This document shows, piece by piece, positions 1-64,000 of a stretch of DNA of 64,000 nt. Location of the stretch: NCBI GenBank assembly GCA_029268515.1, contig JAQWNP010000006.1, forward strand, positions 186,001 to 250,000, given 5' to 3'. The translations under genes and the position numbers were made by a program. The stretch is from Phycisphaerales bacterium. GTDB lineage: Bacteria > Planctomycetota > Phycisphaerae > Phycisphaerales > SM1A02. The notes under the pieces are model-generated. The model did no database searches. It was not told where the DNA came from and worked only from the letters and a program-made list of their open reading frames with translations. Within the stretch, counting starts at the first letter, position 1; each line of letters begins with the position of its first letter.

Positions 1-367
1 CGCCATACGACTCAACCGCCTTCTTCTTGATCTCTTTCGCATTTGCCGGCATCACCACATAAGCAGGTATGCCCCGCCCCTGAGCGGCCAGCGCCAGTGC
101 CTGGGCATGGTTTCCTGAGCTATGTGTGACGACACCACGCTGAGCTGTTGCTTCATCCAATTGCATCACCGCATTGGTCGCACCACGAAACTTGAATGCG
201 CCAGCCTTTTGGAAGCACTCCGCTTTGATCAACACATCACGATGAGCAGCATCGCTAATCGCCTGACAAGAAAGAAGGGGTGTGCGATGAGCTCGCCCTT
301 TCAGGCGTTCAGCAGCAACCTGGATATCTTCGATGTCCACTGCATATTTTTTGTGGGTGGGCATCAT
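1..367 (-). CDS. Threonine dehydratase / serine racemase-type PLP enzyme (truncated by window edge)
   Basis: The first 122 residues of a fold-type II PLP enzyme are present; the 3' part lies outside the window. The text contains AGAFKFRGA, where the Lys is the usual Schiff-base lysine, followed by THSSGNHAQALA, the phosphate/substrate loop of threonine ammonia-lyases and serine racemases. Family members deaminate or racemise serine/threonine; which reaction this one performs cannot be told without the C-terminal half and any ACT domain. The start ATG (367-365) overlaps the TGA of dapL in an ATGA arrangement, so the two are probably co-translated in an amino-acid operon. The open frame is unlisted among complete ORFs because it runs off the edge, but it is clean throughout. 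Confidence 0.88.
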   Translation of the reverse strand, partial: MMPTHKKYAVDIEDIQVAAERLKGRAHRTPLLSCQAISDAAHRDVLIKAECFQKAGAFKFRGATNAVMQLDEATAQRGVVTHSSGNHAQALALAAQGRGIPAYVVMPANAKEIKKKAVESYG

Positions 368-1611
368 GCGCTATGACTAGATATCTTGCTCATGCGTTCA
401 ACCACCTCGGCAACAACTTCAGCTGATGGGAACGCCGATATACGGATATAGCCTTCACCACAAGAGCCAAAACCTGAACCGGGCATCACGATGATTTGAT
501 GATCTTGCAACATCTGATCGAACATCTCCCAACTTGAAACACCATCTGGGCAAGCAGCCCATACATAGGGAGAGTGTTGAGCACCATAAACGGTCAGCCC
601 AAGTGACTCACAACCCTTGCGCAACAATGCACCATGTTGTAGATATTTATCAATGATGGCTTTGGACTGTGCCTTACCATCATCGCTATAGAGTGATTCC
701 GCACCACGCTGAACCACATAGGAGACGCCATTTGACTTCGTACTCCAACGACGGCTCCATAGGTCGTGCAACACAAGTCGAGTTCCGTCGGTTGTCTTGG
801 CCGTCAGCTCCCGGGGGCAGACTGTAAATCCACACCGCACACCAGTAAAACCACCACTCTTTGAAAAGCTATGAAACTCGATAGCGCAGTTGCGAGCACC
901 AGGAATCTCATAGATTGACTTTGGAAGCGTGTCGTCTCGAATGAAATCTTTGTATGCAACGTCGTAAAGAATAATGGCATCATTTGCTCGGGCGTACTCA
1001 ACCCACGCTTCAAGCTGCGATCGGGTTATTGTCTCTCCGGTTGGATTGTTGGGATAGCAGAGGTAGATCAGATCTAATGGTGTGCTTGGGATATCTGGCA
1101 CAAAGTTATTTTCTGCCGTAGCTGGCAAATACGTCAGTCCTGCATATTGACCATTGTCTCCCGCAACGCCTGTATGTCCGACCATTACATTGGTGTCGAC
1201 GTAGACCGGATAGACAGGATCGGTAATCGCAATTCGATTCTCACTACCGAGGATGTCGAGAATACTTGCACAATCACCTTTTGATCCATCGGATACAAAT
1301 ATCTCTTCAGCATTGACATCAATTCCATGATCTTGAAACTCACACCGGGCAATGACCTCTCGTAGAAATGGATAGCCCGTTGGTGGGCCATAGCCATGGA
1401 ACGTCTCACTACGCCCCAGATCATCAACAGCCGCATGCATGGCTGCCAGAACTGCTGGCACCAGTGGTTCTGTGACATCTCCAATCCCACATCGCAAGAG
1501 CCGGTCTTTTTTGTCTGGATTCTGCTCACAAAACGAAGTGACACGATGGTCTACTTCTCGAAACAGATAAGCGCCCGCCAACTTTTGATAATTACCATTT
1601 ACATATGCCAT
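364..1611 (-). CDS. dapL: LL-diaminopimelate aminotransferase
   Basis: This PLP-dependent class I/II aminotransferase of 415 residues converts tetrahydrodipicolinate directly to LL-diaminopimelate, the short DapL route to lysine and peptidoglycan. It shows the family opening (VNGNYQKLAGAYLF), GIGDVTEPL, the glycine-rich FHGYGPPTGYPFLRE, the cofactor-binding YLCYPNNPTGE, and the Schiff-base lysine in FHSFSKSGGFTGVRCG. Length is that of the family. DapL is typical of plants, Chlamydiae, Planctomycetes and some other phyla, which supports the taxonomic guess. Its stop overlaps the start of the dehydratase-like gene. The start ATG is the first in frame and matches the family N-terminus. Confidence 0.95.
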   Translation of the reverse strand: MAYVNGNYQKLAGAYLFREVDHRVTSFCEQNPDKKDRLLRCGIGDVTEPLVPAVLAAMHAAVDDLGRSETFHGYGPPTGYPFLREVIARCEFQDHGIDVNAEEIFVSDGSKGDCASILDILGSENRIAITDPVYPVYVDTNVMVGHTGVAGDNGQYAGLTYLPATAENNFVPDIPSTPLDLIYLCYPNNPTGETITRSQLEAWVEYARANDAIILYDVAYKDFIRDDTLPKSIYEIPGARNCAIEFHSFSKSGGFTGVRCGFTVCPRELTAKTTDGTRLVLHDLWSRRWSTKSNGVSYVVQRGAESLYSDDGKAQSKAIIDKYLQHGALLRKGCESLGLTVYGAQHSPYVWAACPDGVSSWEMFDQMLQDHQIIVMPGSGFGSCGEGYIRISAFPSAEVVAEVVERMSKISSHSA

Positions 1612-1686
1612 GAATAATTATGTTGCCGCGTGAGTGCTGTTACAAAGCATAGAACAGTACAACGCTGACGAACACTCTCCCATGAG

Positions 1687-2343
1687 TTAACTAAGGCTGG
1701 CTGAATTTGCAGGCAATGCAGAAAGCGAGCAAGCCCAGGCTGGCGGAAGATTCCGAAGCACCATAGAGCGAGTCGCACCACAGTGACTGTGGATTTGATG
1801 CATGAGTTGTCGTCGCTCAAGAAGACTTTGCCGAAGTCGCGGCCGGAATAGGATGAAGGGCCACTTCAGCTTCGTCATTCCCATATAGGCGAAGTAAACA
1901 AGGTGCCCCGAGGGCGACAGCTGCTTCAGCATGCACTCAAACAGATCATCGACATCTTTAACCGGAAAAATATTGAATGGAAGACCGCAGATAATGTCGT
2001 CATACGGACCCTCAATTTCGGCCTCTAGAATTGATTGATTGTGCAGCCTCACAGTGATATCTGGATTTGTACTACGAAACGGCCCCAGTACATCCTGCTC
2101 TAAAATTTCACAGAAGTCATCCTGTAGCTCGACGACATCAAGGCTATCACCAGGCTTTAGATTTTTTAGGATCTCTCGCGTAAAGGGACCTGTGCCAGCT
2201 CCAACCTCAAGAACACGACGTGATTGACCATGAGGCTCCAGCGACATCCACTTTGTCATCTTACGAGCGAGCAATGAGCCTGAGGGACAAAATGCGCCAA
2301 CCTCGTGATGGCTCTGTAGTGCTCTACGCGTAAATCGGAACAT
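1687..2343 (-). CDS. PmtA-like phospholipid N-methyltransferase (SAM-dependent)
   Basis: A class I Rossmann methyltransferase of about 218 residues. Motif I is VLEVGAGTGPFTREIL, followed by the acidic end of beta2 (DVVELQDDFCEIL) and a motif IV-like IICGLPFNIFP. The PSG near the N-terminus, the methyltransferase core and the GLPFN stretch resemble bacterial PmtA phosphatidylethanolamine N-methyltransferases and the related KsgA fold. KsgA/Erm enzymes carry N-L/I-P-Y/F at motif IV, whereas GLPF is PmtA-like. I infer membrane lipid methylation; an rRNA or other substrate is not excluded. The start at 2343 is preferred over an upstream ATG because AGGAG lies 8 nt before it. Confidence 0.7.
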   Translation of the reverse strand: MFRFTRRALQSHHEVGAFCPSGSLLARKMTKWMSLEPHGQSRRVLEVGAGTGPFTREILKNLKPGDSLDVVELQDDFCEILEQDVLGPFRSTNPDITVRLHNQSILEAEIEGPYDDIICGLPFNIFPVKDVDDLFECMLKQLSPSGHLVYFAYMGMTKLKWPFILFRPRLRQSLLERRQLMHQIHSHCGATRSMVLRNLPPAWACSLSALPANSASLS

Positions 2344-2442
2344 AGAGAAGGCTCCTACCTGGTATTTTGCAGTCTGCACTGCTTCGGGGCGACCTAGCGT
2401 GCTCGGAGACTTTGAAAAACAGGCAAAGATACAGAGTGATGA

Positions 2443-2805
2443 CTAAGACGCAGTCGTGTTGGCTTCAGAAAGTTCCACCAACTGATCGAATGCTGAAGTA
2501 TCAGCAATTGCAAGTTCACTGAGCATCTTCCGATTCAAGAGAATGCCTGACTTACTGAGGCCATTCATGAACCGGCTATATCGTGTATTTCGCATCCGAC
2601 ATGCTGCTGTAATTCGTGTGATCCACAGACGCCGGAACGATCGACGGCGATTACGGCGATCGCGGTACGCAAATTGTCCCGCTCGAATGAGTGCGACCTT
2701 GGCCTGTTGTTTATGACGACTCTTGGTACCCCAGTATCCACGTGCGTCCCGGAGTACTCGACGGCGGCTTTGGGTTCGTGCCGCACCTTTGCGTATGCGA
2801 GGCAT
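2443..2805 (-). CDS. rplT: 50S ribosomal protein L20
   Basis: A 120-residue basic protein with the L20 N-terminus (MPRIRKGAARTQSRRR), then GYWGTKSRHKQQAK and FRRLWITRITAACR, which bind 23S rRNA early in 50S assembly. The C-terminal globular part (RKMLSELAIADTSAFDQLVE) is complete and the length matches the family. AAGGAG sits just upstream of the ATG. It follows rpmI by 144 bp on the same strand. In many bacteria infC precedes this pair and L20 represses the operon; infC is absent here. Confidence 0.97.
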   Translation of the reverse strand: MPRIRKGAARTQSRRRVLRDARGYWGTKSRHKQQAKVALIRAGQFAYRDRRNRRRSFRRLWITRITAACRMRNTRYSRFMNGLSKSGILLNRKMLSELAIADTSAFDQLVELSEANTTAS

Positions 2806-2949
2806 ATCTCGCTCCTTCTTATTGCGTCAATACGGAGGCCAACTCAGATTGCCTCAGCACGGCCTATGGCCTTCTCTATGCTGAAGCTAAGTCGACGCTT
2901 GATCCCGACCAACGTCCTGTAGTTATCAAACCAAAAACCGCCAAACAGA

Positions 2950-3210
2950 TCAGGTGTCCGATGTAGAAGCGCCTGTCTCCTGCGCCGCATCAGATTTTCG
3001 ATCTGGTTTAGGCGTTGAAAGGCCAAGCAACGAACGCAGTCGTTTCATATCAGCGCTCTGCGCGAAACGCGGTACGCGATAGCTCCGACGTAGCTTTCCT
3101 GACTTATGGCTGCGCCTATGTCCAGAATATGCCGCACGGAAGCGCACCTTGCCTGATTTGGTAAGGCGGATTCGTTTGAGCAATCCCTTATGTCGTTTCT
3201 GTTTTGGCAT
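2950..3210 (-). CDS. rpmI: 50S ribosomal protein L35
   Basis: The 86-residue product begins MPKQKRHKGLLKRIRLTKSGKVRF and continues through GHRRSHKSGKLRRSYR, the diagnostic L35 core. The C-terminus (after about residue 60) is longer than usual and ends in a polar, low-complexity tail rich in Ser, Thr, Asp and Ala. The open frame extends 33 codons further upstream, but the ATG at 3210 has AGGA 7 nt before it and matches the family start. It forms the rpmI-rplT pair without infC. Confidence 0.95.
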   Translation of the reverse strand: MPKQKRHKGLLKRIRLTKSGKVRFRAAYSGHRRSHKSGKLRRSYRVPRFAQSADMKRLRSLLGLSTPKPDRKSDAAQETGASTSDT

Positions 3211-3351
3211 TGGACTATCCTCGAAATCGCCTGGACTATCCCAAACGGCGTCATTAGACCCCATGTGGGGCAAGTCGAGAAGGGTAGCAGATCGCCGCCC
3301 CGCAGCCAAGCCAATACGATCAAGATGAGAGTTGGATGGGGATTTATGGGC

Positions 3352-4308
3352 TCAGTGAGCTAGGAAGACGTCGCGGTCATTACTGGGATTCGCCTCCGGC
3401 CGAAGCGAGTCTGTGCCAACGCCCTGCGGCAGCCAGATATTGTCATGAAATCCATCATGCTCAATCACCGGCTCGTTCCAGATCTGACGGCATGAGCCAT
3501 CTGACCAAAGCGTATTCTGACTTCCCTGCTGACGATGGTTGCGGGAGAGTTCCATATGGTCGACAGGACGATTCTCCCGGAGCGCTTCAATCACTGGGTT
3601 TTTGTCCGCAAGAATAATAATGGGACGCCCCGCAGCAAGCTGCACCATCTGGCCAGGCTGCTGCATCTGATAGCTATAGCTCGGAGAGTGACTGTGATTG
3701 CCAGGACAATCAAAGTGTCCATCAGAGCAATAGTCACTCAGAGGGTCTAAATTTTTTGTGTTTGAAAATTGCCCCCAACCCCCACCGATCCCAGCTTGCA
3801 TGACATTCGGCATCGTGCCGTTATTGTCCTTGGCAAACAGCGAAAACCCGCTGCCGATGGCTGCAAGGTTATCACCACATGCTGTTGATGCCGACTGCCC
3901 TTTCATGCGATTGAGAATCGGAAGTGTGATGCTCGCAACAATAAGAAGTACTGCGGCTAGTGCAACAACATCTGGCAAGCGAACCCACCGCTGACCTCGA
4001 CCAGAATCTTCGCCGGCATTGGCGATACCTACCTTCATGCGAGATCTCGTTCTCTCTTCATGCTGGTCTATTCGAGCCAAAGCAGCATCTACAAGTGTTC
4101 TTTGATCTGCCGCATCGACTTGACCCACAGGGTAAGCCTCTAGGATGTGCATGAGCCCTTCAACACTATCTAAACGCTTTTTATCTTCTTCTGAAAGATC
4201 ATCGAGTTTGGTTCTATCAAAACCAACCTCGATCAATGCATCGAGAATAATCTGATCCTCAGGCGAAAGGTCCGGCATTCTATCTTCTTGATCCCTATGC
4301 GGACTCAT
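3352..4308 (-). CDS. Membrane anti-sigma candidate with pseudopilin-like ectodomain
   Basis: A 318-residue protein in three parts. Residues 1-110 are charged and cytoplasmic in character (LSPEDQIILDALIEVGFDR), suited to holding a sigma factor. Residues about 112-132 are a single hydrophobic segment. The outer part starts ACGDNLAAIGSGFSLFAKDNNGTMP and ends with NHRQQGSQNTLWSDGS, closely resembling planctomycete prepilin-like proteins with the C-terminal His/Asp-Gly signature. The ATG overlaps the stop of the ECF sigma gene (ATGA) and has a strong GGAGG. The position makes it the likely anti-sigma or sensor partner; no zinc-binding ZAS motif (HxxxCxxC) is present, so this is inference. No prepilin peptidase site precedes the membrane segment. 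Confidence 0.68.
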   Translation of the reverse strand: MSPHRDQEDRMPDLSPEDQIILDALIEVGFDRTKLDDLSEEDKKRLDSVEGLMHILEAYPVGQVDAADQRTLVDAALARIDQHEERTRSRMKVGIANAGEDSGRGQRWVRLPDVVALAAVLLIVASITLPILNRMKGQSASTACGDNLAAIGSGFSLFAKDNNGTMPNVMQAGIGGGWGQFSNTKNLDPLSDYCSDGHFDCPGNHSHSPSYSYQMQQPGQMVQLAAGRPIIILADKNPVIEALRENRPVDHMELSRNHRQQGSQNTLWSDGSCRQIWNEPVIEHDGFHDNIWLPQGVGTDSLRPEANPSNDRDVFLAH

Positions 4309-5072
4309 TCCTCGCCTCCATCTTTGTCATCTTCATGTAATGCCTTCCATGTACTGGCGAAGGTCGCCACTGCAGTATGTAGTCGACTCTTCACAGTGCC
4401 CAGTGGAATCTCCAGAGATTCGGCAATCTGGTTGTAGCTCATACGCTGGAAGTAACTAAGCAGCAGGATCTCCCGCAAATGCGAAGGTAACTCATCTACT
4501 GCAGTTTTCACTTGTACTTGTAACTCCTGTGACTCAAGTGGCAGATCAGGAGTTGGTAAATCAGATTCAAGTAGATCAACAAACGGACGCCCCTCATCAT
4601 CCCGTCCCATCGAAGCGGACAAAGAAACGCCTTTATGCTTCCCATGTTTACGGTGGTGATCGCGCCCTTTATTAGCGGCAATCGTAAAAAGCCATGGCTT
4701 GAATCGACGCGTTAAATCAAAGGACTCTGCAGATTGATGCACCTGTAAGAATGCCTCTTGAAAAACATCTTCAGCAGCAGCACGCGATCCCACAAAACGA
4801 ATGAGGAAGTGCAAGAGCTCCGCTGAGTAGCGGTTCATGAGGGCTTCAAATGCGGCCCGATGACCATCGAGGTATGCCTCGATCAGCTGCTCATCGGTTG
4901 ATTCAACCCAAGAAGTTGCGGTAATTGTTGGTTCAGACATTGCGGTTTTGGCCAGGGGGCTGGCGGGCATCATAGTAGACAATATGCCTCTGCCTGAGCT
5001 AAATAGGCTATTGAGGGCACAACTAGCAGCCTTAGGCCCTCTCACACTGGGTTGTAATGTCATGGCAACCAT
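4305..5072 (-). CDS. ECF-family RNA polymerase sigma factor
   Basis: The core has a region 2 helix (FEALMNRYSAELLHFLIRFVGSRAAAEDVFQEAFLQVH), including the usual DVFQE-type turn and the polymerase/-10 contact segment FKPWLFTIAANKGRDHHRK. Region 4 follows (LPSHLREILLLSYFQRMSYNQIAESLEIPLGTVKSRL), the -35 binding helix-turn-helix. Between them is an acidic linker. The open frame gives 255 residues, but about 44 N-terminal residues are atypical; translation could begin at the ATG at 4940 (MSEPTI) or at the ATG at 5063, which has GAGAG upstream. The downstream gene overlaps by 4 bp and encodes its probable membrane regulator. It is divergent from hpnH. Confidence 0.9.
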   Translation of the reverse strand: MVAMTLQPSVRGPKAASCALNSLFSSGRGILSTMMPASPLAKTAMSEPTITATSWVESTDEQLIEAYLDGHRAAFEALMNRYSAELLHFLIRFVGSRAAAEDVFQEAFLQVHQSAESFDLTRRFKPWLFTIAANKGRDHHRKHGKHKGVSLSASMGRDDEGRPFVDLLESDLPTPDLPLESQELQVQVKTAVDELPSHLREILLLSYFQRMSYNQIAESLEIPLGTVKSRLHTAVATFASTWKALHEDDKDGGEE

Positions 5073-5208
5073 CTCTCTTGTGCTACGAGATGACTTGCCT
5101 TAGAGATCGCCCGCTTTAGGATGTATTTTTATTCTTTGTCTAGATTGGCTAGGCAGAGGGGTTCCTGATACCTAAAACCGGCCATGCACCTATCTCAGAA
5201 GGACCTAT

Positions 5209-6381
5209 ATGGGCGTTCCTATCTCACAAATGTGGACAGTAGCTAGCTACGTGATCGGACAGAAGTTGCGGCGCCGCAAGCGTTATCCGCTGGTTCTCAT
5301 GCTTGAGCCACTCTTCCGATGCAACCTTGCCTGTGCTGGCTGTGGCAAAATTCAATACCCCGCTCACATTCTTAAGCAGGATCTTCCGCTCGAAGATGCG
5401 CTGGAAGCCGTTGATCAATGTGGCGCACCTATGGTTTCAATTCCTGGCGGGGAACCACTCCTATATCCGTACATTCGCGAGTTAGTTGATGAACTCATCA
5501 AACGTCGCAAATATATTTACCTTTGCACCAATGCGATCGTGCTTAAAGAAAAGCTCGAGGCTGGGCTCTTTGAACCAAGTAAGTACTTGAGCTTCTCCGT
5601 GCATATGGATGGCGAGCAAGAACATCACGATTTTGCTGTCTGTAGAGAAGGCATCTACGACAAAGCAATCGAAGCAATACGCATGGCTGTGGATCGTGGC
5701 TTTCGAGTCACCACGAACACGACACTCTTTGAAGGGGCCGATCCTAATTCAGTGCGCCGCTTCTTTGATGCCATGATGGATGTCGGCGTTGAGGGAATGA
5801 TGGTCAGTCCTGGCTATGCTTATGACAAGGCACCAGACCAAACTAATTTCCTACCTCGAAAAAATACCCACGAACTCTTCGAAATGATCCTCTCCAACCG
5901 TGATAAGCGATGGCACTTTAATCAATCACCGCTTTTCCTAGAATTCTTGATGGGTAAGCGAGACTACGAGTGCACTCCTTGGGGGAACCCAACATACAAC
6001 ATGTTTGGATGGCAAAAACCGTGCTATCTTCTTCAAGAAGGCTACGTCGATTCGTTTGATGAGCTGCTTGAGGACACCGACTGGGATAACTACGGTCGAG
6101 CGTCAGGGAACCCCGCATGCGCTAACTGCATGGTGCACTGCGGCTATGAGCCAACAGCTGTAGACCATACTTTTGCCTCTTTTGGAGGTATCTGGGGCAA
6201 CATAAAAGCAATGGTCTTCAATCGCTATGCAAATCCAAAGGCCAAGAGCCGTCTTAAAGAGGCCCAAAAACAACCCCATGGACCTGTTGCTCACCTTGTG
6301 CAACTCGGCTTTGGGGATGATCTAAGGGCTGCGGGCGTCGAGGTCCATGATGAGATACCTGAACATGTAGGCGCCGCATGA
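5209..6381 (+). CDS. hpnH: Adenosyl-hopene transferase HpnH (radical SAM)
   Basis: HpnH joins the 5'-deoxyadenosyl group of SAM to diploptene, giving adenosylhopane, the first step in extended bacteriohopanepolyols. The 390-residue protein has the radical SAM cluster at Cys38, Cys42 and Cys45 (FRCNLACAGCGK), the GGEPLLYPYI SAM-binding stretch, and later cysteines in ACANCMVHCGYEP. The N-terminus MGVPISQMWTVASYVIGQKL and the PWGNPTYNMFGWQKPCYLL segment are characteristic of HpnH. AAGGA lies upstream of the ATG. The cyclase gene shc, which makes the substrate, is 47 kb away in this window. The stop overlaps the next gene. Confidence 0.96.
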   Translation: MGVPISQMWTVASYVIGQKLRRRKRYPLVLMLEPLFRCNLACAGCGKIQYPAHILKQDLPLEDALEAVDQCGAPMVSIPGGEPLLYPYIRELVDELIKRRKYIYLCTNAIVLKEKLEAGLFEPSKYLSFSVHMDGEQEHHDFAVCREGIYDKAIEAIRMAVDRGFRVTTNTTLFEGADPNSVRRFFDAMMDVGVEGMMVSPGYAYDKAPDQTNFLPRKNTHELFEMILSNRDKRWHFNQSPLFLEFLMGKRDYECTPWGNPTYNMFGWQKPCYLLQEGYVDSFDELLEDTDWDNYGRASGNPACANCMVHCGYEPTAVDHTFASFGGIWGNIKAMVFNRYANPKAKSRLKEAQKQPHGPVAHLVQLGFGDDLRAAGVEVHDEIPEHVGAA

Positions 6382-6812
6382 CACAAAAATTTCAAATTAT
6401 TGGCTTGGTATTCTTAAGCCTGTTGATCAGCGCATGCGTGCAACAGCCCAATCAAAGAACAAAGCGAGCTTCATTTTCACAGCCGGTAGAGGTGGTCATG
6501 ATTTCGATGCCTGGCTCTTCCGCATCGATTAAATTGAATGCACTTCTTCAGCGCATCGCTCATGAGTACACAAACTTTAGTTTTGTGACCATTGACGTCC
6601 TACTTATTCCAGACGATGACCCGCGATTAGTCTATGGTGCGCCAACTGTGCTCTATGACGGCAAGGACATATTTGGTGAAAAACCTCGCTCTGTTGATGG
6701 TCTAACCAGCCGCGTCTACACAAATGTCATCCCATCTAAGAATGAAATAATCAATGGCATTCAGAGGCTTATCCAGAAAGATTCTGGGTCGGGGAAAAAT
6801 TCCGCTGACTGA
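6378..6812 (+). CDS. Small lipoprotein with a thioredoxin-like sequence pattern
   Basis: A 144-residue protein with a type II signal (hydrophobic core then LISAC, lipidated Cys near residue 20). The mature part reads VEVVMISMPGSSASIKLNALL, then YGAPTVLYDGKDIFGEKPR. The second stretch looks like the cis-proline/GxPTvlvdGxdiFG end of thioredoxin-like proteins, but the CxxC expected in the first stretch is absent. It overlaps hpnH by 4 bp (ATGA), so it is translationally coupled to a hopanoid gene. A role in hopanoid handling is inference from position alone. Confidence 0.72.
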   Translation: MTQKFQIIGLVFLSLLISACVQQPNQRTKRASFSQPVEVVMISMPGSSASIKLNALLQRIAHEYTNFSFVTIDVLLIPDDDPRLVYGAPTVLYDGKDIFGEKPRSVDGLTSRVYTNVIPSKNEIINGIQRLIQKDSGSGKNSAD

Positions 6813-6895
6813 TTCCAGTGAGCGAACCTGGATCTTGCCCCAATCAGACGAAGGCCTCGTTTTCCTCTCACACGAATAGATTTTGGGTTTGAATA

Positions 6896-7579
6896 ATGAT
6901 TAGTTGGTGGGCCTATCCACTTATTGATGAGCAGAACTGGATCGTCCTTGTTAGTTGGACCTTCTGGGTTATCTTCGCCATCACCCTGCACGAGCTCGGC
7001 CACGCATGGGCCGCCATCTGGCAGGGTGATGAAACGCCACGCGAATACGGACGACTCTCTCTGAATCCCATGGTGCATATGGGCCCCTATTCAATTATTG
7101 CTTTTGTACTGATTGGATTAGCCTGGGGACTCACGCCAATTAACCCCAACCGCTTCCGATGGGGGCGTTTGGGCCGAGTCGTTGTGGCATCAGCCGGACC
7201 TCTGACCAATCTTCTGTTAGCGCTCGTTTGCTCATTTTTATATGCCGCTATTTTGAGTTGGTCACCTGAGTCAACATCAGACACCAAACTATTAGACAAT
7301 GTGCTGACCCTTCTTGATGTCGGCATCTACATCAACTTGCTGCTGCTGTTATTTAATCTCTTGCCGATACCACCATTAGATGGATCCAAGATTCTGGCCG
7401 CCACTTTCAAACCAATTGATCGCCTCGTCCATCGGCCTGAAGCAGCCTTGTTTGGCTTGGCTGTGGTGATGGTCATTTTCTTGAGTGGATTTGATGTCGT
7501 GATTGCCTCTATCGTCGAAGGCCAGAGCAATGGACTCAAGTCCTGGGCATTTTGGCTTTTACCCGGCTCCGGAGGCTAA
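6896..7579 (+). CDS. Site-2 protease family (M50) membrane metallopeptidase
   Basis: A 227-residue multi-pass protein. The zinc motif HELGH is at residues 32-36 in the first membrane segment, and the second conserved motif is NLLPIPPLDGSKIL near residue 150, where the Asp is the third metal ligand. About five hydrophobic segments are visible. M50 enzymes of this short type cut membrane proteins within the bilayer; the substrate is unknown. No PDZ domain is present. It follows the lipoprotein gene by 83 bp in the same direction and may share a transcript with hpnH. Confidence 0.88.
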   Translation: MISWWAYPLIDEQNWIVLVSWTFWVIFAITLHELGHAWAAIWQGDETPREYGRLSLNPMVHMGPYSIIAFVLIGLAWGLTPINPNRFRWGRLGRVVVASAGPLTNLLLALVCSFLYAAILSWSPESTSDTKLLDNVLTLLDVGIYINLLLLLFNLLPIPPLDGSKILAATFKPIDRLVHRPEAALFGLAVVMVIFLSGFDVVIASIVEGQSNGLKSWAFWLLPGSGG

Positions 7580-7624
7580 GAATGGGTCTGAGGCTGACCT
7601 TGCGGTCAAGCACCTGATGACACC

Positions 7625-7652
7625 TTGATCACAGCGGTGTCTCTGCTATCCT
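7625..7652 (+). promoter_or_regulatory. Possible sigma70-type promoter for rpsP-trmD-rplS
   Basis: TTGATC at 7625-7630 and TATCCT at 7647-7652 are separated by 16 nt, a fair match to a -35/-10 pair. They lie about 150 bp upstream of rpsP, just after the M50 gene. This is pattern matching by eye only. Confidence 0.35.
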
Positions 7653-7700
7653 GACCAGTTCGCATCCGCTTCTTGAAGCGGTGCCGTACGGAGTTGAACG

Positions 7701-7740
7701 CCCTGGCTTGATGTCAGGGTTTGCCAGGCCATGTGGCCTG
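7701..7740 (+). promoter_or_regulatory. Two hairpins in the rpsP leader
   Basis: CCCTG (7701-7705) can pair with CAGGG (7715-7719), and CAGGCCA (7725-7731) pairs perfectly with TGGCCTG (7734-7740) across a 2-nt centre. Both sit between the putative promoter and the AAGGAG of rpsP. Ribosomal leaders often carry autoregulatory structures; none of the known rpsP leader motifs could be confirmed here. Confidence 0.35.
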
Positions 7741-7802
7741 CCTCCCCCGGCATCGTCGTCTGGCATTCGTCAGCGAAAGAAGCGCTTGAAAGGAGCCACG
7801 AA

Positions 7803-8087
7803 ATGGTTGTTTTGCGTCTTAAGCGGATGGGCCGCCGCCATCGCCCTTTTTATCGTGTTTGTGCCATGGACAAACGATCGCCTCGAGATGGACGGGTCAT
7901 CGAGCAACTTGGTTGGTTCGATCCACTTGTTGAAGAAAGCAAGCAGACGGAACTAAAGATCGACCGGATCAACTACTGGTTGAGCGTCGGCGCTCAACCA
8001 AGTCCAACCGTTGCAACGCTCCTGCGTCGCGCTGATTGCGATCCAAAATCTGGCAAGAAGATTGCTGCTGCACCCAGCACTCCATAA
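7803..8087 (+). CDS. rpsP: 30S ribosomal protein S16
   Basis: The 94-residue product starts MVVLRLKRMGRRHRPFYRV and includes the S16 core (DGRVIEQLGWFDPL, DRINYWLSVGAQPSPTV). S16 is an early 30S assembly protein. The longer frame starting at 7731 is rejected because AAGGAG lies 7 nt before the ATG at 7803, which is the family start. It leads an rpsP-trmD-rplS block in which rimM, usually between rpsP and trmD, is missing. Confidence 0.96.
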   Translation: MVVLRLKRMGRRHRPFYRVCAMDKRSPRDGRVIEQLGWFDPLVEESKQTELKIDRINYWLSVGAQPSPTVATLLRRADCDPKSGKKIAAAPSTP

Positions 8088-8119
8088 TCAATAAAACGCT
8101 CGTCGTTTCTGATTCAATA

Positions 8120-8848
8120 ATGCGCGTAGATATACTCACCATCTTCCCTGAAATGTTTGGCCCAGTGCTGGGCTGTAGCATTCCTGCGCGTGCTGCCGCT
8201 GCGGGCCTTGTTGAATATCACATACACGATATTCGCGCATGGGCTGACGGACCCCATCAAAAAGTTGATGACCGACCTTTTGGTGGCGGCCCCGGCATGG
8301 TCATGATGTGCCAACCGCTTTACGACGCGGTGAACGCTATTGAAGCACTTGATGAGCGCACTGCTACTCGCATACTGCTTAGCCCACAAGGGGCTCCACT
8401 CACCCAGCCGCGTGTGGAAAAACTTGCAACCTGTCCGAGAATTCTCCTCATCGCAGGACGCTATGAGGGCATCGATGAACGGGTTATTGAGGAACTCAAT
8501 CCAATAGAGATAAGTATTGGCGACTTTGTTGCAAGTGGCGGCGAACTACCTGCCATGCTGCTCACTGATGCCTTGGTTCGTCTCATCCCCGGCGCACTTG
8601 GCCACGAAGATTCCGCTGCTGAGGACTCTTTTTCACCTTGTGCTGATGGGCGACGGCTCCTTGATGCTCCCCATTACACGCGACCCCGTATTTGGCGCGA
8701 TCGACAAACACCTGAGGTGTTGTTGAGTGGCAACCATGAAGCTGTTGCTTCATGGCGAAACCATGCTCGTCAAACACGCACTGTTGACCGACGACCCGAT
8801 CTTCTCATTTTGGACTCGTCAGCTCATTCACCAAAGGATCACAATTGA
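8120..8848 (+). CDS. trmD: tRNA (guanine-37-N1)-methyltransferase
   Basis: TrmD methylates G37 next to the anticodon and prevents +1 frameshifting. This 242-residue SPOUT protein starts MRVDILTIFPEMF, contains the substrate loop DDRPFGGGPGMVM, and the trefoil knot segments LLIAGRYEGIDERV and ISIGDFVASGGELPAM, ending with a domain typical of the family (RPRIWRDRQTPEVLLSGNH). The ATG at 8120 matches the conserved N-terminus; the upstream 28 codons of open frame are not homologous. It lies 32 bp after rpsP. Confidence 0.96.
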   Translation: MRVDILTIFPEMFGPVLGCSIPARAAAAGLVEYHIHDIRAWADGPHQKVDDRPFGGGPGMVMMCQPLYDAVNAIEALDERTATRILLSPQGAPLTQPRVEKLATCPRILLIAGRYEGIDERVIEELNPIEISIGDFVASGGELPAMLLTDALVRLIPGALGHEDSAAEDSFSPCADGRRLLDAPHYTRPRIWRDRQTPEVLLSGNHEAVASWRNHARQTRTVDRRPDLLILDSSAHSPKDHN

Positions 8849-8901
8849 TCCTAATCTTAAAGATCACCCTTTGAACAACTGCTCAATTTGGAATCGACAC
8901 C

Positions 8902-9291
8902 ATGAATGCCCAAGAACTTGTTGAATCAATCGTTACAGATCAAATCAAGCCTGAAGCCGATCTCTCTAACATAACTGTTGGTGACACAATCAACGTCCAC
9001 GTGCGGATTATTGAGGGTGACAAAGAGCGCGTTCAGATTTACCAAGGTGTCCTCATTGCAATTCGTGGCCGAGGCGTCAATCGAATGATTACTGTTCGAC
9101 GCATTGTTGCCAACGAAGGTGTTGAGAGAGTTTTTCCTCTGCATTCACCAAGACTATCGAAGATCGAAGTCGTACGACGTGGTGATGCACGAAGAGCCAA
9201 GCTTTACTACCTTCGAGAACGTGTTGGCAAGAGCCGCCGGCTTCGCGATCAACGTCGCGGGCTCAAGCACTACGATGCCACTAATAAATAA
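8902..9291 (+). CDS. rplS: 50S ribosomal protein L19
   Basis: A 129-residue protein with the L19 signature at the 30S/50S interface: [43 protein letters not shown] and [18 protein letters not shown]. Length fits the family, with a few extra residues at the C-terminus. It closes the rpsP-trmD-rplS block, 53 bp after trmD, and faces a minus-strand gene 54 bp away. Confidence 0.96.
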
Positions 9292-9345
9292 GCGGCGACT
9301 CATCTGCTCTCTCCAGTCGTGTTGACACAACCGCTTCAATAGACA

Positions 9346-9777
9346 TCAAGCGGCGCGGCGCAGTCGACCGAGGGACTCGACCGCTGCGAATACATCTCCG
9401 CGTATTGATCGCACACGCTTGTTATCAACGAATACAAGCATCTCCTGCAAAGCAGGTGATAGATTCGCAAGCATCACATATCCGCGCGCACCAGCAAGGA
9501 GCATGAGATGATCAGCAAATCTAGAATGACACTTCACATCAATAGATTGAACATTGAGAATATCAACGATGTAGTCTTGAGCTGTGCTACGGGATAGACC
9601 GCGAAAGAGACCCTCAATTTGTTCGAGATCCGACTCGTTAATGACCTCCGTAATGGTCATTGTGACGATACATCTACTTCCTACGACCTGAACCTTGGCA
9701 ATCCTGGGCAATGGACTCGATGGCAGACAAGAGTCAGCTGGGCGACGCGAGAAGTGATTAAGTATGGACTTGATCAT
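9346..9777 (-). CDS. STAS-like protein (possible anti-sigma-factor antagonist)
   Basis: A 143-residue protein. After a 25-residue leader, the order of strands and helices suggests a STAS fold: KVQVVGSRCIVTMTI, then YIVDILNVQSIDVKCHSRFADHLMLL, then GYVMLANLSPALQEML. In canonical members the loop after the third strand carries a phosphorylated Ser/Thr (D-S-S-G); here the loop reads DVKCH, so the usual phosphosite seems lost. The family link is tentative. With the two SpoIIE phosphatases and the second STAS gene in this window it could belong to a partner-switching network, which is inference. Confidence 0.5.
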   Translation of the reverse strand: MIKSILNHFSRRPADSCLPSSPLPRIAKVQVVGSRCIVTMTITEVINESDLEQIEGLFRGLSRSTAQDYIVDILNVQSIDVKCHSRFADHLMLLAGARGYVMLANLSPALQEMLVFVDNKRVRSIRGDVFAAVESLGRLRRAA

Positions 9778-9832
9778 TTTTGTTTGCTCACTTTTCCACC
9801 CTGGCTAAGCACTGTTTATCAACCTCTTTGAT

Positions 9833-10072
9833 TTATCCAATAAGACGGTCCTGCTCACTATCACTGATTGGCCTGAGAAACACCGACGGACGCTTGGCGC
9901 GTGCTTTCATATTTGAGTTCATCCCAACTGAACCAATCGTGCCACGATTAGATTGATCTGCGTTTGTACTGAAACCAACTTCTTCGCGGTTATGTCGCAA
10001 TCGATCAATTGACTTCTCGATGGCTTCTAACACCGGGCGAATTTTTTCGATACTTGTCCTGGATCGTTCCAT
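9833..10072 (-). CDS. Small protein of unknown function
   Basis: A 79-residue polar protein, starting MERSRTSIEKIRPVLEAIEK with an amphipathic helix rich in Arg and Glu, then a Ser/Asn-rich middle and a basic end (ARAKRPSVFLRPISDSEQ). The ATG at 10072 is favoured because AAGGAG lies about 8 nt upstream. No family is recognised. It sits 55 bp upstream of the STAS-like gene in the same direction and may be its operon partner. Confidence 0.5.
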   Translation of the reverse strand: MERSRTSIEKIRPVLEAIEKSIDRLRHNREEVGFSTNADQSNRGTIGSVGMNSNMKARAKRPSVFLRPISDSEQDRLIG

Positions 10073-10218
10073 GAATCTGTACTCCTTCAAGAGTCAGAAT
10101 CGACGAGAACGTCCGCTAAATTACTTGGATGCCGAGAAACACTCCAAAACTATGGACTCAGTGGCCGCATAATCGGATTGATCCGCTCAACTCAAGTCAT
10201 GAGCCGATTATCAAGCTC

Positions 10219-11106
10219 TCAATCAATATGTCGGTCAATCCGGCTCATCCGAGCCTGCTCTGAAACAGCCTCATAAACACTGGCCAGAAGTCCTACAAAG
10301 GGGAATTTTCCCTGCATTGGAGATGGTCCCAGGCGACGCAGTAGGCTCTGCGGCGGATATTGCATTGGCGGTCGCCGCTCTAACTCAGCGAGACTGGGAC
10401 CACATCGCCAATAGTCATCAAGACAGTCCTGAAGACTTGGAACAACAGCACGCGACTCCGGAATCCAAGGATCAACATGTGCGGTGGCGACCCCCTGCGT
10501 CTGAATCTCACGATTTTGCGTCAGTCGTTCCAAGATCTGCGCCGCGTTCATACCTCTTATCTCGAAGAGCAAGAGCGGTTCATTGGTCAAATGGTGACAA
10601 AAGATTGAACAGAGTGTTGCAACATGTTTGCAAACGCCGCCATACGGACAAGTGCACATGAAGGACACACCCTCGGCATTGGTAGGAATCAACCTCTCGG
10701 CCAACTCTTCGCCCTTCACTGGAAGTTCGTTGGAAAGTAGACGTGCTTCATATGCTGCTTCTTTCGCCATGAACGAAATAAGCTCGTTCCAAACATCTTC
10801 TCCCAGCGGATCAAGTGTGATGGTCACTTGATAAGGCTTGGAAGAGCGACCCTGTACTTGGCCCTGTAGGGATCCGCGGGACACTTCAAATCGAACCGTC
10901 TGCCCGTCACGCGCGTATTCAAGTGCTGCCTCAATCGTGCCTGGTCCAAATTGGCTAGACAAAGACTGCCAAAGACGCATACCGATTCCCTCGGTAGGCG
11001 CCACACCGGCCCCTGTGGGTATTGATACACCTTTGCGAACACGCCTCATTGCCTGGCTCGCTGGTCGATCAACGCGGGCAAATTTCTGGCTTGCATCAAT
11101 TGACAT
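10219..11106 (-). CDS. SWIM zinc-finger protein paired with SNF2 helicase
   Basis: About 295 residues. The SWIM motif CTCPYGGVCKH (CxCx(n)CxH) lies in the middle, a zinc fold that binds nucleic acid or protein. The preceding part (QSLSSQFGPGTIEAALEYARDGQTVRFEVSRGSLQGQVQG) resembles the region N-terminal to SWIM in bacterial proteins encoded beside SNF2 ATPases. The ATG at 11106 has GGAGG 7 nt upstream and overlaps the helicase stop by 1 nt (TGATG). The pair is likely a functional unit in DNA remodelling, repair or transcription recycling; the precise job is unknown. Confidence 0.82.
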   Translation of the reverse strand: MSIDASQKFARVDRPASQAMRRVRKGVSIPTGAGVAPTEGIGMRLWQSLSSQFGPGTIEAALEYARDGQTVRFEVSRGSLQGQVQGRSSKPYQVTITLDPLGEDVWNELISFMAKEAAYEARLLSNELPVKGEELAERLIPTNAEGVSFMCTCPYGGVCKHVATLCSIFCHHLTNEPLLLFEIRGMNAAQILERLTQNREIQTQGVATAHVDPWIPESRAVVPSLQDCLDDYWRCGPSLAELERRPPMQYPPQSLLRRLGPSPMQGKFPFVGLLASVYEAVSEQARMSRIDRHID

Positions 11107-14100
11107 CAGCATGCCTCCATGGCTGAGTCGCGCAGCTGGAAGATATCACGTAATTGATTTGTAGTGAGATCAGCAATCCATTGCTCTCCGCCACCAATAA
11201 TGCCCTCTGCAAGCTCTTCTTTACGCTCAATCATCTGATCGATTCGCTCTTCGAGTGTTCCAAGACACACAAATTTGTGAACGTGAACGGCACGGGTTTG
11301 ACCGATTCGATAGGCCCGATCGGTGGCTTGACGCTCTACGGCAGGATTCCACCAACGGTCAAAGTGGAACACATGATTGGCTGCTGTCAGGTTCAAGCCC
11401 AAGCCACCTGCTTTCAGTGACAAAATGAAGATTGGAATATCACTTGCTGGATCTTGGAAACGATCAATCATTTGTTGACGTTTCGCCTGTGGCGTTCCGC
11501 CGTGAAGAAAGAGTGATTCATAGTCAAGGTCGTGCCGAATCATGGATGCTAGTAATTGGCCCATCTGACGGAATTGAGTGAATATCAATGCTTTCCCGCC
11601 GCTTGCAATGGCCTCTTCAAGCAAGCCCAACATCCGTGCCGCCTTTCCAGAACGAGCAGATAGAACCGGCGCATCGCCGTGTTGTTCTGGAGTCAGTCCG
11701 GTTATTTTCTTTGCGCTGTCGCTTGCCAAAAACTGAGCTGGATGATTGCAAACCTGTTTCAGTTTCACCAAGGTAGCCAATACCAAACCGCGGCGTTGAA
11801 TACCCTCTACGCGATCAATGTCGCCAAGCATAAAGTTAACCACACGCTCGTAAAGAGCAACCTGCTCTGGTGTGAGTGTTGCATACTCTTTCGTTTCGAA
11901 GCACTCCGGCAGATCATCAGCGACACCCGGATCTGTCTTCAGCCTGCGTAAGATAAAGGGCCTGACAATCATACGAAGTTGTTCTGCTCGATCTGCATCG
12001 CGACCTCGCTCAATGGGCACGGCGAAACGGCGGTTGAATTCTGTCAGCCGATCAAGGTAGCCGCTATTACAGAACTCCATGATTGACCAAAGCTCACTGA
12101 GTCGATTTTCAACGGGTGTTCCCGTTAGTGCAAGGCGATGTTGAGCGGTTAGCGAGCGAATTGCTTGTGTCTGTTTCGTTGGTGGGTTCTTAATGAACTG
12201 CGCTTCATCTAATGCCACGCGGTGCCAATCCACGGAAGACACGGTCTCTTGGTCACGGCTCAGTAGTGCATAGGTCGTGATCGTTACATCATTCTCAAGC
12301 ACCGTCTTGACGAACTCTTCTCCAGTTGGTCGATTTGGACCATGGTTGACATGAACTGAAAGTGACGGTGCGAATCGAGATAACTCTCTCACCCAGTTTC
12401 CAACAACGGAGGTGGGTACGATCAAAAGCGTCGGACCAATTTTGCCTTCTGACGCATTTTGTTTTTGGGTAGATTCACGTTCGTGAACGAGCAACGCAAT
12501 GAGTTGAATAGTCTTACCCAGGCCCATGTCATCGGCCAAACATGCACCAAGACCAAATTGCCCCATGAATGCTAACCAGCGAAGGCCCATGCGTTGATAT
12601 GGGCGCAGGGTTCCTATAAAGCCCCGTGGCTGCTCTACATGAGGTATGGGTGTTGAGCCACCGATTCCAAAGAGGTCTGCCACCCAGCCACTTCCATCCA
12701 TACCAAGAATCGGTAGATCATCATCTTCACCCCAACCATGACTGAGGCGAATCGCCTCTAAGGCCGTCATTTCTAGGTCTTGCTCAGCCTCTGCCAATGC
12801 TCGTGCCGCCTTAACGTCTGATTCTCGGATCGAAAGCCAGCGACCATTGCGATGTACAAGTGGTGCACCTTGTTTGACGAGGTCTTCAAATTCTTCTGGT
12901 GCGAGAAGTTCATCGCCAATTGCTAAATTCCATCGGCAACGCACCAGCGAACCCAAGCCAAGCATGCCTTGGCTTGACTTAGACTTCTCGCCGAGTCCCA
13001 CATCGGCACTTGAGTCGAGTGGATCTACTTGTAATCGCAAGCCAAGTCGGCTCTCTGGTGCCCCCCACCAATCAGGACAAAGGACTCCAACGCCTGACTC
13101 TTCCAGCACCGCCATGTACTCAGTCAAAAATGTGTAGGCCTCGCTCGTCGTCAGCGTGAGTTGTTCGGGAACTGTGGTTTCCAGTGCTTGCTCTAATTGG
13201 GGGTAGATACGACTCGAACGACCAAGCTCCGTCAACAATAATTTTCCGGGATCATCGACCTGGGCGCCAACAGCGCCATCTGTCCAGACCTGTGAAGCCT
13301 CAATAACCAGTTCTGGATTGCTCGTGTTTTGCAAAAGAAATCGAAGCGTCCATTCACCTCCAGATTGTTCCATTGCAGTTGGTTCATATAAACGAAGTGC
13401 GAGTCGGAATGCTTGGTCGGGACGGGCCTCATCTAATCTTGCTACCCAACGGCCGGCACCTTGTAAAAGTGTTGCATCTGTATCAACCGGTTCTTGAACG
13501 ATACGTTTTGTACCAAGTAGACCCGCCAACCAGGCGACATGAGGATCTTGTTGGGGATCACGATCCTCAATAGCCTCAAAAAAGGACTGCTCTTCAAGTG
13601 TCTTTCGGACACCCGCATCAATAAATGCCTGTAAGGCCTCCGCAAGAATCGGCCAGGGACGACCATCATGACGATCGAGTATGGCCCGAACCATAGGCGG
13701 CATACTGGTCAAAAGGGCGCCTGTTCGCCAACGAGCATCTTCATCATGAAGCCACGGCTGCCACCATGCTTCCAATTGACCTTCGCGTCGCTGAACAAGA
13801 GTGGCGATGAAACGTTGATCAGCCATCAGATCCATAACAAAACGACTGACAGATGCCCAATAACGAATGGAAGCGCCACACTCAATGGGAAGCGTTGCTC
13901 GTGACGAAACATCGAGGTGTAGTAAGTCGGCCATTGCAATCAATATTTCAGGCGCCATCACTGTGTTCACGCGAACGGCTGGCACTGAAAATGCCTGAAT
14001 CAATGGATCACTCGGTCGGTCAAGATCGCCAACAATCGATGCCATCTGGTCACTTGGCCAAGGGCCCCAGACATCCCCAGGAAGCATGATCGAAAGACTG

Positions 14101-14327
14101 CCTTCGGGCACAAGATGATCTGCGTACTCCGGAAACACAGACAAGACCGCTGCACGCAAATCAACACTTGATGCAGCAAAACTATGAATGGGTGGAACTG
14201 GCATCGTGGTCACTGCAGTAACCGTTGATGCTAAATCCTCCTGCGCGTTTTGCTTCTGATCATCCGAAACTTGCGCATAAGTCTGCGCGCAACCTCGGTA
14301 TCCGGAATGGGATTCCCCCCAAAACAT
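11106..14327 (-). CDS. SNF2/RapA-family DNA translocase
   Basis: A 1073-residue Swi2/Snf2 ATPase. The first 600 residues contain a long bacterial SNF2-associated region. The motor then shows motif I (LADDMGLGKTIQLIALL), motif II (DEAQFIKN), motif III (LTGTPVENRLSELWSIM), and in the C-terminal RecA lobe KALIFTQFRQMGQLLASM, SLKAGGLGLNLTAANHVFHFDRWWNPAVE and QATDRAYRIGQ. It uses ATP to move along duplex DNA and displace proteins. The start at 14327 (MFWGES) has GAGG 7 nt before it; a TTG at 14387 is the alternative. A SWIM protein is encoded immediately downstream. Confidence 0.93.
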   Translation of the reverse strand: MFWGESHSGYRGCAQTYAQVSDDQKQNAQEDLASTVTAVTTMPVPPIHSFAASSVDLRAAVLSVFPEYADHLVPEGSLSIMLPGDVWGPWPSDQMASIVGDLDRPSDPLIQAFSVPAVRVNTVMAPEILIAMADLLHLDVSSRATLPIECGASIRYWASVSRFVMDLMADQRFIATLVQRREGQLEAWWQPWLHDEDARWRTGALLTSMPPMVRAILDRHDGRPWPILAEALQAFIDAGVRKTLEEQSFFEAIEDRDPQQDPHVAWLAGLLGTKRIVQEPVDTDATLLQGAGRWVARLDEARPDQAFRLALRLYEPTAMEQSGGEWTLRFLLQNTSNPELVIEASQVWTDGAVGAQVDDPGKLLLTELGRSSRIYPQLEQALETTVPEQLTLTTSEAYTFLTEYMAVLEESGVGVLCPDWWGAPESRLGLRLQVDPLDSSADVGLGEKSKSSQGMLGLGSLVRCRWNLAIGDELLAPEEFEDLVKQGAPLVHRNGRWLSIRESDVKAARALAEAEQDLEMTALEAIRLSHGWGEDDDLPILGMDGSGWVADLFGIGGSTPIPHVEQPRGFIGTLRPYQRMGLRWLAFMGQFGLGACLADDMGLGKTIQLIALLVHERESTQKQNASEGKIGPTLLIVPTSVVGNWVRELSRFAPSLSVHVNHGPNRPTGEEFVKTVLENDVTITTYALLSRDQETVSSVDWHRVALDEAQFIKNPPTKQTQAIRSLTAQHRLALTGTPVENRLSELWSIMEFCNSGYLDRLTEFNRRFAVPIERGRDADRAEQLRMIVRPFILRRLKTDPGVADDLPECFETKEYATLTPEQVALYERVVNFMLGDIDRVEGIQRRGLVLATLVKLKQVCNHPAQFLASDSAKKITGLTPEQHGDAPVLSARSGKAARMLGLLEEAIASGGKALIFTQFRQMGQLLASMIRHDLDYESLFLHGGTPQAKRQQMIDRFQDPASDIPIFILSLKAGGLGLNLTAANHVFHFDRWWNPAVERQATDRAYRIGQTRAVHVHKFVCLGTLEERIDQMIERKEELAEGIIGGGEQWIADLTTNQLRDIFQLRDSAMEAC

Positions 14328-14439
14328 GAGTCCACCTCGGCTGAAGTTGGCATGAATGACCAACACTAAAGAATCCCTCCGCCTCAACCCGACTCATTAA
14401 TGCTGCAACAAACACCTCATGCACGGCAGCTCGTACCAG

Positions 14440-14512
14440 TGATCACGCTGGGACTCGAACCCAGGACCCACCGCTTAAAAGGCGGTTGCTCTACCAACTG
14501 AGCTACGCGATC
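14440..14512 (-). tRNA. tRNA-Lys (anticodon TTT)
   Basis: Reading the minus strand, acceptor GATCGCG pairs with CGTGATC (one G-T), the D arm is GCTC/GAGC, the anticodon stem ACCGC/GCGGT holds loop CTTTTAA with anticodon TTT, and the T arm is CTGGG/CCCAG around TTCGAGT. The discriminator is A and the following bases are CTGG, so CCA is not encoded. Confidence 0.95.
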
Positions 14513-14513
14513 C

Positions 14514-14825
14514 GAAGCAAACCATTGTAGATGCTCTGGCAGGCCTGCCCAGGCCATCGACAGACCGTCCACATCACCTAAGTGGCGATTTCATGCCGAG
14601 AGAGGGCTCTTTTGGCCGATAACTTGGTTATGACCCAATCATCTGGCAAGACATCCTCAAGCCATATACCTGGCCAGTCCGATAAGGGGCAGTGGCATGG
14701 GGCCCCGGGTCTGGTGGAACCAACCGGTCTTTCCACAATTCAGCAGCCTTGTTTTGGATGGATAAACCAAGCAAGGTCCGTTTTATGGCCCAAAAAGGGC
14801 CTTGTAAGCCCAGGGAGTGCCTGAG
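14514..14825. other. Intergenic region with several GC-rich inverted repeats
   Basis: About 310 bp between tRNA-Lys and the propeller lipoprotein, with no convincing gene. It contains a perfect palindrome GGCAGGCCTGCC (14538-14549), and GGCCC-AAAAA-GGGCC (14787-14801) just before the start of the next gene. These may be structured leader or terminator elements. Short open frames here lack coding character. Confidence 0.4.
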
Positions 14826-16043
14826 ATGCCATACGCTCATAAAGCCATCATGCTGGCCTTTTCTTCACTGCTGATCGCTGGTTGCTCCCAGATGAGCGCC
14901 AAGACGGCCACCTATGGCCCAACAGCATCAGTCACGCCAGCCACCCGCTCAATCTCATCAAGCAGACCAGATAACACTGACTTACTCGTTGAAGAACAGG
15001 CCGTGCCCATTACCCACATGAACAATGGCGATCATGGCCGGGCACCACAGCTGATTGGCCTCTACGGTGAACCTGCCACGCCAGCCTCTGGTCCATCGAC
15101 CTTAGAAGATGGCAACCGGCATCTCACCCAGGTCAGTTTTGCTTCAGAAGGTGGATGCTTCGACCCAGATATCGACCGAACCGGTGCCTGGATTGCCTTC
15201 GCCTCAACCCAGCACAGCCATGCCTCGGATATCTACCTGAAACAGGTAGGTGGCAAAACGATGACGCAACTGACTGCAGATCCTGCCGTTGATCGCATGC
15301 CGTGCTTTACACCCAATGGCAAGGCACTCGCATTTGCGTCTAATCGATCAGGCAACTTTGATATCTATATCAAACCAGTCGCCGGTGGCGCGCCTATTCA
15401 AGTGACAAGCGATGGCGAAGATGAGTATCACCCAAGTTTTTCACCATCTGGTACGCATCTCTCTTACTGCAAAATAAATACTCAAAATCAACGATCAGAA
15501 ATATGGATTGTTGAAGTAAAAAATCCCAGTGTTCGTCACTTCGTGCAGTACGGGGTTTTACCTGAATGGAATCCTGATCCAGCTTCACAGATGCTTCTCT
15601 TCCAGAAAGCTCGACAACGTGGAAGTCGTTTTTACAGCATCTGGACTGTTGAGTTCGCTCAGGGTGAGGCGCGCAATCCTACTGAAATCGTTTCAGCATC
15701 CAATGCTGCTGTGATCAATCCAGGTTGGTCCCCAGACGGTCAACAAATCGTCTTTGCCACCGTGGTTGACCCTACGGATAGCGCCTCATCTCTACCTGAA
15801 CAAATGGACATCTGGACGATCAATCGAGATGGCACTGAACGACGTGGATTAACCAGTGGGCCGCACGCAAATTATCAACCAGCCTGGGCAACAGATGGCC
15901 GCATCTACTTTGTCTCCAATCGTTCTGGCAACCAGAATATTTGGTCCGTCATCGGAGATGAGCGATTTGACAGTCTGGCGCAGACGAATCAACCCTACAG
16001 CACTGTACAGGGGACATCACCCGCACCTGGGCTCGATCCCTAA
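14826..16043 (+). CDS. TolB-like beta-propeller lipoprotein
   Basis: A 405-residue exported protein with a lipoprotein signal (MLAFSSLLIAGCSQ, lipid Cys near residue 20). The rest consists of PD40/WD40-like blades, each with the pattern of a strand followed by PxFSPDG or similar: DPDIDRTGAWIAFAS, MPCFTPNGKALAFASNRSGNFDIYI, HPSFSPSGTHLSYC, NPGWSPDGQQIVFAT, YQPAWATDGRIYFVSNRSGNQNIW. The fold is that of TolB, but the TolB N-terminal domain is missing. I infer a periplasmic or outer-membrane-anchored binding protein. GGGAG lies 8 nt before the ATG at 14826; a GTG at 14817 is less likely. A related propeller is encoded at 51.9-53.1 kb. Confidence 0.85.
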   Translation: MPYAHKAIMLAFSSLLIAGCSQMSAKTATYGPTASVTPATRSISSSRPDNTDLLVEEQAVPITHMNNGDHGRAPQLIGLYGEPATPASGPSTLEDGNRHLTQVSFASEGGCFDPDIDRTGAWIAFASTQHSHASDIYLKQVGGKTMTQLTADPAVDRMPCFTPNGKALAFASNRSGNFDIYIKPVAGGAPIQVTSDGEDEYHPSFSPSGTHLSYCKINTQNQRSEIWIVEVKNPSVRHFVQYGVLPEWNPDPASQMLLFQKARQRGSRFYSIWTVEFAQGEARNPTEIVSASNAAVINPGWSPDGQQIVFATVVDPTDSASSLPEQMDIWTINRDGTERRGLTSGPHANYQPAWATDGRIYFVSNRSGNQNIWSVIGDERFDSLAQTNQPYSTVQGTSPAPGLDP

Positions 16044-16103
16044 CAGGATCAGACCGGATTTAGATGTATCGATGAGCGGAGCTCATTGGGAAGGCAGGAC
16101 GCC

Positions 16104-16853
16104 ATGACAAGTACAAATTCCATGCGCACGATCATCGGTCGACTGATGACCGTGACGGTGTTTCTATTCGTTTTCTCGTGCACACCGAGAACCAAAGTCG
16201 CCACTGCGATACATGCTCCTTATTACCAAGATCAGATCTGGGCAGTGGCTCCGTTCATGAATGAATCAGGCATCTCAACTATTCGAGTAGATGCCATTGC
16301 AGATGCATTTGCGGAACAAGCTCAGCATGTCAAGGGTATCAATGTCGTACCCGTCAATCGCGTTATTCTTGCGATGACACAACTCAATATGAAGGTCGTA
16401 TCCACGGTTTCTGAAGCTGAGCAGCTGCTTAGTGTTCTCAATGTCGATGGACTGATTCTCGGAAGCATTACCGCTTACGACCCCTATCCTCCTCCCACAC
16501 TTGGGATCGCCATTCAGCTTTATATGGCACCTGATGTGAGGTTCTCCAAGACACAACCAGATGATCTAGTTCGAGCTCCTTCCGATCAATGGCTGGGATC
16601 TATGCAAGTAATGCCCCACAACCCCGTCGCTCAAGCAGCGGGTATTTTTGATGCCATTGATAACCGGACGATCCAAGAAGTAAACCAATATGCAGAATCG
16701 CGACATGTCAGCACCGGCGCCTACGGCCCCTCGATCTACCTTGTGAGCATGGATTTGTACACGGAATTTGTAGCCCACCGTCTCATCCACGCACTTCTCT
16801 CCGATGAGAAAAAGCGTCTGATGGCGGGCCTAGAAGGTGACGAGACGCCCTGA
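16104..16853 (+). CDS. Lipoprotein of unknown function (LpoB/TolB N-terminal-like pattern)
   Basis: A 249-residue protein with a lipoprotein signal (TVFLFVFSCTPRTK). The mature part has IWAVAPFMNESG, AIADAFAEQAQHVKGINVVPVNRVILAM and VDGLILGSITAYDPYPPPTLGIAIQLY, an alternating strand-helix order like the LpoB/GNA1162/TolB N-terminal group, whose members open with an AV(L)PF.N.S pattern and a G(x)I(x)Y strand. The link is by pattern only. The start at 16104 has AGGA-like upstream sequence. It follows the propeller lipoprotein by 60 bp, so the two may form an envelope pair resembling a split TolB. Confidence 0.65.
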   Translation: MTSTNSMRTIIGRLMTVTVFLFVFSCTPRTKVATAIHAPYYQDQIWAVAPFMNESGISTIRVDAIADAFAEQAQHVKGINVVPVNRVILAMTQLNMKVVSTVSEAEQLLSVLNVDGLILGSITAYDPYPPPTLGIAIQLYMAPDVRFSKTQPDDLVRAPSDQWLGSMQVMPHNPVAQAAGIFDAIDNRTIQEVNQYAESRHVSTGAYGPSIYLVSMDLYTEFVAHRLIHALLSDEKKRLMAGLEGDETP

Positions 16854-16896
16854 CGACCTCACTGGTTGTCGCGGCACTTCCCGTCGACAACCATCC

Positions 16897-17163
16897 ATGA
16901 CACTCCCCTATCACAACCACTCCAAGCCATCTAATGTAACCCCCACCATCTTCCGTGTTGTATTGGTCAAATGGGACCAATCATGGAGGTTTGAGTGGGA
17001 TGAAGGTGGCGAAAAACAGCTTTTAGACACCCTGACAAGCCTTGCTTGTGACACTGAGGCCAGTTTTGACTGGTCTGATCTGGCTGTCATGCGCCGCCAT
17101 ATTCAACAGCAATTCGGACAAAGACCACGGAAGGTAGGTCCGAAAAGTGACGATCTAATCTAA
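16897..17163 (+). CDS. Small conserved-looking protein of unknown function
   Basis: An 88-residue product from the ATG at 16897, reading VTPTIFRVVLVKWDQSWRFEWDEGGEKQLLDTLTSLA and then FDWSDLAVMRRHIQQQFGQ. The composition is well balanced and RNY-like, so it seems genuinely coding. No family is recognised. It lies 44 bp after the lipoprotein and 54 bp before the recombinase, all on one strand. The open frame extends 20 codons upstream, but those look non-coding. Confidence 0.5.
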   Translation: MTLPYHNHSKPSNVTPTIFRVVLVKWDQSWRFEWDEGGEKQLLDTLTSLACDTEASFDWSDLAVMRRHIQQQFGQRPRKVGPKSDDLI

Positions 17164-17216
17164 CGAAGCCGCAGTTTTCTGGGCATAAACATACATAACC
17201 CGTGAGGCATGATTCC

Positions 17217-18248
17217 ATGAGCGATCCCAAGCGTAGCACAATTCAATTGGTCGAAGAATTCCTGACCTATCTCTTCGATGAAAGGCATTTCAGTCCATAC
17301 ACAGCTAAATGCTATGGCGTCGATCTACGCCAATTTACAGAATATCTCACTGAAGAGCACAACATCACTGCCACTCTTGAGCAAGAGCAGGCTGCTTTCG
17401 AAACACATCGAATGGCGGCCGCGACCTCTCGCAAGAATAGTATTTCAGAATGTCAGACGATTACAGCAATTATTCTTCTTGGTGAAGTCAACACCATTAG
17501 GTCGTTTTTAGGCACTCTTGAACCCCACCAGTATGCCGCAGCAACGATGGCTCGAAAGATCGCTACTCTGCGATCCTTCCACCGCTGGATGGAAAAGTGC
17601 GGACTGATTGAGTCGAATCCCATGACCTTGGTTCGTTCTCCAAGACAAACAAAACGTTTGCCAAAAGCCATCGGAGTAGAACAGGTCGAGCAATTGCTTG
17701 CAGCACCAGATGACACAACCATACTTGGCTCTCGGGATCGATCCATTCTCGAAACACTCTACTCCACTGGTATTCGCGTGAGTGAATTGGTTGGCATCAA
17801 TATGGGCGATATAGATGCAGCTGGGCAATCTCTTATTGTTCGAGGCAAAGGGCGCAAGGAGCGCCTGGTACCGTTGGGTTCTCATGCCCTAACAGCTCTT
17901 CGAAAATACATCACCATGCTCATTGAATTCCGACGAAGTCACAATGATGAATCTGGTGCCCAAACGCCGCTCTTTATTAACAAACATGGAACGCGATTAT
18001 CGACGCGATCTGTTCGCCGTAAAGTCACGAAGTACCTGATACAAGTTGGTCTTGATCCTGATATCAGCCCACATACCTTGCGACATAGTTTCGCAACGCA
18101 TCTCCTTGATAATGGCGCCGATCTTCGATCTGTTCAAGAGCTACTGGGCCACCAGTCACTCTCAACAACACAAGTCTATACCCATCTGACTACACAACGC
18201 ATGCGTCGCAGCTATGACAGTGCTCATCCACGCGCAGAAGCAGGCTGA
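17217..18248 (+). CDS. Tyrosine recombinase of the XerC/XerD family
   Basis: A 343-residue site-specific recombinase. The N-terminal SAM-like domain (VEEFLTYLFDERHFSPYTAKCYGVDLRQF) holds an insertion of roughly 30-40 residues before LRSFHRWMEKCGL. The catalytic domain has Arg in TGIRVSEL, Lys in GKGRKERLVP, HTLRHSFATHLL (His and Arg), His in LLGHQSLSTTQVYTH and the nucleophile Tyr in the same stretch. The C-terminus HPRAEAG is that of Xer proteins. It most likely resolves chromosome dimers at dif; nothing nearby suggests a phage or integron. GAGG lies 9 nt before the ATG at 17217. Whether it is XerC or XerD cannot be decided here. Confidence 0.92.
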   Translation: MSDPKRSTIQLVEEFLTYLFDERHFSPYTAKCYGVDLRQFTEYLTEEHNITATLEQEQAAFETHRMAAATSRKNSISECQTITAIILLGEVNTIRSFLGTLEPHQYAAATMARKIATLRSFHRWMEKCGLIESNPMTLVRSPRQTKRLPKAIGVEQVEQLLAAPDDTTILGSRDRSILETLYSTGIRVSELVGINMGDIDAAGQSLIVRGKGRKERLVPLGSHALTALRKYITMLIEFRRSHNDESGAQTPLFINKHGTRLSTRSVRRKVTKYLIQVGLDPDISPHTLRHSFATHLLDNGADLRSVQELLGHQSLSTTQVYTHLTTQRMRRSYDSAHPRAEAG

Positions 18249-18299
18249 CAATAAGGCGAATGCGATCAATGTAAAAGCACGGCGAAAAGCCGATTTGAC

Positions 18300-18328
18300 C
18301 AGGGGCGTCTCTTCCGAGGGCGCCCCTG
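18300..18328. terminator. Hairpin between convergent genes (possible terminator)
   Basis: CAGGGGCG (18300-18307) pairs with CGCCCCTG (18321-18328) around a 13-nt loop, between the ends of the plus-strand recombinase and the minus-strand phosphatase. The T-run after it is weak (TCTTAT), so a bidirectional terminator is plausible but not proven. Confidence 0.5.
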
Positions 18329-18344
18329 TCTTATGGCAAGATCA

Positions 18345-20489
18345 CTACATCACCTTGATAACGACAAGCGTGACATCATCTTCTTGATTATGTTGACCTC
18401 GGAATTCATCGAGCTGAGTTGTGATGGCGATCGCAATTTGATCTGCCGAAGATTCAACTTGTGATCGAATGACGTCTCGCAGTCGATCTTTGCCAAACAT
18501 TTCACCATCGCTATTGCGAGATTCCCAGATGCCATCTGTACCAATAACAATAATCTGACCAGGCTTCCAACCAGACTCCGATGCTTCAGTAAATACCCAT
18601 TCACCATCAATACCCAAAGGGATGTCACTGCCACCGAGCTCATCAAAGCTATCTGTTTCAGGAGAGAAGCGTAGCATTGGATCATGTCCCGCACTCACCC
18701 ATCTCATTTCGCCAAGTTGTTTATTAATGACAAGAAAGAACAGTGTCATAAATCGACCACTTTGAGTGTCCTGGGCAAGCCGTGTATTAACCTGTCCCAT
18801 TACTTCGGCAAGACTGCCGGGCGCCGCGAGTCGTACACGCAGAGCGCCGCGAGCCGTTGCCATCAGTAAAGCGGCAGCAATACCATGGCCAGTCACATCA
18901 CCCACAGCAATGCCCAATATTCCCTCTCCAAGTTCCTTCAATTCAAGAAAATCGTAGTAGTCACCACCCGTCTCATCGCAGTACACACTCCGACCCGCAA
19001 TATCGAATCCACTCAGTTGCGGAGGCTCGCTAGGCAAGAGGTTCTGTTGAACCTCCATCGCAACCCCAAGCGCTTCACGAATACGCATGCGATCTCGCAA
19101 CTTTGGCACCATATCGTTAAAGACTGCTGCAAGTTCACCGACTTCGTCCGAAGTAGCAACCGATGCCCGTGCCTCAAGATCACCGACAGCAATCTTTTTT
19201 GCCACCGACACAAGATTGCTAATGGGCCGCGTGACTGATCGTGCGCACAAAAATGCCAGAACAACGACAATGATCATCAGAAAAACAAGAAACACAATAT
19301 TGCGCCAAGCGTGCCTGCTTACCTCATCAACGAGCCAACTCTGGATTTCATTCGCTTTCGACGCGACTATATTTGCTGGCACCTCAAGCAATAAGAAGGG
19401 GCCGCTATCAGTCATTGGCGCATACGCCCACAACAATTCCTCGCCACCAATATCTATCTTGCCTTTGCCAGACTGGCTGAGGCGCATCTGCCTAATCACT
19501 TCTGGAATGCCTGGTGATTGATCAGGATTGATATATGTCGGCTTCTGGATTTTTATCTCATCATTTATGGATTCAAGAACGGCTGACTTTTTTGCCACGA
19601 TTTCAAGCCGATCACCTATCACTTTATCTTTCACTGGATTGACAACCATGATTGATGCATATTCTTGCCATTCCGGAGGGATAGACAAACTCGCAAAAAA
19701 CTCTGTCAGAACGACATCACATGCAACAACACCGAGAATTGTGCCGTCCGTGAGCTTGATTGGATAGGTGAAACTTGACACCAACTTTCCGTTTGATGCA
19801 TCAATGTATGGATACGTGCGAGAAACACCTTTAGACTTTTTCCCCAGTTGGTACCAAGGGCGTTCTACGGGGTTGTAATCCTTGGGTAGATCAATATGCC
19901 CGGGAAAGTTCATGAACAGTCCATTTTCAAGCGACAAGATGTATCGATGCGCTAAATTGACATTGGCAGCCGTAGCAATACGAAGTGTCCAAAATGCATT
20001 TTTAAGGCGGCTGACTTCTAGATCAACTTCAGAACGAGCCAGGCCCAGTGGCACGTAAAAGACTGGCGCATCGGTGATCACCACTTGATTTGTTTTTTCA
20101 CCTGATTCACTGAGTTCGGAGTAACGTGGATCAGCGGCCATATCTTCAGGAACGACAACTCCATTACGAACATCGTCAGCATAGTATGAAGGCAGATCGC
20201 TATCTGACTCAACAGTGGAATCACTTTTATCCCATTCTTGTGACACTGCTTCTGACCAAGTCATCAGCGTCATATCAATCATTCCGATGTCAAGATGAAC
20301 CTCCTGAGCTAATGATGTTGCAAGTTCGGAAAGGTGCTGTTCTGCCGAAGTCGTGAGCTCCTTACGCAACTCCTTGGCAATACCCTGCCCACTTCGGCGC
20401 AGATCAAACAGTGTGTACCACATTGCAATGATAAGTGGCACCAAGGTAAGAACCACAAGAAGTGCTAGTAGTTTCCATCGGAGCGACAT
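18345..20489 (-). CDS. Membrane sensor phosphatase: Cache-HAMP-SpoIIE (PP2C-like)
   Basis: A 714-residue protein. An N-terminal membrane helix (LLALLVVLTLVPLIIAMWY) leads to a periplasmic region of about 340 residues with Cache/PAS-like text (RPWYQLGKKSKG, TYPYIDASNGKLVSSFTYPI). A second helix (IVFLVFLMIIVVVLAFLC) precedes a HAMP domain (RPISNLVSVAKKIAVGDLEARASV). The C-terminal SpoIIE/RsbU domain has GRSVYCDETGGDYYDFLEL, GDVTGHGIAAALLMA, SAGHDPMLRF and IGTDGIWESRNSDG, with metal-binding Asp residues intact. It should dephosphorylate Ser/Thr on STAS anti-sigma antagonists in response to an external ligand. A paralogue lies 74 bp upstream. Confidence 0.93.
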   Translation of the reverse strand: MSLRWKLLALLVVLTLVPLIIAMWYTLFDLRRSGQGIAKELRKELTTSAEQHLSELATSLAQEVHLDIGMIDMTLMTWSEAVSQEWDKSDSTVESDSDLPSYYADDVRNGVVVPEDMAADPRYSELSESGEKTNQVVITDAPVFYVPLGLARSEVDLEVSRLKNAFWTLRIATAANVNLAHRYILSLENGLFMNFPGHIDLPKDYNPVERPWYQLGKKSKGVSRTYPYIDASNGKLVSSFTYPIKLTDGTILGVVACDVVLTEFFASLSIPPEWQEYASIMVVNPVKDKVIGDRLEIVAKKSAVLESINDEIKIQKPTYINPDQSPGIPEVIRQMRLSQSGKGKIDIGGEELLWAYAPMTDSGPFLLLEVPANIVASKANEIQSWLVDEVSRHAWRNIVFLVFLMIIVVVLAFLCARSVTRPISNLVSVAKKIAVGDLEARASVATSDEVGELAAVFNDMVPKLRDRMRIREALGVAMEVQQNLLPSEPPQLSGFDIAGRSVYCDETGGDYYDFLELKELGEGILGIAVGDVTGHGIAAALLMATARGALRVRLAAPGSLAEVMGQVNTRLAQDTQSGRFMTLFFLVINKQLGEMRWVSAGHDPMLRFSPETDSFDELGGSDIPLGIDGEWVFTEASESGWKPGQIIVIGTDGIWESRNSDGEMFGKDRLRDVIRSQVESSADQIAIAITTQLDEFRGQHNQEDDVTLVVIKVM

Positions 20490-20562
20490 TTTGAAATCTC
20501 ACTTCTTTTTTATAAGACAATGACGAGCTTTCATCATTGCAGTAAAGACTTGTGCCTAACCA

Positions 20563-22641
20563 TTAAAGAACCTTAACAACCACAACTGTCACATCATCTT
20601 TAAGAGATTCCTCTCCGATGAATTCCTGGACTGCCTCATAGATATTCACACGGATTTCCTCAGCGGTTTTGTGTGCATTACTCTTTATGGATTTTTCAAG
20701 ACGTTCTCTACCAAAAACATCGCCATCACTGCCAACGGCTTCCCAAACCCCATCTGTAGCCAGCACAATCACTGTACCAGGCTCAGGAAGAGCACGTTTA
20801 TGCGTTGTAAACGTAGCAGTTCCATCAATACCAATTGGAATGTCACCACCGTCTAGAGTGCCCATCTGATCGCTGACAGGATCGTATATACATGGCGAGT
20901 CATGCCCTGCAGACACCCACTTTATTTCCTTCTTCACTTGATCTATTTTGAGCGCATAAAGAGTCATAAACTGCCCAGCGACTTCGTTGGCCGCCAGGTA
21001 GCGATTCGTATCTTCAAAAATTTTCTCCATTGATCGATCAAGTCTAAATTGAAGATGTAATGCTGCACGAATTGAGGTCACAATAAGAGCTGCAGAAACA
21101 CCATGACCTGTTACATCACCAATGATGACGACACAGCCTCCACCGACAATATTGTCCCCCGTGAGGAAGTCATAGTAATCTCCACCTGTTTCATCACAAT
21201 AAACACTGGTGCCAGCAAGATCTAACCCAGGAACACTGGGCGGCTTTTCTGGCAAGAGGCGAGCTTGCACTTCATGGGCCAACTCTAAAGATTGCTTCAT
21301 ACGCAACTGGTCGCGTAAGCGAGGTACCATGTCATTAAATGCTGCTGCCAATGAACTGAGTTCACCACTACATCTCACATCGGCTCGTGCATCAAAATCA
21401 CCACCAGCAACCTTGTCAGCAGCCCGTGAAAGCGCAAGTATTGGACGACTTATGGTACGTGATCCGACAACTGCGGCAATAACAAGTGCGATGAGCAATA
21501 TCACAACAATGACACCCCCGACCAGCAACTGCTCGCTCATTTCACTCTCAATCATCGCAGCCACTTCTTGACCTTCTTTGAAAACCGTTGACTCTGGTAC
21601 CACGATAAACAAATAGGTTCCAAAACTATCGAGCGAAGTATAGGACCAGAAACTCAGCACGCCGGCGATCGGGACCTTTGCAACACCAGAGGAACTTTCA
21701 GCGAGGTGCTTAAAGACGCCTGCCCAAGGCCCCATCTCATTTGTCTCCTCGATAATCTCATTTAATGGAGTTGCCCAGCTGGCGGCGCCCTTTTTTTGCT
21801 GAGCAAGCACCTTCAGTTTTTGTAATCCATCGGGATCCATTTGATGGCGTACTAGTGCAATTGTTGCGTCCTCTTTTAAGTGACCAGGTAACCGAACTTC
21901 GCCGAGCAACTCTGTTAAGCCCAGCTCAATACCAACCACACCATTAGAAGTCACGTTCGTAGAAGGAAGCTTCTGAGAAAAACTCGCGACAACTTCGGAT
22001 GAAGCTGCGTCGACATAAGTTCCAACCTCAACCGCCCTATTGGCACTACGACCTTCGATGTACCAAGGCCGTGTAAAGAAATCATAGTTGGCTGGCATAT
22101 CGCCTCTGTCTGGATAGTAGAACATGATTCCATCCGACAAACCCACATTGAAGGTGTAAACAAAATTGCCAACTTTTTCCGTCAACTCTTGAAGTGGATG
22201 AACAAGAGATGCTAGAGATTGAATCTGTGACTGCATTGAGTCACTATCAACACCCTTGCCTAAATAAATAGCACCCTTCAACAACTCTTCATCTTTGCTC
22301 AAATCTGGCGTAACAGAAGATGGGTCACTTGCTTTGTAAATAACAACATCATTGAGTGAAGAAATATCACCATTATTATTACTAAGTGATCGGACAACTC
22401 CAACACGAAGAATTTCTAAGATAAGTCGTGCCCGATCATATCGATCATGTACAACTTCAGACAGAAATCTCGAAGACTCTGATAGCTGCATACTGGTATC
22501 TTCGATCAACCGCTGCCGCACTTTCGCTGCAACATTCGCGCCCACATCTTTAATAGACAGACGCGCTCCCAACGTCAGTACCACGATGGGCACAACAGAT
22601 AAGCAGAGCAGTATGATCAGTATTTTCCAGGCAATCCGCAT
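20563..22641 (-). CDS. Second Cache-HAMP-SpoIIE phosphatase, tandem paralogue
   Basis: A protein of about 692 residues with the same plan as its neighbour: membrane helix (ILIILLCLSVVPIVVLTLG), Cache-like periplasmic part (FFTRPWYIEGRSANRAVEVG, TYVDAASSEVVASFSQ), second helix (LLVGGVIVVILLIALVIAAVVG), HAMP, then SpoIIE (GTSVYCDETGGDYYDFL, GDVTGHGVSAALIVT, SAGHDSPCIY, LATDGVWEAVGSDG). The periplasmic parts have diverged far more than the catalytic parts, suggesting the copies sense different signals while sharing targets. The ATG at 22641 is chosen over a TTG at 22653; GGAA lies upstream. Confidence 0.92.
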   Translation of the reverse strand: MRIAWKILIILLCLSVVPIVVLTLGARLSIKDVGANVAAKVRQRLIEDTSMQLSESSRFLSEVVHDRYDRARLILEILRVGVVRSLSNNNGDISSLNDVVIYKASDPSSVTPDLSKDEELLKGAIYLGKGVDSDSMQSQIQSLASLVHPLQELTEKVGNFVYTFNVGLSDGIMFYYPDRGDMPANYDFFTRPWYIEGRSANRAVEVGTYVDAASSEVVASFSQKLPSTNVTSNGVVGIELGLTELLGEVRLPGHLKEDATIALVRHQMDPDGLQKLKVLAQQKKGAASWATPLNEIIEETNEMGPWAGVFKHLAESSSGVAKVPIAGVLSFWSYTSLDSFGTYLFIVVPESTVFKEGQEVAAMIESEMSEQLLVGGVIVVILLIALVIAAVVGSRTISRPILALSRAADKVAGGDFDARADVRCSGELSSLAAAFNDMVPRLRDQLRMKQSLELAHEVQARLLPEKPPSVPGLDLAGTSVYCDETGGDYYDFLTGDNIVGGGCVVIIGDVTGHGVSAALIVTSIRAALHLQFRLDRSMEKIFEDTNRYLAANEVAGQFMTLYALKIDQVKKEIKWVSAGHDSPCIYDPVSDQMGTLDGGDIPIGIDGTATFTTHKRALPEPGTVIVLATDGVWEAVGSDGDVFGRERLEKSIKSNAHKTAEEIRVNIYEAVQEFIGEESLKDDVTVVVVKVL

Positions 22642-22728
22642 CAGGTATTCCAACTCACTATGAGGTTGTCAGACATCCACAGGTTGGAAGTAATCATACC
22701 GCTCAGCAGCCAGATTCATGGCGGTATC

Positions 22729-23445
22729 TCATATTGAGTTCGTTAGCCCACCATCAACTCTGATACTTTGACCCGTCATATATGAAGATTCGTGCCCAAG
22801 TAAGAAACAGGCAACTTGAGCAATCTCATCAGCGGTGGCATAACGCGCCATGGGAATCGCATTAATCCTTGATTCTTCCTCTGGATAGGTGTCCACAAAC
22901 CCCGGCAATAACGAGTTCATTCGAATGCCTGACTTTGCATAACGATCTGCATAGAGCCTTGTATAGGCACCCAATGCCGCTCTTATTGCCGAAGACACGG
23001 GAAAATCCAGCGATGGTTCAATCGCGCCATATGCTGAAATATTAACAACAGAGCCCCCACCACTTTCAAGCATATGGGGTGTGATGAGCTTCGCCAGCCG
23101 TGTTACCGACAGAAGAACCAGATCCAAACCAGAGCGCCAGTCCTCATCATCGAGTTCAAGCAGTTCACCACTTGGAGGATGGCCCGTACTCACTACAAGT
23201 CCATCAATATGCCCCTCTAGTGCCATGGCTGCATCAACAAATCTAGACAGATCTTCTGGCTTGTCGATCGAGCCTCTCACGCCCACTCCGCCAAGCTCTT
23301 TACCCAACAACTCTACTTGTTCTGAACGAGCCAATAATACCACCCGATCACCTTGAGCAGCACAGCGCCGGGCGCAGGCAGCTCCGATTCCTCGGCTCGC
23401 AGCAGTTATAAGAATAACACGGGGACTATTATCTTTTCTTACCAT
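22729..23445 (-). CDS. Short-chain dehydrogenase/reductase family protein with altered active site
   Basis: A 238-residue Rossmann protein with the SDR cofactor motif (ITAASRGIGAACARR), VVSTGHPPSG in place of NNAG, and the C-terminal SSYMTGQSIRVDGGLTNSI common to FabG-like enzymes. The Ser of the catalytic set is present in VVNISAYGA, but the YxxxK motif reads SSAIR (in FPVSSAIRAAL): Tyr is replaced by Ser and Lys by Arg. Some SDR subfamilies have this substitution, and their chemistry is uncertain. The start at 23445 has AGGA 5 nt before it. It could be an altered reductase or a binding protein. Confidence 0.82.
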   Translation of the reverse strand: MVRKDNSPRVILITAASRGIGAACARRCAAQGDRVVLLARSEQVELLGKELGGVGVRGSIDKPEDLSRFVDAAMALEGHIDGLVVSTGHPPSGELLELDDEDWRSGLDLVLLSVTRLAKLITPHMLESGGGSVVNISAYGAIEPSLDFPVSSAIRAALGAYTRLYADRYAKSGIRMNSLLPGFVDTYPEEESRINAIPMARYATADEIAQVACFLLGHESSYMTGQSIRVDGGLTNSI

Positions 23446-23498
23446 CAAATTCCTGTGCCTAAAGAGCTTCTATAAATAAGTCTAATGAAATGGGATGT

Positions 23499-24035
23499 TT
23501 ACTCTTCTTGCTTCGTCATCACATCTGGCGTTGACGACAGACTCTCATCCTCTATCGCATCAGATTTTTCGACATCCGTATTGATACTACCTTGAAGTGT
23601 TACATCTTCGCGGCTCAGCAACTCATGAACGTGATGAAAATAAGCATCCCCCTCAATCTGCACATGCGCAGGAATTGAAAGGCCAACCGATGTGAAGGTC
23701 GCTATTGGTGGATCTCCATCGGGATTGAAAGAAATTTCAATATGCCAGGTACGCTCTTCACTCTGTGGAGGCATCCCCTCGTACTTACGCGTCCGCGCAA
23801 GCTCACGGTAGATCGCAATCTGATTCATCGATTTCTTGACCGTGACATCGTTGCTACGGACAAACCACTGTTTATCGAGAGGACGATCACTAAATTCGGG
23901 AGACTTAGCAACCGCCACCAGTGTCTTAAATACGACATCTGAAGAATGATCAGGAAAAGTTGAATAGACAGACGTGCAACCTGCTGTGATGACACACAAT
24001 ATGAGTGCAGATGCCATTCTTGTAATTCTGAACAT
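23499..24035 (-). CDS. Lipoprotein of unknown function
   Basis: A 178-residue protein with a clear lipoprotein signal (ASALILCVITAGCTSVY, lipid Cys near residue 21). The mature part reads VVFKTLVAVAKSPEFSDRPLDKQWFVRSNDVTVKKS, WHIEISFNPDGDPPIATFTSVG and VQIEGDAYFHHVHELL, a mixed alpha/beta order with an acidic Ser-rich tail. No family is recognised. The ATG at 24035 has AAGGAG 9 nt upstream; the longest open frame starts 16 codons earlier. It lies just downstream of acylphosphatase. Confidence 0.65.
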   Translation of the reverse strand: MFRITRMASALILCVITAGCTSVYSTFPDHSSDVVFKTLVAVAKSPEFSDRPLDKQWFVRSNDVTVKKSMNQIAIYRELARTRKYEGMPPQSEERTWHIEISFNPDGDPPIATFTSVGLSIPAHVQIEGDAYFHHVHELLSREDVTLQGSINTDVEKSDAIEDESLSSTPDVMTKQEE

Positions 24036-24051
24036 GCCTAAAGACTCCTTT

Positions 24052-24330
24052 TCAGAACTTGATCTTAAAGCCAGAGAGATCACCGCTCCAAGGCTCCTTC
24101 ATGGTCTGGACATCATGAACATAATCAGCTCTCGAATCACGAACAACCTGATCAAATGCACGAATGTCGGGCAATGCGCCCTCAACCACACACTCAACGC
24201 TTCCATCTTCGCAGTTTTTTACCCAGCCATGAATTGCAAAACTTTGAGCAAGCTCATTGACAGTGGCACGAAAACCAACACCCTGAACACGCCCTAAATA
24301 TTTGTATTTTCTACGTACTTGGTTCTGCAA
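24052..24330 (-). CDS. acyP: Acylphosphatase
   Basis: Hydrolyses acyl phosphates such as carbamoyl or 1,3-bisphosphoglycerate. The phosphate-binding motif GRVQGVGFRA is present with the catalytic Arg, followed by GWVKNCEDGSVECVVEG with the conserved Asn. The usual length of 90-95 residues fits a TTG start at 24330, which has GGAG 9 nt upstream; an ATG at 24390 would add 20 unrelated residues. It is in a minus-strand run with yebC upstream and a lipoprotein downstream. Confidence 0.88.
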   Translation of the reverse strand: MQNQVRRKYKYLGRVQGVGFRATVNELAQSFAIHGWVKNCEDGSVECVVEGALPDIRAFDQVVRDSRADYVHDVQTMKEPWSGDLSGFKIKF

Positions 24331-24403
24331 ATCTGACTGCTCCGATGAGAAACAACATTCATGATGATATTCGATAGTCACCGAAAGCAAGATCTCCAGC
24401 TTA

Positions 24404-25153
24404 TCAGTCTACATCGGCGCTCATCTCATCTGGGAACTCAGCGTTGGAGTAAACCTTCTGAACGTCGTCGTGATCTTCGAAAGCATCAATCAACTTGATG
24501 ATACGCTCAGCGGTGGACTTATCGCACGAGACTGTAGTTGTGGGAATCATTGTCACAGAAGCAGACTCAAATACCAGGCTTGCCGCCTCAAGTGCCTCTT
24601 TCACTGATAAGAATGACGCTGGCTCGCAAGTCACTTCCCAAATCCCCTCGGTCAATTCCACATCATCGGCACCAGCTTCAAGTGCCAATTCCATAAGCAC
24701 CTCTTCTTCGGTGCTTGATTCATCGATTAGTATTTGGCCCTTTGTTTCAAAACCAAAGGAAACTGCACCCGGCTTAGCCAAGTTTCCGCCATTGCGTTCG
24801 AACAGCTTTCGCAGCTCCGGCGCAGTTCGATTCACATTGTCCGTGAGGCAATCAACAATCACAGCGACACCGGAGGCCCCATAGCCTTCATAACGAACTT
24901 CCTCGTATGACTCACCTTCACCTGCAACCCCAGCACCCTTTTTGATTGCCTTTTCAATAGTATCCTTAGGCATATTCGCAGCCTTCGCTTCATCAATGGC
25001 ATAGCGGAGCGTCAGATTCATAGTGACATCACCGCCACCAGACTTTGCCGCCACAATGATCGCCCTCGAGCACTTTGACCATGCCTTCCCACGAACAGCG
25101 TCCTGCCTCGCTTTGCGATGCTTGATATTCGCCCATTTACTGTGGCCAGCCAT
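24404..25153 (-). CDS. yebC: YebC/PmpR-family protein
   Basis: A 249-residue protein with the family start MAGHSKWANIKHRKARQDAVRGKAWSK, then GGGDVTMNLTLRYAIDEAKAANMPKDTIEKAIKKG, YEGYGASGVAVIVDCLTDNVNRT and the C-terminal LIDAFEDHDDVQKVYSNAEF. Members of this group act as DNA-binding regulators or relieve ribosome stalling at proline runs; both are established for relatives and which holds here is open. GGAG lies 8 nt before the ATG at 25153. It is 53 bp from the lysine-tailed gene upstream. Confidence 0.95.
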   Translation of the reverse strand: MAGHSKWANIKHRKARQDAVRGKAWSKCSRAIIVAAKSGGGDVTMNLTLRYAIDEAKAANMPKDTIEKAIKKGAGVAGEGESYEEVRYEGYGASGVAVIVDCLTDNVNRTAPELRKLFERNGGNLAKPGAVSFGFETKGQILIDESSTEEEVLMELALEAGADDVELTEGIWEVTCEPASFLSVKEALEAASLVFESASVTMIPTTTVSCDKSTAERIIKLIDAFEDHDDVQKVYSNAEFPDEMSADVD

Positions 25154-25206
25154 CGGCAATTCTCCAAGTGCAGCCTGTCATTCCAAATCAATCAGCCCAT
25201 TGAGCA

Positions 25207-26025
25207 CTAGGCCGTCTTACGAGTCCCTGTCTTCTTGCGCCCAGAGGATACTGTTGAAGTCTTCTTAGTCGCGGCTTTCTTACTTACTGCCTTCTTACCA
25301 ACTGTTTTCTTGCTGACTGTTTTCTTACTTGCTGTTTTCTTCGCTGTTGTTTTTTTGCTTGTGGTAGTGCTCACTGGTTTCTTCCGCGTCACACGACGAG
25401 CTGCATTGCGTCGCTGTCGCTGCGCCTCGTTGTCGCTCCATCGCTGCAATTGCCCAGCAACTTCTAAATCTTGCTCAACTTTAATCTGCCGCGTTATCCA
25501 ATTCGTGATTTCCACCGGTTTTGCAGATGCATCTACCGCACTCTCTTCGACGAGTAATTCACGCAGCTGTTCATCAACCGGTATACCCCGGCCCTCATAG
25601 TGAAGTAACTGAATTCTTGAAGAGACGAATGAGACCATTCCCTCAAGTGTGTCTAAATAGATCTTGGTATCTTTCTTACCGAGACTCGATAATGATCCAA
25701 GCGTGACCTCATGCTCCCGCACATAAATGTCTCGCAACATCGCGCGAAGTCGACGAGCCCGCTCATCGGCCTTCGGATAATCTTCGCCAATAATGTCGAT
25801 CACATCATGCGCCAGCAAGACCCTGAGTTCGTTGTAGTCCACAACCGATTTCACGAGCTTATCGAATGCCGTGGTAGCGTCGCTAACCGTCGCCTCCCAA
25901 AGAAGGCTGGAGTAGATTAGGGTGGAAACCGGATCTCCATCAGAAGCTGGCGTTAGATCCTGTCCCTTTTCAAGCTTTTTTAGTAGCGCTCGGAATTTCT
26001 GGGCGCACGCTGCCGTGTTCTTCAC
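25207..26025 (-). CDS. HhH-glycosylase-like protein with lysine-rich histone H1-type tail
   Basis: A 272-residue protein. Residues about 1-190 look alpha-helical and follow, weakly, the order of the endonuclease III/HhH-GPD fold (DPVSTLIYSSLLWEATVSDA, GSLSSLGKKDTKIYLDTLEG, YEGRGIPVDEQLRELL). The Lys and Asp used for catalysis in that fold cannot be found. Residues about 205-272 are a basic tail of KKT/SKK repeats (TAKKTASKKTVSKKTVGKK and so on), like histone H1 or Hc1-type tails. The ATG overlaps the rbfA stop by 4 bp, so it is coupled to the nusA-infB-rbfA operon. DNA or RNA binding is likely; enzymatic activity is not expected. Confidence 0.6.
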   Translation of the reverse strand: MKNTAACAQKFRALLKKLEKGQDLTPASDGDPVSTLIYSSLLWEATVSDATTAFDKLVKSVVDYNELRVLLAHDVIDIIGEDYPKADERARRLRAMLRDIYVREHEVTLGSLSSLGKKDTKIYLDTLEGMVSFVSSRIQLLHYEGRGIPVDEQLRELLVEESAVDASAKPVEITNWITRQIKVEQDLEVAGQLQRWSDNEAQRQRRNAARRVTRKKPVSTTTSKKTTAKKTASKKTVSKKTVGKKAVSKKAATKKTSTVSSGRKKTGTRKTA

Positions 26026-26414
26026 GGGTTTGACTCCTCAGTCTGATTCGTATTCTCACCATCACCACGATTCATCTCGTCATTAGCTCTTGCAATAGCG
26101 GACAGAACTTCTGCCTGTTTTTTTAGTGACTTGTCGATCTTGAAATGCAACTTTGGAATGCGCCGCATTCGAACAAGATTACCGACTTCACTGCGAATAT
26201 GCTCCCTCGCATGCTGGATGCCATGCAGTGCTAATTCCACATGTTCCTCTGGGAGCACTGAAACAAAGACCGTTGCATTGGAGCCATCTGGAGCAATCTC
26301 AACCCGTGTGACAGATAGAATTCCGCGAATTCTTGGGTCATTGAGTCCCCGACTAAAAACGGTCTGGACTGCTTTTCGAATCTCCGAAGAGGCTCTGTTC
26401 TTGTGCAAACTCAT
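26022..26414 (-). CDS. rbfA: Ribosome-binding factor A
   Basis: RbfA binds immature 30S subunits and aids 16S 5' end maturation. The 130-residue product starts MSLHKNRASSEIRKAVQTVFSRGLNDPRIRGILSVTRVEI and continues DGSNATVFVSVLPEE and VRMRRIPKLHFKIDKSL, all diagnostic. A polar tail (RGDGENTNQTEE) follows. The ATG at 26414 lies 10 bp after the infB stop; the longer open frame runs inside infB and is rejected. The stop overlaps the next gene. Confidence 0.93.
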   Translation of the reverse strand: MSLHKNRASSEIRKAVQTVFSRGLNDPRIRGILSVTRVEIAPDGSNATVFVSVLPEEHVELALHGIQHAREHIRSEVGNLVRMRRIPKLHFKIDKSLKKQAEVLSAIARANDEMNRGDGENTNQTEESNP

Positions 26415-26424
26415 CCCGAAACAC

Positions 26425-29259
26425 TCATAGGGTCTGACGGACCTCTTGCGTTCGATAACACTCAAGTATGTCACCGACCTTAATGTCGTCATAGCCGTCA
26501 ATCAGCATGCCACATTCTTGACCCGACTGAACCTCTTTCGCATCGTCCTTGAACCTCTTGAGTTGCTCCAGGCGCCGGTCTTTCTCAACAACGATGTCAT
26601 CTCTTGTCACACGAATCTGAGCGCTCCGCTCAATTACACCATCTGTAACATAGCATCCTGCAACCATACCGATCTTCGATATTCGGAATACCTCTCGAAC
26701 CTCAGCGTGGCCCAATACCTCAAGCTTAAGTTCGGGATCAAGTAAGCCTTCTGCTGCCCGCGTCACATCATCAGTAATGTCGTAGATGACATCATAGAAG
26801 CGGATATCGACGCCGCGTTCTTCTGCCTGTCGGCGGACCTTTCCAGAAGCGGTCACATTAAATCCAATAATGATCGCCCGTGCTGCTTCAGCAAGCACAA
26901 TATCTGATTCATTAATGCCACCAACAGCCGCATGCTTAACCGCCACGGTGACCTTTTCACTGGAAATTTTTCCAAGCGTAGCCTTGAGTGTCTCAACAGA
27001 CCCCTGCACATCTCCCTTGACGATTAATGGCAGCTCTTTTTGTTCAGCAATTGCCAACTTCTCAAAGATGTTATCAAGCGTCACTCGGTCTTTAACCAAC
27101 GAGGACTCTCGTTCTTCATGAACGCGTTCTGAAGCAGCCCCTTCTGCTTCGCGAAGGCTACTGACAACATAGAACGTGTCGCCGGCATCTGGTACTTCAT
27201 TGATCCCGGAGAAGGCAACTGGTGTCGATGGGCCTGCATCTGAATTACGCTCACCACGATCATCTACAATGTCACGAACACGTCCATAGGCACGACCGAC
27301 AACGATAAAGTCGCCTTTCTTAAGAAGGCCTTGCTGAACGAGCACACGCGCCACGGGGCCACGCCCCTCAATCACCTGCGACTCAATCACCGAACCTTGT
27401 GCCGGCCCCTTAAAGTCTGCCTTGAGTTCCAGCAACTGCGCCTGGTAGTCAAGCGTTTCCAGTAATTCTGTAATACCCTCGCCGGATGTTGCTGTTGTTC
27501 GAACTATTTCGGTTTCACCACCCCACTCAACAGGATTCAGTTTTTGCTCTGCTAACTGCCCGAGTATTCGTTGGATGTTCGAATCTGTTGCCTCTGGTTT
27601 GTCCATTTTATTCAGCGCAACAACAATTGGAACACCTGCAGCTTGTGCATGATGTATTGATTCAATCGTCTGCGGCATCACGCCGTCATCAGCAGCCACA
27701 ACTAAAACCACCAAGTCTGTCACCTTGGCACCACGGGCTCGCATTTCTGTAAAAGCCTCGTGTCCAGGCGTATCAATGAACGTAATGAGATGTTCATCAT
27801 CACCCACTTGTACAGGCACTCTAAAAGCACTCGTAGCTTGCGTGATACCACCAGCCTCACCATCAGCAACATTGGCGTTGCGAATTTTGTCTAGTAGTGA
27901 GGTCTTGCCGTGATCTACGTGTCCTAAAATCGTTACCACTGGAGAGCGTGACTGCTCATCGTGCATCGTACGATCAAGGAACTTCTGCTCAATTTGTGCT
28001 TCTGCAGACTTCCGTTCGAGCACTTCAAGCTCTACATCAAAGTGAAGCATTACCTCTATTGCTTTGGGGCCATCGATCACATCATTGATCGTGGTTGGAC
28101 TACCCTCGATAAACAACTGTTTAAGAATCATGGAAGCCTTGATACCAGTAACAAAAGAAAGTTCCTTGATGGTCACTGGTTCGGTGACTGTAATTGGTCC
28201 TTCAGCCTCACCTGCTGATTGCGCACGCTGGCCACCACCTGCACTACGCTTGAGATTATCTCTTCGAGCTGCACGGAAGTAGCCGCCAGCACGATTCAAT
28301 CGACGTTCTCGCTCAAGAAGATCCTGCTCACGCCAGTTGAAACTTCGTGTATCGGCAGCAGCTCCAAACCGACCCGATCTACCCTCTCTGTTCGTCGGGG
28401 TCGTCGTCCGTCGTTTATTACGACGTGAACTACCAGCCTGCCCGCCAGGACCGCCAGGACCTCCGGGGCCTCCGGGACCGCCAGGGTCACCCATTGGTGG
28501 TTGGTTCGGTGGCATCTGATTGGGTGGGCCTGCGCGATGACCACCACGTGGTCCATCTCGACGAGGTCCATCATGGCCGGTACGCGGTCTTGGAGCTGAC
28601 ACTGGGTCCGGCTTCTCTACTCGAATCACCTTTGGCCCAGAGAGCTTCATCTTGCTGGGGCTCTCTAACTTGCGCCCCACAGGCGAAATCACATCAGGGC
28701 GATGTGGCACATTCATAACGGCCTTTGGTCGACCATCATCAGTATCACCTTCTGGTTCGTCTTCTGGAAGCTCCGCAGCGGGCGCCACTGGCATTGCGGC
28801 CGGCTGCTCATTAGGCGGGTCAGAAGCCTCGTCGGCAACGGGTTCCACAGCAGCAGGCGCCTCTTGAATAACAGGTTGTGCTTCTGGCTGTGCAGTGCTC
28901 GGCTCTTCAAAAGGAACTGGCTTCTGAATCACTTTGGCCTCAACGGGCTTCGCAGGCACTACCTTTTTGACTTCTGGATCTATCGTTTCGGTAACGACTT
29001 CTGCTTCAACGGGTTTCTTCCTCGCCTTTTTCTTTGCGCGAGCCCGGACCTTATCGATATCAACAGGCGCAGCCGTTTCTGTAGCTGTTGAAGCTTCTAC
29101 ACCAGCAGTGGTACTAAACCACTCTTGGATCGTAGCTGCCAAGCCAGCAGACACTGTTGACATGTGATTACTAATGCCAGGTATGGCCTCAGCCTCACAC
29201 TTACCAATGATGTCCTTAGACGTCACGTCCAAAGACTTGGCTAACTGATGAACCCGCAT
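26425..29259 (-). CDS. infB: Translation initiation factor IF-2
   Basis: A 944-residue GTPase that delivers initiator tRNA. It opens with the IF2 N-terminal domain ([22 protein letters not shown]), then a long Pro/Glu/Lys/Gly linker including a GGP repeat run. The G domain has [12 protein letters not shown], the DTPGHEAF switch, NKMD and the later IF2 signature domains ([49 protein letters not shown]). The start is the ATG at 29259 with AAGAG about 8 nt before it; a TTG at 29292 is possible. It lies between nusA and rbfA in the classical order. Confidence 0.95.
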
Positions 29260-29304
29260 TGTCGCTGCTCTTTTTGCCACACTGGGCTCCAATTTGCTTA
29301 CCGA

Positions 29305-30747
29305 TCAGACCTTTGTCTCTGAAGAATCATCTACATCTTCTTTAATATCTGAGGAATCAACTGCATCAGTAGCCTCTATTGCTGGGCCTTCGCCAAGCAC
29401 CGATGCCGCCACTCTGTCACTGGCATCATCATCACCATCACCAAGAATTGATGCGGCGGCAGCTTCTGCATCGACCATTGACGCCCCATCACCTTGATCA
29501 CCTTCGAGAACTGTGCCAGCAATGGCAAGCTCATCCTGTGCACGCTGTTTCGCTTCTTTCTGCTCACGTGCTTGCTGATCAGCAACTTCCCTAGATCGTT
29601 CTGCGCAGACCTGTATGACACGACCTGCAAGCTCTTTATCCATCTCCAGCTCACCAGTCAAGACACCAGCGCCGACCTCCTCAATGTCAAAGACACTGAT
29701 CATGCCAAGGGCACCCATTCGATCCAAGTTTGTATCCGTAATACCTTCAATTGGTCGAATGGTCTCTTCCAAGATTTCCAAGCTCTTCGCAAACTCAGCT
29801 GGGGTGAGAATATCAATGTCCCAACCCGTTAAGCGTGCCGCCAATCGGACATTCTGCCCGCGACGACCAATTGCCAGTGACAATTGATCTTCTCTCACAA
29901 TGATCGTTGCTCGACCCAGTTCAAAGCAGAGGCTGACCTCTTCTACCTCAGCTGGCTTTAATGCATTGGCAATTAGAATTTGGCTCGACTCATTCCATCG
30001 CACAATGTCTATCTTTTCGCCCCCAAGTTCATCGACAATGTTGCGAATACGACTGCCTCGCACGCCAACGCAAGCGCCAACAGCATCAACTTTGGAATCA
30101 ATAGATGACACGGCAATCTTGGTACGGAAACCTGCTTCACGAGCCATTGCTTTAATCTCAATGACATGCTCAGAAACTTCGGGAACCTCTGCTTCAAAAA
30201 GCCGGCGAATAAAATCAGGGTGGCTACGTGACAAAACAATCTTGACCTGATTACCCTGCTCGCGAACATCAAGAATCAAGCAGCGTACGCGATCGCCAGG
30301 ATGGAACTGCTCTCCGGGGATCTGCTCAGAGCGAGGCATGAATCCTTCTGCTCGATCAACTTGTACAACCAAGGCGCCGCCTTCATAACGGTGGGCTGTT
30401 CCAGTGCTAATCTCGCCTTGACGCTTTGAAAATTCATCAAGCAGGCTATTACGCTCATCTTCACGGAATTTCTGAATCATCACCTGCTTAGCAGTCTGAG
30501 CCGGTATCCGCCCCAGTTCTGCTAAAGGAATATATTCGCGCTCCTCACCTTCATGATTACGCCACAACCGCATCTCACCAGTGATTGCGTCAATCTCACA
30601 CCCAAATTCCTCGGCGTCGAGGCTGTTGAAATGCTTACGCGCTGCGCTAATCATTGCTTGTTCTAAGTCGTTAATCAGTAAATCTCGCTCGATGTTTCGA
30701 TCGCGAGCGATTGCGTCAATGATGCGAAGTGTCTCTGCTGGATTCAT
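29305..30747 (-). CDS. nusA: Transcription termination/antitermination protein NusA
   Basis: A 480-residue RNA-binding factor. The N-terminal polymerase-binding domain begins MNPAETLRIIDAIARDRNIE; the S1 domain has GEISTGTAHRYEGGALVVQV; the KH pair has GFRTKIAVSSIDSKVDAVGACVGVRGSRI and LSLAIGRRGQNVRLAARLTGWDIDI. An acidic region (LGDGDDDASDR) of about 80 residues follows, with a helix-hairpin-like LDRMGALGMISVFDIEEVGAG between. It heads the nusA-infB-rbfA operon. rimP, often upstream, is not here. Confidence 0.95.
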   Translation of the reverse strand: MNPAETLRIIDAIARDRNIERDLLINDLEQAMISAARKHFNSLDAEEFGCEIDAITGEMRLWRNHEGEEREYIPLAELGRIPAQTAKQVMIQKFREDERNSLLDEFSKRQGEISTGTAHRYEGGALVVQVDRAEGFMPRSEQIPGEQFHPGDRVRCLILDVREQGNQVKIVLSRSHPDFIRRLFEAEVPEVSEHVIEIKAMAREAGFRTKIAVSSIDSKVDAVGACVGVRGSRIRNIVDELGGEKIDIVRWNESSQILIANALKPAEVEEVSLCFELGRATIIVREDQLSLAIGRRGQNVRLAARLTGWDIDILTPAEFAKSLEILEETIRPIEGITDTNLDRMGALGMISVFDIEEVGAGVLTGELEMDKELAGRVIQVCAERSREVADQQAREQKEAKQRAQDELAIAGTVLEGDQGDGASMVDAEAAAASILGDGDDDASDRVAASVLGEGPAIEATDAVDSSDIKEDVDDSSETKV

Positions 30748-31405
30748 AACTTTTACTTACTCGTACTATGAAGATCATCCATCGTCTCAAGCAATGGACT
30801 CACAATGTTTTCCACTGATCTGCATGATGATCGCAGAAGCAGTTTTTCTTATCGTCCCTGTTGTCTGATGCAGTCACAGTGTTGACAGACATCGTTACGG
30901 GTCGCTTCTCCTCACGACCAAAAAAGAAATCGGCTCCGGGTGCCTCAAAGCCGGGCCCCGCAGCCTGCGAGAAATGTCCGAGCGGATGCTCGAACGCGAC
31001 AATGACCGCCTTACAGTCAAGTCACGGCGAACCCCTCCCGCTCATTGGAGCCATCAGTAACACGCCTAGAAAACATGGCGCGATTCCAATGGAAACCAAT
31101 TGGCTTAGTCATGAGGCGCTCGCAGCTCGCCACATAACGTCGGCCACCATCTTGACCACACTTAGTGATCATGATGGCAAGGTGATTCTTCAAGTGCGTG
31201 GCTCATATCCATTAATACTCAGTCCACGTTTATCCAAAAACCCAAAACGAAGCCCAGCCCGGAACCTACATTAGGACCCGTCGGGGCAGATCAAGCTATG
31301 TAAGTTAGCTATCTATAGGGGGAAATGTCAAAACACGAAGGGATCTAACTGCCTGTAATCGTATGATGATAGCCCTTAGGGGCTACCCAAGCGGGATCAG
31401 AGGCT
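30748..31405. other. Intergenic region upstream of nusA with uncertain coding content
   Basis: About 650 bp with no gene that I can name. On the minus strand a 51-codon frame (31172-31017) is followed, in another frame down to 30800, by a stretch with strong coding-like codons (VIVAFEHPLGHFSQAAGPGFE, then FFFGREEKRPVTMSV). Together they could be a frameshifted small gene or pseudogene. A plus-strand frame (30861-31274) is also open but less coding-like. TAGCCC-TTAG-GGGCTA (31370-31385) forms a hairpin after fliM. No known RNA was recognised. Confidence 0.4.
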
Positions 31406-32428
31406 TCAGCCATTCGGTTTTGCTTGATGACCAGTCGATAGCGGCCGGAGGATCTTTAGAGCGCGACGACCATTATGCTCTCCCACGGTGGCGGCAAACT
31501 TAGCACGATCTTGGACCAGCAGTGTTGCAGGCGTCGTCATCGGTGTCCGTGTCGTCAAGACATCTCCGACCTCAAGGTTACTCAGTTCTGACAGCGTCAG
31601 GGTGGTCGATGCCAAGACACCCACAAGCTCAACGTCTGTATGAGAGAGCGCTGAACTAATAGCGCCATCCTGTGAATACTCTGCTTGACGCCGAGATTCC
31701 CAACGCTTCATGCTGAGGGTTTCAATCAGTGGTTCGATCACAATAAAAGGTAATCCAAGGTACATGCGCCCTGTGTGGCCCAAGAGAGTGAGATCAAAGG
31801 AAATTGACACAACGACTTCATTTGGTGGCACCAGTTGTGCCATTTCAGGATTTGATTCAATACTGTCAAGCTGGAAGTCAAGAGGTGCAACCACATGCCA
31901 CGCTTGACTCAGACTCGACAGCATGCGCTTGGATACAACCGCCATGAGCCTTGACTCGATTTCAGTCATCGCGCGCTTGGGCACTGTTGAGGCTTCGGCA
32001 GAGCCTCCCAGAAGACGCTCCAATAACGGAAACGCTGACTCGTTCGTCATTGCAATACAGATTTGGCCTTCGAGGCCCCGCGGCTGAACCACCATTGTGC
32101 AGGTAGGGTTTTCAAGCGTGTCTATAAAAGATGCATAGGTCGTTTGTGAAACACGCTCTACTGCGACCTGGACACCGGCTCGAAGCAGACCGGAGAGACT
32201 GGCCCCCAGCACCCGAGCGAAGCTCTCATGAAGCTGAGTGAGTGCTCGAATCTGCTCTTGACCAACGCGTTCAGGCCGCGTGAAGTCATATGGTGTAATA
32301 AGCAGCTCTTGGCTGCCATGACGCATTCGTGAGAAGATCTGGGGCCCAGATACGGAGGTTTCAACTTCACCAGCCGCAACTGCATCAATGAGAGCATCAA
32401 CATCAGCATTATTCAGTCCATCAACCAT
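31406..32428 (-). CDS. fliM: Flagellar motor switch protein FliM
   Basis: A 340-residue C-ring protein that binds CheY and sets rotation direction. It begins with a short motif (LNNADVDALIDAV) like the CheY-binding N-terminal region, then YDFTRPERVGQEQIRALTQLHESFARVLGASLS, TLENPTCTMVVQPRG, LLGHTGRMYLGLPFIVIEPLIE and the C-terminal SpoA domain (VGVLASTTLTLSELSNLEVGDVLTT). It stands alone: no other flagellar gene lies within the window, and its neighbour upstream is transcribed away from it. The flanking divergent gap (32429-32579) should contain the promoter. Confidence 0.95.
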   Translation of the reverse strand: MVDGLNNADVDALIDAVAAGEVETSVSGPQIFSRMRHGSQELLITPYDFTRPERVGQEQIRALTQLHESFARVLGASLSGLLRAGVQVAVERVSQTTYASFIDTLENPTCTMVVQPRGLEGQICIAMTNESAFPLLERLLGGSAEASTVPKRAMTEIESRLMAVVSKRMLSSLSQAWHVVAPLDFQLDSIESNPEMAQLVPPNEVVVSISFDLTLLGHTGRMYLGLPFIVIEPLIETLSMKRWESRRQAEYSQDGAISSALSHTDVELVGVLASTTLTLSELSNLEVGDVLTTRTPMTTPATLLVQDRAKFAATVGEHNGRRALKILRPLSTGHQAKPNG

Positions 32429-32579
32429 TATGATCTTTCCTACTCATATAGAAGTGGTATCGGACGTTTCCTAGTCAAACCGCCAGTCAGGCCGCCGCAT
32501 CTGGCCTACCATGTGCCAGGAAAAGTAAGTCCCACGGTTTTTTAGCCAGCTGAGCCTTAGTCGCCAGCCAAGTAACAAG

Positions 32580-34604
32580 ATGAAGCAATCTCAACGACCA
32601 TTATTGATGGAGATGAAGGCACCACTGACTGTGCTGGCTCTCCTTACCGTGCTCATGTTGCCGGGTCACGAAGTACAGGCACAGTCCACGCCCACATGGC
32701 CGACACCCAATAACACCTGGAATCAGCCAGGACGGACACTGCCCCAAAAAGAAGTTGAGATATCAGCCACACCCGACCGAAAAGTCGTGCCACCTGGTGG
32801 CGACCTCGTTATTGCCATTGAATTCAAAATGGCGAAAGGCTGGCATATCTGGCCAAACAAGCCAGAAGTGCCAGAAGCGTTGGGCATGTCTGACCCGGAC
32901 ACTTTCGCCACCAAGATCAAAGTCGACCAACAAGACAACGAAGCAGTGACCGCACATGCTGGTTATATCCAGTGGCCGGAGATGCACGCAGTCCAAGTCG
33001 ACTTCGGCACCGGCCCAGTCTCACTCAACGTCTATGAAGGTAATGCGATTGCGTATCTCCCGATTACGATTGCCGAGACCGCCGAAGATGGTCCCGTCGA
33101 ACTTTCTTTATTGGTCACCTATCAAGCCTGCGATGATCGAAAATGCCTCATGCTGGAACAAGATGTTCCGCTGCCTGCCATTGAATTCCAAATTGGATTA
33201 CCGACATCTCGATCAAATCCTGAAAATGCACCAAACGAGATGTTTAGTCAATTCGATCCCTCCGTATGGACGCCCATCCATGCTGGAATCGAGGCACCAG
33301 ATTCGGTCTCGTTTAAGTTCTTTGGTTTTAATTTCGACATTGCTGCCGGTGGAGCCGCTGGAATAACAATCTTGCTCTTACTGGCATTGATTGGGGGCTT
33401 CCTGCTTAATTTCACCCCCTGTGTTCTTCCGGTGATACCGATCAAGATCATGTCTCTAAGCCAAACCAGTAAGACGCGAATGCGGACCTTGCAGCTTGGT
33501 ATTTTTATGTGTTTAGGTGTCTTTTGTTTCTGGCTGGCGATGGGTATCGCAATTGCCTCGGTCGCTAGTTTCGATGCGATAGGCCAGTTGTTCACCTATC
33601 CAATTTTTACGATCCTGGTTGGGGCCTTCATTGTGTTGATGGCCTTTGGTATGTGTGGTTTGTTTTCCGTACGTTTGCCAAACTTCATCTATAGCGTCAA
33701 TCCCAAACTCGATGGTGGGCTTGGATCTTTTCTCTTCGGCGTGATGACTGCCGTTCTCGCAACACCATGTACAGCACCTTTTATGGGCGCAGCCGCAGCG
33801 TGGGCTGTCAAACAACCCGGATTGACGACACTCGCTACGTTCTCCGCCATCGGCGTTGGTATGTCACTGCCCTATCTTTTCTTATCTGCATTCCCACAAC
33901 TGGTCGAGCGCATGCCAAAGACTGGACCAGCCAGTGAACTTATTAAGCAGATTATGGGGCTGCTTCTTCTTGCTGCGGCGAGCTACTTCATAGGCGCCGG
34001 CATTAGCGATCTTGCAGAGAACTCCGGCGACCCGCCTATGATTTGGTATTGGTGGCTCATTGCTGGCTTTGGTATTGCCGCTGGTGTGTGGCTGATATGG
34101 CGCACCATCCGCATTACCCGCTCGCCAATACGCTTGTTGGCATTTTCTCTCATCGGCTTGGCGAGTATTGGTATCTTCGTACTGTTAGGTATCACTGAAA
34201 CACGCAAAGGTCCCATCAACTGGGTCTACTACACCCACGCACGATACGACGCTGTTCGTGCCGAACAGAAGGTGGTGTTGCTGGACTTTACTGCAGACAC
34301 ATGCATTAACTGTAAGGTGCTTGAGCGGACTGTCCTTGAACAAGAGAGCGTCGTCGACCTCTTAAACCAGGCTGATATTGTTCCAATTAAGGTAGATACC
34401 GCCCAGGATGAGGGCGGCGAATTGCTCAGTGAGATTGGTGGGGTCTCTATTCCACTGCTTGTTATTCTCAATGGCGAGGGCGATGTCGTTTTTCGTAGCG
34501 ATTTCTATCTTGTAGATGAGGTTGTAGATGCACTCAACAAAGCTCAGAATCAGACAATGCAGGAATCGAGTTCAATAAGCGAGTTACTGAACACCACTCT
34601 TTAG
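32580..34604 (+). CDS. dsbD: Thiol:disulfide interchange protein DsbD-like
   Basis: A 674-residue protein carrying electrons across the membrane. After a signal peptide (LALLTVLMLPGHEVQAQ) comes the N-terminal immunoglobulin-like domain (VLIVTYQACDDRKCLM type, with CDDRKC as the redox pair). The multi-pass core has the two conserved Cys helices, FLLNFTPCVLPVIPIKIMSL and LATPCTAPFMGAAAA. The C-terminal thioredoxin domain has DFTADTCINCKVLERTVLE with CxxC. The protein keeps periplasmic thiols or c-type cytochrome partners reduced. The start at 32580 is the first ATG; an internal ATG (MEMKAPL) is possible. Confidence 0.92.
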   Translation: MKQSQRPLLMEMKAPLTVLALLTVLMLPGHEVQAQSTPTWPTPNNTWNQPGRTLPQKEVEISATPDRKVVPPGGDLVIAIEFKMAKGWHIWPNKPEVPEALGMSDPDTFATKIKVDQQDNEAVTAHAGYIQWPEMHAVQVDFGTGPVSLNVYEGNAIAYLPITIAETAEDGPVELSLLVTYQACDDRKCLMLEQDVPLPAIEFQIGLPTSRSNPENAPNEMFSQFDPSVWTPIHAGIEAPDSVSFKFFGFNFDIAAGGAAGITILLLLALIGGFLLNFTPCVLPVIPIKIMSLSQTSKTRMRTLQLGIFMCLGVFCFWLAMGIAIASVASFDAIGQLFTYPIFTILVGAFIVLMAFGMCGLFSVRLPNFIYSVNPKLDGGLGSFLFGVMTAVLATPCTAPFMGAAAAWAVKQPGLTTLATFSAIGVGMSLPYLFLSAFPQLVERMPKTGPASELIKQIMGLLLLAAASYFIGAGISDLAENSGDPPMIWYWWLIAGFGIAAGVWLIWRTIRITRSPIRLLAFSLIGLASIGIFVLLGITETRKGPINWVYYTHARYDAVRAEQKVVLLDFTADTCINCKVLERTVLEQESVVDLLNQADIVPIKVDTAQDEGGELLSEIGGVSIPLLVILNGEGDVVFRSDFYLVDEVVDALNKAQNQTMQESSSISELLNTTL

Positions 34605-34627
34605 TTCTTAATACTGGTTCTTATCAA

Positions 34628-35227
34628 ATGCGCGCAATTACGGTTTACTGCAGCTCTTCTCCTCAACTCGATCCAGTTTTCCATGAGGTCGCTTCTAGCC
34701 TCGGTAAGATGATGGCTGAAAATGGCCTCGAACTTGTGTTTGGTGGTGGCTCAATCGGCCTCATGGGTGAGATTGCCCAATCAGCAAGAGACAATGGCTG
34801 CCGGACGGTTGGCATCATCACGGAACGACTCCTTGATCGCGAGATGGGTGACCAGAAATGCGATGAGCTCATTGTGGTTTCAACGATGCGGGAACGGCGA
34901 CGCCTGCTTATGGATCGTGCGGATGCATTCATCATGCTGCCTGGAGGCATTGGCACTTATGAAGAATTTTTTGAAGCTCTGGTAGGCCGACAATTGGCCG
35001 AACACAGAAAGCCAATCGGGGTGGTCAATGTCGATGGTTACTTTGATCCGTTGCTCGAGATGATCCGACACGGTATTGAACATCGTTTTATTCGAGAGGC
35101 AACCCATTCATTGATGCACATTGATTCAGATCCTGCTGTTGTTCTTGAAACGCTCTTAACAAGTGATCCTGCCAGCCATGATGATGAATCGTTGCTGCCC
35201 GTGTTCACCCCGGGTTCGGGCCATTAA
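34628..35227 (+). CDS. LOG-family protein (TIGR00730, nucleotide 5'-monophosphate phosphoribohydrolase-like)
   Basis: A 199-residue Rossmann-type protein with FGGGSIGLMGEIAQSARDNG, GIITERLLDREMG and the diagnostic PGGIGTYEEFFEAL motif. Plant LOG proteins release active cytokinins from ribosides; bacterial relatives hydrolyse AMP-type nucleotides. Arg and Glu residues of the active site (MRERRRLLM, EEFFE) are present. It follows dsbD by 23 bp and precedes lpxI by 35 bp on the same strand. The physiological role in bacteria is unknown. Confidence 0.9.
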   Translation: MRAITVYCSSSPQLDPVFHEVASSLGKMMAENGLELVFGGGSIGLMGEIAQSARDNGCRTVGIITERLLDREMGDQKCDELIVVSTMRERRRLLMDRADAFIMLPGGIGTYEEFFEALVGRQLAEHRKPIGVVNVDGYFDPLLEMIRHGIEHRFIREATHSLMHIDSDPAVVLETLLTSDPASHDDESLLPVFTPGSGH

Positions 35228-35262
35228 CATTGCGGCACTATCTGTGAGGCGACTGCCTATAT

Positions 35263-36120
35263 ATGACTAGCCAGACACGTTCAATTGGACTTATCGCTGG
35301 ACAAGGTGTTTTACCCATCCTTGTTGCACAGGGTATACGCCAAGCTGGCCATCGCGTGTCTTGTGTCGGATTGCGTGGCCAATACCACCAAGAGTTGCCC
35401 CAATACTGCGATGATTTTGCAGTGGCCGGTATTGTGAGACTTGGGCGGTGGATTCGCTTGATGCGGCGGTGGCGACTCCACGAGGCCGTTATGGTTGGTC
35501 GAGTTGGTAAAGAGCGTATGCATGACCCCTTTCGGGTGCTTCGACAGATCCCCGACTGGCGAGCATTCTGTCTCTGGTATCGTGCCCTGAGACATGATCG
35601 ACGGACACCTGCGTTGCTGACTGCGGTCGCTGAAGAACTATATAAATGCGGTATTACGCTAATGGATTCAACGAAGTACATCCCTGAACACATGGCAACA
35701 TCTGGAATCATTGGCCAACATTCATTGTCCAACCAGCAGCAACTTGATCTGGACCTCGGGTGGCCATTACTTGAACAGATTGTTGAGCTCGATATTGGAC
35801 AGTGTCTCACAATTCGTGATAGCGACGTCATCGCGGTTGAAGCCGTCGAAGGCACCGATGCGGTTATCGATCGAACAGCAATGCTCTGTAAGAGTAAGGG
35901 CTGGACGCTCATGAAGTCTACGAAACCATCACATGACATGCGTGCAGATGTTCCCAGTATTGGTCCACAAACTGTTGAACGAGTGGCCGCTGCCGGAGGC
36001 CGATGCATTGCTATGGGTGTTGGTCGCGTTATTCTGTTAGACCGTCCAGCAGTCATTGAAACAGCAGATCGGTTAGGTGTCACACTTGTTGGCATTCCTA
36101 TAGCAGCGAATGCACAGTGA
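35263..36120 (+). CDS. lpxI: UDP-2,3-diacylglucosamine pyrophosphatase LpxI
   Basis: LpxI hydrolyses UDP-2,3-diacylglucosamine to lipid X in lipid A synthesis, replacing LpxH. The 285-residue product shows the N-terminal half (RSIGLIAGQGVLPILVAQGIRQAGHRV) and the catalytic C-terminal half (IGQCLTIRDSDVIAVEAVEGTDAVIDR, STKPSHDMRADVPSIGPQTVE and GRVILLDRPAVIETADRLGVTLVG). The Asp needed for catalysis lies in the MRADVPSIG segment. A 286-codon open frame on the opposite strand is a shadow. It overlaps the next gene. Confidence 0.94.
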   Translation: MTSQTRSIGLIAGQGVLPILVAQGIRQAGHRVSCVGLRGQYHQELPQYCDDFAVAGIVRLGRWIRLMRRWRLHEAVMVGRVGKERMHDPFRVLRQIPDWRAFCLWYRALRHDRRTPALLTAVAEELYKCGITLMDSTKYIPEHMATSGIIGQHSLSNQQQLDLDLGWPLLEQIVELDIGQCLTIRDSDVIAVEAVEGTDAVIDRTAMLCKSKGWTLMKSTKPSHDMRADVPSIGPQTVERVAAAGGRCIAMGVGRVILLDRPAVIETADRLGVTLVGIPIAANAQ

Positions 36121-36752
36121 TGTCGCCTCGTTCTGATTGTCGTTATGTTTCTCGCGGTGGTCTAAAATTAGCCCATGCGATTGAACACTTTCAGTTTGAT
36201 GTGACGGGACTTCGATGTGCTGATTTGGGCTGTTCAGTTGGCGGTTTTTCTGACTGCCTTCTCCAAAACGGTGCTGCTCAAGTGCATGCTGTAGATACTG
36301 CCTACGGCATACTGGATTACACCATTCGTCGCCGTGAAGAAGTCATGGTCTACGAAAGAACAAATGCCCTACATATCGAACCACCGGCACAGGTTGATCT
36401 GGTGGTTATTGATCTTGGCTGGACGAACCAGCGTCGCGCCATCCCAGCGGCATTAGATTGGCTTGGCCCCAACGGACACATCATTACGCTCGTCAAACCT
36501 CATTATGAACTTGATGCGTCACAGAAAGAACAGTCCCTCACTGATGGCTGTCTTGACGCGACCATGGCTGAGCAGGTGTTTAATGATGTTCTCGCCCAGT
36601 TTGAGGAGCTCAATACATCTGTTCTGAGCTGGACAGAATCGCCAATTCGAGGTCTCAAAAGCGAGCAACGGCGGCCTGGTCACGGCAACCGGGAGTACCT
36701 CGTCCTACTCAGTCCTAAGAACACGGATTCAGACCCATCCCAAGAAGCCTGA
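36120..36752 (+). CDS. TlyA/FtsJ-like rRNA methyltransferase lacking an S4 domain
   Basis: A 210-residue methyltransferase with RYVSRGGLKLAHAIEHF, LRCADLGCSVGGFSDCLLQNGA (SAM motif I) and HAVDTAYGILDYTIRRREEVMVYERTNAL. This is the TlyA/RrmJ pattern; TlyA 2'-O-methylates 16S and 23S rRNA. TlyA proteins normally carry an N-terminal S4 RNA-binding domain of about 60 residues, and this one starts directly at the VSRGG motif. The K-D-K-E tetrad is plausible (VSRGGLKLA, VVIDLGW, TLVKPHYEL). The ATG at 36120 overlaps the lpxI stop (TGATG); a GTG at 36117 is also possible. Confidence 0.85.
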   Translation: MSPRSDCRYVSRGGLKLAHAIEHFQFDVTGLRCADLGCSVGGFSDCLLQNGAAQVHAVDTAYGILDYTIRRREEVMVYERTNALHIEPPAQVDLVVIDLGWTNQRRAIPAALDWLGPNGHIITLVKPHYELDASQKEQSLTDGCLDATMAEQVFNDVLAQFEELNTSVLSWTESPIRGLKSEQRRPGHGNREYLVLLSPKNTDSDPSQEA

Positions 36753-36874
36753 GTCTGGTTTTTAGGGCAGTGAATCGCCCCAACACAAGCCCCTTATCGG
36801 CTAAAATAATCGGTCGCCTCTGGATGGCTTATTTGACCTCGCCGATCGATCTGCGCAGGACCCCGTGACTACTT

Positions 36875-39514
36875 ATGGCTAAGACACCAAAACCAGACAA
36901 CTCGAACGATCAGCAACCATCAAATAACGGTGGTCGTATGATTGACCAGCGTATCGATCGAGAGCTTCACGAAAGCTATCTCACCTACGCAATGAGCACG
37001 ATCATGGACCGGGCACTTCCAGATGTCCGTGACGGTCTCAAGCCATCACAGCGACGCATTTTGATCGCCATGGCTGATCTCAACTTATCACCTGGGCGCA
37101 AACACAGAAAGTGTGCCAAGATTGCTGGTGATACTTCTGGAAACTATCACCCACACGGCGAAGGCGTCATCTATCCAACACTGGTCAACATGGCTCAGGA
37201 CTGGAAGATGCGTTACCCACTCATCGATAAACAAGGCAACTTTGGATCGATTGATGGTGATCCGCCTGCAGCAATGCGGTATACAGAGGCTCGACTTCGA
37301 TCAACTGCTGTTGAGTTACTAGACGATTTAAAATTCGATACCGTCGACTTCAAAGCAAACTATGACGAGACCAGAGAAGAGCCAACAGTATTACCTGGCC
37401 GCTTCCCCAACCTTCTCGTCAATGGATCAAGTGGAATTGCTGTTGGTATGGCTTGCTCAATGCCACCGCACAATCTCAACGAGATCTGCGATGGCATTGT
37501 CGCACTGATTGATAACCCAGATCTAGAACTTGCCGACTTGATCAGTATCATTCCCGGCCCAGACTTCCCAACTGGCGGTGTCATCGTTGGACGTCGAGGC
37601 ATTCGCGAATCTTACGCAGATGGTCGCGGGCGACTGATACTCCGTGGACGAGTGCACTATGAGCAAAATGGCTCACGAGAGAGCATCATCATCGATGAGA
37701 TTCCATACCAGGTCGTCCAAGGCAATCTCATTGAGAAGATGGTGGACGCCGCGAAATCTGGGCGAATTCCAGATATCGCAGACATCAAAAACTTCTCCGG
37801 TAAGAAACACAGAACACGGATTGTCGTTTACCTCAAGAGAGGTGCTGATCCAGATGTTGTGCTCAAGCAGATCTATCAATACACACCACTGCAAAGCACT
37901 ATTTCAGTTATCAACATTGCATTGTCAAACCATCGGCCGTGCACTCTTAACCTGAAACAACTTCTTCGTAGCTTCCTCGACCACCGTCGTGTTGTTCTTC
38001 GTCGTAAGACGGCGTTCCAGCTTCGGGAAGCCAAAAAGCAGGCGCACCGCCTTGAAGGCTTGATTTATGCCGTCTGTGATATCGATGAAGTCATCGCGTT
38101 AATACGGAGCAGTAAGACTCGTGATGAAGCAATTCAAAAGCTCATGGAACGGGCATTCCGAATTCCAACCAAGCACGCTTATGCCAATCTGATTGATGAG
38201 CGATTGATTGAACGGTCACAAACAGAAGATGGCGTTCATCTCACACGTGTACAGGCAGAGGCCATTGGTGCTTTCCGTCTCATTCAACTTGTTGGCCTTG
38301 AGATTGAGAAGCTGACCGCTGAATACCGATCGCTGCTGGATGAAATTGAGCGACTCGAAGAACTCCTTGCTGACGAACAACTGATTCTTAACATCATCCG
38401 ACAAGATTGTGAAGAGCTCAAAGCGAAGTTCGGTGACGAACGGAAGACTGGCTTTGAGGAAGCAGAAGCAGAAGAATTTGAGATCGGCGATCTCATTCCA
38501 GAGCACACTGTTGTTGTAACAATCTCTCATCAGGGTTATGTCAAACGACTGCCAATGGACACCTACCGCGAACAACATCGTGGTGGCCGAGGTATCAAAG
38601 GCTCGGATTCTCGTGATGGTGACTTCATTGAACACTTGTTCACTTCATCGTCGCATGATGATCTGGCCTGCTTCACGAATACCGGGCGACTGTTCAAAAT
38701 TAAGGTCTTCCAGATTCCTGAAATGTCACGCACCTCCAAGGGGCGACCTATTGTTAATCTCCTGAAACTTAAGCCTGACGAGAAGGTCGTTGCTTTCTTG
38801 CCAATTGAGGCGGCTTCTCTAAAGGACACAACAGATTTCCTTCTCTTTGCAACAGCTCAGGGCCGCGTTAAACGGACCGCACTCAAGGCCTATCGCAATG
38901 TCCACCGTGCCGGCATTATCGCCATCAAGCTCAATGCTGGTGATCGACTCATTGGTGTCGAACAAACCTCTGGGAGCGATGACGTGTTACTCGCAACACG
39001 AACAGGCATGTCCATTCGTTTCACTGAGACCGATGCGCGAGAGATGGGACGAGATGCTGCTGGTGTCAAAGGCATTTCCCTAAGCCCTGAAGATGAAGTT
39101 GTGGGACTCATTCGCGTTGAACCAGATGCAGATCTTTTGACCGTAACTATTAATGGATACGGAAAACGCACTGATCTCGAAGAATACCTTGTGCAATCCG
39201 AGGATGGCACCTCTCACGCCCAAAATCGTGGCGGCAAAGGTCGTCGCGACATTCAAAATACCTCACGTAATGGAAACGTTGTTGCTGTTCGATGTGTGCG
39301 ATCAAGCGATGGCCTGATGTTTGTGAGTGAAGGTGGAATGATTGTTCGGATCGGCGCATCAACTATTCGCCAGATCGGGCGTAATACACAGGGTGTACGC
39401 GTCGTCAATCTGAAACCAGAAGACCGACTTATCGCTGCAGCCCGCCTCGCTGAGGATGAAGATGCGGCGTCGAGCGAAAACATGCTTGAAGGATCAGGTA
39501 CAGAATCCACTTAA
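36875..39514 (+). CDS. gyrA: DNA gyrase subunit A
   Basis: An 879-residue type IIA topoisomerase subunit. The breakage-reunion domain begins [35 protein letters not shown] and holds the catalytic Tyr136 in [29 protein letters not shown] is present. The C-terminal beta-pinwheel contains a GyrA-box-like HRGGRGIKG, which marks it as gyrase rather than topoisomerase IV, and repeated blades ([32 protein letters not shown]). No gyrB is nearby. The start ATG lies at the end of a leader of about 120 bp containing possible promoter elements (TAAAAT). Confidence 0.96.
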
Positions 39515-39599
39515 GAACGATTTCTATTCAGATACAACTGCCATTTAGCATCAACTTGATTGCATTCACGTTCTCAAGTTGAAACAAGGGAACTCTCAA

Positions 39600-39941
39600 A
39601 TGCCCATCAACGACTGGTCCGACAGCATTGCAATCGCCGAGCTTTCGGACGAGCCCAACTTTTCCGAAGACATGGATTCACTGATGCGGCGCATTCAAGA
39701 CAAAGGTGATGAGTCACCTGATGTCATCTTGAATATGGTTGGTGTGACCCATCTGAACTCTTCGAATCTAGCATCGATTTTAAAGCTGCGAAAAATGCTC
39801 ATGGCCGCAAATCGTCGCCTTCGGATTTGCTCCATTAATGACCATGTTTGGTCCATCATGTTAATCACAGGTCTTGATCAGCTCTTTGAATTCACAGAAG
39901 ACATAAGCACTTCACTTGCATCGCTGCAACTCGATCTTTAA
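39600..39941 (+). CDS. STAS-domain protein, anti-sigma antagonist type
   Basis: A 113-residue single-domain STAS protein: SIAIAELSDEPNFSED, VILNMVGVTHLNSSNLASILKLRKML, RRLRICSINDHVWSIMLITGLDQLFEFTED. The Ser pair in HLNSSNLAS occupies the place of the Ser/Thr phosphorylated in SpoIIAA/RsbV, so this one could be a switch partner and a substrate for a SpoIIE phosphatase (two are at 18-22 kb). GGGA lies 8 nt before the ATG at 39600; the TTG further upstream is less likely. No anti-sigma kinase gene is seen in the window. Confidence 0.82.
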   Translation: MPINDWSDSIAIAELSDEPNFSEDMDSLMRRIQDKGDESPDVILNMVGVTHLNSSNLASILKLRKMLMAANRRLRICSINDHVWSIMLITGLDQLFEFTEDISTSLASLQLDL

Positions 39942-39974
39942 CAGATTGGCCGGGTTGCTCATTCGGGAGATCCC

Positions 39975-40409
39975 ATGCGAACGATCAGAAGATCGGACTA
40001 TGACACTCGCATCGAGATCATGCCATTGATCGATGTCATTTTTCTCCTACTTACCTTCTTCATCTACGCATTTGTCCTCATGGTGCGTGTCGATCTTCTA
40101 CCCGTACCACTGGAAACGTATCTCTCTGGCGATCCTGCTGATCCGGTTCCTGCAGCAACCATCACGCTCGGACTTGATGGGGCATTGAGTTTCAACGATC
40201 AAAAAGTTGAGGCTGATCAGATTATTGATCGCATCAACAGTGCCAAACAAGAAGAACCAAACACACGTTTTTATCTTGTGATGGCTGCAGGTGAAGGTGA
40301 TGTAGATCGGGGTCCAGTTCTCACTGGACTCTGGGATCGCTTACGTGAGGCCGGTGTCGAGATTAACCTCGTAGGCACACCTGTCGTTCCACAGAAAAAT
40401 AGCCAATGA
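39975..40409 (+). CDS. ExbD/TolR-family proton-channel protein
   Basis: A 144-residue inner-membrane protein with one helix (PLIDVIFLLLTFFIYAFVLM, residues 17-38) bearing the essential Asp20, then a periplasmic domain (TITLGLDGALSFNDQKVEADQIIDRI). ExbB/TolQ, the usual partner, is not adjacent and must be encoded elsewhere. The 4-bp ATGA overlap with the downstream TonB-type gene argues for an ExbBD-TonB role rather than TolR. Confidence 0.9.
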   Translation: MRTIRRSDYDTRIEIMPLIDVIFLLLTFFIYAFVLMVRVDLLPVPLETYLSGDPADPVPAATITLGLDGALSFNDQKVEADQIIDRINSAKQEEPNTRFYLVMAAGEGDVDRGPVLTGLWDRLREAGVEINLVGTPVVPQKNSQ

Positions 40410-41479
40410 TGGACCAACCCCCGCAACTTGTACCACCCAAATCGGGTCGACTCTTTGGCGGCTTTGGCGCAGCCCTGATCTTCTCAATCGCTTTTCATTT
40501 TTTTATACTCATTCCAGTTGTACTTTTAATCCTGTCACCGCAAACATCCGCGCGTGAAGTCGCTGATGACTTAACCGAAGTTCCTGATCAGCGAGAGCCA
40601 CCTCCACCACTTGGTGGTGAAGAAGGCTCGCCATCATCGCTTGTTTGGATTGGATACGACACTTATCAAGAACACCTTGCTGAGTTAGCGGAGGTTGAGC
40701 AAGCAGCATTTACGCCTTCCCCCATGGGCGCGCCCAATGCAACACCAAATACTGTCAATCCTTCAACGCCAGGTGAAGAAAACACGGGCGAAGATCAACA
40801 AACCACCCCTGCTATTCAAGAGCCAGTGACAGCGACTGCGCAAGGTAATCCTGACAAACAAGACAATCCAGAGAAGGCACAACAATCAGAAGGGCTTATT
40901 AAGGCGCCAATCAGTGAGCAAGGCGCCCAGAAAATACCAATGACCCCAATACTCGGGCCAGGGCCATTGATCTTAATGTCGTTGCCAGAGGCGACAAACG
41001 CTGATGCTTCCGAAACTCAAGAACCCACACCAAATCAAGAACCACAGAAACCAGAAACGGCCGCACCAGGTCAAGCTGAAACACCAACATCCAAGGAGGC
41101 TGAACCAGGAACGCCTGCTGATCGAGAATCAGATGCAACATCAACTATTAAGGTGCCTATCAATAAATGGAAACTCGGCCGACCACTCCAAGCTGAGGGG
41201 TATGAAATTCTCACTTCTAAACCTCAATTAACGCCTTTGCAACAAGTCAGTGGCACACTTGGAATGCGAAAATTCCCCGTGGTAGAGATTGTCTTCCTCA
41301 ATACTGGTCGGCCCGATGATGTCAGAGTGATTCAGAGTTCTGGTAATAGCCGAGCCGATGAAATTCTTCGGCAAAGTGTTTTTAAATGGCGAGCACAGGG
41401 CAAAGCGATCGAAGAGCGTGCGAAGGATGATCCATTAATTGTTCGGATTCAGATTACTTTTACGCGTCGGCGCCGCTAA
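40406..41479 (+). CDS. TonB-family energy transducer
   Basis: A 357-residue protein with an N-terminal membrane anchor (residues about 20-44, GAALIFSIAFHFFILIPVVLL), a long Pro/Glu/Thr-rich periplasmic spacer (PPPLGGEEGSPSS, QEPTPNQEPQKPE) of roughly 200 residues, and a C-terminal TonB-like domain (KFPVVEIVFLNTGRPDDVRVIQSSGNSRADEILRQSVFKWRAQG). The tail ends in basic ITFTRRRR. It likely delivers energy to outer-membrane receptors with the neighbouring ExbD. The stop overlaps that of surE on the other strand. Confidence 0.85.
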   Translation: MMDQPPQLVPPKSGRLFGGFGAALIFSIAFHFFILIPVVLLILSPQTSAREVADDLTEVPDQREPPPPLGGEEGSPSSLVWIGYDTYQEHLAELAEVEQAAFTPSPMGAPNATPNTVNPSTPGEENTGEDQQTTPAIQEPVTATAQGNPDKQDNPEKAQQSEGLIKAPISEQGAQKIPMTPILGPGPLILMSLPEATNADASETQEPTPNQEPQKPETAAPGQAETPTSKEAEPGTPADRESDATSTIKVPINKWKLGRPLQAEGYEILTSKPQLTPLQQVSGTLGMRKFPVVEIVFLNTGRPDDVRVIQSSGNSRADEILRQSVFKWRAQGKAIEERAKDDPLIVRIQITFTRRRR

Positions 41480-42279
41480 CTTGTTGATGGCTGTGCCTGC
41501 AGTCTTTCTCGCCAGGTTTCCATTCGCTGGTGATCAGTCATGCTATAGGTCAATGGCGTCACAGTAATACAGCCTTCAAAAATTGCTTCTACATCGGATC
41601 CTGTTGCGGTGTGTGCGAAATCCATGCCGCTACCAGTCGCCCAGTAGTAGTGTTCGCCCATCGGTGTTTCCCGCCGCTCATAATGATCGACGCCCGCGGC
41701 AGTGTTCATCGCTACCACCTTGATTTCGGGCATTGGCATATTTTTGGTTTCAGTACGGGGAATATTGATGTTGATGACACTATGAGGATCGATGCCATGC
41801 TCGAGCACACGATCGATAGCGGTCCTCGCAAAAGATGCTGCACGTTCATAACACGTCTTTTTAGGATCACCAATGTGCAGACTCACAGCGATTGCAGGGA
41901 CTCCTAAGAACGCCGACTCTACTGCAGCCGCAACTGTGCCTGAGTAGATAATGTTAATCCCGACGTTTGCACCAGTATTCATCCCACTAATAGTCAAATC
42001 TGGGCGTGTGTCTTGACCAAACTGCTCCGGCCACAACGCTTGGAACGCAACCTTGACACAATCGGCAGGGCGCCCTTCGACAGCGATCCCAGTCATTTCC
42101 TCATTGACCCTCACCTCTCGTGTGAGAAGAGGTGAATCATAAGTAACACCGTGGCTGGTGGCGGACTGAACAGTCGCTGGAGCCACTGGTACAAGTTCAC
42201 CAATACCATTCAGCGCAGAAAAAAGTGAATAAATTCCTGGCGCTGAAATACCATCATCGTTCGTTAGGAGAATGCGCAT
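41476..42279 (-). CDS. surE: 5'/3'-nucleotidase SurE
   Basis: A nucleoside monophosphate phosphatase of 267 residues. It starts MRILLTNDDGISAPGIYSLFSAL with the metal-binding DD, then VAPATVQSATSHGVT, SGMNTGANVGINIIYSGTVAAAVES and INIPRTETKNMPMPEIKVV. AGGA lies 6 nt before the ATG at 42279. It is convergent with the TonB-type gene by 4 bp and follows a glycosyltransferase gene by 41 bp on the minus strand. Confidence 0.95.
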   Translation of the reverse strand: MRILLTNDDGISAPGIYSLFSALNGIGELVPVAPATVQSATSHGVTYDSPLLTREVRVNEEMTGIAVEGRPADCVKVAFQALWPEQFGQDTRPDLTISGMNTGANVGINIIYSGTVAAAVESAFLGVPAIAVSLHIGDPKKTCYERAASFARTAIDRVLEHGIDPHSVININIPRTETKNMPMPEIKVVAMNTAAGVDHYERRETPMGEHYYWATGSGMDFAHTATGSDVEAIFEGCITVTPLTYSMTDHQRMETWRERLQAQPSTS

Positions 42280-42319
42280 AGCAGATCCTAGCACGCCTAA
42301 AGGTCACACGGGGAACTTT

Positions 42320-43531
42320 CTATCGAGGATCTAAGATGTACTCGCGACCAGCCCACCGAATAGGTTGCCGTGCTAACAAATCTCTGGCGCCTTGCCGCAG
42401 TATGCGCGTCACAATCCATGCACCATACGGATACAGCCAGATATATCGCCGCGAGACGCAACCAGCTCGATAGATCATCATCATTGCAGTCAACTGTATG
42501 ACGGTGCAGGCCAGGATCATCGCCAAGCCAATAATCCCTGCCGTCTGATCGCCTAACAAGAGTGCCGTAATTCCCAATACCAGCAATACCAAGCAGATTG
42601 CTGGCAGCACCAAGCCAAGAGCAGCAACACGCACAGCCTGTTTGCGAAGTCTTGAAGGGCGACGATGGCAAGCCTCAATAAATATACGCTTCCACCCTTC
42701 TCGAAAGTTTTCTAGTGATGAGTACATCGAGCAGATCAACATCCCATCTGCAAGTAACAATAAACCTCGCCCACCTCTCACATAAACCCGCTCAGCAAAA
42801 GCAAGATCTTCCAATAGTGCGTCTTTAACACTGACATGCCCTTGAATGCTCTCGTAGAATTTTCGATCAAAGAGCAAAAACTGGCCGTTTGCAAAAACGC
42901 GACCATTCCTCTGGTCATTAACACGATCGAGGGGAAAAAGTTTCAGGAGCGTCATGGAAGCGACTGGTTGTGCGCTTCTCTCAAAATCATGATGTGTCGT
43001 CAGCGTGCTTAGAAGGCTCAAAAGTGACGCATCTCGTTCCTTTGCCATTAAGACTGAAGCTCGAATGAGATGTGGGTCAAAGTTTGTATCTGCGTCCGTA
43101 AACAGAATCCACTCACCAGTTGCATGCTGAGATCCTTGGTGGGCTGCATGGCATTTACCGGCCCAATCAGATGGACAAGATTGAATCTCGACTAATTTGA
43201 TCCGATCGTCTTCAGCGGCATGCTTTTTGAGTATTTCTGCCGTCCTATCCGTACAACGATCCAGCGCAAAAATGATCTCAAGATCTTCATACTTCTGACT
43301 GCGAATTGACAGAGCGCACGCATCGACGACTCGTTCTTCGTTATGTGCTGGTATGACCACACTCACTTTGGGTAAACCTTCTGGCGGTATCGGTAAATCT
43401 AACCCACGCCGGACCGAAGGACGATCACCGAGCGCGCGGAGCATCCGAAATAGGACAAACGCCCAATATGAGCTTGCAACTGCAACACAAGCGAACGAAA
43501 TCCACAGCAAAATAAGCAGCGTGCTCATCAA
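42320..43531 (-). CDS. Membrane-bound family 2 glycosyltransferase
   Basis: A 403-residue GT-A enzyme with an N-terminal helix (LLILLWISFACVAVASSYWA), then KVSVVIPAHNEERVVDACALSIRSQKYEDLEIIFALDRCTD, WAGKCHAAHQGSQHATGEWILFTDADTNF with the DxD metal motif, LEDLAFAERVYVRGGRG, and two or three C-terminal helices. The WxGK...FTDAD arrangement resembles GT2 enzymes that glycosylate lipids or isoprenoids, including the hopanoid-associated HpnB and carotenoid CrtQ types. Given shc and hpnH in the window, HpnB is an attractive guess, but the donor and acceptor are unknown. Confidence 0.82.
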   Translation of the reverse strand: MMSTLLILLWISFACVAVASSYWAFVLFRMLRALGDRPSVRRGLDLPIPPEGLPKVSVVIPAHNEERVVDACALSIRSQKYEDLEIIFALDRCTDRTAEILKKHAAEDDRIKLVEIQSCPSDWAGKCHAAHQGSQHATGEWILFTDADTNFDPHLIRASVLMAKERDASLLSLLSTLTTHHDFERSAQPVASMTLLKLFPLDRVNDQRNGRVFANGQFLLFDRKFYESIQGHVSVKDALLEDLAFAERVYVRGGRGLLLLADGMLICSMYSSLENFREGWKRIFIEACHRRPSRLRKQAVRVAALGLVLPAICLVLLVLGITALLLGDQTAGIIGLAMILACTVIQLTAMMMIYRAGCVSRRYIWLYPYGAWIVTRILRQGARDLLARQPIRWAGREYILDPR

Positions 43532-43615
43532 TACTCCTTGATCAGTAATCAGAAGTGTACCTCCCCAGAACCAAGAACACCCGCAGGGCGCCTCATAAGT
43601 CGAGTGATTGATAAT

Positions 43616-44356
43616 ATGCCGTCCATGAAATCCTCTGATTTTCCATCTATCCGGATTGCTGGTTTAAACGGCCAATTAAGCTGTACAACGTCGGAGCTTC
43701 CAATCCTTGACCGCAAAGCATCAAATCATGCCGATCAGATTGCGATTCAGCACTTTGGCATTCATGGTTCGGTGCTTATGGAAAATGCAGCACGCCATGT
43801 TGCCCAAGTGGCATTTGGCTTCGTTGTGCAGCAATCAGACCCATATGTTGTCGTTTTCTGCGGAAGCGGAAATAACGGCGGGGATGGATACGCCGCAGCA
43901 CGCCATCTACACGAAGAAGGCGTGCGAGTTGATGTATTCCAAACGTCCCTCCCGCGTTCTGGTTCAGATGCAGCCCGCAATCACCATACGTGCCAAGCGA
44001 TGGGCATACCAGTGCGGCCGATCACTGAATATGACAGCGCTACGAGTTGTGATCTGATCATCGATGCCCTCTTTGGCACGGGGCTGGACCGGGAAGTGAC
44101 GGGCAATGTTCGCACAATCATTGATGCCATCAACAATTCAAAGTGCCCTGTCATTTCAGTGGATATTCCCTCAGGCATGGAATGTGATACTGGGCAGATA
44201 CTTGGTGCTTGCGTCAAAGCCTCAAGTACCGTGACATTTGTCGCACTTAAGCCAGCCTTGATGGCACCCCAGGTCAGAGATCTGGTGGGCGAAATTATTA
44301 TTGCTGACATAGGGGTCTCACGCAGCCTGATTGGCATCATTAACAGCCAAGGCTGA
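43616..44356 (+). CDS. nnrE: NAD(P)H-hydrate epimerase (YjeF N-terminal domain)
   Basis: Repairs the hydrated R form of NAD(P)HX. The YjeF_N motifs are ENAARHVAQVAFG, VVFCGSGNNGGDGYAAARHLHEEGVRVDVF, DLIIDALFGTGLDREVTG and VISVDIPSGMECDTG. The C-terminal ADP/ATP-dependent dehydratase domain of the two-domain form is absent, so that step must be done by another gene. The ATG at 43616 is chosen; a TTG at 43538 would add 26 residues of unlikely sequence. It is divergent from the glycosyltransferase. Confidence 0.85.
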   Translation: MPSMKSSDFPSIRIAGLNGQLSCTTSELPILDRKASNHADQIAIQHFGIHGSVLMENAARHVAQVAFGFVVQQSDPYVVVFCGSGNNGGDGYAAARHLHEEGVRVDVFQTSLPRSGSDAARNHHTCQAMGIPVRPITEYDSATSCDLIIDALFGTGLDREVTGNVRTIIDAINNSKCPVISVDIPSGMECDTGQILGACVKASSTVTFVALKPALMAPQVRDLVGEIIIADIGVSRSLIGIINSQG

Positions 44357-44458
44357 TCGACAGTTGTTCCCCTCTATAAGGCTGGTTACTCTCTGCGATG
44401 AACGCTCTTACTCTCACTCACCGAAAATTGACCTACTCCGGTTCGATTGATCGCGCCC

Positions 44459-46351
44459 ATGTACCAGGCCCTACTCACTAATCGCTACCTGACTTCTCGA
44501 GTCATTCCATTACTCGCGGTAGCCGCAGTTGCATTATGTGTGGCCTTAGTGATTGTTGTTGTATCGGTCATGACTGGATTCCTCGATATGGTCCGAGATT
44601 CTGGTCGCAAGCTCATGGGTGATGTCGTCATCAGTCACTCCATCCATGGAATTCCATATTACGAAGAGCTCATTGAGCAGCTTGTTCAGACCGATGATGT
44701 GGCTGCTGCGACCCCAGTCGTCGATAGCTGGGGTCTCATCAAGATGCCATATCCAAATGGTGACAGCAAAACAACGCGGACTGTACAAATCTGGGGTGTT
44801 GATCCTGATACTTTCGAGCAGGTCACTGATTTCTCAAAGTCAATTCAATGGAAGACAGTCGAGCCTGGAAGCCAAGCCTGGTACTACCTCCTTGAAGATC
44901 TTTTTGCTCAGCAATGGGAGTCGATTATTGCTTCACTTGATCTTGAGCAACGCGTGGCGCTGCTCTGCATATTGAAAGAAGATCCTCAGCTTCGTAATGC
45001 ATCACCAGAAGAGATACACGCCATTGCTAGCAATCTCTCTCTGGATAACTGGCGGGTCATACTTCGAAGTGCTTCAAGGACACCCACGCTTGCCCAAGAG
45101 TGTCTTGGCTCTGAGTTATGGGAGTCAATACTTGCTCGCGATCCACGCCTTGTCAGTGCAGATGCCGTTGTCACAGATGGCCTCAGCCTGTCACGAGATG
45201 GTGGGGCCACCCCCGGCATTGTGATGGGTCTTCATGTATCAGAAGCCAATAACAGAACCGCTGATGGTACAACCCTACCCGCTGAAGATTGGTATTGGTG
45301 GATGCCTCGATTCGAAGTCACACTGACAACCATGCCCATTGACCAGTCCGGCGGCATTGTCACTGAACCGTCCAGCCGTATTCTTGCCGTTGCCAACGAG
45401 TTCCAGTCTGGTGTCTATCTCATTGACGACACACGCGTGCTCATACCGCTGGACATCGCCCAAGATCTACTCAATCTCAATCAAGCAACTATTGTTGATG
45501 AGTTCGATCCCGACATTGAAGTTGGTATTGATCCAGCGAAGACGACAATGATCTTGATTCGTGCCACTGATGGCGTAACACCAGAATCACTTAAGCAAAG
45601 AGCAAGTCTTATTTATGCGTCATTTTATAATGACATCGTTGCCAGGCCAAACACACTGGTGCCACCACCATCGCCAAATTCCCCAAGTTTGAACATCATG
45701 ACTTGGGAAGAACAACAGGCAGGCTTCATTGGTCCTGTTGAAAATGAAAGACGGCTCATCCAGACACTATTCTCGATTGTCTATGTCGTATGCGCAGCGC
45801 TCGTATTGGCAATCTTCTGGGCAATTGTCTACGAAAAGACACGCGATATTGGAATCCTGCGAAGTGTTGGAGCCTCAAGAACTGGCATCATCTGGATCTT
45901 CCTTCGATACGGATTGGTTGTCGGCTCTGTTGGAGCTGTGGTTGGACTGGGGTTGGGATGGTTGATTGTCGCGAATATCAACAAGATACATGGCAGCCTA
46001 GAAGAACCACCGTTGATTCTTGCCTGGATATTTTTCGCATTAGCGGCCTGTAGTGTTGGATTCACAATCTACCTATCTTGGCGCGGCTCACTTCTTCCAC
46101 TTGTGTTGGGCTTGATCATCACCATACTCCTCACAATTCTGGCCATTGGCGTACTCATCCTCGACAGCATGGGAGGCGTTGCTATCTGGGACCCCTCGAT
46201 CTATTACTTCAGTGAAATTCCCAGCAAGCTGGATTGGTGGTCAGCTATTGGCACCATGATCGGCGCCGTGATATTCAGTTTGATAGGCGCCATTATTCCA
46301 GCAGCAAAAGCGGCTGATACAGACCCAGTCAAGGCATTGCGTTATGAGTAG
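44459..46351 (+). CDS. ABC transporter permease, FtsX/LolC-type, with large insertion
   Basis: A 630-residue permease. Helix 1 (VIPLLAVAAVALCVALVIVVVSVMTGF, about residues 14-40) is followed by an unusually long periplasmic domain, then helices near residues 434-458, 475-507, 517-570 and 592-620. The C-terminus (GAIIPAAKAADTDPVKALRYE) is the FtsX/MacB/LolC signature. LolC/E proteins have about 400 residues; the excess includes a helix-rich stretch at roughly residues 130-230 (EQRVALLCILKEDP) and an additional helix near the C-terminus. The next gene overlaps by 8 bp and codes for its ATPase. Lipoprotein release or envelope export is the likely job. Confidence 0.87.
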   Translation: MYQALLTNRYLTSRVIPLLAVAAVALCVALVIVVVSVMTGFLDMVRDSGRKLMGDVVISHSIHGIPYYEELIEQLVQTDDVAAATPVVDSWGLIKMPYPNGDSKTTRTVQIWGVDPDTFEQVTDFSKSIQWKTVEPGSQAWYYLLEDLFAQQWESIIASLDLEQRVALLCILKEDPQLRNASPEEIHAIASNLSLDNWRVILRSASRTPTLAQECLGSELWESILARDPRLVSADAVVTDGLSLSRDGGATPGIVMGLHVSEANNRTADGTTLPAEDWYWWMPRFEVTLTTMPIDQSGGIVTEPSSRILAVANEFQSGVYLIDDTRVLIPLDIAQDLLNLNQATIVDEFDPDIEVGIDPAKTTMILIRATDGVTPESLKQRASLIYASFYNDIVARPNTLVPPPSPNSPSLNIMTWEEQQAGFIGPVENERRLIQTLFSIVYVVCAALVLAIFWAIVYEKTRDIGILRSVGASRTGIIWIFLRYGLVVGSVGAVVGLGLGWLIVANINKIHGSLEEPPLILAWIFFALAACSVGFTIYLSWRGSLLPLVLGLIITILLTILAIGVLILDSMGGVAIWDPSIYYFSEIPSKLDWWSAIGTMIGAVIFSLIGAIIPAAKAADTDPVKALRYE

Positions 46352-47066
46352 CATTATTCAAGCTAAAGATCTGCATAAGACTTACCAACTGGGACGCGTA
46401 GAAGTTCCCGTCTTACGTGGTGTTTCGCTAGATGTAGAGGCTGGCGAATGGGTCGCCATTCTTGGCGCTTCGGGATCTGGCAAGAGTACGCTGCTTCATC
46501 TGTTGGGCGCACTTGATCATCCAGATTCAAACCAGAGCTCGATTACTTATCAGGGTAAAACACTAAGCTCGCTTCGTTCAAAAGCTCTTAACCGATACCG
46601 GAATAAGTCAGTTGGTTTTGTCTTTCAGTTTTACCATCTATTGCCAGAGCTCACCGTGTTGGAGAACACCATTCTACCTGGCATGGTGGGGCTCAATCAT
46701 GTCTCTTACCTAAAAAATATTGGTGGCCTGCGACGCCGTGGAACTGATTTGCTGGATGCCTTTGGACTGAGCCATCGCCTTTCACATCGACCACGCGAGC
46801 TCTCTGGTGGAGAGCGACAGCGTGTGGCAATTGCAAGAGCGCTTATGAATGACGCTCCGATCCTCCTCGCTGATGAACCAACTGGAAATCTTGATCGTCA
46901 GACCGGTGAAGAAATACTCGAGCTCTTAAAAACACAACACAGAAATGGCTTGACCATTGTGATGGTGACGCACGATCTTATGATCGCCGAGCAAGCCGAT
47001 CGAATTATCCGGCTTGAAGATGGCCTCGTCACTGAAGCGAGCCAAACAGCTGAAATCAGTCATTGA
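46344..47066 (+). CDS. ABC transporter ATP-binding protein, LolD/MacB type
   Basis: A 240-residue ATPase with Walker A GASGSGKSTLLHLLGALD, Q-loop FVFQFYHLLPELTVLENT, signature LSGGERQRVAIARALM, Walker B ILLADEPTGNLD and H-loop MVTHD. Close to LolD/MacB/FtsE ATPases that power FtsX-type permeases. It overlaps the permease gene by 8 bp, so the two should be co-translated. Its end overlaps the convergent minus-strand gene by 11 bp. Confidence 0.93.
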   Translation: MSSIIQAKDLHKTYQLGRVEVPVLRGVSLDVEAGEWVAILGASGSGKSTLLHLLGALDHPDSNQSSITYQGKTLSSLRSKALNRYRNKSVGFVFQFYHLLPELTVLENTILPGMVGLNHVSYLKNIGGLRRRGTDLLDAFGLSHRLSHRPRELSGGERQRVAIARALMNDAPILLADEPTGNLDRQTGEEILELLKTQHRNGLTIVMVTHDLMIAEQADRIIRLEDGLVTEASQTAEISH

Positions 47067-48546
47067 CACGCCAGTATTGGGCGACCAAATTGGCAAGTTG
47101 ATCTGGCGTCATATCCATAGTCTCGGACAGTGCCGTTGCCCATGGAACTCCAAATTTCATGGCTCTTATCCATTTCAGGGTTTGTTCAGGATAGATCCGA
47201 AGCATCGCTAGCATGGTCAAGTAACCAAGTGTGGGCCCAATGTTCTCAGAACCAGGCCATTGCTCACTTGTGTAGGTCATACTAAAAATATGACCCGGAT
47301 TAGCGCCGGATCGAATCGCCCTGACACCTAAATCATGATCTGCAATTTCTATTGGTTCCTGACTGATATCAAGCATCACGAGAGCAGGCCCAACCCCCTC
47401 TTGAACCCATATCGGTAAACGGTCGGGTGAAATATGTCTATGCAAATAACCAAGTGTCAGCTGCTGCCTCAGTATCTCGTTGAATGCCTCTGCAGTTTTT
47501 GTCTTACTCACATGTAGGACTACGATTGGCTCTTTGTAGTGCGTAATCCCAATCACATCTGGACCTGTCATCTGACGAAAAGCATCGACCTCAAGAATTC
47601 GAAAGTCATCTTGTTTTTTAGAAACAATCACCCCAACTGGCCCATAGAAGTGATCACTTCCCTGTAAGTAGCCCTCCTGCGGAATGTACTTGTCCAGTCG
47701 TTGCAGGTGCTTCTTGAGTTCGGTCGAGATCAAGGCGAGCTCATGGTTATCAAGACCACCATGCGCCACTAAAAAATTGTCTTCGTCTTTATACTTCCAT
47801 TTTTCTGGGCGCGGTTCTAATACTGATTCAACAAACTCCTGTACCTCTGCTCGCCGCTCAGCGCGCTGCTCTAATGGTTCTGGTGGCCAAATACCCTCGG
47901 GCCAAGGTCCAACCTCTGGAGAAGTGCGATGCACATCATGAGCCGACCGAGTCTTTTCGGCTTCGGTCTCAGTTGCAAGTTGTTGAGCGACTTCTCTTTT
48001 GATCACCGCGATTCGATCCCCCATGGCCGGATCTATTGCGATCGCTCGGCGAAAGGCTTGTCCTGAATGCTTTTGAGCAAAGAGGTCATCAGGCGCCTGA
48101 AGCAAGATATGACCAAGATCTAGCCAAGTTTGAGCCTGCTTGGGACCCATTAATCGAGGATAAAGCCGCCAGACATCCTTGGGATCAATGATCAGCCAGG
48201 AGATTTCGCCCCCCGGCCCCACCAGCCCATTCCTATCCCAGCCAGTCGCAGTGATAGTCATCTGCTGGACACCTTCGGGCTGGATGATCATGAAAGTCAT
48301 CCGAGCGTTCTGCCCTGTGACCGCCTGCCCATCGACCGGGATTTCATCTCCTTGGGCAGCCGAATCTGGCTCTGGCGCCTCCTGAATGGCGTTTTCGACC
48401 CTCTCATCAGCATTTTCTGCCCCTAGAGTGGCTTGATCAGGCAGTATGAGAGCCGATTCCTGCTGCGACACCGATAGCGCAAAATTGGGTGCTAGGCAAG
48501 TACCAAGAACGCCTAGCAAAAGCATACGTATATAGGGGTGCGCCAT
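47056..48546 (-). CDS. Secreted protein with degenerate peptidase-MA-like domain
   Basis: A 496-residue protein with a signal peptide (MAHPYIRMLLLGVLGTCLAPNFALS). The middle carries a tetratricopeptide-like piece (DLGHILLQAPDDLFAQKHSGQAFRRAI). The last 250 residues resemble gluzincin peptidase-MA proteins: LDKYIPQEGYLQGSDHFYGPVGVIV, then a helix where HExxH is expected but reads RQQLTLGYLHRH (near residue 358), then LPIWVQEGVGPALV, the usual P-W-x-x-EG segment. Both zinc His and the catalytic Glu appear lost. It is probably a non-enzymatic envelope protein. The ATG at 48546 is preferred over a 52-codon extension into the clpC promoter. Confidence 0.65.
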   Translation of the reverse strand: MAHPYIRMLLLGVLGTCLAPNFALSVSQQESALILPDQATLGAENADERVENAIQEAPEPDSAAQGDEIPVDGQAVTGQNARMTFMIIQPEGVQQMTITATGWDRNGLVGPGGEISWLIIDPKDVWRLYPRLMGPKQAQTWLDLGHILLQAPDDLFAQKHSGQAFRRAIAIDPAMGDRIAVIKREVAQQLATETEAEKTRSAHDVHRTSPEVGPWPEGIWPPEPLEQRAERRAEVQEFVESVLEPRPEKWKYKDEDNFLVAHGGLDNHELALISTELKKHLQRLDKYIPQEGYLQGSDHFYGPVGVIVSKKQDDFRILEVDAFRQMTGPDVIGITHYKEPIVVLHVSKTKTAEAFNEILRQQLTLGYLHRHISPDRLPIWVQEGVGPALVMLDISQEPIEIADHDLGVRAIRSGANPGHIFSMTYTSEQWPGSENIGPTLGYLTMLAMLRIYPEQTLKWIRAMKFGVPWATALSETMDMTPDQLANLVAQYWRVND

Positions 48547-48705
48547 TGTTCTGGTCCAGCTCCAAGGATTAGCTGATTTAGCGGACTGTTCGTGCCGAAG
48601 TACAATGGTACGACGGCTGGTCTCAGGAGACCATCTAGAAATATGAATCCAGGGCGAGGTCGGCCGCTCAGATGAGCACCCTCGTAAGAATCGGGAGATC
48701 AAGTA

Positions 48706-51249
48706 ATGTTCGAACGCCTAACAGACCGAGCTCGCAAAGTGATGGCGCTAGCCAATCAAGAAGCCCAGCGTTTTAACCACGAATACATCGGTACCGAACA
48801 TATCCTTCTTGGCCTTGTCAAAGAAGGGTCTGGTGTTGGTGCTAATGTTCTTAAGAACCTAGGTATTGATTTACGTAAAGTGCGCCTTGAGGTTGAGAAG
48901 CTCGTTAAGTCTGGACCTGACATGGTCACAATGGGCAAGTTGCCACAAACACCACGATCTAAAAAGGTCATCGAGTACGCAATTGAAGAAGCACGTAGCT
49001 TGAATCACAACTACGTTGGCACTGAGCACTTGTTGCTTGGACTGTTGCGGGAACATGATGGTGTTGCAGCACAAGTATTGATGAACTTAGGCCTCAAGCT
49101 CGAAGAGGTTCGCGAGGAAGTTCTTAATCTGCTTGGTGCTGGCGTGGATGCTGATGAATCTGACACAATGGAGGATGGCCCAACTGCTGAGTTAGGCGGC
49201 GCCCCCCCTGCAGCTCGTCGTGGAAAAAGTAAAACACCCGCGCTAGATAGCTTTGGACGAGATCTAACTGAGCTCGCAAAGAATTCTGAACTTGATCCAG
49301 TCATCGGACGCAGCGAGGAAATTGAACGCTTGGTACAGGTGCTTTGCCGTCGAACAAAGAACAACCCCGTTCTTCTTGGTGAAGCAGGCGTAGGCAAGAC
49401 TGCGATTGTGGAAGGTTTAGCACAACAGATCATTGCTACCGATGTGCCTGACATCCTCCATGATCAACGTGTCGTCGTACTTGACCTGGCCATGATGGTT
49501 GCAGGCACTAAATATCGAGGCCAGTTTGAAGAACGCATCAAAGCGGTCATGAATGAGGTACGCCGTGCGAAGAATGTCATTCTTTTCATTGACGAATTAC
49601 ACACGCTGGTTGGCGCAGGTGGTGCCGAAGGTGCTATTGATGCGTCCAACGTATTGAAGCCCGCCCTCTCTCGTGGCGAAATTCAGTGTATTGGAGCCAC
49701 GACATTTGACGAGTACCGCAAATACATCGAAAAAGACGCTGCACTCGAACGCAGGTTCCAGTCTATCCCTGTTGAGCCACCATCCCAAGAACAAACATTT
49801 GAGATCCTCAAAGGACTCCGTCAACGCTACGCTGACCATCACCGAGTGACTATCACTGATGATGCGTTGAGTGCGGCAGTCGAACTTTCGGGACGTTATA
49901 TACCGGCCCGTGTACAACCAGATAAGTCTATTGATGTCATCGACGAGGCCGGTGCTCGCGTGCGTCTGAAATCAATGACCAAACCACCAAACCTTGCTGA
50001 ACTTGAGGAGCGCATTGAAATGCTCGCCATCCAAAAGGATGAAGCGGTCAAGGGTGCCGACTATGAAAAGGCGGCTGATCTGCGCGATCAAGCAGAGAAA
50101 CTCCGTGCTGAGAAAGAGCAACTTCAGAAGGATTGGCGTGAGCAAATGAGCGAAGTCGGCGGAGTAGTCGATGAAGAGGTCATCGCGGAAGTGGTCAGCA
50201 AGATGACAGGTGTACCGCTCACACGGCTTGAGGAAGCAGAATCTGAACGACTATTACAAATTGAAGATGAACTACACAAGACCGTTGTCAGTCAACATGA
50301 AGCTGTTAAGTCTGTATCCAAGGCCATTCGAAAAGCTCGCTCGGGCTTGAAGGATCCGAATCGGCCAATGGGCTCATTCATCTTCATCGGCCCTTCGGGT
50401 GTTGGTAAGACATTGCTTGCCAAAGCCCTCGCCGAGTTCATGTTCGGCAATCAGGATGCCTTGATCTACCTAGACATGTCTGAGTTCATGGAGAAGCACA
50501 ATGTCTCCCGCCTTATTGGGGCGCCTCCCGGCTACGTCGGTTATGAGGAAGGTGGCCAGTTAACCGAGAAGATCCGTCGCCGGCCTTACGCTGTCGTACT
50601 GCTTGATGAAGTTGAGAAAGCACATCCCGATGTCTTCAATATGCTTCTACAGATCATGGAAGAAGGAAGATTGACTGATTCGTTCGGACGGCATGTTGAC
50701 TTCAAAAATGTCGTACTCATCATGACATCAAATATCGGTGCTGACATCATCAAAGGTGGGCAGTCATTTGGCTTCGGCAAACGTGATGAAGTACGCAATT
50801 ACGAGGACATCAAAACTGCTTTGATGGGCGAGGTCGAGAAGTTCTTCCGACCAGAGTTTCTCAACCGCCTTGACGACACTATTGTCTTCCGCCCGCTTGT
50901 GAAGGATGACCTCATTCACATCATTGATATTGAGCTAGAAAAGGTCCGTGAGCGACTTGCTGTAAAGGATATGGCTCTCGAGCTTGATCAGCCTGCGAAG
51001 GATTTCCTGATTGACAAGGGATTTAATCCTGACTTTGGCGCCCGCCCACTACGTCGAGCAATCAGTTCCTACATTGAAGACTCACTAGCCGAAGGCTTAC
51101 TTGCCGGAGAATTTAAGGGCGGTGAGATCATTGTTGTGACTCATAAGGAAGGCAACGATCATCTCTACCTCACCAACAAGCCAAAGCCTGCCCAGTCAGA
51201 AGATCCAGAGGAATCTGCGGCAACAGAAACGACGGCTCCGTCAGCATAG
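48706..51249 (+). CDS. clpC: ATP-dependent Clp protease ATP-binding subunit ClpC
   Basis: An 847-residue AAA+ unfoldase feeding ClpP. It begins [37 protein letters not shown] with two Clp N repeats, has AAA1 ([15 protein letters not shown], then [14 protein letters not shown]), a ClpC middle domain with a UVR-like motif ([22 protein letters not shown]), AAA2 ([20 protein letters not shown]) and the [14 protein letters not shown] pore loop region. The ClpP-binding loop and the sensor residues appear intact. GGGAG lies 9 nt before the ATG. No mcsA, mcsB or ctsR gene is adjacent. The ~160 bp upstream gap is shared with the divergent gene. Confidence 0.95.
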
Positions 51250-51281
51250 ATTCTCAGATCTCAATCATGGTCGTAGGTGAC

Positions 51282-51896
51282 TTACTGAATTCGGATCAAC
51301 ATGAAGTTACCTTGCTCTTCTTGGACCATGTCGATCCTGGTATAGCGGTATTCTCCAGCAACAGATGGTCTTAGCTCGATGCGCAAGATTCCATTAGGTG
51401 CTTTTCTCATTCTCGCATCGTTGGTTCGGAGCCCTCGTTGTATACGGGTGAGCGTTCGGCCAAGATCAACCCGGCGCTCTTCCATAACCGCTGCAAAGAC
51501 CTCAACACCTTGGTCTTTTTCTTTATAAAGATCCAGTGTTGACTGCGCAATGAGTTGATCCCATATCAACTGATATTCACGTGTTCGTAGACAATTCATA
51601 AGGTTATGAAGAAGGTCGACGGGCTTTGGGCTACTAAGCTCAACAGTGCCATCCTCATTTTGAGCTCGCAGGTGAGTCTTTGCCACACTTCCCTTAAAAG
51701 TTGGCCCCTTTCGGGCTTGATTTGGCGCCTCAGCAAAACGAAGAACCGTGCCATCTTCAAGATGGACATCCTCCCGAAGACCGGCGCCGAGTGACGTTTC
51801 AATTGATGACTGCGGCCGATACTCAACGCGATGAGGCGTACACGCCGTCAACAAGGTCAGTAGCCCAATTGTCTGAAACATACGAGCCATTATCAT
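51282..51896 (-). CDS. Lipoprotein of unknown function
   Basis: A 204-residue protein with a lipoprotein signal (FQTIGLLTLLTACTPHRVEY). The mature part is polar: HLEDGTVLRFAEAPNQARKG, LLHNLMNCLRTREYQLIWDQLIAQSTLDLY, and a C-terminal GILRIELRPSVAGEYRYTRIDMVQEE. The middle helix and terminal strands suggest a NTF2-like fold, but this is not secure. It overlaps the upstream propeller gene by 4 bp (ATGA) and should be co-expressed with it. It is convergent with clpC. Confidence 0.65.
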   Translation of the reverse strand: MIMARMFQTIGLLTLLTACTPHRVEYRPQSSIETSLGAGLREDVHLEDGTVLRFAEAPNQARKGPTFKGSVAKTHLRAQNEDGTVELSSPKPVDLLHNLMNCLRTREYQLIWDQLIAQSTLDLYKEKDQGVEVFAAVMEERRVDLGRTLTRIQRGLRTNDARMRKAPNGILRIELRPSVAGEYRYTRIDMVQEEQGNFMLIRIQ

Positions 51897-53104
51897 GGTG
51901 AGCCAATCGCATCCAATTCACCTGAGAAGTCCGCGATCCAAACTTGACTAGAACCATCATCGCCACGTTGACTCGTCCACATCAGGTGCTTCCCATCTGG
52001 GCTGAACACTGGTAATCCATCAAAACCTTCGGCATCGGTCACCCTTCTTCCGTTGGTGCCATAACGCAAGGTGCCATGGGAACCTGATTGGGTCCCTGGA
52101 TCTGCATCAATAATAAAGACCTCATAATTGTGGTGACCGATGGCACTCGTGGCATAGACGAGATGTCGACCGTCTGGATGCCAATACGGCGCCCAATTAA
52201 CAAAGGCGTTATTGGTGACCTGATGCTCTCGTTCGATGCCAACGACCTCACCCTGATCATTAAAGACGAGATCAGCCACAAATATTTGTAGATGGTTGTC
52301 TCCACGACGATCTGATCGATAACAGATACGTTTTCCATCTGGCGAAAAGAATGGACCACCGTCATAGCCATCGCTCTGCACGACTCGAGTGATGCGATCA
52401 GTATGAAGATCCTTGATGTATAGATCTCCCGCACCAGACTCCATTGAGCAAAACACCATGTGTCTTCCATCGGGGCTCAGTGCCCCCTCTGCAATGTACG
52501 CGTCTGGATTTTCAACAACGACCTCGGGTTCCCCTATTGCTGATCCTTCTGGCGTCACATCGCACCGGACAATGTTCATCTCAACAGGAAACTGCCAACG
52601 GTATCGGCCACGATCACGCTGATAACCGGGCGAATCTGGCGCACTTGGTGCCACCATGGTGGTCGCAAAGTAGATCCGTTTTGAATCGTTGGGATCAAAC
52701 CAGCCGCAGGTACTTGCGCTACCAGGCGCGCTTATTTCTCTAATGTCTTTTAGTCCGGTGTACTTGCCCGCCTCATTTTGAGCAAGTGTCCCGATAAACA
52801 TCGCATAATGAGGATTCGGTGCTTGGCCTTCTTCTGGGTGTTCTATTGCCTGAAAAATGATCTCTTCGCTATGGGGAGAAAAGTATGCTTCGCCAGCCTT
52901 AATGAAACGATTTGAAAGCGTTAGTTGCACTGGCTCGGTTAACATCTCACTACTTTTTGAAGCGGAGGGGTCTACTCCAGATTGTAGGGTTGTCGATGCA
53001 AACGCCTGTGGTACCACAAGAGAGAAGATTGTCATCAAACATACGGCCCCCCAAGGACGAGAACCGGTGCAGACTTGTCTGACTTTAAGTATTCGTAAGA
53101 TCAC
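51893..53104 (-). CDS. Secreted TolB-like beta-propeller protein
   Basis: A 403-residue protein with a Sec signal (GAVCLMTIFSLVVPQAFAS) and several PD40-like blades: YFSPHSEEIIFQAI, EGALSPDGRHMVFCSMESGAGDLYIKDL, GGPFFSPDGKRICYRSDRRGDNHLQIFV, APYWHPDGRHLVYATSAIGHHNYEVFII and GLPVFSPDGKHLMWTSQRGDDGSSQVWI. No lipobox is present, unlike the copy at 14.8 kb. The propeller probably binds periplasmic partners. It lies 86 bp downstream of shc on the same strand and is coupled to the lipoprotein gene. Its frame gives a full five- or six-bladed ring. Confidence 0.85.
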   Translation of the reverse strand: MILRILKVRQVCTGSRPWGAVCLMTIFSLVVPQAFASTTLQSGVDPSASKSSEMLTEPVQLTLSNRFIKAGEAYFSPHSEEIIFQAIEHPEEGQAPNPHYAMFIGTLAQNEAGKYTGLKDIREISAPGSASTCGWFDPNDSKRIYFATTMVAPSAPDSPGYQRDRGRYRWQFPVEMNIVRCDVTPEGSAIGEPEVVVENPDAYIAEGALSPDGRHMVFCSMESGAGDLYIKDLHTDRITRVVQSDGYDGGPFFSPDGKRICYRSDRRGDNHLQIFVADLVFNDQGEVVGIEREHQVTNNAFVNWAPYWHPDGRHLVYATSAIGHHNYEVFIIDADPGTQSGSHGTLRYGTNGRRVTDAEGFDGLPVFSPDGKHLMWTSQRGDDGSSQVWIADFSGELDAIGSP

Positions 53105-53190
53105 GACAAAAAATCCCTTTCATGTTCTGCTAGTAACAATGAACACAACATCTTATCCGGGGAAACGCCAGAGGCGTCCAGGAGGTATGT

Positions 53191-55227
53191 TTAGGTCGTT
53201 TGCTGCAGCTTGGGGAGGACCTTGGCTGGCTTAGAATTCGTTCCCAAGTGCTCATGTGAGCTGATGTAACGAGCGAGCGCCATCAGAGGGAAGTACAGCC
53301 TGTAAAGGTGGTATCGCAAGTAAAATACACGCGGAAAACCCGTACCCGTGAACTCTGACTCATGCCAGGAACCAGCTGGATCACCATCTGGATTTGAGGC
53401 CTTATCGGCCGCCTGTGCCTCACTGAGCTGATGATCAACCAACCACTTAATGGCCTTCTTGACCGCGGGGTCACGGTGTCCATAAATCTCTAACAGCACC
53501 ATGGTGGCCCAAGCTGTCTGCGACGCTGTTGATGGACCTTGGCCTTTTAGCTCCGGCTGTTCATAAGAATCGGCGCTTTCACCGAACGAACCATCCTCTT
53601 TCTGAATTGATCGCATCCATTGGCCTGCACGCTGCACCCATTGTTCATTTACATCAACCCCACAGCGCAACGGTCCAATGACAGCCTGCCATGTGCCATA
53701 AATATAATTAACACCCCATCGCCCAAACCAGCATCCGTCTGCGTGTTGATGTTGTTTGATATATGAAATAGCGCGCTGAACACACAAGTCTGCTTGCGTG
53801 AAGCCATGCCAAGATAAACACTCCAGTACACGACCTGTGATGTCAGCGCAGGATGGATCTTGCATGGCATTGTGATCTGCAAAGGGAACGTATTCAAGAA
53901 TCTGCCGATGAACCGTCTTATCAAAGGCTGCCCAGCCACCATCGCTATTTTGCATCGCCAACGTCCACTGAACTCCACGCTCAGCAGCCGCAGTGTTGTG
54001 CTCACCACCAGCTCGCTGCAAAGCCATCGCTACCATCGCAGTATCATCGACATCGGGATACCAAGCGTTCTGGTATTCAAACGCCCAACCACCACAAGAA
54101 ACCGGGCGGTCTAAGTTTTTCGCCCAGTCACCAATGTGATGAACTTGATGCTCCCGTAGCCATCTCGTGGCGTTGGCTACCACTGGGTCGTCCTCGCACC
54201 GCCCCGAATCTGTCAACGCATACAACGCGATACCGGTATCCCAAACTGGGCTAAAACAGGGCTGGATACGAATCTGCCCCTTATCATCAGTCAGAAAGAA
54301 CTTGTCGAGCTCGCGCTCGGCCCGATTGATGACTGGATGTTTCCTTGAGTAACCCAACGCTGAAAGGGCGATCTGCAGATAGACCATGGGAGGAAATATA
54401 GCCCCCAAACCCTCAGTTGCAGCCTCGCCATCCTGACCAGCACGCGACAAGAGCCACTGCTCTGCTTTACGAATACAGCGATGACGCCATGGAGAGCCGC
54501 CAAGGCGATGTGTTCGCTTGAGAATACCGTCAACGACACGGAAAAAGCCCCGCCACGCACGTGGCACTTCACTGCGACCAGATAGTCGATGCCGCTCACG
54601 CTCGTCGATATACAGCTCATCGATACCACGCTCTTTCGGCAGTGACCGTTGAGGCCGAAGCGTCACCACAAGTGAAAGTGGAACGATCATTGTTCTGGTC
54701 CAGGCACTGACCTTATTGAGGTGAAAATAACACCAACGTGGCAAGAGCATAATTTCCGGCGGAATCGCTGGAATTGCATTCCATGAGACCTGCCCAAGAC
54801 ACGCCAAATAGAAGTTCGTAAAAGTATTACAACACTCCGCCCCACCACTATCAAGAATTACTTTTTTGGCCTTTGCCATATGTGCTGCGTCTGGATGATC
54901 TCCCATCAACTTCAGTGCAAAGTAGGCCTTCACAGTGGCGCTAATATCAACACCAGCCCCTGGATACTGACCCCAACTGCCATCTTCACGTTGCTGACTA
55001 CGCAGATACGCTGCGATGTTCTTCAAAGTTGAAGCATCTGAACCATCAACAAGCGGCTCTGATTCCTGCCCCAGGATGAACTTCATCAACAGATATTCGC
55101 TCTCCAAAATAGAGTCGCCTTGCAACTCAGCGCACCAATGGCCGTCCTGATTTTGCAACTGCTGTAGAGCATCAACAGCGTGGTCCATAGCGACCTGAAT
55201 ATGTTGTAGATCCATCTCGTAAGACAT
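53191..55227 (-). CDS. shc: Squalene-hopene cyclase
   Basis: Cyclises squalene to hopene and hopanol in the membrane. The 678-residue protein has repeated QW motifs (QNQDGHWCAELQGD, QREDGSWGQYPGAG, QNSDGGWAAFDKT, QHADGCWFGRWGVNYIYGTW) and the catalytic DVDDTAMVAMAL near residue 390 (the DxDD acid), plus WKSEF-type stretch replaced here by WHESEFTGTGFPRVFYLRYHLYRLYFPLMALARY at the C-terminus. Length is that of bacterial SHC. No squalene synthesis genes (hpnCDE) are in the window. It is divergent from the FIST gene; hpnH is far upstream. Confidence 0.96.
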   Translation of the reverse strand: MSYEMDLQHIQVAMDHAVDALQQLQNQDGHWCAELQGDSILESEYLLMKFILGQESEPLVDGSDASTLKNIAAYLRSQQREDGSWGQYPGAGVDISATVKAYFALKLMGDHPDAAHMAKAKKVILDSGGAECCNTFTNFYLACLGQVSWNAIPAIPPEIMLLPRWCYFHLNKVSAWTRTMIVPLSLVVTLRPQRSLPKERGIDELYIDERERHRLSGRSEVPRAWRGFFRVVDGILKRTHRLGGSPWRHRCIRKAEQWLLSRAGQDGEAATEGLGAIFPPMVYLQIALSALGYSRKHPVINRAERELDKFFLTDDKGQIRIQPCFSPVWDTGIALYALTDSGRCEDDPVVANATRWLREHQVHHIGDWAKNLDRPVSCGGWAFEYQNAWYPDVDDTAMVAMALQRAGGEHNTAAAERGVQWTLAMQNSDGGWAAFDKTVHRQILEYVPFADHNAMQDPSCADITGRVLECLSWHGFTQADLCVQRAISYIKQHQHADGCWFGRWGVNYIYGTWQAVIGPLRCGVDVNEQWVQRAGQWMRSIQKEDGSFGESADSYEQPELKGQGPSTASQTAWATMVLLEIYGHRDPAVKKAIKWLVDHQLSEAQAADKASNPDGDPAGSWHESEFTGTGFPRVFYLRYHLYRLYFPLMALARYISSHEHLGTNSKPAKVLPKLQQTT

Positions 55228-55393
55228 GAACTAATGGAGCCCCTCCGGTACTAAAGTGTCCATTCTACACCGTCGGACAGGTGTGTCGATGATTGTTCTG
55301 TCACTTCTGAGTTCAATGCCAACAGAGACTGTTTTAAACTCAAGTTTGTCCTGAACTCCCCTCATGAGCTCAGACGGTGTAGGATTCAGAGTC

Positions 55394-56608
55394 ATGTCAT
55401 CAACTTCACCGACCCAACCTATTCTCGCCGCTGCGGCTGCCGTCAGTGGGCATCTCGACACCCGAACTTCCGCCACAGAGGTCGCCCATAAACTCCATGA
55501 TGCGCTAGGAGGCAAGGTTGATCTCGTGATTTCTTTCGCCAGCTTTCACCATCGAGCTGCCCTGCAAGAAGGTGGTGAACTTCTGAGAACCACGCTCAAT
55601 CCAGACGTCAACGTCGCGGTCACAACCGAAGGGGTTGTCGGCTGCGGTACCGAACTCGAGGGGCTCGCAGGCTGGAGCACACTTGCACTTCAACTCCCTG
55701 GCGTTGATCTTCAGCCCTGGCGTATCGAGCTTGATCAATCAATGCCTGAAGATCTGAACGAGGTCAGCGAGTTGATCGGCTATGGGCCGGATTACCGCTC
55801 TACGATTCTTCTTGCAGATCCGTTTACCACACAGGTACCAAAAATACTTGGCGCGATGAGTGCATGTGCTCCGTCAGGACGTCCAATGCCGGTGGTTGGT
55901 GGTCTCATCTCTGGTGCCAGTCAAGCAGGGCACAACGTCTTATTGCTCAATGACCAATTGACTAACACCGGAGCTGTGGGCATCTCACTCTCTGGTGATA
56001 TCGAAGTCGATTGCCTGGTCAGCCACGGCGCACGGCCTATTGGTGAGCCACTGGTGATCACAAAGGCCAATCAAAATATGATCCTAGAGCTTGGAGGCAA
56101 GAAGGCCACGGAGGTACTCCAGAGACTTCCTCAATCCATCGCGCCTTCAGATCATGAGCTTCTGAAAAATGGCGTGCTGATAGGAATTGCTATTAGTGAG
56201 TACAAAGAACATTTAGGCCGTGGCGATTTCATGGTCCGTAATGTACTTGGTGTGCAAAATGAAACAGGCGCTGTCGTCATTGGCGAAGTTCCTCGTGTTG
56301 GTCAAACCGTACAGTTCATGGTGCGCGATTCAAACACTGCCACAGAAGACCTTCAGCTACTACTGGATAGTCAGGTCTTAAAGTCAGACCCACTTGCCGC
56401 TTTATTGTTCACTTGCAACGGCCGTGGCAGACGCTTGTTCGAGGAGGAAAACCACGACATTTCCATCATCGATGAGCGACTCGGCAAACGACCAGTCACT
56501 GGATTTTTTGCCAGCGGTGAGATCGGCCCCGTCGCGGGGCGACCATTCCTTCATGGTCATGCTGCAACGCTGGCTATTCTCCGCCCACTGCAAGATGAGC
56601 CTGAGTAA
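55394..56608 (+). CDS. FIST-domain sensory protein
   Basis: A 404-residue protein with the FIST N-terminal pattern (LVISFASFHHRAALQEGGELLRTTLNPDVNVAVTTEGVVGCGTELEG, GRPMPVVGGLISGAS) and FIST C-terminal pattern (SHGARPIGEPLVITKAN, FMVRDSNTATEDLQLLLD, LLFTCNGRGRRLF, GFFASGEIGPVAGRPFLHGHAATLAIL). FIST domains are thought to bind small ligands such as amino acids and are often joined to signalling domains; here it stands alone. The ATG at 55394 has AGGA 9 nt before it, so the upstream ATG at 55364 is less likely. It is convergent with the transaminase. Confidence 0.9.
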   Translation: MSSTSPTQPILAAAAAVSGHLDTRTSATEVAHKLHDALGGKVDLVISFASFHHRAALQEGGELLRTTLNPDVNVAVTTEGVVGCGTELEGLAGWSTLALQLPGVDLQPWRIELDQSMPEDLNEVSELIGYGPDYRSTILLADPFTTQVPKILGAMSACAPSGRPMPVVGGLISGASQAGHNVLLLNDQLTNTGAVGISLSGDIEVDCLVSHGARPIGEPLVITKANQNMILELGGKKATEVLQRLPQSIAPSDHELLKNGVLIGIAISEYKEHLGRGDFMVRNVLGVQNETGAVVIGEVPRVGQTVQFMVRDSNTATEDLQLLLDSQVLKSDPLAALLFTCNGRGRRLFEEENHDISIIDERLGKRPVTGFFASGEIGPVAGRPFLHGHAATLAILRPLQDEPE

Positions 56609-56643
56609 ATAGAGCCGCCACTCATGACACGAGCGGCAAGTGT

Positions 56644-57981
56644 TTAAGTCAGCACATGATCTCGAGCACATATTGCGACGCGCTCAAGAAGCTGATCTAC
56701 CTCTGGACAAGTCATCGTCATTGGCAACCTAAATCTCAGGGATCGCGGACCACAGGTCAGACCTATCAATTTCTGACCGAACAATGAATTGCCTACTGCA
56801 TCACGCTGCGCACCTGTTTCAAATGTGAAGGCATGCAATGAACCTATGCCACGAACATTTGTGAATGCGCCTGTCTCTTGTGCAATCGCTCGAAGACCAC
56901 TCTTTACATATTCACCAGTCTCAGTCACCTGAGCCATGAGATTATCCTCATGGATAATCTCCATGAAGCGACGTGACCGGACCATATCCACAAGGCTTCC
57001 GCCCCATGTCGAGTTAATGCGGCTGGAGATTTGGAAGACATTGTCTTCGACTTCATCAATTCGCGGACCGGCCATAAAGCCACACACCTGAGCCTTCTTT
57101 CCGAAAGCGAGGAGATCTGGTGCTACACCATGGTGCTCCCAAATCCAAGGTTTTCCGGAACCGAAGAAGCCCGTTTGTACTTCGTCATAGATGAGAAGCG
57201 CCTCTTCATTCTGAGCATAGTCTCGGAGCTTCTGTAAAAATTCCGGGCGGAAGTGATTGTCGCCACCCTCGCCCTGCATGGGCTCAATGATAATTGCGGC
57301 AATACGATTCTTAAACTTCGATCCATTCGCAAATACAGCATCGATCTGCTCATAAGTAATGGCTTCTTCTGCTTCCACATCGTTGGCAATACCACCCTTT
57401 TCATCGAAGATGATTTTTGGGTTATGAACGCGTGGCCAATCAAACTTAGGAAACAGCCCCACTTTATCAGGCAGCGTGTTTGTCAAACTCATCGTGTAAC
57501 CAGAGCGGCCATGGAATGCCTGCTTAAAGTGCAGAACACCCAGGTCATTAACATCGTCTTCGAAGTCTACGCGGCCGAGTTTACGAGCCTTCCAATCAAA
57601 GGCTGCCTTCAGCGCATTCTCAACAGCCAGTGATCCACCTGAAACCCAGAAATGATGACGGAAGCCATCTGGTGTGGCGTGCTGCCCAAAGGTCTCAACA
57701 AAACGGGTCATCTCTAGACTATAAAGATCAGAATTGGATAAATTCGCCTTCGCTGCTCGTACGAGTTCATCAAGGTAATCTGGGTCAGAGAATTTAGGAT
57801 GGTTATACCCAAGAGGCCATGAAGCAAAACAGGTAAAGGCGTCTAGGTACTCCTGATTTGAGCAAGCGTCGTAGATCCACGAGCCGTGGGATCGCTCGAG
57901 ATCAATGACCATCGGCATTCCATCGACCAGTTGGTGCTTACTAAGGATTTCAAGAGCATTGCTTGCTTCAATATGAGTCAT
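56644..57981 (-). CDS. lat: L-lysine 6-transaminase
   Basis: A class III PLP aminotransferase of about 445 residues, matching L-lysine epsilon-aminotransferase, which makes alpha-aminoadipate semialdehyde. It contains FASWPLGYNHPKF, the cofactor stretch WVSGGSLAVENALKAAFDWK, IIEPMQGEGGDNHF, DEVQTGFFGSGKPWIWEH and the Schiff-base lysine in LLAFGKKAQVCG. Within the class III family, the GGSLAVENALKAA reading favours LAT over ornithine or GABA enzymes. AAGGA is best placed for the ATG at 57981; another ATG lies 2 codons earlier. No partner for lysine catabolism or osmolyte synthesis is next to it. Confidence 0.88.
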   Translation of the reverse strand: MTHIEASNALEILSKHQLVDGMPMVIDLERSHGSWIYDACSNQEYLDAFTCFASWPLGYNHPKFSDPDYLDELVRAAKANLSNSDLYSLEMTRFVETFGQHATPDGFRHHFWVSGGSLAVENALKAAFDWKARKLGRVDFEDDVNDLGVLHFKQAFHGRSGYTMSLTNTLPDKVGLFPKFDWPRVHNPKIIFDEKGGIANDVEAEEAITYEQIDAVFANGSKFKNRIAAIIIEPMQGEGGDNHFRPEFLQKLRDYAQNEEALLIYDEVQTGFFGSGKPWIWEHHGVAPDLLAFGKKAQVCGFMAGPRIDEVEDNVFQISSRINSTWGGSLVDMVRSRRFMEIIHEDNLMAQVTETGEYVKSGLRAIAQETGAFTNVRGIGSLHAFTFETGAQRDAVGNSLFGQKLIGLTCGPRSLRFRLPMTMTCPEVDQLLERVAICARDHVLT

Positions 57982-57987
57982 GTTCAT

Positions 57988-58243
57988 GTCCTTCGAGACT
58001 GGAAATTAATAGGCCCTTCAGTGTAGGGACTCGACGCGGGCAATCCATTTGTATTATCCCGAAACCACCCGATCAGCGGTGTCGCGGGTCTCTGAGAGTA
58101 GCGTCGTAGAGTATCAAGGCAACCCCGGGAAGGCCGAGCCGCCGTCTAAAACCGACCCGATCGCTTGAATCTGGGTTTAGGCCAAATAAAGAGCTAATTT
58201 CAATGTGCCCTGATAATCTGGCTGGGCTTCATACAATGCAAAC
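57988..58243 (+). promoter_or_regulatory. Divergent intergenic region with structured pilB leader
   Basis: A 256-bp region between lat and pilB. CGGGTC near 58085 can pair with GACCCG near 58154, enclosing about 60 nt with CCCCGGG and GGCCGAGCC. An overlapping alternative uses CTAAA/ACCC with GGGTTTAG near 58175, so two exclusive folds are possible. I could not match it to a known riboswitch; it is more structured than other gaps of its size here. Confidence 0.35.
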
Positions 58244-59917
58244 GTGGCCCTTGGAACCATACTTGTTGAGCAACGTCTCCTAACTGATGACCAGTTGGCT
58301 ACCGCCATTGTCGAGCAGGAGCGATCTGGCCAGCGTCTCGACCATGTTCTGGTGCGCCTTGGCATGGTCAGCGATAGCCAGGTACTTGCGGCGATCGGTG
58401 AACAGTTTTCAATGCCGGTGGTCGATCTGCAGTCCTACGAGATCACAGAAGAAGTACTCACGTCACTTCCTGCCAAATTGATTTTCAAAAAACGCTGTGT
58501 ACCTCTTGCGATCAATGGTGACACACTTCAAGTTGCCACCTCTGACCCATTTGAACTAACTGCTTTCGATGAGCTACGAATACTCACTGGGAAGACCATT
58601 GATTTGGTGCTCGCTGATGAGACCAATTTAAGAAAGTTCATTCGGCGTCACTATGGCGTTGCGGGCGACACCCTTGATGCCTTAACAGACGACGACATTG
58701 ACGTGCCAATTGATGTTGGCTTAAGCGGCGCCGAAGATGAACTCGGCCAGGCTCAAGAAGCGAGTGTTATTAAGTTGGTTAATGATCTGCTTGTTGAGGC
58801 GATTCGTGAACGAGCGACAGATATTCATATTGAGCCGTACGAAGATACGCTGATCATTCGATACCGAATTGACGGCATCCTTATATCCGCAGGTGTACCC
58901 ACCACCGTTAGCAGATTTCGCCATGCAATCATCAGCCGAATCAAGATCATGGCCAACCTCAATATCGCCGAGAAACGCCGCCCACAGGATGGTCGAATTC
59001 TCTTTCGATACCAACAGGATGACTTTGATCTACGTGCAAGCGTGATTCCAATGCTCTTCGGCGAGGGTATTGTTCTGCGGCTACTCAACAAAAGTGCCAT
59101 CCTGCTTGAGCTCGAAGATCTAGGAATGCCGCGCTTTATTCGTGAGCGATGGGATGATCTCATCGGCCGGCCACATGGCATCCTGCTCGTAACTGGTCCC
59201 ACTGGTAGTGGAAAATCAACAACACTCTACGCTTCACTTAATAGAATTGTCAGTGATTCCGTCAAAGCAATAACCGTCGAAGATCCGGTGGAGTACCACG
59301 TTGATGGCGTAAACCAGATCCAAGTACATCATGACGTCGGACTCAATTTTGCCGCTGGTCTCCGAGCCATCCTTCGGCATGATCCGGACATTGTCATGAT
59401 TGGTGAGATTAGAGATCAAGAAACGGCTGAAGCCGCAATTCAAGCGTCTCTCACTGGCCACCTCGTTTTTTCTACCCTACATACTAATGATGCTGCAAGC
59501 GCGACAACAAGACTTTTGGATATGGGTGTCGAGCCTTTCCTTGTCTCTAGTTCGCTTGAGGGCGTTCTGGCTCAGCGCCTAGTGCGGCGGGTTTGTTCAA
59601 ACTGTGCGGAGCATGTCTCCGTAAAGTCACTTGATGTACCTGCAAGTTTCAAAGCACGGCCAGAAGATCATTTGCGTATTGGAAAAGGCTGTGGTGAATG
59701 CCGCCAGACCGGACTTCGGGGAAGGATCGGCCTCTTCGAGTTACTACGTGTGACAGAAGACGTTCGAACACAGATTATGGAGCGAACCAATGCCTCCACC
59801 ATCAGCAAAGCCGCTGAGAAGGTTGGTGATCTAACGAGGCTGATTGACTCTGGACTCGAGAAGGTACGAGCTGGCGAAACCACATTTTCTGAGGTTCTAC
59901 GGGTCACTCGGACGTAA
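58244..59917 (+). CDS. pilB: Type IV pilus / type II secretion assembly ATPase (PilB/GspE)
   Basis: A 557-residue hexameric ATPase powering pilus extension or secretion. The N-terminal domain is MshEN-like (MALGTILVEQRLLTDDQLATAI, GEQFSMPVVDLQSYEI), a binding module that takes cyclic di-GMP in some relatives. The catalytic half has ATDIHIEPYEDTLIIRYRIDGIL, Walker A GPTGSGKSTTLYASL, IMIGEIRDQETAE with the Asp box, STLHTNDA with the His box, and the C-terminal zinc tetracysteine CSNC...CGEC. The start is a GTG at 58244; upstream is a structured leader. No PilC/PilT is adjacent. Confidence 0.95.
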   Translation: MALGTILVEQRLLTDDQLATAIVEQERSGQRLDHVLVRLGMVSDSQVLAAIGEQFSMPVVDLQSYEITEEVLTSLPAKLIFKKRCVPLAINGDTLQVATSDPFELTAFDELRILTGKTIDLVLADETNLRKFIRRHYGVAGDTLDALTDDDIDVPIDVGLSGAEDELGQAQEASVIKLVNDLLVEAIRERATDIHIEPYEDTLIIRYRIDGILISAGVPTTVSRFRHAIISRIKIMANLNIAEKRRPQDGRILFRYQQDDFDLRASVIPMLFGEGIVLRLLNKSAILLELEDLGMPRFIRERWDDLIGRPHGILLVTGPTGSGKSTTLYASLNRIVSDSVKAITVEDPVEYHVDGVNQIQVHHDVGLNFAAGLRAILRHDPDIVMIGEIRDQETAEAAIQASLTGHLVFSTLHTNDAASATTRLLDMGVEPFLVSSSLEGVLAQRLVRRVCSNCAEHVSVKSLDVPASFKARPEDHLRIGKGCGECRQTGLRGRIGLFELLRVTEDVRTQIMERTNASTISKAAEKVGDLTRLIDSGLEKVRAGETTFSEVLRVTRT

Positions 59918-60010
59918 TGGGCGGGCCTAAGTAGCTTTTTCACCACCATAAGCCCAGATCAGTTGACGGGACTCTACAATCCTGGAACACTGCATGGCTA
60001 ACGTAGATGG

Positions 60011-60026
60011 ATAGAGATTTCTCTAT
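60011..60026. repeat. Perfect inverted repeat, operator-like
   Basis: ATAGAGA-TT-TCTCTAT (7-bp arms, 2-nt centre) lies about 52 bp before the start of the membrane coiled-coil gene. Its shape suits a dimeric regulator; no -35/-10 pair is clear nearby. Confidence 0.4.
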
Positions 60027-60077
60027 GGTGAGCGTCTTACCCATTTCGTAAAAAGGCCCTTCAGGGAGGCGTTTTAG

Positions 60078-61451
60078 ATGGCACTTCGTACAAATGCCGG
60101 TACCGGCGTTCTGGTCGCTTTGGTGGTTTTCATCTTGGTGTCCATCTTTCTATTGATTCTCTCGATTGTCATTTACGGTCGATATACAACTGAGAGAGAA
60201 AACAATGTAGAGGCGAACAATGCCCTGGGCGTCTATGTAGACACCGCCTCGCGAAACAACGACTCAGTAAAACTGATGGAAGCCGCTGCAAAGTCGCAAC
60301 GCAAGACAGTCACTGCTTACCTGAACGGTAAGTCCGCTGATGTGATGCAGTATGTCGATGGCGACCCCAACACAACACTGGATGAGCTTAAGAAGAAGAT
60401 GGCGGGGTTGAATCCAGGAACACAGAGCCTTCGACTGAAAATGCAAGAGATTGAACGATCTCGATCAAACACACAGAACGAACTTGATTCAACGAAGACG
60501 CAGCTTACCGATATGCAGGCTCAAGTCGAGCAGGGCCGTGATGACGCTGCAGCGGCTAAAGCTGCTCATGATCAAGAAATGCAGCAGGTCTCTGGCCGCA
60601 TAGATGGTTATCGAAAAGCCGGAGACCGATACGTTACAGAGGTACAACAGCTTGCGGTTTCTTTAGAGGACGACAAAGAACGTTATCGCAATCGATATAC
60701 CGGTGACATTGAAGATTTAGAAGACGAAACGGACAATCTACGAGACGAAAATGCTCGCCTGTTGAGTCGACTCAAAGAGCTTGAAGCACGCGTACTTGAA
60801 GCACGCGTTACAAGCCAGGATCCCGCGATGCTTGTCGATGGACAGATCATTGATACTGCTGGAAATGACATGGTATTCCTCGATCGTGGAAAGAATGACC
60901 GAATCGTCTTGGGTATGAACTTTGAGGTCTATGACGACCCCTCAGCCATTCGCGTGGACCCCCGTACGGGTGAGGTTGCTCGCGGCAAAGGAAGTATCCA
61001 AGTGACGAAGGTTGGCGACACGACTTCGACCGCGAGGATCACACGGGCGACAAGAGGACATCCCATTGTTCGTAACGATGTACTGGCGAATGCGATCTAT
61101 GACCCCACCTATCAATTCAAGTTCTTGGTACATGGCCGCTTTGATTTGGATCAAGACGGAATTGCTGATTCAGACGAGGAGTACATCCGAAGTCTCATCA
61201 ATGATTGGGGTGGGCTTAGTGTCCAGGCAACAAACGTACCGGGCGATCTAGATTTTCTTGTGCTTGGCGTAGAGCCGCCTCGACCGATGGATCTTGGTCC
61301 AAACCCAAATCAAGATCAGATGGATCTCTATGTACGCCAGTCTGAACTGGTCAGCCAATATCAGAACCTCATGGATCAGGCCAAGCAAGCTCAGATTCCT
61401 ATCCTTAATGCCAATCGCTTGTTTATTCTGACCGGTAAGTCGGGGCGCTAA
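60078..61451 (+). CDS. Membrane-anchored coiled-coil protein, possible BRCT-like end
   Basis: A 457-residue protein of no recognised family. Residues 9-34 form one membrane helix (VLVALVVFILVSIFLLILSIVIYG). Residues about 115-250 are coiled coil (QEIERSRSNTQNELDSTKTQL, DDKERYRNRYTGDIEDLEDE). A small beta domain follows (MVFLDRGKNDRIVLGMNFEVYDD). The end contains DLDQDGIADSDEE (near residue 356), a calcium-loop-like motif, then SLINDWGGLSVQATNVPGDLDFLVLG, which resembles the GG...TDFLV(V)G pattern of BRCT domains. GGGAGG lies 8 nt before the ATG. It sits between pilB and two acyltransferases and may belong to the envelope. The BRCT suggestion is weak. Confidence 0.6.
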   Translation: MALRTNAGTGVLVALVVFILVSIFLLILSIVIYGRYTTERENNVEANNALGVYVDTASRNNDSVKLMEAAAKSQRKTVTAYLNGKSADVMQYVDGDPNTTLDELKKKMAGLNPGTQSLRLKMQEIERSRSNTQNELDSTKTQLTDMQAQVEQGRDDAAAAKAAHDQEMQQVSGRIDGYRKAGDRYVTEVQQLAVSLEDDKERYRNRYTGDIEDLEDETDNLRDENARLLSRLKELEARVLEARVTSQDPAMLVDGQIIDTAGNDMVFLDRGKNDRIVLGMNFEVYDDPSAIRVDPRTGEVARGKGSIQVTKVGDTTSTARITRATRGHPIVRNDVLANAIYDPTYQFKFLVHGRFDLDQDGIADSDEEYIRSLINDWGGLSVQATNVPGDLDFLVLGVEPPRPMDLGPNPNQDQMDLYVRQSELVSQYQNLMDQAKQAQIPILNANRLFILTGKSGR

Positions 61452-61470
61452 CGACGCCCAGGAACCAACC

Positions 61471-62532
61471 GTGCCTCGACGCTCCGCACTTCGGGACTGG
61501 AGTGAATATCTTCCATTACGCACCTTCGCGAGCGTAGTGCAGTCATTCAGTCCAGAACAGAACTTGCATACTGCAGGCCTCGTCGGTTCTTTGTATTACC
61601 GATACTGCCGTAAACGCAGTAAAGAGGCCCGCTTTAACATTCAAAAAAGCTTCCCTGATTGGTCACCTTCAAAGGTGGATCGAATCGCTCGGGAATCGAT
61701 GGAGCATATGTTCCGCGTCTTTATGGTCGATGCGCTTATTGCACATCGAATGATCAATCAAGCGAATTGGCCGCAGTACATTGATATGACTGGAACGCGC
61801 CATTTAGTTGATGAGCTTATCCATCCTAAGCCGTGCTTACTGGTCACTGGACATCATGGAAACTGGGAGATGATTGGTCATGCGTTAAGTATGCTTCGCT
61901 TCCCGATATCAGCCATCGCTAGACCACTGGATAACAAACTACTCAACGATTGGATACTTCGAGTCCGTGAATCTGAGGGACTCGAGATCATTACTAAAAC
62001 GGGCGCCACCAAGCAACTCGAAAACATGGAGGAGCAAGGGCGTCACATTGGCTTCATTGGAGATCAAGATGCCGGCAATCAAGGCATCTTCGTTCCATTT
62101 TTTGGAAGATTGGCCTCAAGCCACAAATCAATGGCGCTGCTCGCACTTCGTTTTAATTCCACCATCATGGTCTCTGCCGCTCACCGAATCAATCGAACCA
62201 TGCGTTACAAGATTGTTAACTCTGATGTCATTCGTCCTGATGATTGGGCAAATGTAGAGGATCCCATCTTCTACATCACCGCAAGAATCGCCCATGCGGT
62301 GGAAAAACTAATCCGCTTAGCTCCAAATCAGTACTTCTGGCTGCACCGAAGATGGAAGAGCCGCCCTCGCTTTGAACGGGAGGGGCGTCCAGTACCCGTC
62401 GCCATGCGAAATAAGATCGACTCTCTACCATGGCTCAATGGTGCTGCGATAGACCAAATTATCGCCAATAGTTCACCTTCTGAAGAACGCCCCACGCACG
62501 CAGGCGACCGACCCCTCTCAAATGAGACATAA
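61471..62532 (+). CDS. LpxL/HtrB-like lipid A acyltransferase, first copy
   Basis: A 353-residue acyltransferase of the lysophospholipid family that adds secondary acyl chains to lipid A. It shows LLVTGHHGNWEMIGHAL, where the HxxxxE-type motif is HHGNWE, then IARPLDNKLLNDWI, GFIGDQDAGNQGIFVPFFG and WLHRRWKSRPRFE. The catalytic Asp/Glu and His are present. GTG start at 61471 has AGGA 7 nt before it. The downstream copy overlaps by 11 bp. With lpxI at 35 kb this fits a lipid A pathway. Confidence 0.92.
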   Translation: MPRRSALRDWSEYLPLRTFASVVQSFSPEQNLHTAGLVGSLYYRYCRKRSKEARFNIQKSFPDWSPSKVDRIARESMEHMFRVFMVDALIAHRMINQANWPQYIDMTGTRHLVDELIHPKPCLLVTGHHGNWEMIGHALSMLRFPISAIARPLDNKLLNDWILRVRESEGLEIITKTGATKQLENMEEQGRHIGFIGDQDAGNQGIFVPFFGRLASSHKSMALLALRFNSTIMVSAAHRINRTMRYKIVNSDVIRPDDWANVEDPIFYITARIAHAVEKLIRLAPNQYFWLHRRWKSRPRFEREGRPVPVAMRNKIDSLPWLNGAAIDQIIANSSPSEERPTHAGDRPLSNET

Positions 62533-63559
62533 AGCTATCAACATCGCGGAGTACGTGGCGATACGTACACTTGGCTGCTTTCCCGCAGCAGCAAGTATTC
62601 CTGCTGGCCGAGCCTTGGCTCGCCTTGTTGGCAGACTTGTTGATGCTTCTAATCCACGACGTCAAAAACGAATGGAGCAGAACATTGCCTTAGCGTTTCC
62701 CGACTGGTCTCCTCAAAGGATCAAAGAGGTTCGACAACAGTCAATGGAACACTTGATGCAAGTCGTCATGGTAGATGCTCAAATAATGCATCGCGTGATC
62801 ACTGAATCAACATGGCCTCAATACCTCTTTCTGGAATCAGCTGCTTCACTACTGGACAGACTGATGCGGCGAGAACCAATGGTGGTGTTGACGGCGCACT
62901 ATGGAAATTGGGAAATGCTTGGCTTCGCACTCTCAGCGCTTGAATATCCCATCGATGCCGTGATTGCTCGTCCAGTGGGAAACAAACTGATCTATGATTG
63001 GATTCTGAGAATTCGGCAGGCATATGGCACGCGCATTATTTCACAGGAAGGCGCCACGCCAATCTTGACGAACTTACTTGAATCGGGCGGTCGCGTTGGA
63101 ACAACGGCCGATCAAAACGCTGGCAATCGTGGCGTCTTCGTTCCATTCTTTGGCCGCCTTGCTTCAAGCTATAAAGCCATCGCGATGATGGCGATTCGAC
63201 ACAACGTGCCTGTCGTCATTGGGTGTGCCCGTCGCCGCAAGGGTGAATTGTCCTATGAACTTCATGTACAAGACATTATCCCGCCTGACGATTGGGCTGA
63301 ACAAGATGATCCAACTTTTTACATTAGTGCTCGCTACACACGTGCGATCGAAGATATGGTTCGTATCGCTCCGGAGCAGTATTTGTGGCTTCACCGTCGA
63401 TGGAAAAGTCGTCCTCGATTTGAGCGGGAGGGCAAGCCGATGCCACAGAAACTCATCGATAAGATTGCTGCCCTTCCATGGATGACTGATCAGGAGCTTG
63501 AACTAATCATTGAGCGATCACAACCAACCCAGAGCACGCCAATCGTTTCGGCTACTTGA
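62522..63559 (+). CDS. LpxL/HtrB-like lipid A acyltransferase, second copy
   Basis: A 345-residue paralogue of its neighbour with the same core: VVLTAHYGNWEMLGFAL, IARPVGNKLIYDWILRIRQ, TTADQNAGNRGVFVPFFG and WLHRRWKSRPRFEREGK. The ATG lies inside the end of the first copy, so the two are co-translated. The N-termini differ strongly (FPAAASIPAGRALARLVG here), suggesting the copies add different acyl chains or act at different positions. They were duplicated in tandem. Confidence 0.92.
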   Translation: MRHKAINIAEYVAIRTLGCFPAAASIPAGRALARLVGRLVDASNPRRQKRMEQNIALAFPDWSPQRIKEVRQQSMEHLMQVVMVDAQIMHRVITESTWPQYLFLESAASLLDRLMRREPMVVLTAHYGNWEMLGFALSALEYPIDAVIARPVGNKLIYDWILRIRQAYGTRIISQEGATPILTNLLESGGRVGTTADQNAGNRGVFVPFFGRLASSYKAIAMMAIRHNVPVVIGCARRRKGELSYELHVQDIIPPDDWAEQDDPTFYISARYTRAIEDMVRIAPEQYLWLHRRWKSRPRFEREGKPMPQKLIDKIAALPWMTDQELELIIERSQPTQSTPIVSAT

Positions 63560-63601
63560 GATATCAGAACCTCTTCGGATAACCAGATACACTGCTTCTA
63601 T

Positions 63602-64000
63602 ATGCACCAAGCCCGCCTCCATAATCGGTCCATTCTCATTGTCGATGACGACGAGGACATCTTGCGCAGCATGGAAATCGCCATTAAGTCTGAAGGAGCA
63701 AGCACCGAGACGGCCATGGATGGCAATACAGCCATATCGATGTGCAATCACAGCAATCCAGATGCCGTGGTGCTCGATATGATGCTACCCAAGCGGTCGG
63801 GCTTTCTCGTGCTGGAACAGATTCGAGAGCTTCCTGAAGCACCGATCGTGATTATGGTGACCGCAAATGAAGGCCGACGTCATAAGGCCTATGCTGAATC
63901 TCTGGGTGTTCATGACTATCTCAATAAACCAGTAGCATTAGACAGTCTGATTGAAACACTCGCTCGCCTTCTTGCGGAAAGAGATGCATTAGAAGGTTCC
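63602..64000 (+). CDS. Response regulator (receiver domain), cut by window end
   Basis: The first 133 residues of a two-component receiver: ILIVDDDEDILRSMEIAI with the acidic pocket, phospho-acceptor Asp59 in AVVLDMMLPKRSG, and the Thr and Lys of the switch in VIMVTANEGRRH and DYLNKPV. The ATG is at 63602 and the frame continues through the window end, so the output domain, if any, is unseen. The frame is short of a stop and is clean. It lies 42 bp after the second acyltransferase. Confidence 0.9.
   Translation, partial: MHQARLHNRSILIVDDDEDILRSMEIAIKSEGASTETAMDGNTAISMCNHSNPDAVVLDMMLPKRSGFLVLEQIRELPEAPIVIMVTANEGRRHKAYAESLGVHDYLNKPVALDSLIETLARLLAERDALEGS

Follow-up and report, generated by a model that had tools for sequence, protein, structure and literature searches.

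A basic-tailed protein of HhH-GPD ancestry encoded in ribosomal operons of Planctomycetota: a candidate small-subunit assembly or translation factor

In the 64,000-nucleotide stretch of a Phycisphaerales bacterium genome that was analysed here (the window), the gene directly downstream of rbfA encodes a protein in which a domain of the HhH-GPD fold, lacking the catalytic lysine of the bifunctional DNA glycosylases, is joined to a disordered and strongly basic tail. This protein belongs to a family that is single-copy and near-core in most Planctomycetota. We favour, with a probability of roughly 0.55, the explanation that in most genomes of the phylum the members of this family derive from HhH-GPD enzymes, have lost glycosylase/lyase chemistry, are co-expressed with small-subunit assembly genes and act as tail-bearing, RNA-binding factors of 30S assembly or translation. 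The fold itself and the existence of non-enzymatic HhH-GPD homologues such as Mag2 were known beforehand; a phylum-wide family of this fold located in ribosomal operons and possessing its own conserved motif appears to be new. No paper on the family was found among open-licence papers, including by the combination of rbfA, infB and HhH-GPD, and the main text of the P. limnophila essential-gene paper makes no mention of HhH, EndoIII or infB.

The gene occupies positions 25207–26025 of the reverse strand, starts with GTG, ends with TAG and encodes 272 residues, which confirms the reading frame of the preliminary description of this DNA. Its start overlaps the stop codon of rbfA by four nucleotides (26022–26025). 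This overlap had been given as ATGA; it is real and conserved, but the sequence reads GTGA, and ATGA has to be rejected. Upstream on the same strand lie rbfA itself (30S ribosome-binding factor A, 26022–26501; Pfam PF02033, 92 bits), infB (initiation factor IF-2, 26425–29292), whose translation also served as the infB query, and nusA (29305–30747), the last two assigned from their ORF translations. The next gene downstream, also on the reverse strand, is yebC of the TACO1/YebC family (24404–25159; PF01709, 195 bits; PF20772, 109 bits). A comparison of the gene with that of a genus mate yielded a saturated dS, so that the dN/dS ratio carries no information.

Fold and remnants of the active site

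The assignment of the domain to the HhH-GPD fold is well supported because sequence searches, profiles, the predicted structure and the structural comparison concur. The AlphaFold2 model, calculated from the window protein and 63 Phycisphaerae relatives, has a mean pLDDT of 88.5 and predicts an all-helical folded domain (residues 1–214, 25384–26025, reverse strand) with values of about 97 across residues 1–212, a single dip to 83 around residues 21–30, and about 58 through most of the tail. The PDB matches listed by Foldseek for this model were HhH-GPD proteins rather than representatives of an unrelated fold; EndoIII-1 and EndoIII-3 made up the top five (probability 1.00; E 3.6e-7 for Deinococcus EndoIII-1, TM 0.64–0.65 for EndoIII-3), and the S. 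pombe Mag2 structures 4b21–4b23 were also among the matches. At the sequence level, Deinococcus EndoIII-1 was reached at E 0.007 by the single-sequence search, at E 2.2e-12 by the profile of the class Phycisphaerae and at E 2.2e-20 by the phylum-wide profile, and the NCBIfam DR2438 model matched the window protein at E 2e-5. The preliminary description had called the resemblance to HhH-GPD/endonuclease III loose; the similarity is there, but it is significant. It does not amount to membership of NCBIfam MonDNAglycDR2438 (24 bits against a curated cut-off of 400 bits), even though the DR2438 monofunctional glycosylase is the nearest named model for 53 of 65 family members, and the Pfam HhH-GPD model PF00730 gave no match at E 0.01 in the 64 or 56 family members scanned.

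Alignment to 8a5f and 4unf and the column tallies place a degenerate helix-hairpin-helix at residues 127–138 (LEGMVSFVSSRI; 25612–25647, reverse strand). The EndoIII hairpin LPGVGxKTA aligns there with LEGMVSFVSS, so that F133 occupies the position of the catalytic Lys. Among 113 distinct Phycisphaerae sequences this position holds F in 59, Y in 51, H in 2, S in 1 and Lys in none, which makes it aromatic (F/Y) in 110, and Lys is likewise absent from the residues listed at this position for the context-linked relatives outside Phycisphaerae. The second hairpin Gly is replaced by V131, position 131 being mostly P, V, T or S across the class, and the G-h-G pattern is thus lost. Alanine 45 is, in the alignment to 8a5f, the counterpart of the Gln with which EndoIII intercalates into DNA, and a small residue is found here in most members.

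The fate of the catalytic aspartate is different. D151 (codon 25573–25575, reverse strand), within the sequence IPVDEQ, aligns with the VDTH segment that carries the catalytic Asp of HhH-GPD enzymes; it is D in 97 of the 113 class members (86%) and T, N, H, E or S in the other 16. Outside Phycisphaerae it is kept in 20 of the 27 rbfA-linked relatives but in only 2 of the 46 that are linked to rpsP. The earlier statement that neither a catalytic Lys nor a catalytic Asp could be identified therefore holds for the Lys and has to be rejected for the Asp. None of the family members inspected has the Lys, although most of the class retain the Asp. The evidence supports the notion of a retired glycosylase fold as regards the bifunctional chemistry; in the relatives linked to rpsP it does so for the Asp too. 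The C-terminal four-Cys FeS cluster is missing in the window protein. Among the relatives, 24 of the 46 linked to rpsP, 5 of the 17 linked to yebC and 2 of the 27 linked to rbfA still show an EndoIII-type Cys pattern, a distribution that fits an FeS-bearing EndoIII ancestor. The genome of the window separately encodes a canonical EndoIII (K, D and a Cys-rich C-terminus) and a MutY with a NUDIX domain.

The proteins closest to ours in both sequence and fold are thus Deinococcus EndoIII-1 (DR2438) and EndoIII-3, from which the family differs by F/Y in place of the Lys, the lost hairpin Gly, the basic tail, the N/R motif described below and the ribosomal operon, and the window protein in addition by the absence of an FeS cluster. 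The activity of EndoIII-1 is itself unusual, and EndoIII-3 has no detectable EndoIII activity (PMC10523315).

Two loci of relatives deserve mention here. In one genome (G213), an rbfA-linked member (L109) coexists with a separate intact EndoIII-type enzyme possessing both Lys and Asp (L110). In a 617-residue ORF at another locus (L124, 2376–4226, reverse strand), a glycosylase of the HhH-GPD type, with the hairpin GIGKYAA, VDFH and a Cys cluster, is fused to a C-5 cytosine DNA methyltransferase (222 bits to PF00145); this may be a methylase equipped with its own mismatch-repair glycosylase.

The conserved motif and the basic tail

While the catalytic residues drift, a motif of the form D-x-N-[DE]-x-R-[VI] is nearly invariant. 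In the window protein it reads D63-Y-N65-E66-L-R68-V69 (residues 63–69; 25819–25839, reverse strand). By column counts, D63 is conserved in 111, N65 in 109 and R68 in all of 112 Phycisphaerae sequences, and both N65 and R68 are present in 97 of 97 sequences from other classes. The window protein carries the combination of motif and HhH-GPD domain by which the rbfA/rpsP-linked family is recognised. The wide profile also picks up canonical glycosylases (L110 and L124), which were excluded by motif, active site and context. In a tree of 79 sequences, the deep branches of which are weakly supported within the family, six canonical EndoIII/MutY-type sequences are split from the family with a branch support of 99/97.

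The tail (residues 215–272; 25210–25383, reverse strand) is predicted to be disordered, with pLDDT of 56–67, and is rich in Lys and Arg. The last 67 residues (206–272) contain 19 K and 6 R and neither D nor E, a net charge of +25 set against −8 for the acidic folded domain; the Lys-rich tail noticed at the outset is thus real. A degenerate 15/30-bp tandem repeat in the DNA (25262–25361, reverse strand) encodes its K-K-T/A-x units. Of 45 homologues, 64% had a charge of at least +8 in the last 30 residues; among the 389 other ORFs of the same loci, a comparison set that contains some spurious frames, the share was 3%. The net charge was positive in 71 of the 71 tails scored. The charge of the tail is a property of the family and not of the neighbourhood or of chance. 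Its length ranges from 20 to 200 residues, and in some members (L057, L058 and L059) it is short or absent. Chlamydial HC2 and histone H1-like tails share with it a disordered composition rich in Lys, Ala, Thr and Ser; the tail of our family differs in being joined to a folded domain and in varying freely in length. Membership of HC2 was rejected, the match to PF07382 being compositional and, at 27.2 bits, under the 40-bit cut-off.

Distribution and operon context

The family was found in all 61 genomes of the genus, family and order, in 147 of 150 of the class and, when the wider profile was applied with a threshold of E ≤ 1e-12, in 161 of 195 genomes of the phylum, a count in which a few weaker matches may be canonical paralogues. 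The family searches ran within Planctomycetota, and 71 named loci came from an alignment of closer sequences. Among the matches that were read in families f55, f73, f35, f58, f65, f68 and f77, only canonical HhH-GPD proteins occurred; these lineages appear to lack the family and would provide natural contrasts for function.

In Phycisphaerae, rbfA is the immediate upstream neighbour, with the same orientation, in 39 of 39 and in 70 of 70 rbfA-containing loci (two overlapping sets), and the gene starts in the four-nucleotide overlap at the rbfA stop in 68 of 102 distinct loci. In the other classes (n = 97), the gene comes directly after (ffh-)rpsP in 46 members and after (infB-)rbfA in 27, of which L096 and L116 show a larger gap; in 17 it stands before yebC, and the remaining 7 lack all of these neighbours. 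The identities of bS16, SRP54/Ffh and RbfA were confirmed with Pfam in examples. The coupling to rbfA proposed initially is therefore strong across Phycisphaerae and partial across the phylum. In E. coli it is truB that comes after rbfA, and a replacement of truB by the family gene was ruled out, truB being found elsewhere in the genome.

A yebC gene follows downstream in many relatives too. In many Phycisphaerae an ORF of about 1,150–1,260 residues separates it from the family gene (L127, 5667–9140; L137, 5859–9650; L178, 5464–8988). That of L127 proved on a scan to be a TPR-repeat protein, and the window has no such ORF.

Possible functions

A function directed at RNA, in 30S assembly or in translation, is suggested because the family occupies two different 30S operons and the vicinity of yebC, overlaps rbfA, is near-core and single-copy, and combines a basic tail with an acidic domain. 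The helical domain would dock onto pre-30S particles, to 16S rRNA or to a ribosomal protein, via the surface bearing the conserved D-x-N-[DE]-x-R-[VI] motif, the disordered Lys/Arg tail would clamp rRNA non-specifically, and both actions together may aid 30S maturation at the RbfA stage. The 30S role rests on gene neighbourhood, and ribosomal operons are growth-rate genes whose co-expression need not mean co-function. Such a job would not be indispensable because the seven lineages named above show only canonical HhH-GPD proteins, also without RimM where sampled. We would give even odds to a broader proposition: that, at a deep point in the history of Planctomycetota, the fold of a DNA-repair glycosylase was turned over to small-subunit assembly or translation as a dedicated factor whose histone-like tail clamps RNA, RimM being undetectable in this phylum.

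The composition of the tail, its 27-bit score against PF07382, the DNA-binding ancestry of HhH proteins and the pairing of an acidic folded domain with a basic tail would also suit a histone H1-like nucleoid protein, in which the retired fold makes weak duplex contacts, the Lys tail compacts DNA and the linkage to rbfA reflects growth-rate co-expression. We consider this unlikely: the HC2 match is compositional and falls short of the cut-off, the tail varies widely in length and is missing from some members, and neither the hairpin Gly nor the Gln position used for intercalation has been kept. The contexts of the gene (rbfA, bS16/Ffh, YebC) favour RNA and the ribosome over the nucleoid. The retention of D151 in most of the class may leave room for monofunctional catalysis. 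MIG and AlkA are monofunctional glycosylases that use the Asp and have an aromatic residue replacing the Lys, and the class-wide aromatic at position 133 and the nearness of the DR2438 model agree with an enzyme in which Asp151 is the catalytic residue and DNA or rRNA/tRNA the substrate. Such an enzyme seems rather improbable, however, given the lost second hairpin Gly, the replacement of the Asp in some class members and its loss in most of the rpsP-linked relatives while the N/R motif stays, and the canonical EndoIII and MutY already encoded in the genome. The presence of Mag2 among the structural matches brings to mind a non-catalytic damage sensor that would recognise abasic or bent DNA and link such DNA to transcription (through nusA) or translation. 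Mag2, a non-enzymatic DNA glycosylase homologue according to the titles of its PDB entries, does provide a precedent for an HhH-GPD fold that persists outside enzymatic catalysis; it resembles, however, AlkA/Mag1 and not EndoIII, binds abasic DNA, and is not known to have a basic tail or a ribosomal linkage. With no repair genes seen as neighbours at the family loci, the DNA-intercalating and hairpin residues lost and the pairing with ribosomal genes nearly universal, such a sensor is very improbable.

A more specific variant of the ribosomal role would make the family a non-orthologous replacement of RimM that has taken on assembly of the 30S head. RimM was detected in 0 of 59 Planctomycetota genomes with TIGR02273 and in 0 of 148 above the cut-off of PF01782, with 10 of 10 bacterial controls positive, and the position directly after rpsP, where rimM stands in E. 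coli, is held by the family in 46 relatives from several Planctomycetota lineages. The idea is attractive because E. coli genetics link RbfA dosage to the loss of RimM, extra rbfA compensating for the rimM deletion (PMC9032327). Strict replacement is weakened because some lineages, such as f55 and f73, carry neither protein; the fold is moreover unrelated to that of RimM, which contains a PRC-barrel domain (PMC9032327), so that we regard this variant as quite improbable. The question is raised of how the 30S head matures in Planctomycetota without a recognisable RimM. If the favoured role in 30S assembly or translation is true, the family would clearly exemplify the conversion of a base-excision-repair fold into a ribosome factor, and a near-core gene that most Planctomycetota carry, so far unnamed and with a domain that no Pfam model matches, would gain a testable role.

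Elsewhere in the window, two adjacent reverse-strand ORFs of about 700 residues each (18345–20489 and 20563–22653) look alike by eye; they probably represent a tandem duplication of a membrane sensor with an RsbU/SpoIIE-type phosphatase.
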